Below are positions 1 through 10,823 of a DNA stretch of 10,823 nt, piece after piece. The first letter of the stretch is position 1. Each line of letters opens with the position of its first letter. The stretch is from the NCBI GenBank assembly GCA_018065685.1, contig JAGHSU010000001.1:1-10823 (forward strand), in the 5' to 3' direction. A program made the position numbers and the translations under genes. The stretch is from Candidatus Methanocorpusculum equi. Lineage in GTDB: Archaea; Halobacteriota; Methanomicrobia; Methanomicrobiales; Methanocorpusculaceae. The notes under the pieces were generated by a model. That model was not told the origin of the DNA and made no database searches. It saw nothing but the letters and a program-made list of their open reading frames with translations.

Positions 1-455
1 TCTTCCCCGTCCTTATAATATTCCCCGAATACAATAACATCCTCATACCCTATCCGCTCATAAAATCCATGCGCTTTCGTGTTGCTTCTGCGCACCTCAA
101 GACTGCACGCGCTGCACCCCTCCACAAAAAAGTCGCGCTCGAGTTTTCTAAGAAGCAGCCGTCCGATGCCAAAACCCTGCATCTCGGGAGATACCGCAAT
201 ATTGCAGATATGGCCGTACTTTTCATCTCCCGTCTCTTCGACTGCTCCCGCGGAAAATCCCACGATTCTTCCGTCAGCTTCTGCGATATAGAACGATGTA
301 AGAAACACCGCCATCATCTCAAAGAGAGCCTTATATTCCCACGGGTCCGGGAAACAGAGGAGTTCAATCCGGTAAATATCAGGGATATCCTCAAGAGTCG
401 CCTTTCTGATAACGCATCCCGCTCTTGTTCCCCCGACGCCGGTTACAACAGACAT
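1..455 (-). CDS. rimI: RimI-like GNAT N-acetyltransferase (3' end beyond window)
   Basis: The gene reads leftward from ATG at 455 and is still open at base 1, giving 151 visible residues. It is a GNAT-fold acetyltransferase that would move acetyl from acetyl-CoA to a protein N-terminus, in the style of RimI/archaeal Nat acting on ribosomal or other cytoplasmic proteins. The fold is visible in order: an opening strand VIRKATLEDIPDIYRIE (residues 15-31), the FPDPW segment typical of RimI (35-39), the acetyl-CoA loop ICNIAVSPEMQGFGIGRLLL (83-102, with Q-x-x-G-x-G), and the RimI-type LEVRRSN...FYERIGYE stretch (119-138). The start gives a 14-residue lead before the domain; no ribosome site precedes it, but a TATA-like box about 30 bp upstream suggests a nearly leaderless mRNA. 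Family assignment is firm; the exact substrate is inferred. Other protein-acetylating GNATs are the alternative. Confidence 0.9.
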   Translation of the reverse strand, partial: MSVVTGVGGTRAGCVIRKATLEDIPDIYRIELLCFPDPWEYKALFEMMAVFLTSFYIAEADGRIVGFSAGAVEETGDEKYGHICNIAVSPEMQGFGIGRLLLRKLERDFFVEGCSACSLEVRRSNTKAHGFYERIGYEDVIVFGEYYKDGE

Positions 456-492
456 TCTATTTAATATTGAATTCCAAACATTATAGTATAAT
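456..492. promoter_or_regulatory. Compact divergent promoter between rimI and the DUF1015 gene
   Basis: Only 35 bp separate the two start codons. On the plus strand TTTAATAT (460-467) is centred about 27 bp before the ATG at 491, the spacing expected from an archaeal TATA box to its transcription start, so the DUF1015 mRNA should be leaderless. On the minus strand TTATACTATAA (481-491) is centred about 31 bp before the ATG at 455, which predicts a leader of only a few bases. Neither gene has a Shine-Dalgarno site. Box positions are read directly; promoter activity is inferred. Confidence 0.55.
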
Positions 493-1747
493 GGTTACTG
501 TATCCCCATTCATTGGTCTGCACCCGACCGCGGAATCCTTCTCCGCAGTCCCGTCAGTTCCGTATGATGTCATAGAACGTGATGAGGCAGCCGAAGAAAT
601 TGCCAAAAATCCGCAGTCTCTTCTCCGCGTTATCAGAACAGATGCCGAGCTGAAAGACCTTGACGCGCACGATGACAAAATCTATGAGGGCGCAAAAGAG
701 ATGTTTGCAAAGTTTAAGGCAGACGGCCTTCTTGAGTCCGATAACAGCCCCGCGTACTACATCTACCGGATTACGATGGGAGGTAAAACCTTCACGGGTC
801 TTGTCTCCTGCGTATCTGTTGCAGAGTATAACGACAACACCATCAAAAAACATGAACTCACCAGGTACGACAAGGAAGAGGACAGAACGCGCCACATCGA
901 TGCGGTCTCCTGTCACACAGGACAGGTGTTTCTGCTCTACAAAGATACCGGAAATGTTGAAGCGACTCTGAAATCCCTTGCGGATGCGAAACAGCCGTTT
1001 GGAGAGTACACCGCAAAGAACGGCACGTTCCATCAGATTTACCGCATCGACGATGACGCGGGGATTGCGGCGATTACCTCAATGTTTGCCGCTATCCCCA
1101 ATCTTTACATCGCAGACGGTCACCACCGCGCAAAATCTTCTGCCAACGTCTGCGAGCGCAGAAAAACAGAGGGACGTCTGACCCCTGATGCAGAGCAGTT
1201 CATGGCGGTTCTTTTTGCGCACGATTCGGTCACCATCTACGGATACCACCGCTTAATCAGAGACCTTGCAGGACTCAATGCGGATATGTTCTTAAATGAT
1301 TTATCCCTGCGGTTTACGATTACCCCGGTAAAGAAGGTGGACATCAAAAAGAATGCAGTGCCCCCGCGGGAAACATCTCCTAAGATGCATGTGATGCATC
1401 TCTATCTCGAAAGTCAGTGGTATGAACTGACGCGCCCGGTCGATGAAGCGGCAGATGCTATTGAGCGCCTCGATGTCTCTGTTCTGCAGAATCTGGTCCT
1501 CGACGACATGCTTGCAATCCTTGACCCGAGAGGAGACCCGCGCATTGCATTCGTAGGCGGTGTTGTGCCGCTCGAAGAGGTTACAAAGCAGGTTGACAGC
1601 GGGGAGTTTGCAGCTGCATTTATCATGCAGCCCGTAACAGCACAGGGTGTGATTGATGTTGCGGATGCAGGTCTTATTATGCCTCCGAAATCGACCTGGT
1701 TTGAGCCGAAACTTCTCTCCGGAATGGTTATGCACGAAATCCGGTAA
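491..1747 (+). CDS. DUF1015 (COG4198) family protein
   Basis: This 418-residue protein is a full-length member of the DUF1015 family, whose biochemical role I do not know. The family landmarks are all present: N-terminal PFIGLHP (6-12) and VPYDVI (23-28), IKKHELTRYDKEEDR (118-132), IADGHHRAKSS (207-217) and the closing PPKSTWFEPKLLSGMV block near the C terminus. The DGHHR motif resembles the ParB/SerK-type D-G-H-H-R nucleotide-binding signature, so a small-molecule kinase-like or nucleotide-binding role is conceivable; that is inference only. No signal peptide or membrane segment is seen, so it should be cytosolic. The frame opens further upstream, but ATG 491 begins exactly at the family N terminus and sits at leaderless distance from a TATA box. 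The next gene starts 44 bp downstream on the same strand. Confidence 0.92.
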   Translation: MVTVSPFIGLHPTAESFSAVPSVPYDVIERDEAAEEIAKNPQSLLRVIRTDAELKDLDAHDDKIYEGAKEMFAKFKADGLLESDNSPAYYIYRITMGGKTFTGLVSCVSVAEYNDNTIKKHELTRYDKEEDRTRHIDAVSCHTGQVFLLYKDTGNVEATLKSLADAKQPFGEYTAKNGTFHQIYRIDDDAGIAAITSMFAAIPNLYIADGHHRAKSSANVCERRKTEGRLTPDAEQFMAVLFAHDSVTIYGYHRLIRDLAGLNADMFLNDLSLRFTITPVKKVDIKKNAVPPRETSPKMHVMHLYLESQWYELTRPVDEAADAIERLDVSVLQNLVLDDMLAILDPRGDPRIAFVGGVVPLEEVTKQVDSGEFAAAFIMQPVTAQGVIDVADAGLIMPPKSTWFEPKLLSGMVMHEIR

Positions 1748-1791
1748 GCCGGAAACTACATAAGACGTAAAATCGTATATACTACATTCAA

Positions 1792-2613
1792 ATGACCGAA
1801 CATTCACATCCGGGACAGCCTGCGGTGCAGCACAGTTCCGGAGAGCGCTACTGGGAGCTTGATGCGGCACGCGGAGCAGCTATACTTGGCATGCTCGTCT
1901 TTCATTTCGCAGCCGCGCTGGTCATGTTTCATCTGATTGAGGAGACAGAAACCCTCCTCAAATATTATAACTTATATGCCTTCGGGACCGCGGTGTTTGT
2001 CCTTCTTGCAGGGGCTGCCATGGTTTTGCGCCATGAACGCATGCGCGTCCGCGGAAAAACAAACAGTGAGTATTACAAAACACTGGTTATCCGTGCACTG
2101 TTTCTTTTCGGAATCGGCATGCTCATAACTCTTGTCACCTGGGCATTTTCCATCGTCATGCTGGACGGTCAGACATTTATCAAGTTCGGATTCCTTCACA
2201 TGTTAGGAGTTGCAATGCTTATTGCAATCCCGCTTCTCAGGTTCCGCAAATGGAACATCGTCTTTGGTCTTGCCCTCCTTGCAGCAGGACTCTGGCTCAT
2301 CCCGAACTTCACCTCCCCCGAGTGGCTCTTCCCCTTGGGAATCCACGGGCCTGATTTCCTTCAGTACACCCAGGATTACTTCCCGATTTTCCCATGGGCA
2401 GGCGTTCTCCTGCTTGGTGTCGGTCTCGGGAATGTCTTTTACCCGGACGGGGTCCGCGGGTTCAAACTTACCTACAGGCCGAAGGCAGTCATCCGGTTCC
2501 TTGCAAAGACCGGAAACGGCATGGTGACCCTGATTATCTATCTCGTGCACATGCCAATCATCATGGCTGCTCTTACGATATTTTGTGCACTTACCGGAAT
2601 GGGCGGGCTTTGA
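1792..2613 (+). CDS. DUF1624/HGSNAT-like membrane acyltransferase
   Basis: A 273-residue integral membrane protein with about seven helices (roughly residues 27-49, 62-79, 98-123, 133-149, 154-171, 197-216 and 243-268). It matches the DUF1624 family related to heparan-alpha-glucosaminide N-acetyltransferase: RYWELDAARGAAILGMLVFH (19-38), FGFLHMLGV (132-140), DYFPIFPWAGVLLLGVGLG (195-213) and a final GNGMVTLIIYLVHMP (241-255). Relatives pass acyl groups across the membrane to sugars, so a role in modifying envelope glycans is plausible; the substrate is unknown. The ATG at 1792 lies close to the TATA-like CGTATATAC (1773-1781), which would instead suit a GTG start at 1825; both starts keep the whole domain. 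It ends in TGA followed immediately by TAA, the only gene here not ending in TAA. dtdA begins 34 bp later. Confidence 0.85.
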   Translation: MTEHSHPGQPAVQHSSGERYWELDAARGAAILGMLVFHFAAALVMFHLIEETETLLKYYNLYAFGTAVFVLLAGAAMVLRHERMRVRGKTNSEYYKTLVIRALFLFGIGMLITLVTWAFSIVMLDGQTFIKFGFLHMLGVAMLIAIPLLRFRKWNIVFGLALLAAGLWLIPNFTSPEWLFPLGIHGPDFLQYTQDYFPIFPWAGVLLLGVGLGNVFYPDGVRGFKLTYRPKAVIRFLAKTGNGMVTLIIYLVHMPIIMAALTIFCALTGMGGL

Positions 2614-2647
2614 TAACCTGCCCCGGTATTTCTTACGGTAACGACCT

Positions 2648-3973
2648 ATGATAATTGATATTCTCAACTCAAAACAGGACATTGCAGGAACAAACATCCG
2701 CAGGGCAATGGATTCCCTCATCGAAGAAAACGGACGTGAAGCATTTCCTCTTTTCAGCGGAAACGAAGTAACCTTTCATACGACAGATGAACGGATTATC
2801 AACACATCATTCTCCGCGGTCAATCCGGATGCGGACCTGGTAATTATTGTATCCCGTCACTCAAGCGTGAATCCCGTGCCGGTTTTAACCGTTCATCCCG
2901 CGGGAAACTATGGGGAGGCCCAGCTCGGGGGAAATGACTATGAACTCGCACTTTGTGCGCCGCGGTGGATGAAGGCCGTTTTGCAGAACCATGCAAAGTT
3001 TGTGCCAGGGGGGTACCGGGTATCTTATGAGATTACTCATCACGGACTGACCAACTACCCGATCCCCTCATTCTTTGTGGAGGTCGGAAGCACAGAAAAA
3101 GAGTGGAATGACGAGAAAGCGTATACCGCTGCGGCAAAGAGTGTTTTGTATGCAAAGCCCGACGATGAGGCGATTCCCCTTATCGGATTCGGGGGAACAC
3201 ACTATGCGGTGCGGCAGAGTGCCATTGCAGAGAACACGAAAGGCGCCTTTGGGCACATGATGCACTCGCGTGATGTAAAAAATATAACAAAAGAGATTAT
3301 TTTGCAGATGTCTGCAAAATCAGGGGGGATTTCCGCCGCGCATATCGACAGAAAGGCGATGACAAAGGAGGAGGCGGCACGGATTTCAGCTGTCCTCGAA
3401 GAGCTGGAAATTCCGGAAATCACCGAAGGGGAACTTGAAAAAATCAATCATATGTCCTATGCCTCGTGGAAAAAATACACGAAATTTGCCGGTGAAATTG
3501 ATAACCGGCTGAAAATTCATCCGCACGGGGAAATATCGGACGGGGTTCCTTCAAAAATAGAACTGCCTCCGGAGTTAATCAATCTCGCCTTCGGAAAAGA
3601 CGACAGTGTTCTTATGTCATGCCTTGATGAGCTGGGAGATGTCTTTCACACGACCGGAAAGAACGGGGAACTAATGCCAATCTTTTTATGTGAGGAGAAA
3701 AATCGGGAGAAAATATCAGTTGCATTAATAGCATCTGCCGTCCAATATATTACACGTACACAGGAAACAGTGATGGAAGGCAGCAGACTGACGGTCATAC
3801 ACCGGAAGTTTGACCCCGGGCTCGCGCGCACGCTCGGGGTGCCGTCAGGTCCTCTTTTCGGGAAGCTTGCTTCCGGAAAAGCAGTAACTCTTGCTGACGG
3901 ACGTGAAATCCTTCCGGAAATGGTTACCGCTGTTACAAAAACAACAATTAATATCCCGGGAAAGGAGAAGTAA
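2648..3973 (+). CDS. dtdA: D-aminoacyl-tRNA deacylase, archaeal DtdA/GEK1 type, with C-terminal extension
   Basis: This enzyme hydrolyses D-amino acids mischarged onto tRNA, recycling the tRNA and keeping D-residues out of proteins. The N-terminal ~265 residues carry the DtdA signatures: [15 protein letters not shown] (4-18), [19 protein letters not shown] (65-83), [11 protein letters not shown] (128-138) and [13 protein letters not shown] (179-191), rich in the conserved histidines of this zinc-dependent family. The remaining ~175 residues form an extension. I recall that Methanomicrobiales DtdA proteins are about 440 residues, so the length (441) is probably normal for the clade. Near its end lies RKFDPG...[15 protein letters not shown]...[10 protein letters not shown] (386-426), which looks like a region of RNase Z (see findings). 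The start is fixed by the family N terminus; there is no clear ribosome site. The stop lies 4 bp before ftsZ, so the two are likely cotranscribed. Confidence 0.93.
3962..3967 (+). promoter_or_regulatory. Ribosome binding site for ftsZ
   Basis: AAGGAG lies inside the last codons of dtdA, 10 bases before the ATG at 3978. It fixes the ftsZ start, since the frame stays open further upstream into dtdA, and suggests translational coupling of the two genes. Confidence 0.75.
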
Positions 3974-3977
3974 ACTC

Positions 3978-5318
3978 ATGAGATCAATTGTAGAAGAAGC
4001 ATTGTCACGCAAGCGGTTCGAAGATATCGCACGTGATGATTCAATCATTTCAGCAATTTACGACGCCGAGTCTGAAGTAGAACTCGGTGCAAAAAAGGAA
4101 GAACCGGCGGCCCCGCAGACTGCTTCTGCGCCGCGTGCATGGCCTGAGCCGCGTGCTCCGTCAGCAGCACCGCGTGCAGTTCCCGCATCAAACCCGGCAA
4201 AGACCGTTGACTACTCAAGTCAGTTCGGATTCAGTGTTCCGAAGGCCCTGGCTGTTGTCGATGACGAGGATGATGATTTTGACGAGATTTTAAACTCTCT
4301 GAAGACGAAAATCACCGTTGTCGGCTGCGGAGGAGGAGGTTCCAACACGGTAGCCCGTATCTTCGAGGAAGGTATCGAGGGTGCTGAAATTTACGCATTA
4401 AACACTGATGCACAGCATTTATCCATGCTTCGCGGAAGAGTCGGAAAGCGTATCTTAATCGGCAGACAGACCACCAAAGGACTTGGCGCCGGAGCAATTC
4501 CGCAGAGAGGAGAAGAGGCTGCAATCGAAAGCGAAGACCAGATTCGTCAGGCCTTAAACGGAAGCAACATGGTCTTTGTGACAGCAGGTCTTGGAGGAGG
4601 AACCGGTACCGGCTCTGCCCCGATTGTTGCAAAGGTCGCAAAAGAGATTGGAGCTCTTACCATCGCCGTTGTGACGCTTCCGTTCACCAGTGAAAGCGCA
4701 ACCCGTATGGAAAACGCGGAAATCGGTCTCGAGCGCCTGCGTGACGTTGCAGACACCGTCATCGTTATTCCAAACGACAGAATCATCGAGATTGTCCCGC
4801 GGCTTCCGCTCGCACAGGCATTCAAGGTCTCCGACGAGGTCTTAATGCGTGCGGTAAAAGGCATTACAGAGCTCATCACTCTCCCCGGATTAGTCAACCT
4901 CGACTTCGCGGATGTCAGAACGGTTATGGAGCAGGGAGGCATTGCCATGATTGGTGTCGGCGAGTCCGATTCCGAGGACAAAGCAACTGATTCCATCAAG
5001 AAAGCCCTGCGCTCCCCGCTTCTCGATGTTGATATCACAGGAGCAACCGCAGCGCTCATTAACGTCATCGGCGGCCCTGATATGACAATGGTCGAGGCAG
5101 AAGGTGTCGTTCAGGAGGTCTATCAGAAGATTGACCCCGCTGCGCGTATCATCTGGGGAGTTCAGATTGACCCTGAAATGCAGGGTAAAATGCGTACCAT
5201 GATTATCGTGACCGGCGTTCAGTCCCCGCAGATTTATGGGAAGCAGGAACAGACAAATATGAAATCACAGACTAGTCAGGTTCAAAAATCAAAGTTTGAG
5301 ATTGATTTCCTGAGATAA
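3978..5318 (+). CDS. ftsZ: Cell division GTPase FtsZ (FtsZ1-type by gene context)
   Basis: A 446-residue tubulin-like GTPase that polymerises at mid-cell in archaeal division. The GTPase domain starts near residue 111 ([15 protein letters not shown]), carries the signature [12 protein letters not shown] (204-215), the ribose loop [14 protein letters not shown] (234-247), and the catalytic T7 loop [11 protein letters not shown] (307-317) with both aspartates. The C-terminal peptide [10 protein letters not shown] (437-446) is FtsZ-like. Unusual is a ~110-residue N-terminal part: a conserved-looking opening [18 protein letters not shown], an Ala/Pro-rich segment (about 43-73) and a very acidic stretch [13 protein letters not shown] (93-105). 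FtsZ1 assignment rests on the ftsZ-secE-spt5 string, known as a conserved archaeal FtsZ1 neighbourhood, and on the N-terminal SIV-type opening. The ATG is chosen because AAGGAG precedes it. secE follows after 15 bp. Confidence 0.98.
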
Positions 5319-5333
5319 CTATGAGGAAATAAT

Positions 5334-5594
5334 ATGGGAGAAAATGTTACAGTAAAGGATGTTGCATCCAAAAAATCAGCCCCGAAATCCTCGAAGACCA
5401 AGGCGCAGAAACCAAAGTTTACCGCCGAGGGATTCAAGGAATTCTTTAGAAAATACATTCGTGTATTAAAACTCGCAAGAAGACCCACCAAACAGGAGTT
5501 CTGGAAAATCTCCGCCGTTGCAGCCCTTGGTATCGTAATCATTGGTGCAATCGGATTCCTGATTTACCTGCTCTTTGAGTATCTGCTTCCGTAA
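5334..5594 (+). CDS. secE: Preprotein translocase subunit SecE (Sec61 gamma)
   Basis: An 86-residue single-helix subunit that clamps the SecY channel in the cell membrane. It has a Lys/Ser/Ala-rich N-terminal tail (about 1-28), an amphipathic segment FKEFFRKYIRVLKLARRPTKQEFWKIS (34-60) with the family P-T-x-x-E motif, and one hydrophobic helix (about 60-83). The N-terminal tail is somewhat longer than in the shortest archaeal homologues (about 60 residues). GAGGAA at 5323-5328 is the ribosome site, and the gene lies 15 bp after ftsZ and 2 bp before spt5, consistent with one transcript. Confidence 0.95.
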   Translation: MGENVTVKDVASKKSAPKSSKTKAQKPKFTAEGFKEFFRKYIRVLKLARRPTKQEFWKISAVAALGIVIIGAIGFLIYLLFEYLLP

Positions 5595-5596
5595 CC

Positions 5597-6073
5597 ATGA
5601 CAGAATCAGAATTTGGAAACCACTACTACATCGTAAAGACAACGTCAAAGCATGAGCGTACGGTAGCAGACAATATCAGGGAAGCCATTGAAAATGAGAT
5701 GACCGATGTTGTTGTGACAGCGGTCATTGTCCCCGATGATATCAAAGGATATGTGTTCGTGGAAAGCCCTGAGGAGCATGCACGTATCGAGGAGCTTGTC
5801 GAATCGATTGCCCATGCGACGGTTGTCTTGAAGAGTGAGACCTCGATGGAGGAGATTAAGCACTTCCTCGTTCCAAAACCGGCGGTTGCAGGGATTGAGG
5901 AAGGGACGATTGTTGAACTCATTGCAGGTCCGTTCAAGGGTGAGAAGGCTGTGGTCAAGTGCGTAGACCACACGAAGGAAGAAATCACTGTTGAGCTCTA
6001 TGAATCAATTGTTCCGATTCCGATTACGGTCCGCGGAGACAATGTCCGTGTGATTGATAAAGACAGGGGTTAA
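5597..6073 (+). CDS. spt5: Transcription elongation factor Spt5 (archaeal NusG)
   Basis: A 158-residue elongation factor that binds the RNA polymerase clamp, with Spt4 as partner, and keeps the enzyme processive. The NGN domain covers about residues 8-90 (HYYIVKTTSKHERTVADNI at 9-27, DDIKGYVFVE near 47-56). The KOW domain follows (about 100-150), with GTIVELIAGPFKGEKAVV as its recognisable strand-loop. Length is typical for archaea. It starts 2 bp after the secE stop, too close for its own promoter, so it relies on the ftsZ-secE transcript. In many archaea spt5 is followed by ribosomal protein genes L11, L1 and L10; here it is followed instead by genes converging from the other strand. Confidence 0.96.
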   Translation: MTESEFGNHYYIVKTTSKHERTVADNIREAIENEMTDVVVTAVIVPDDIKGYVFVESPEEHARIEELVESIAHATVVLKSETSMEEIKHFLVPKPAVAGIEEGTIVELIAGPFKGEKAVVKCVDHTKEEITVELYESIVPIPITVRGDNVRVIDKDRG

Positions 6074-6088
6074 CCTTCCCCCTTTCCA

Positions 6089-6123
6089 TTATTTTTCATC
6101 AATCGTTTCTTTCTTCTTCTTTA
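6089..6123 (+). terminator. T-rich terminator candidate after spt5
   Basis: Within 50 bp after the spt5 stop the plus strand carries TTATTTTTC followed by TTTCTTTCTTCTTCTTTA (6106-6123). Archaeal polymerase stops at such T-rich stretches without needing a hairpin. The same bases are the lysine-rich end of a possible small ORF on the minus strand, so the T-richness may have a coding cause. Confidence 0.4.
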
Positions 6124-6199
6124 GGTAACTGTTCAGCTTCTCTGTGTGTTCTTTGTCATGGTTGTTGTAACTGATGATGGGTCTGCGCTCCTGTTGCAC
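6089..6199 (-). CDS. Possible 36-residue basic small protein downstream of the transporter
   Basis: A GTG at 6199 opens a 36-residue frame ending in TAA at 6089. It lies in exactly the same frame as the transporter gene, which stops at 6215, and every codon between the two stops is sense. The product is highly charged (MQQERRPIISYNNHDKEH..., ending LNSYLKKKKETIDEK), unlike noise and unlike the hydrophobic transporter. A weak ribosome-site-like GAGTGGAT precedes the GTG. It could be a tiny cotranscribed gene, or the relic of a cytoplasmic tail once joined to the transporter. I recognise no family; existence is uncertain. Confidence 0.25.
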   Translation of the reverse strand: MQQERRPIISYNNHDKEHTEKLNSYLKKKKETIDEK

Positions 6200-6214
6200 A
6201 TATCCACTCTCTGT

Positions 6215-7615
6215 TTATGCCTTTTTCGTATCCGCAGCGCACGCGGATGTGATATACGAGAGAACTGCAAACCCTGCGCCCGCAGCACATGACACTGCAA
6301 CCCCGAAGACAGTAAATTCAGGTCCTCCTGATGCAGCGGACGCAATTAACGAAAAGAGTGCAACACCAAGCACATACCCTGCGTTCATCGCGGTAAAGAC
6401 AAGCCCTCCGGATGAGCCCTGCAGGTCAGACGGGCTGTGGATATTGATTCTTCTGATGCTCGGCCATTCGTTTAGTCCGTTTCCAAGACCGATGAGGATG
6501 AGTCCTGCAAGTATCAGGATGAAATTCGAGAGGAAAATCCCTGCGGTAAGAATAACAAATCCCGCGGAAAAAAGAATCGTTCCGATGTTGCAGAGTTTTT
6601 TGCAGCCGAATTTAACCGACCAGGCACCCGAGGGGATGCCGATTAATGCAAGGCATGCAGGGGGAATCAGCATGATAAGTCCTGTAAGCCCGATATGGAG
6701 CCCCATTCCTGTAAAATAGAAGGGGAGGGTAAACAGGATTCCTGCGAAGGCAAGGGTTACCAGCATCGTTGAAACGGATGCAAGCCACACTGTTCTGTTG
6801 AGGAAGAGTTTTGTTGAAAGCACCGGGTCTTTGCATCCTGTTTCGCGGCGCACAAAGAAGAATCCGATGACAGGAAATGCGATGAGAAGGATGATGCTGT
6901 ATACGGGCCACCCTTCCTGAGTGCCGAACTCGAGACCTGTTATGAGGGAGAAGAGCGCTGCTGCAAGCAGAACTGCGCCGATTCCGTCAAATTCTCCTCT
7001 CTTACTTTCTCCTCTCTTACTTTTTGTCTCCGGTTTTTTGTCGGCAGGAATCAGGAGGAGCGCTCCTGCAACGCCTATGATTCCTATCGGGGTGTTGATG
7101 AAAAAGACCCAGTTCCAGGAAAGAAATTCGGCGATGAGTCCTCCAAGTCCCGGGCCCGCTGCAAGAGCAATCCCTCCTCCTGCAGCGATGAGGCCTGTTG
7201 CTACCGCCTGTATTTTTTCGGGGAGGTGGAGGTTTATGATGCTTGTTGCAGTGGATACCATGAGGGCTGCGGCAAATCCCTGGATGAATCTGAAGATAAT
7301 CAGGATGATGAGTGCAGGGGCCGCTGCACAGAAGAATGAGGAGATGGTAAAGAGGATAAATCCTGCGGTGAAGATGAGTTTGTACCGCCCGGTTTTGTCC
7401 GCGATTTTTCCGAAGATAAGAAGTGAGCAGCCGAGGGCCAGGAGGTATGATACGAGGACCCAGGAGGTTTCAGAGGCGTTTGCGGAAAAGTCCTGTGCAA
7501 GTTCGGGCAGGATGATTGAGACGATGCTTGAATCAAGGCAGTCCATAAAAACAGCGGCAGCTGCGAGGAGCATTAAGAGGTATGGGTAGAGGCGGCTGTT
7601 TTTGTTTACGGACAT
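6215..7615 (-). CDS. DHA2-family MFS drug/proton antiporter (EmrB/QacA type)
   Basis: A 466-residue polytopic membrane protein with about 14 helices, the DHA2 layout for proton-driven efflux of drugs or other small amphipathic molecules. Visible motifs: D1 LDSSIVSIILPELA (27-40), motif A GKIADKTGRYK (69-79), motif C GLIAAGGGIALAAGPGLGG (141-159), FFINTPIGI (171-179) and, in the second half, GLGNGLNEWPSIRR (376-389). The loop between the sixth and seventh helices (about 191-211) contains an exact duplication, SKRGESKRGE. Substrate cannot be read from sequence. The ATG at 7615 gives the expected N terminus; there is no ribosome site, and a TATA-like box about 33 bp upstream implies a short leader. 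It stands alone between convergent spt5 and the upstream DUF4013 gene, with a large inverted repeat before its promoter. Confidence 0.95.
   Translation of the reverse strand: MSVNKNSRLYPYLLMLLAAAAVFMDCLDSSIVSIILPELAQDFSANASETSWVLVSYLLALGCSLLIFGKIADKTGRYKLIFTAGFILFTISSFFCAAAPALIILIIFRFIQGFAAALMVSTATSIINLHLPEKIQAVATGLIAAGGGIALAAGPGLGGLIAEFLSWNWVFFINTPIGIIGVAGALLLIPADKKPETKSKRGESKRGEFDGIGAVLLAAALFSLITGLEFGTQEGWPVYSIILLIAFPVIGFFFVRRETGCKDPVLSTKLFLNRTVWLASVSTMLVTLAFAGILFTLPFYFTGMGLHIGLTGLIMLIPPACLALIGIPSGAWSVKFGCKKLCNIGTILFSAGFVILTAGIFLSNFILILAGLILIGLGNGLNEWPSIRRINIHSPSDLQGSSGGLVFTAMNAGYVLGVALFSLIASAASGGPEFTVFGVAVSCAAGAGFAVLSYITSACAADTKKA
6992..7021. repeat. Perfect 2 x 15 bp tandem repeat inside the transporter gene
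   Basis: TTCTCCTCTCTTACT occurs twice back to back (6992-7006 and 7007-7021). Being a multiple of three, it keeps the frame and duplicates the pentapeptide SKRGE in the cytosolic central loop. Identity of the copies suggests a recent slippage event. Confidence 0.95.
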
Positions 7616-7644
7616 TTGTCTTTACTGGTTTGGCGTGATATGGG

Positions 7645-7654
7645 ATAAAAATAC
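7645..7654 (-). promoter_or_regulatory. TATA box candidate for the MFS transporter
   Basis: The minus strand reads GGTATTTTTATCCC here, ending about 30 bp before the ATG at 7615. A start about 26 bp downstream of the box would leave a leader of around 8 bases, fitting the lack of a ribosome site. Read from sequence, activity inferred. Confidence 0.4.
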
Positions 7655-7659
7655 CGGAG

Positions 7660-7699
7660 CGCAGACCTCGTGACGAAGGTCAGCGTCACGGGGTCTGCG
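7660..7699. repeat. 15-bp-arm inverted repeat upstream of the transporter promoter
   Basis: CGCAGACCTCGTGAC (7660-7674) is answered by GTCACGGGGTCTGCG (7685-7699) across a 10-base spacer; 14 of 15 positions pair and the remaining one can be a G-U wobble in plus-strand RNA. It sits directly upstream of the transporter's TATA-like box. It may be an operator for a dimeric regulator, a structured RNA element, or part of a terminator for the DUF4013 gene reading toward it. Function is unknown. Confidence 0.85.
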
Positions 7700-7782
7700 A
7701 TCTTGTAGCACATACCCATGTCAGTTACAACAACGCGCAATGAACACACGAAGGCAGTAGAATAGTTACAAATGGAATCAGT

Positions 7783-7807
7783 AAAAAGGAGTCAGGGGTT
7801 CCCTGAC
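7783..7807 (-). terminator. Hairpin plus T-run terminator after the downstream DUF4013 gene
   Basis: On the minus strand, 11 bases after the stop, GTCAGGGAACCCCTGAC folds into a 7-bp stem with a 3-base loop and is followed by TCCTTTTTAC. This has the shape of an intrinsic terminator. Confidence 0.7.
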
Positions 7808-7818
7808 TGTTTATGTGT

Positions 7819-8478
7819 TTATGCTTCGAAGCGGTTTGCCCAGTATCTGTATTCGAAGAGTGTGAGCGGGATTGCAACAAGGATTGCGATGATAACTCCT
7901 GCAACCGGGATGTTGAGGAGAAGTCCGAGAATTACTGCAATGATGATGTCCACAATGATGAGGATGATGTAGGACAGAATGTATTTTGCAACACCTGCTT
8001 TTGCAATCATGCCGAAGATTTCAGAGAACTTGAATGCTGCTGCAAATCCGTTGCGTGCGAAGTTGATTTCTGCCGGGATTGCGACAATCAGTAAGAGGAC
8101 TGCTGCGATTAATGCAATGATAATTCCCACGCTTCCGATTGCTGCTCCTGCGACTGCTCCGATGTCTCCGCCAAAGAGTGCCGGAATAAGTCCGAGGCCG
8201 CCGAAGATGGCTAAGAGGATGATCGGGATAAGCATGTAGATGAGAGCAATGATGAAGAAGAGCAGACCTCTGATGAAGGACTGACCTGCGTTCGTGAAGT
8301 CCGGTTTTTCGCCTTTGAAGACCTTCAGGAAGATACCCATCGGGATGAAGAAGGCGATTGGGATGATGCTTAACACAAGAAGTGCAAGCATGCGTAAGAA
8401 TCCTTTGATTCCGTCAGTGTAGCACTGTGCGAATCCGTATTTGAGGGATTCTCCTACGTTTTGAATTAATCCAACCAT
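7819..8478 (-). CDS. DUF4013 family membrane protein (downstream copy)
   Basis: A 219-residue, very hydrophobic membrane protein with about five to six helices and glycine/alanine-rich segments. Family features: a short amphipathic N terminus (MVGLIQNVGESLKYGF), the segment FKGEKPDFTNAGQSFIRGLL (54-73) before a long helix, NFARNGFAAAFKFSEIFGMI (139-158), and the closing IPVAGVIIAIL...FEYRYWANRF (190-217). DUF4013 proteins occur widely in methanogens and have no known function. The frame opens 33 codons further upstream, but the ATG at 8478 is chosen because a strong GAGGTGA (8489-8495) stands 10 bases before it and it begins the family N terminus. It lies 167 bp downstream of a divergent paralogue, with its own promoter-like region and a terminator, so the two are probably separate transcripts. 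Confidence 0.9.
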   Translation of the reverse strand: MVGLIQNVGESLKYGFAQCYTDGIKGFLRMLALLVLSIIPIAFFIPMGIFLKVFKGEKPDFTNAGQSFIRGLLFFIIALIYMLIPIILLAIFGGLGLIPALFGGDIGAVAGAAIGSVGIIIALIAAVLLLIVAIPAEINFARNGFAAAFKFSEIFGMIAKAGVAKYILSYIILIIVDIIIAVILGLLLNIPVAGVIIAILVAIPLTLFEYRYWANRFEA

Positions 8479-8545
8479 AGTTTTTAATTCACCTCTATTT
8501 GTAGAGACAGTATTATTTATGTTACTATTGTGTATTAAACGTTTC
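8479..8545 (-). promoter_or_regulatory. Promoter and ribosome site of the downstream DUF4013 gene
   Basis: On the minus strand GTTTAATACAC (about 8530-8540) and CATAAATAATAC (about 8510-8521) are TATA candidates; the first would start transcription near 8509. GAGGTGA (8489-8495) follows, 10 bases before the ATG. The ribosome site is clear; which TATA box is used is not. Confidence 0.5.
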
Positions 8546-8631
8546 ACTGTGGTTATTTTTCCGGGAGTATTGAGCAACGGATGTCAGTTTCTAAAAGGAT
8601 GCTTAGTGCCTTTTTGATTGATAAATTTACT

Positions 8632-8645
8632 ACTAAAAAAAGAAG
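8632..8645 (-). terminator. T-run terminator after the upstream DUF4013 gene
   Basis: Directly after the TAA stop the minus strand reads CTTCTTTTTTTAGT, with seven consecutive T residues (8635-8641). No hairpin is needed for this type of archaeal terminator. Confidence 0.6.
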
Positions 8646-9422
8646 TTACTGGTTTTCAGGGTTGAGCATCTCAGCCCAGAAAACAGCTTCCACAAAGAAC
8701 AGTCCAACTGCGAGAATCAGACCGATAATTCCGCCAATGATACTTCCTGCAACCGGAATCAGTGAGAATAATCCTACAATAAGTCCGATAATCACGCAAA
8801 GAATAATCATTGCGACAAAGAGAACGAGAATTCCCAGAAGAATCTTGTACCACTTTGCCTGGCCGATCATTGCAAAGATCTCCTTGAAGTGGAATGCTGC
8901 ACCGAACTTGCCCTGAACGGCGAAGTTAACAAGAGCAGGCATCATGAAGATGGAGAAGAAGATGATCAGGATGAGAATAAGAACTCCCCAGACTCCAAGT
9001 CCGGCAATGGCTCCCCAGATGGCGCCAGAGCCCGCGGTAGCGGTTGCAAGAGTGTCAAGTCCAATGGTTGCGCCAGCTCCTGCTGCGCAGATGATGGCGA
9101 AGATAATCACCGAGATAATCTGATAAATCAGCGTGATAACGAAAAGCTGGAATCCTCTGCCGATGTTTCCCGGGAAACTAAAGATTTTTTCTTTTCTGCC
9201 GTACAGCTTTACCTGTACACCGCACGCGAACAGTTCAATCAGAATGCCCACGACAATAAGAACAATACCAAGTACAGTATTTCCTGCTGTGAAGGTTGTT
9301 ACTGCACCGACGACAGCAGCCGCTGCCGCGATAAAGACAATGGTAAGAAGAAGCCACTGGCTTAAGTGTTTAAACGGGTAGGTTACACCCTTTCAAAGTG
9401 ATGCAAATATTTTTGCAGACAT
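8646..9422 (-). CDS. DUF4013 family membrane protein (upstream copy) interrupted by an in-frame TGA at codon 10
   Basis: The frame from ATG 9422 to TAA 8646 is 258 codons, and codon 10 (9393-9395) is TGA. Before it stands MSAKIFASL; after it KGVTYPFKHLSQWLLLTIVF, the Y-P-F amphipathic start expected of DUF4013, then several helices, FACGVQVKLYGRKEKIFSFP (66-85), KFGAAFHFKEIFAMIGQA (about 171-188) and a closing IPVAGSIIGGIIG...FFVEAVFWAEM. The C-terminal half resembles the neighbouring DUF4013 protein, so these are tandem paralogues. ATG 9422 is supported by GAGGTGA (9432-9438) nine bases upstream and a good BRE/TATA. With a strict stop, the only usable later start I see is GTG 9251, giving 201 residues without the N terminus and first helix. 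It may be a recent pseudogene, an N-terminally shortened gene, a sequence error, or a read-through case. Function of the family is unknown. Confidence 0.75.
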
Positions 9423-9431
9423 AAATTAGCG

Positions 9432-9486
9432 TCACCTCTTTAAGTGAACAGTATAATATACACAGTATCACTATAAATACTTTTTG
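9432..9486 (-). promoter_or_regulatory. BRE/TATA promoter and ribosome site of the upstream DUF4013 gene
   Basis: The minus strand reads CCAAAAAG (purine-rich BRE) then TATTTATA (9472-9479), a near-consensus archaeal core promoter. A start about 26 bp later, near 9449, leaves a leader of roughly 27 bases holding GAGGTGA (9432-9438), nine bases before the ATG at 9422. All elements look intact even though the gene carries a TGA at codon 10. Confidence 0.7.
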
Positions 9487-9597
9487 GACAAATCATCGAA
9501 AACTGCCCCATGATTTGCGATATTTCCGTATCCTGGGCGTTGCTCGTTTTTCCCCTCAAACATCCACACCGTCAACTACAGTCCGTCAACACCGCAA

Positions 9598-9647
9598 TAA
9601 AAAATCTATCTCTCCTCTCTGCGGAGGTCTGCGTTTACCCCCGCAGA
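9598..9647 (-). terminator. Terminator of mutL
   Basis: On the minus strand TCTGCGG (9641-9647) and CCGCAGA (9618-9624) flank the mutL stop codon and can pair, followed by GATAGATTTTTTATTG with six T residues (9599-9604). The T-run is the stronger part of the evidence. The rest of the gap up to the DUF4013 promoter (about 9487-9597) shows no gene or clear signal. Confidence 0.55.
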
Positions 9648-10823
9648 AACATCTTCTCAAGATCACTCTTTGAAAGGGTCACAACCGTGGGTCTTCCGTG
9701 CGGACAGGTGTAGGGGGATTCGGTCTTTGCAAGCTGATGCAAAAGCTCTTCCATCTGCTGCTTTGTAAGAGCAGTGTTTCCCTTTACAACCGCACGGCAT
9801 GCCGCTGTTTTCAGCACCCTGTCAAGCGCCCGTTCCGGATTCTTTTCGGCGTTCCCTGACGCCTCGGCAATGATTTCATGTACAACCTCGGGGCTCCCGA
9901 GTTTTGAGGAGATGACCGGAACAAAACGGACTGCCCATACGCCCTCGCCGAACGGCTCAATCACATACCCTGCCTTTTCAAGGACAGGTAAAATGTCCGG
10001 AAGAACCGCCGCTTCCCCGCGGGAAAGCGTCAGGGTGACAGGCACTAAAAGCTCCTGCCCTGCTTTCTCCTCACGGGATTTTTTCAGCAGGGCATCATAC
10101 ATAATCCGCTCATGCGCTGCGTGCTGGTCGATAATCAGCAGATTGTCCTCTGCATCCTTTGCGAGAATATAGGTGCCTGCAATCTGTGTAATCACCTCGG
10201 GAACAGGAAATGCCGGGGCTTCGGTTTTATCCTCTCCTGTTATCACTGAAAGGATGTGCTCTGTGCGTTTCAGCTGCTGTTCGGTTTTCCTCTGGGTGGA
10301 GTAGGTCGGAGTGTACTGCATCTTTGTGTATGAGGATGCATATCCTGCTCTGCTTTCACCGACTGCTGCAGCACGCTCCAGCTCCATGGCAGACAGATAC
10401 TTTGTATCATCGCTCTCCGGGGGATGCGAGGTAAGAATTGATGCCACCGTCTCTTCCAGGGTGGGTGGCGAGGAGCGAGAGCTGAAGGCTCGAAGCTGTG
10501 AGCTGTGAGCCATGTCCGAAAGGACTGGCGATGCTTTTGGTTTCAGCTCAATTGACTCATCAGATGCGGATATTTTAGAGGCAGATATTTCAGAAGCGGA
10601 TTTCCTGAGGGAGGATTTTTCAGGGGAGGATTGTTCCGCGGAAAGCGTTGCCTGCGTATCTGCTGCCGCAGGTTTTTCCGCGGAAAAAATCCACTCCTCA
10701 TGGAGTGCGCAGTACACCGCATCCTGTACCGCTGATGCGACCTCACGCTCCCGTGAGATTCTCACCTCGCGTTTTGTCGGATGGACATTGACATCCACCT
10801 CCCGCAGGTCAACTGATATATCC
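9635..10823 (-). CDS. mutL: DNA mismatch repair protein MutL (5' end beyond window)
   Basis: About 395 C-terminal residues of MutL, the ATPase/nicking partner of MutS, are visible; the GHKL ATPase core is off the right edge. The frame enters with DISVDLREVDVNVHPTKREVRI, the end of the transducer domain (VHPTK is diagnostic). A disordered Ser-rich linker follows, then the dimerisation/endonuclease domain: DQHAAHERIMYD (10094-10129), the ACRAVVKG motif, CPHGRPTVV and a final FLRG. These motifs mark the nicking type of MutL rather than the Escherichia coli type. The last position of DQHA-x2-E-x4-E is Asp rather than Glu. The linker holds a degenerate 15-bp tandem repeat. MutL is patchy in archaea and usually ascribed to transfer from bacteria; base composition here is not obviously foreign. 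mutS is not in the window. Confidence 0.97.
   Translation of the reverse strand, partial: DISVDLREVDVNVHPTKREVRISREREVASAVQDAVYCALHEEWIFSAEKPAAADTQATLSAEQSSPEKSSLRKSASEISASKISASDESIELKPKASPVLSDMAHSSQLRAFSSRSSPPTLEETVASILTSHPPESDDTKYLSAMELERAAAVGESRAGYASSYTKMQYTPTYSTQRKTEQQLKRTEHILSVITGEDKTEAPAFPVPEVITQIAGTYILAKDAEDNLLIIDQHAAHERIMYDALLKKSREEKAGQELLVPVTLTLSRGEAAVLPDILPVLEKAGYVIEPFGEGVWAVRFVPVISSKLGSPEVVHEIIAEASGNAEKNPERALDRVLKTAACRAVVKGNTALTKQQMEELLHQLAKTESPYTCPHGRPTVVTLSKSDLEKMFLRG
10566..10640. repeat. Degenerate 15-bp tandem repeat, five units, in the MutL linker
   Basis: Five consecutive 15-mers share a pattern of the type G(C/A)(G/A)GAT-T-T-: units start at 10566, 10581, 10596, 10611 and 10626. 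On the coding strand they give pentapeptides of the form [S/A]-x-x-x-S (for example SPEKS, SLRKS, ASEIS, ASKIS). The copies have diverged, so the expansion is older than the one in the transporter gene. Confidence 0.8.

Follow-up and report, generated by a model that had tools for sequence, protein, structure and literature searches.

A TGA at codon 10 of an archaeal DUF4013 gene is probably a consensus error in a metagenome-assembled Methanocorpusculum genome

An in-frame TGA interrupts a DUF4013 membrane-protein gene of Candidatus Methanocorpusculum equi in the window analysed here, a stretch of 10,823 nucleotides. From sequence comparison, we consider it probable that this TGA stems from a wrong base in the consensus of the metagenome-assembled genome. 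The organism itself would then have all 258 codons of the gene uninterrupted, codon 10 standing for glycine as in relatives, and would read UGA as stop, as its kin do. The codon differs by one base from that of an orthologous locus (L001), relatives have glycine at the position, and conserved genes of the same bin are cut by all three stop codons and by a frameshift. Since the bin contains these other broken genes, the window TGA would most simply be one more of its errors. The preliminary description had explained the TGA by a sequence error or by a nonsense mutation of very recent origin, and that simple reading holds, with a sense codon in relatives and further broken genes in the bin. The features of the locus are these:

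8646..9422, minus strand: DUF4013 membrane-protein gene of 258 codons and a final TAA, interrupted by TGA as codon 10
9393..9395, minus strand: the in-frame TGA, GGA in L001 and glycine in 7/7 orthologous proteins
7819..8478, minus strand: tandem DUF4013 paralogue of 219 aa, intact, sharing 36% identity with the interrupted gene
9432..9438, minus strand: ribosome-binding site GAGGTGA, common to L001 and present upstream of the paralogue too
9249..9251, minus strand: GTG at codon 58, the first in-frame ATG, GTG or TTG past the TGA, opening an ORF of 201 aa

The coordinates and frame described earlier were all found again: on the minus strand the start ATG lies at 9422-9420, nine sense codons (counting the ATG) precede the TGA at 9395-9393, and 248 sense codons follow it, up to a TAA ending at 8646. 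The part after the TGA matches the DUF4013 profile (PF13197) with 49.8 bits against a cut-off of 26.9, the match spanning codons 53-216. Judged by its relatives, 8646..9422 is a true gene frame and not a chance one, since seven orthologs of 254-275 aa have the same MSAKIFASL start and the same end. Eight other ORFs of the window, between 425 and 10822, match DUF1015, HGSNAT_cat, D-aminoacyl-tRNA deacylase, FtsZ, SecE, Spt5/NusG, MFS_1 and the C-terminal part of MutL.

What do relatives carry at codon 10? An ortholog search with the post-TGA part as query, in which scoring covered the 8000 candidates with the most words in common, returned 13 proteins; seven align with the whole query at 59-97% identity. 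All seven begin with MSAKIFASLG, with glycine at the position of the TGA. A wider alignment of 15 homologues (the 13 search matches, the window paralogue and L006) has glycine there in 13, the exceptions being P0009 and P0012. The earlier view that the TGA falls on an ordinary residue is therefore mistaken, the paralogue itself having glycine, and so is the pairing of SLKYGF with SL-TGA-KGV on which the paralogue had been lined up; the proper match sets QNVG-ESLKYGF against ASL-TGA-KGVTYPF. L001, the one ortholog read as DNA, has GGA at codon 10, and its first 36 coding bases differ from those of the window at the TGA/GGA base alone; L004 of genome G024 is the same DNA. Among the parent codons once proposed (CGA, GGA or TGG), GGA is thus the one that stands, and CGA and TGG are not the supported ones. 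The alignment with relatives that had been suggested as a check gives a sense codon at the position, which argues against recoding.

The same comparison bears on the reading that ranks second after consensus error, namely a genuine GGA-to-TGA nonsense mutation that arose very recently in the source strain and leaves a nine-residue peptide and an inactive gene. We regard it as unlikely, if well ahead of the remaining alternatives. A one-base change at a conserved glycine, with a sense codon in intact relatives, is what such a mutation would leave, an intact tandem paralogue is present, and the gene looks accessory, so that a true mutation would be tolerable, which is a point against error: among 60 relatives only G024 has a match of more than 50% identity. 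Apart from the stop, the window differs from the 97% identical P0001 at seven residues, six of them within residues 37-50, a segment that varies among relatives as well. At residue 253 the window has L where 7/7 orthologs have F, in favour of decay; against it, the window residue is unique at only two of the seven positions (43 and 253), the frame is otherwise undamaged, and the pairwise dN/dS of the gene against L001 is 0.41. Among 102 DUF4013 matches in 61 genomes, with codons 58-258 covered, five contain stops, all TAA or TAG and none TGA. A search for viral contigs with either allele found none.

A wider survey covered 473,356 bases in 79 stretches of the bin (G000, 71% complete). Eight genes, the window gene included, are cut there by one in-frame stop within a conserved frame, four by TGA, three by TAG and one by TAA. 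The number is a lower bound, as the query proteins reached only part of the sampled bases and many matches were assessed visually. The others, together with a frameshifted gene, are these:

L106:4691, minus strand: EamA transporter, TGA; glycine in 11/13 rows, serine in one, one not covering
L190:378, minus strand: CofH, TGA; glycine in L170
L198:1979, minus strand: TudS-related gene, TGA; glycine in 8/8
L189:3555, plus strand: IleRS (isoleucyl-tRNA synthetase), TAG; tyrosine in a 28% identical relative
L095:2563, plus strand: ribose-1,5-bisphosphate isomerase, TAG; glutamine in 7/7
L095:3780, plus strand: RuBisCO III, TAG; threonine, asparagine or serine in seven relatives
L036:1920, plus strand: TPR protein, TAA; phenylalanine in 15/15 relatives covering the position
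L078, about 620, minus strand: uS9 ribosomal-protein gene, frameshifted, its pieces split between two frames

Near-identical intact versions are known for two of the broken genes (P0001, 97%; P0014, 98%). The EamA gene was matched at 42% identity, under the limit of an earlier stop survey that took matches of at least 45% (52 of 72), and the 103-aa part of L198 matches NF045597 below the cut-off of that profile. P0020, a 133-aa protein from a contig of 1997 bases, is a near-identical EamA fragment; the bin has no second copy so close, and P0020 could represent a variant strain within the same assembly. Another broken gene may lie at L202:1355 (TAA). By eye, the stops in L098, L051, L101, L092, L096 and L109 lie in antisense ORFs or beyond true gene ends, and most remaining stop-bearing matches were set aside by eye on the same grounds.

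The preliminary description had proposed a search for conserved frames broken only by TGA; three more such genes did turn up, yet so did four genes broken by TAG or TAA and the frameshifted uS9. Essential single-copy genes are thus broken regardless of the type of stop, IleRS by TAG, CofH by TGA and uS9 by a frameshift. Every cell depends on IleRS and uS9, and every methanogen on F420. A living methanogen could hardly tolerate breaks in IleRS, uS9 and CofH, which are therefore most likely consensus errors, and the same breaks weigh against a true mutation in the window, as a living strain could hardly afford them. The locus resembles a young DUF4013 pseudogene in its single stop at a conserved sense position of an otherwise intact frame; it differs in that essential genes of the bin are broken alike, which a true mutation leaves unexplained. 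As with consensus errors of metagenome-assembled genomes, one bin shows isolated stops of all three types together with a frameshift, in conserved and partly essential genes whose counterparts in relatives lack them; a point of difference is that all four TGA breaks fall at glycine positions.

Family searches across 41 genomes support the contrast with relatives. IleRS scored over the family cut-off in 37 of the 41 and CofH in 39, and in both families only the match of our bin had a stop inside, for CofH its single match. The open frame of the isomerase is 152 aa long in the bin and at least 311 aa in the 22 other genomes whose match reaches 64%; that of L198 is 179 aa, against at least 210 aa in 24/24 others. 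A stop scan flagged 47 places over 473 kb of the bin, 33 over 800 kb of G015 and 11 over 185 kb of G024, most of which look by eye like ordinary gene junctions. Possible frameshifts numbered three in the bin (uS9 among them), two in G015 and none in G024. With nine mid-match stop places in G015 and five in G024, these two controls are not proven clean, and the 41-genome searches are the firmer control. One frame of G015 (L128:7967, minus strand), formate-transporter-like, has a TAG about 32 codons before its end and looks broken.

The region before the ATG bears on how the frame would be expressed. The GAGGTGA ribosome site named in the preliminary description is in place at 9432-9438; TTTATA, ATACTGTTCAC and AGAGGTGACG stand upstream of the ATG in a region common to L001, and a similar arrangement of TATA-like and ATACTGTTCAC elements precedes the tandem paralogue. 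Window segments 8479-8545 and 9423-9482 (minus strand) contain a TTTATA-like element, ATACTGT and AGAGGTGA, an arrangement that both tandem DUF4013 genes have in common with L001 and that might be a shared promoter or operator. Downstream of the TGA, GTG 9251 is the first usable start, and most of the DUF4013 match lies beyond it, so a shortened 201-aa protein might be made and used from there. We give this reading very little weight: the full N-terminus is kept in 7/7 orthologs, no Shine-Dalgarno-like sequence was found in the 30 bases before the GTG, and the shortened protein would lack the first hydrophobic segment, as identified by eye. A +1 frameshift at CTT TGA, a context resembling the bacterial prfB site, was rejected, as the +1 frame reads GAA AGG GTG TAA and stops at once.

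Why not read the UGA as a sense codon? Recoding here, for instance as glycine or selenocysteine, seems highly improbable to us, though relatives have glycine at the TGA in 4/4 TGA-broken genes (serine in one EamA relative). In a sample of 297,559 of 1,154,005 bases (26%), 213 ORFs of 150 codons or more ended in TAA (113), TGA (84) or TAG (16). Codon scores past the stop were -0.18 for TGA (57 extensions), -0.06 for TAA (90) and -0.01 for TAG (14), compared with +0.17 over the first 30 codons of ORFs. UGA is an ordinary stop in the bin, given that 84 of the 213 long ORFs end in TGA with non-coding sequence after it. The tRNA check suggested earlier points the same way: no UCA anticodon was read among the 32 tRNAs of the bin, a result that is weak alone at 70.8% completeness. 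The aRF1 gene is unbroken in the bin. Recoding of UGA would also leave the TAG and TAA breaks and the frameshift aside, and relatives 97-98% identical carry glycine.

Selenocysteine fares no better. A selenoprotein gene was rejected because orthologs have glycine rather than cysteine or selenocysteine, and because neither tRNA-Sec nor SepSecS scored over cut-off in 25 genomes; the tRNA-Sec search passes in 5 of 14 controls and that for SepSecS, with weak partial matches in 3 of the 25 genomes, in one of 14. All 25 genomes have tRNA-Sec matches at E <= 0.001, each under the cut-off, and the three of our bin coincide with two tRNAs read as Arg and one read as Gly. Archaeal stop-codon readthrough is reported as demonstrated for selenocysteine and pyrrolysine (PMC8211752), and a published table gives Methanocorpusculum labreanum with aSelBL and without aSelB or SelD (PMC3037878). 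Among 12 titles from a literature search, none deals with UGA recoding in Methanocorpusculum; for DUF4013 the literature covered gave one paper, on cotton.

One oddity speaks against errors being evenly distributed. Each of the four TGA breaks hits a glycine position, and the genes cut by TAG or TAA are broken at Gln, Tyr, Phe or Thr/Asn/Ser. The codons one step from TGA have a summed usage of 0.092, to which GGA contributes 0.032, so that four of four TGA breaks on glycine would have a chance of about 0.015 under even error, a figure noted after the fact. At the L036 TAA (Phe) and one L095 TAG (Thr, Asn or Ser) the codons read from relatives differ from the stop by more than one base, and not every case is neatly accounted for by simple base errors. 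The code in which UGA is read as glycine (NCBI table 25) is known from bacterial lineages; the bin is like it in its four TGA breaks at glycine positions and differs in using TGA as an ordinary terminator, with no UCA tRNA found. We keep in view, as the least probable of all readings, that this strain decodes part of its UGA codons as glycine and still uses UGA as a stop, since four of four TGA-cut conserved genes are cut at glycine, including CofH, a gene that methanogens require; a UCA-anticodon tRNA-Gly encoded in the portion of the genome absent from the bin would suffice.

Were the glycine pattern true, it would represent a new archaeal code variant; the data favour error. The case is a caution, in that a clean in-frame TGA in a draft genome mimicked recoding or a pseudogene until essential genes of the same bin proved broken. 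Surveys of recoded stops should include a control for other broken genes in the same bin.
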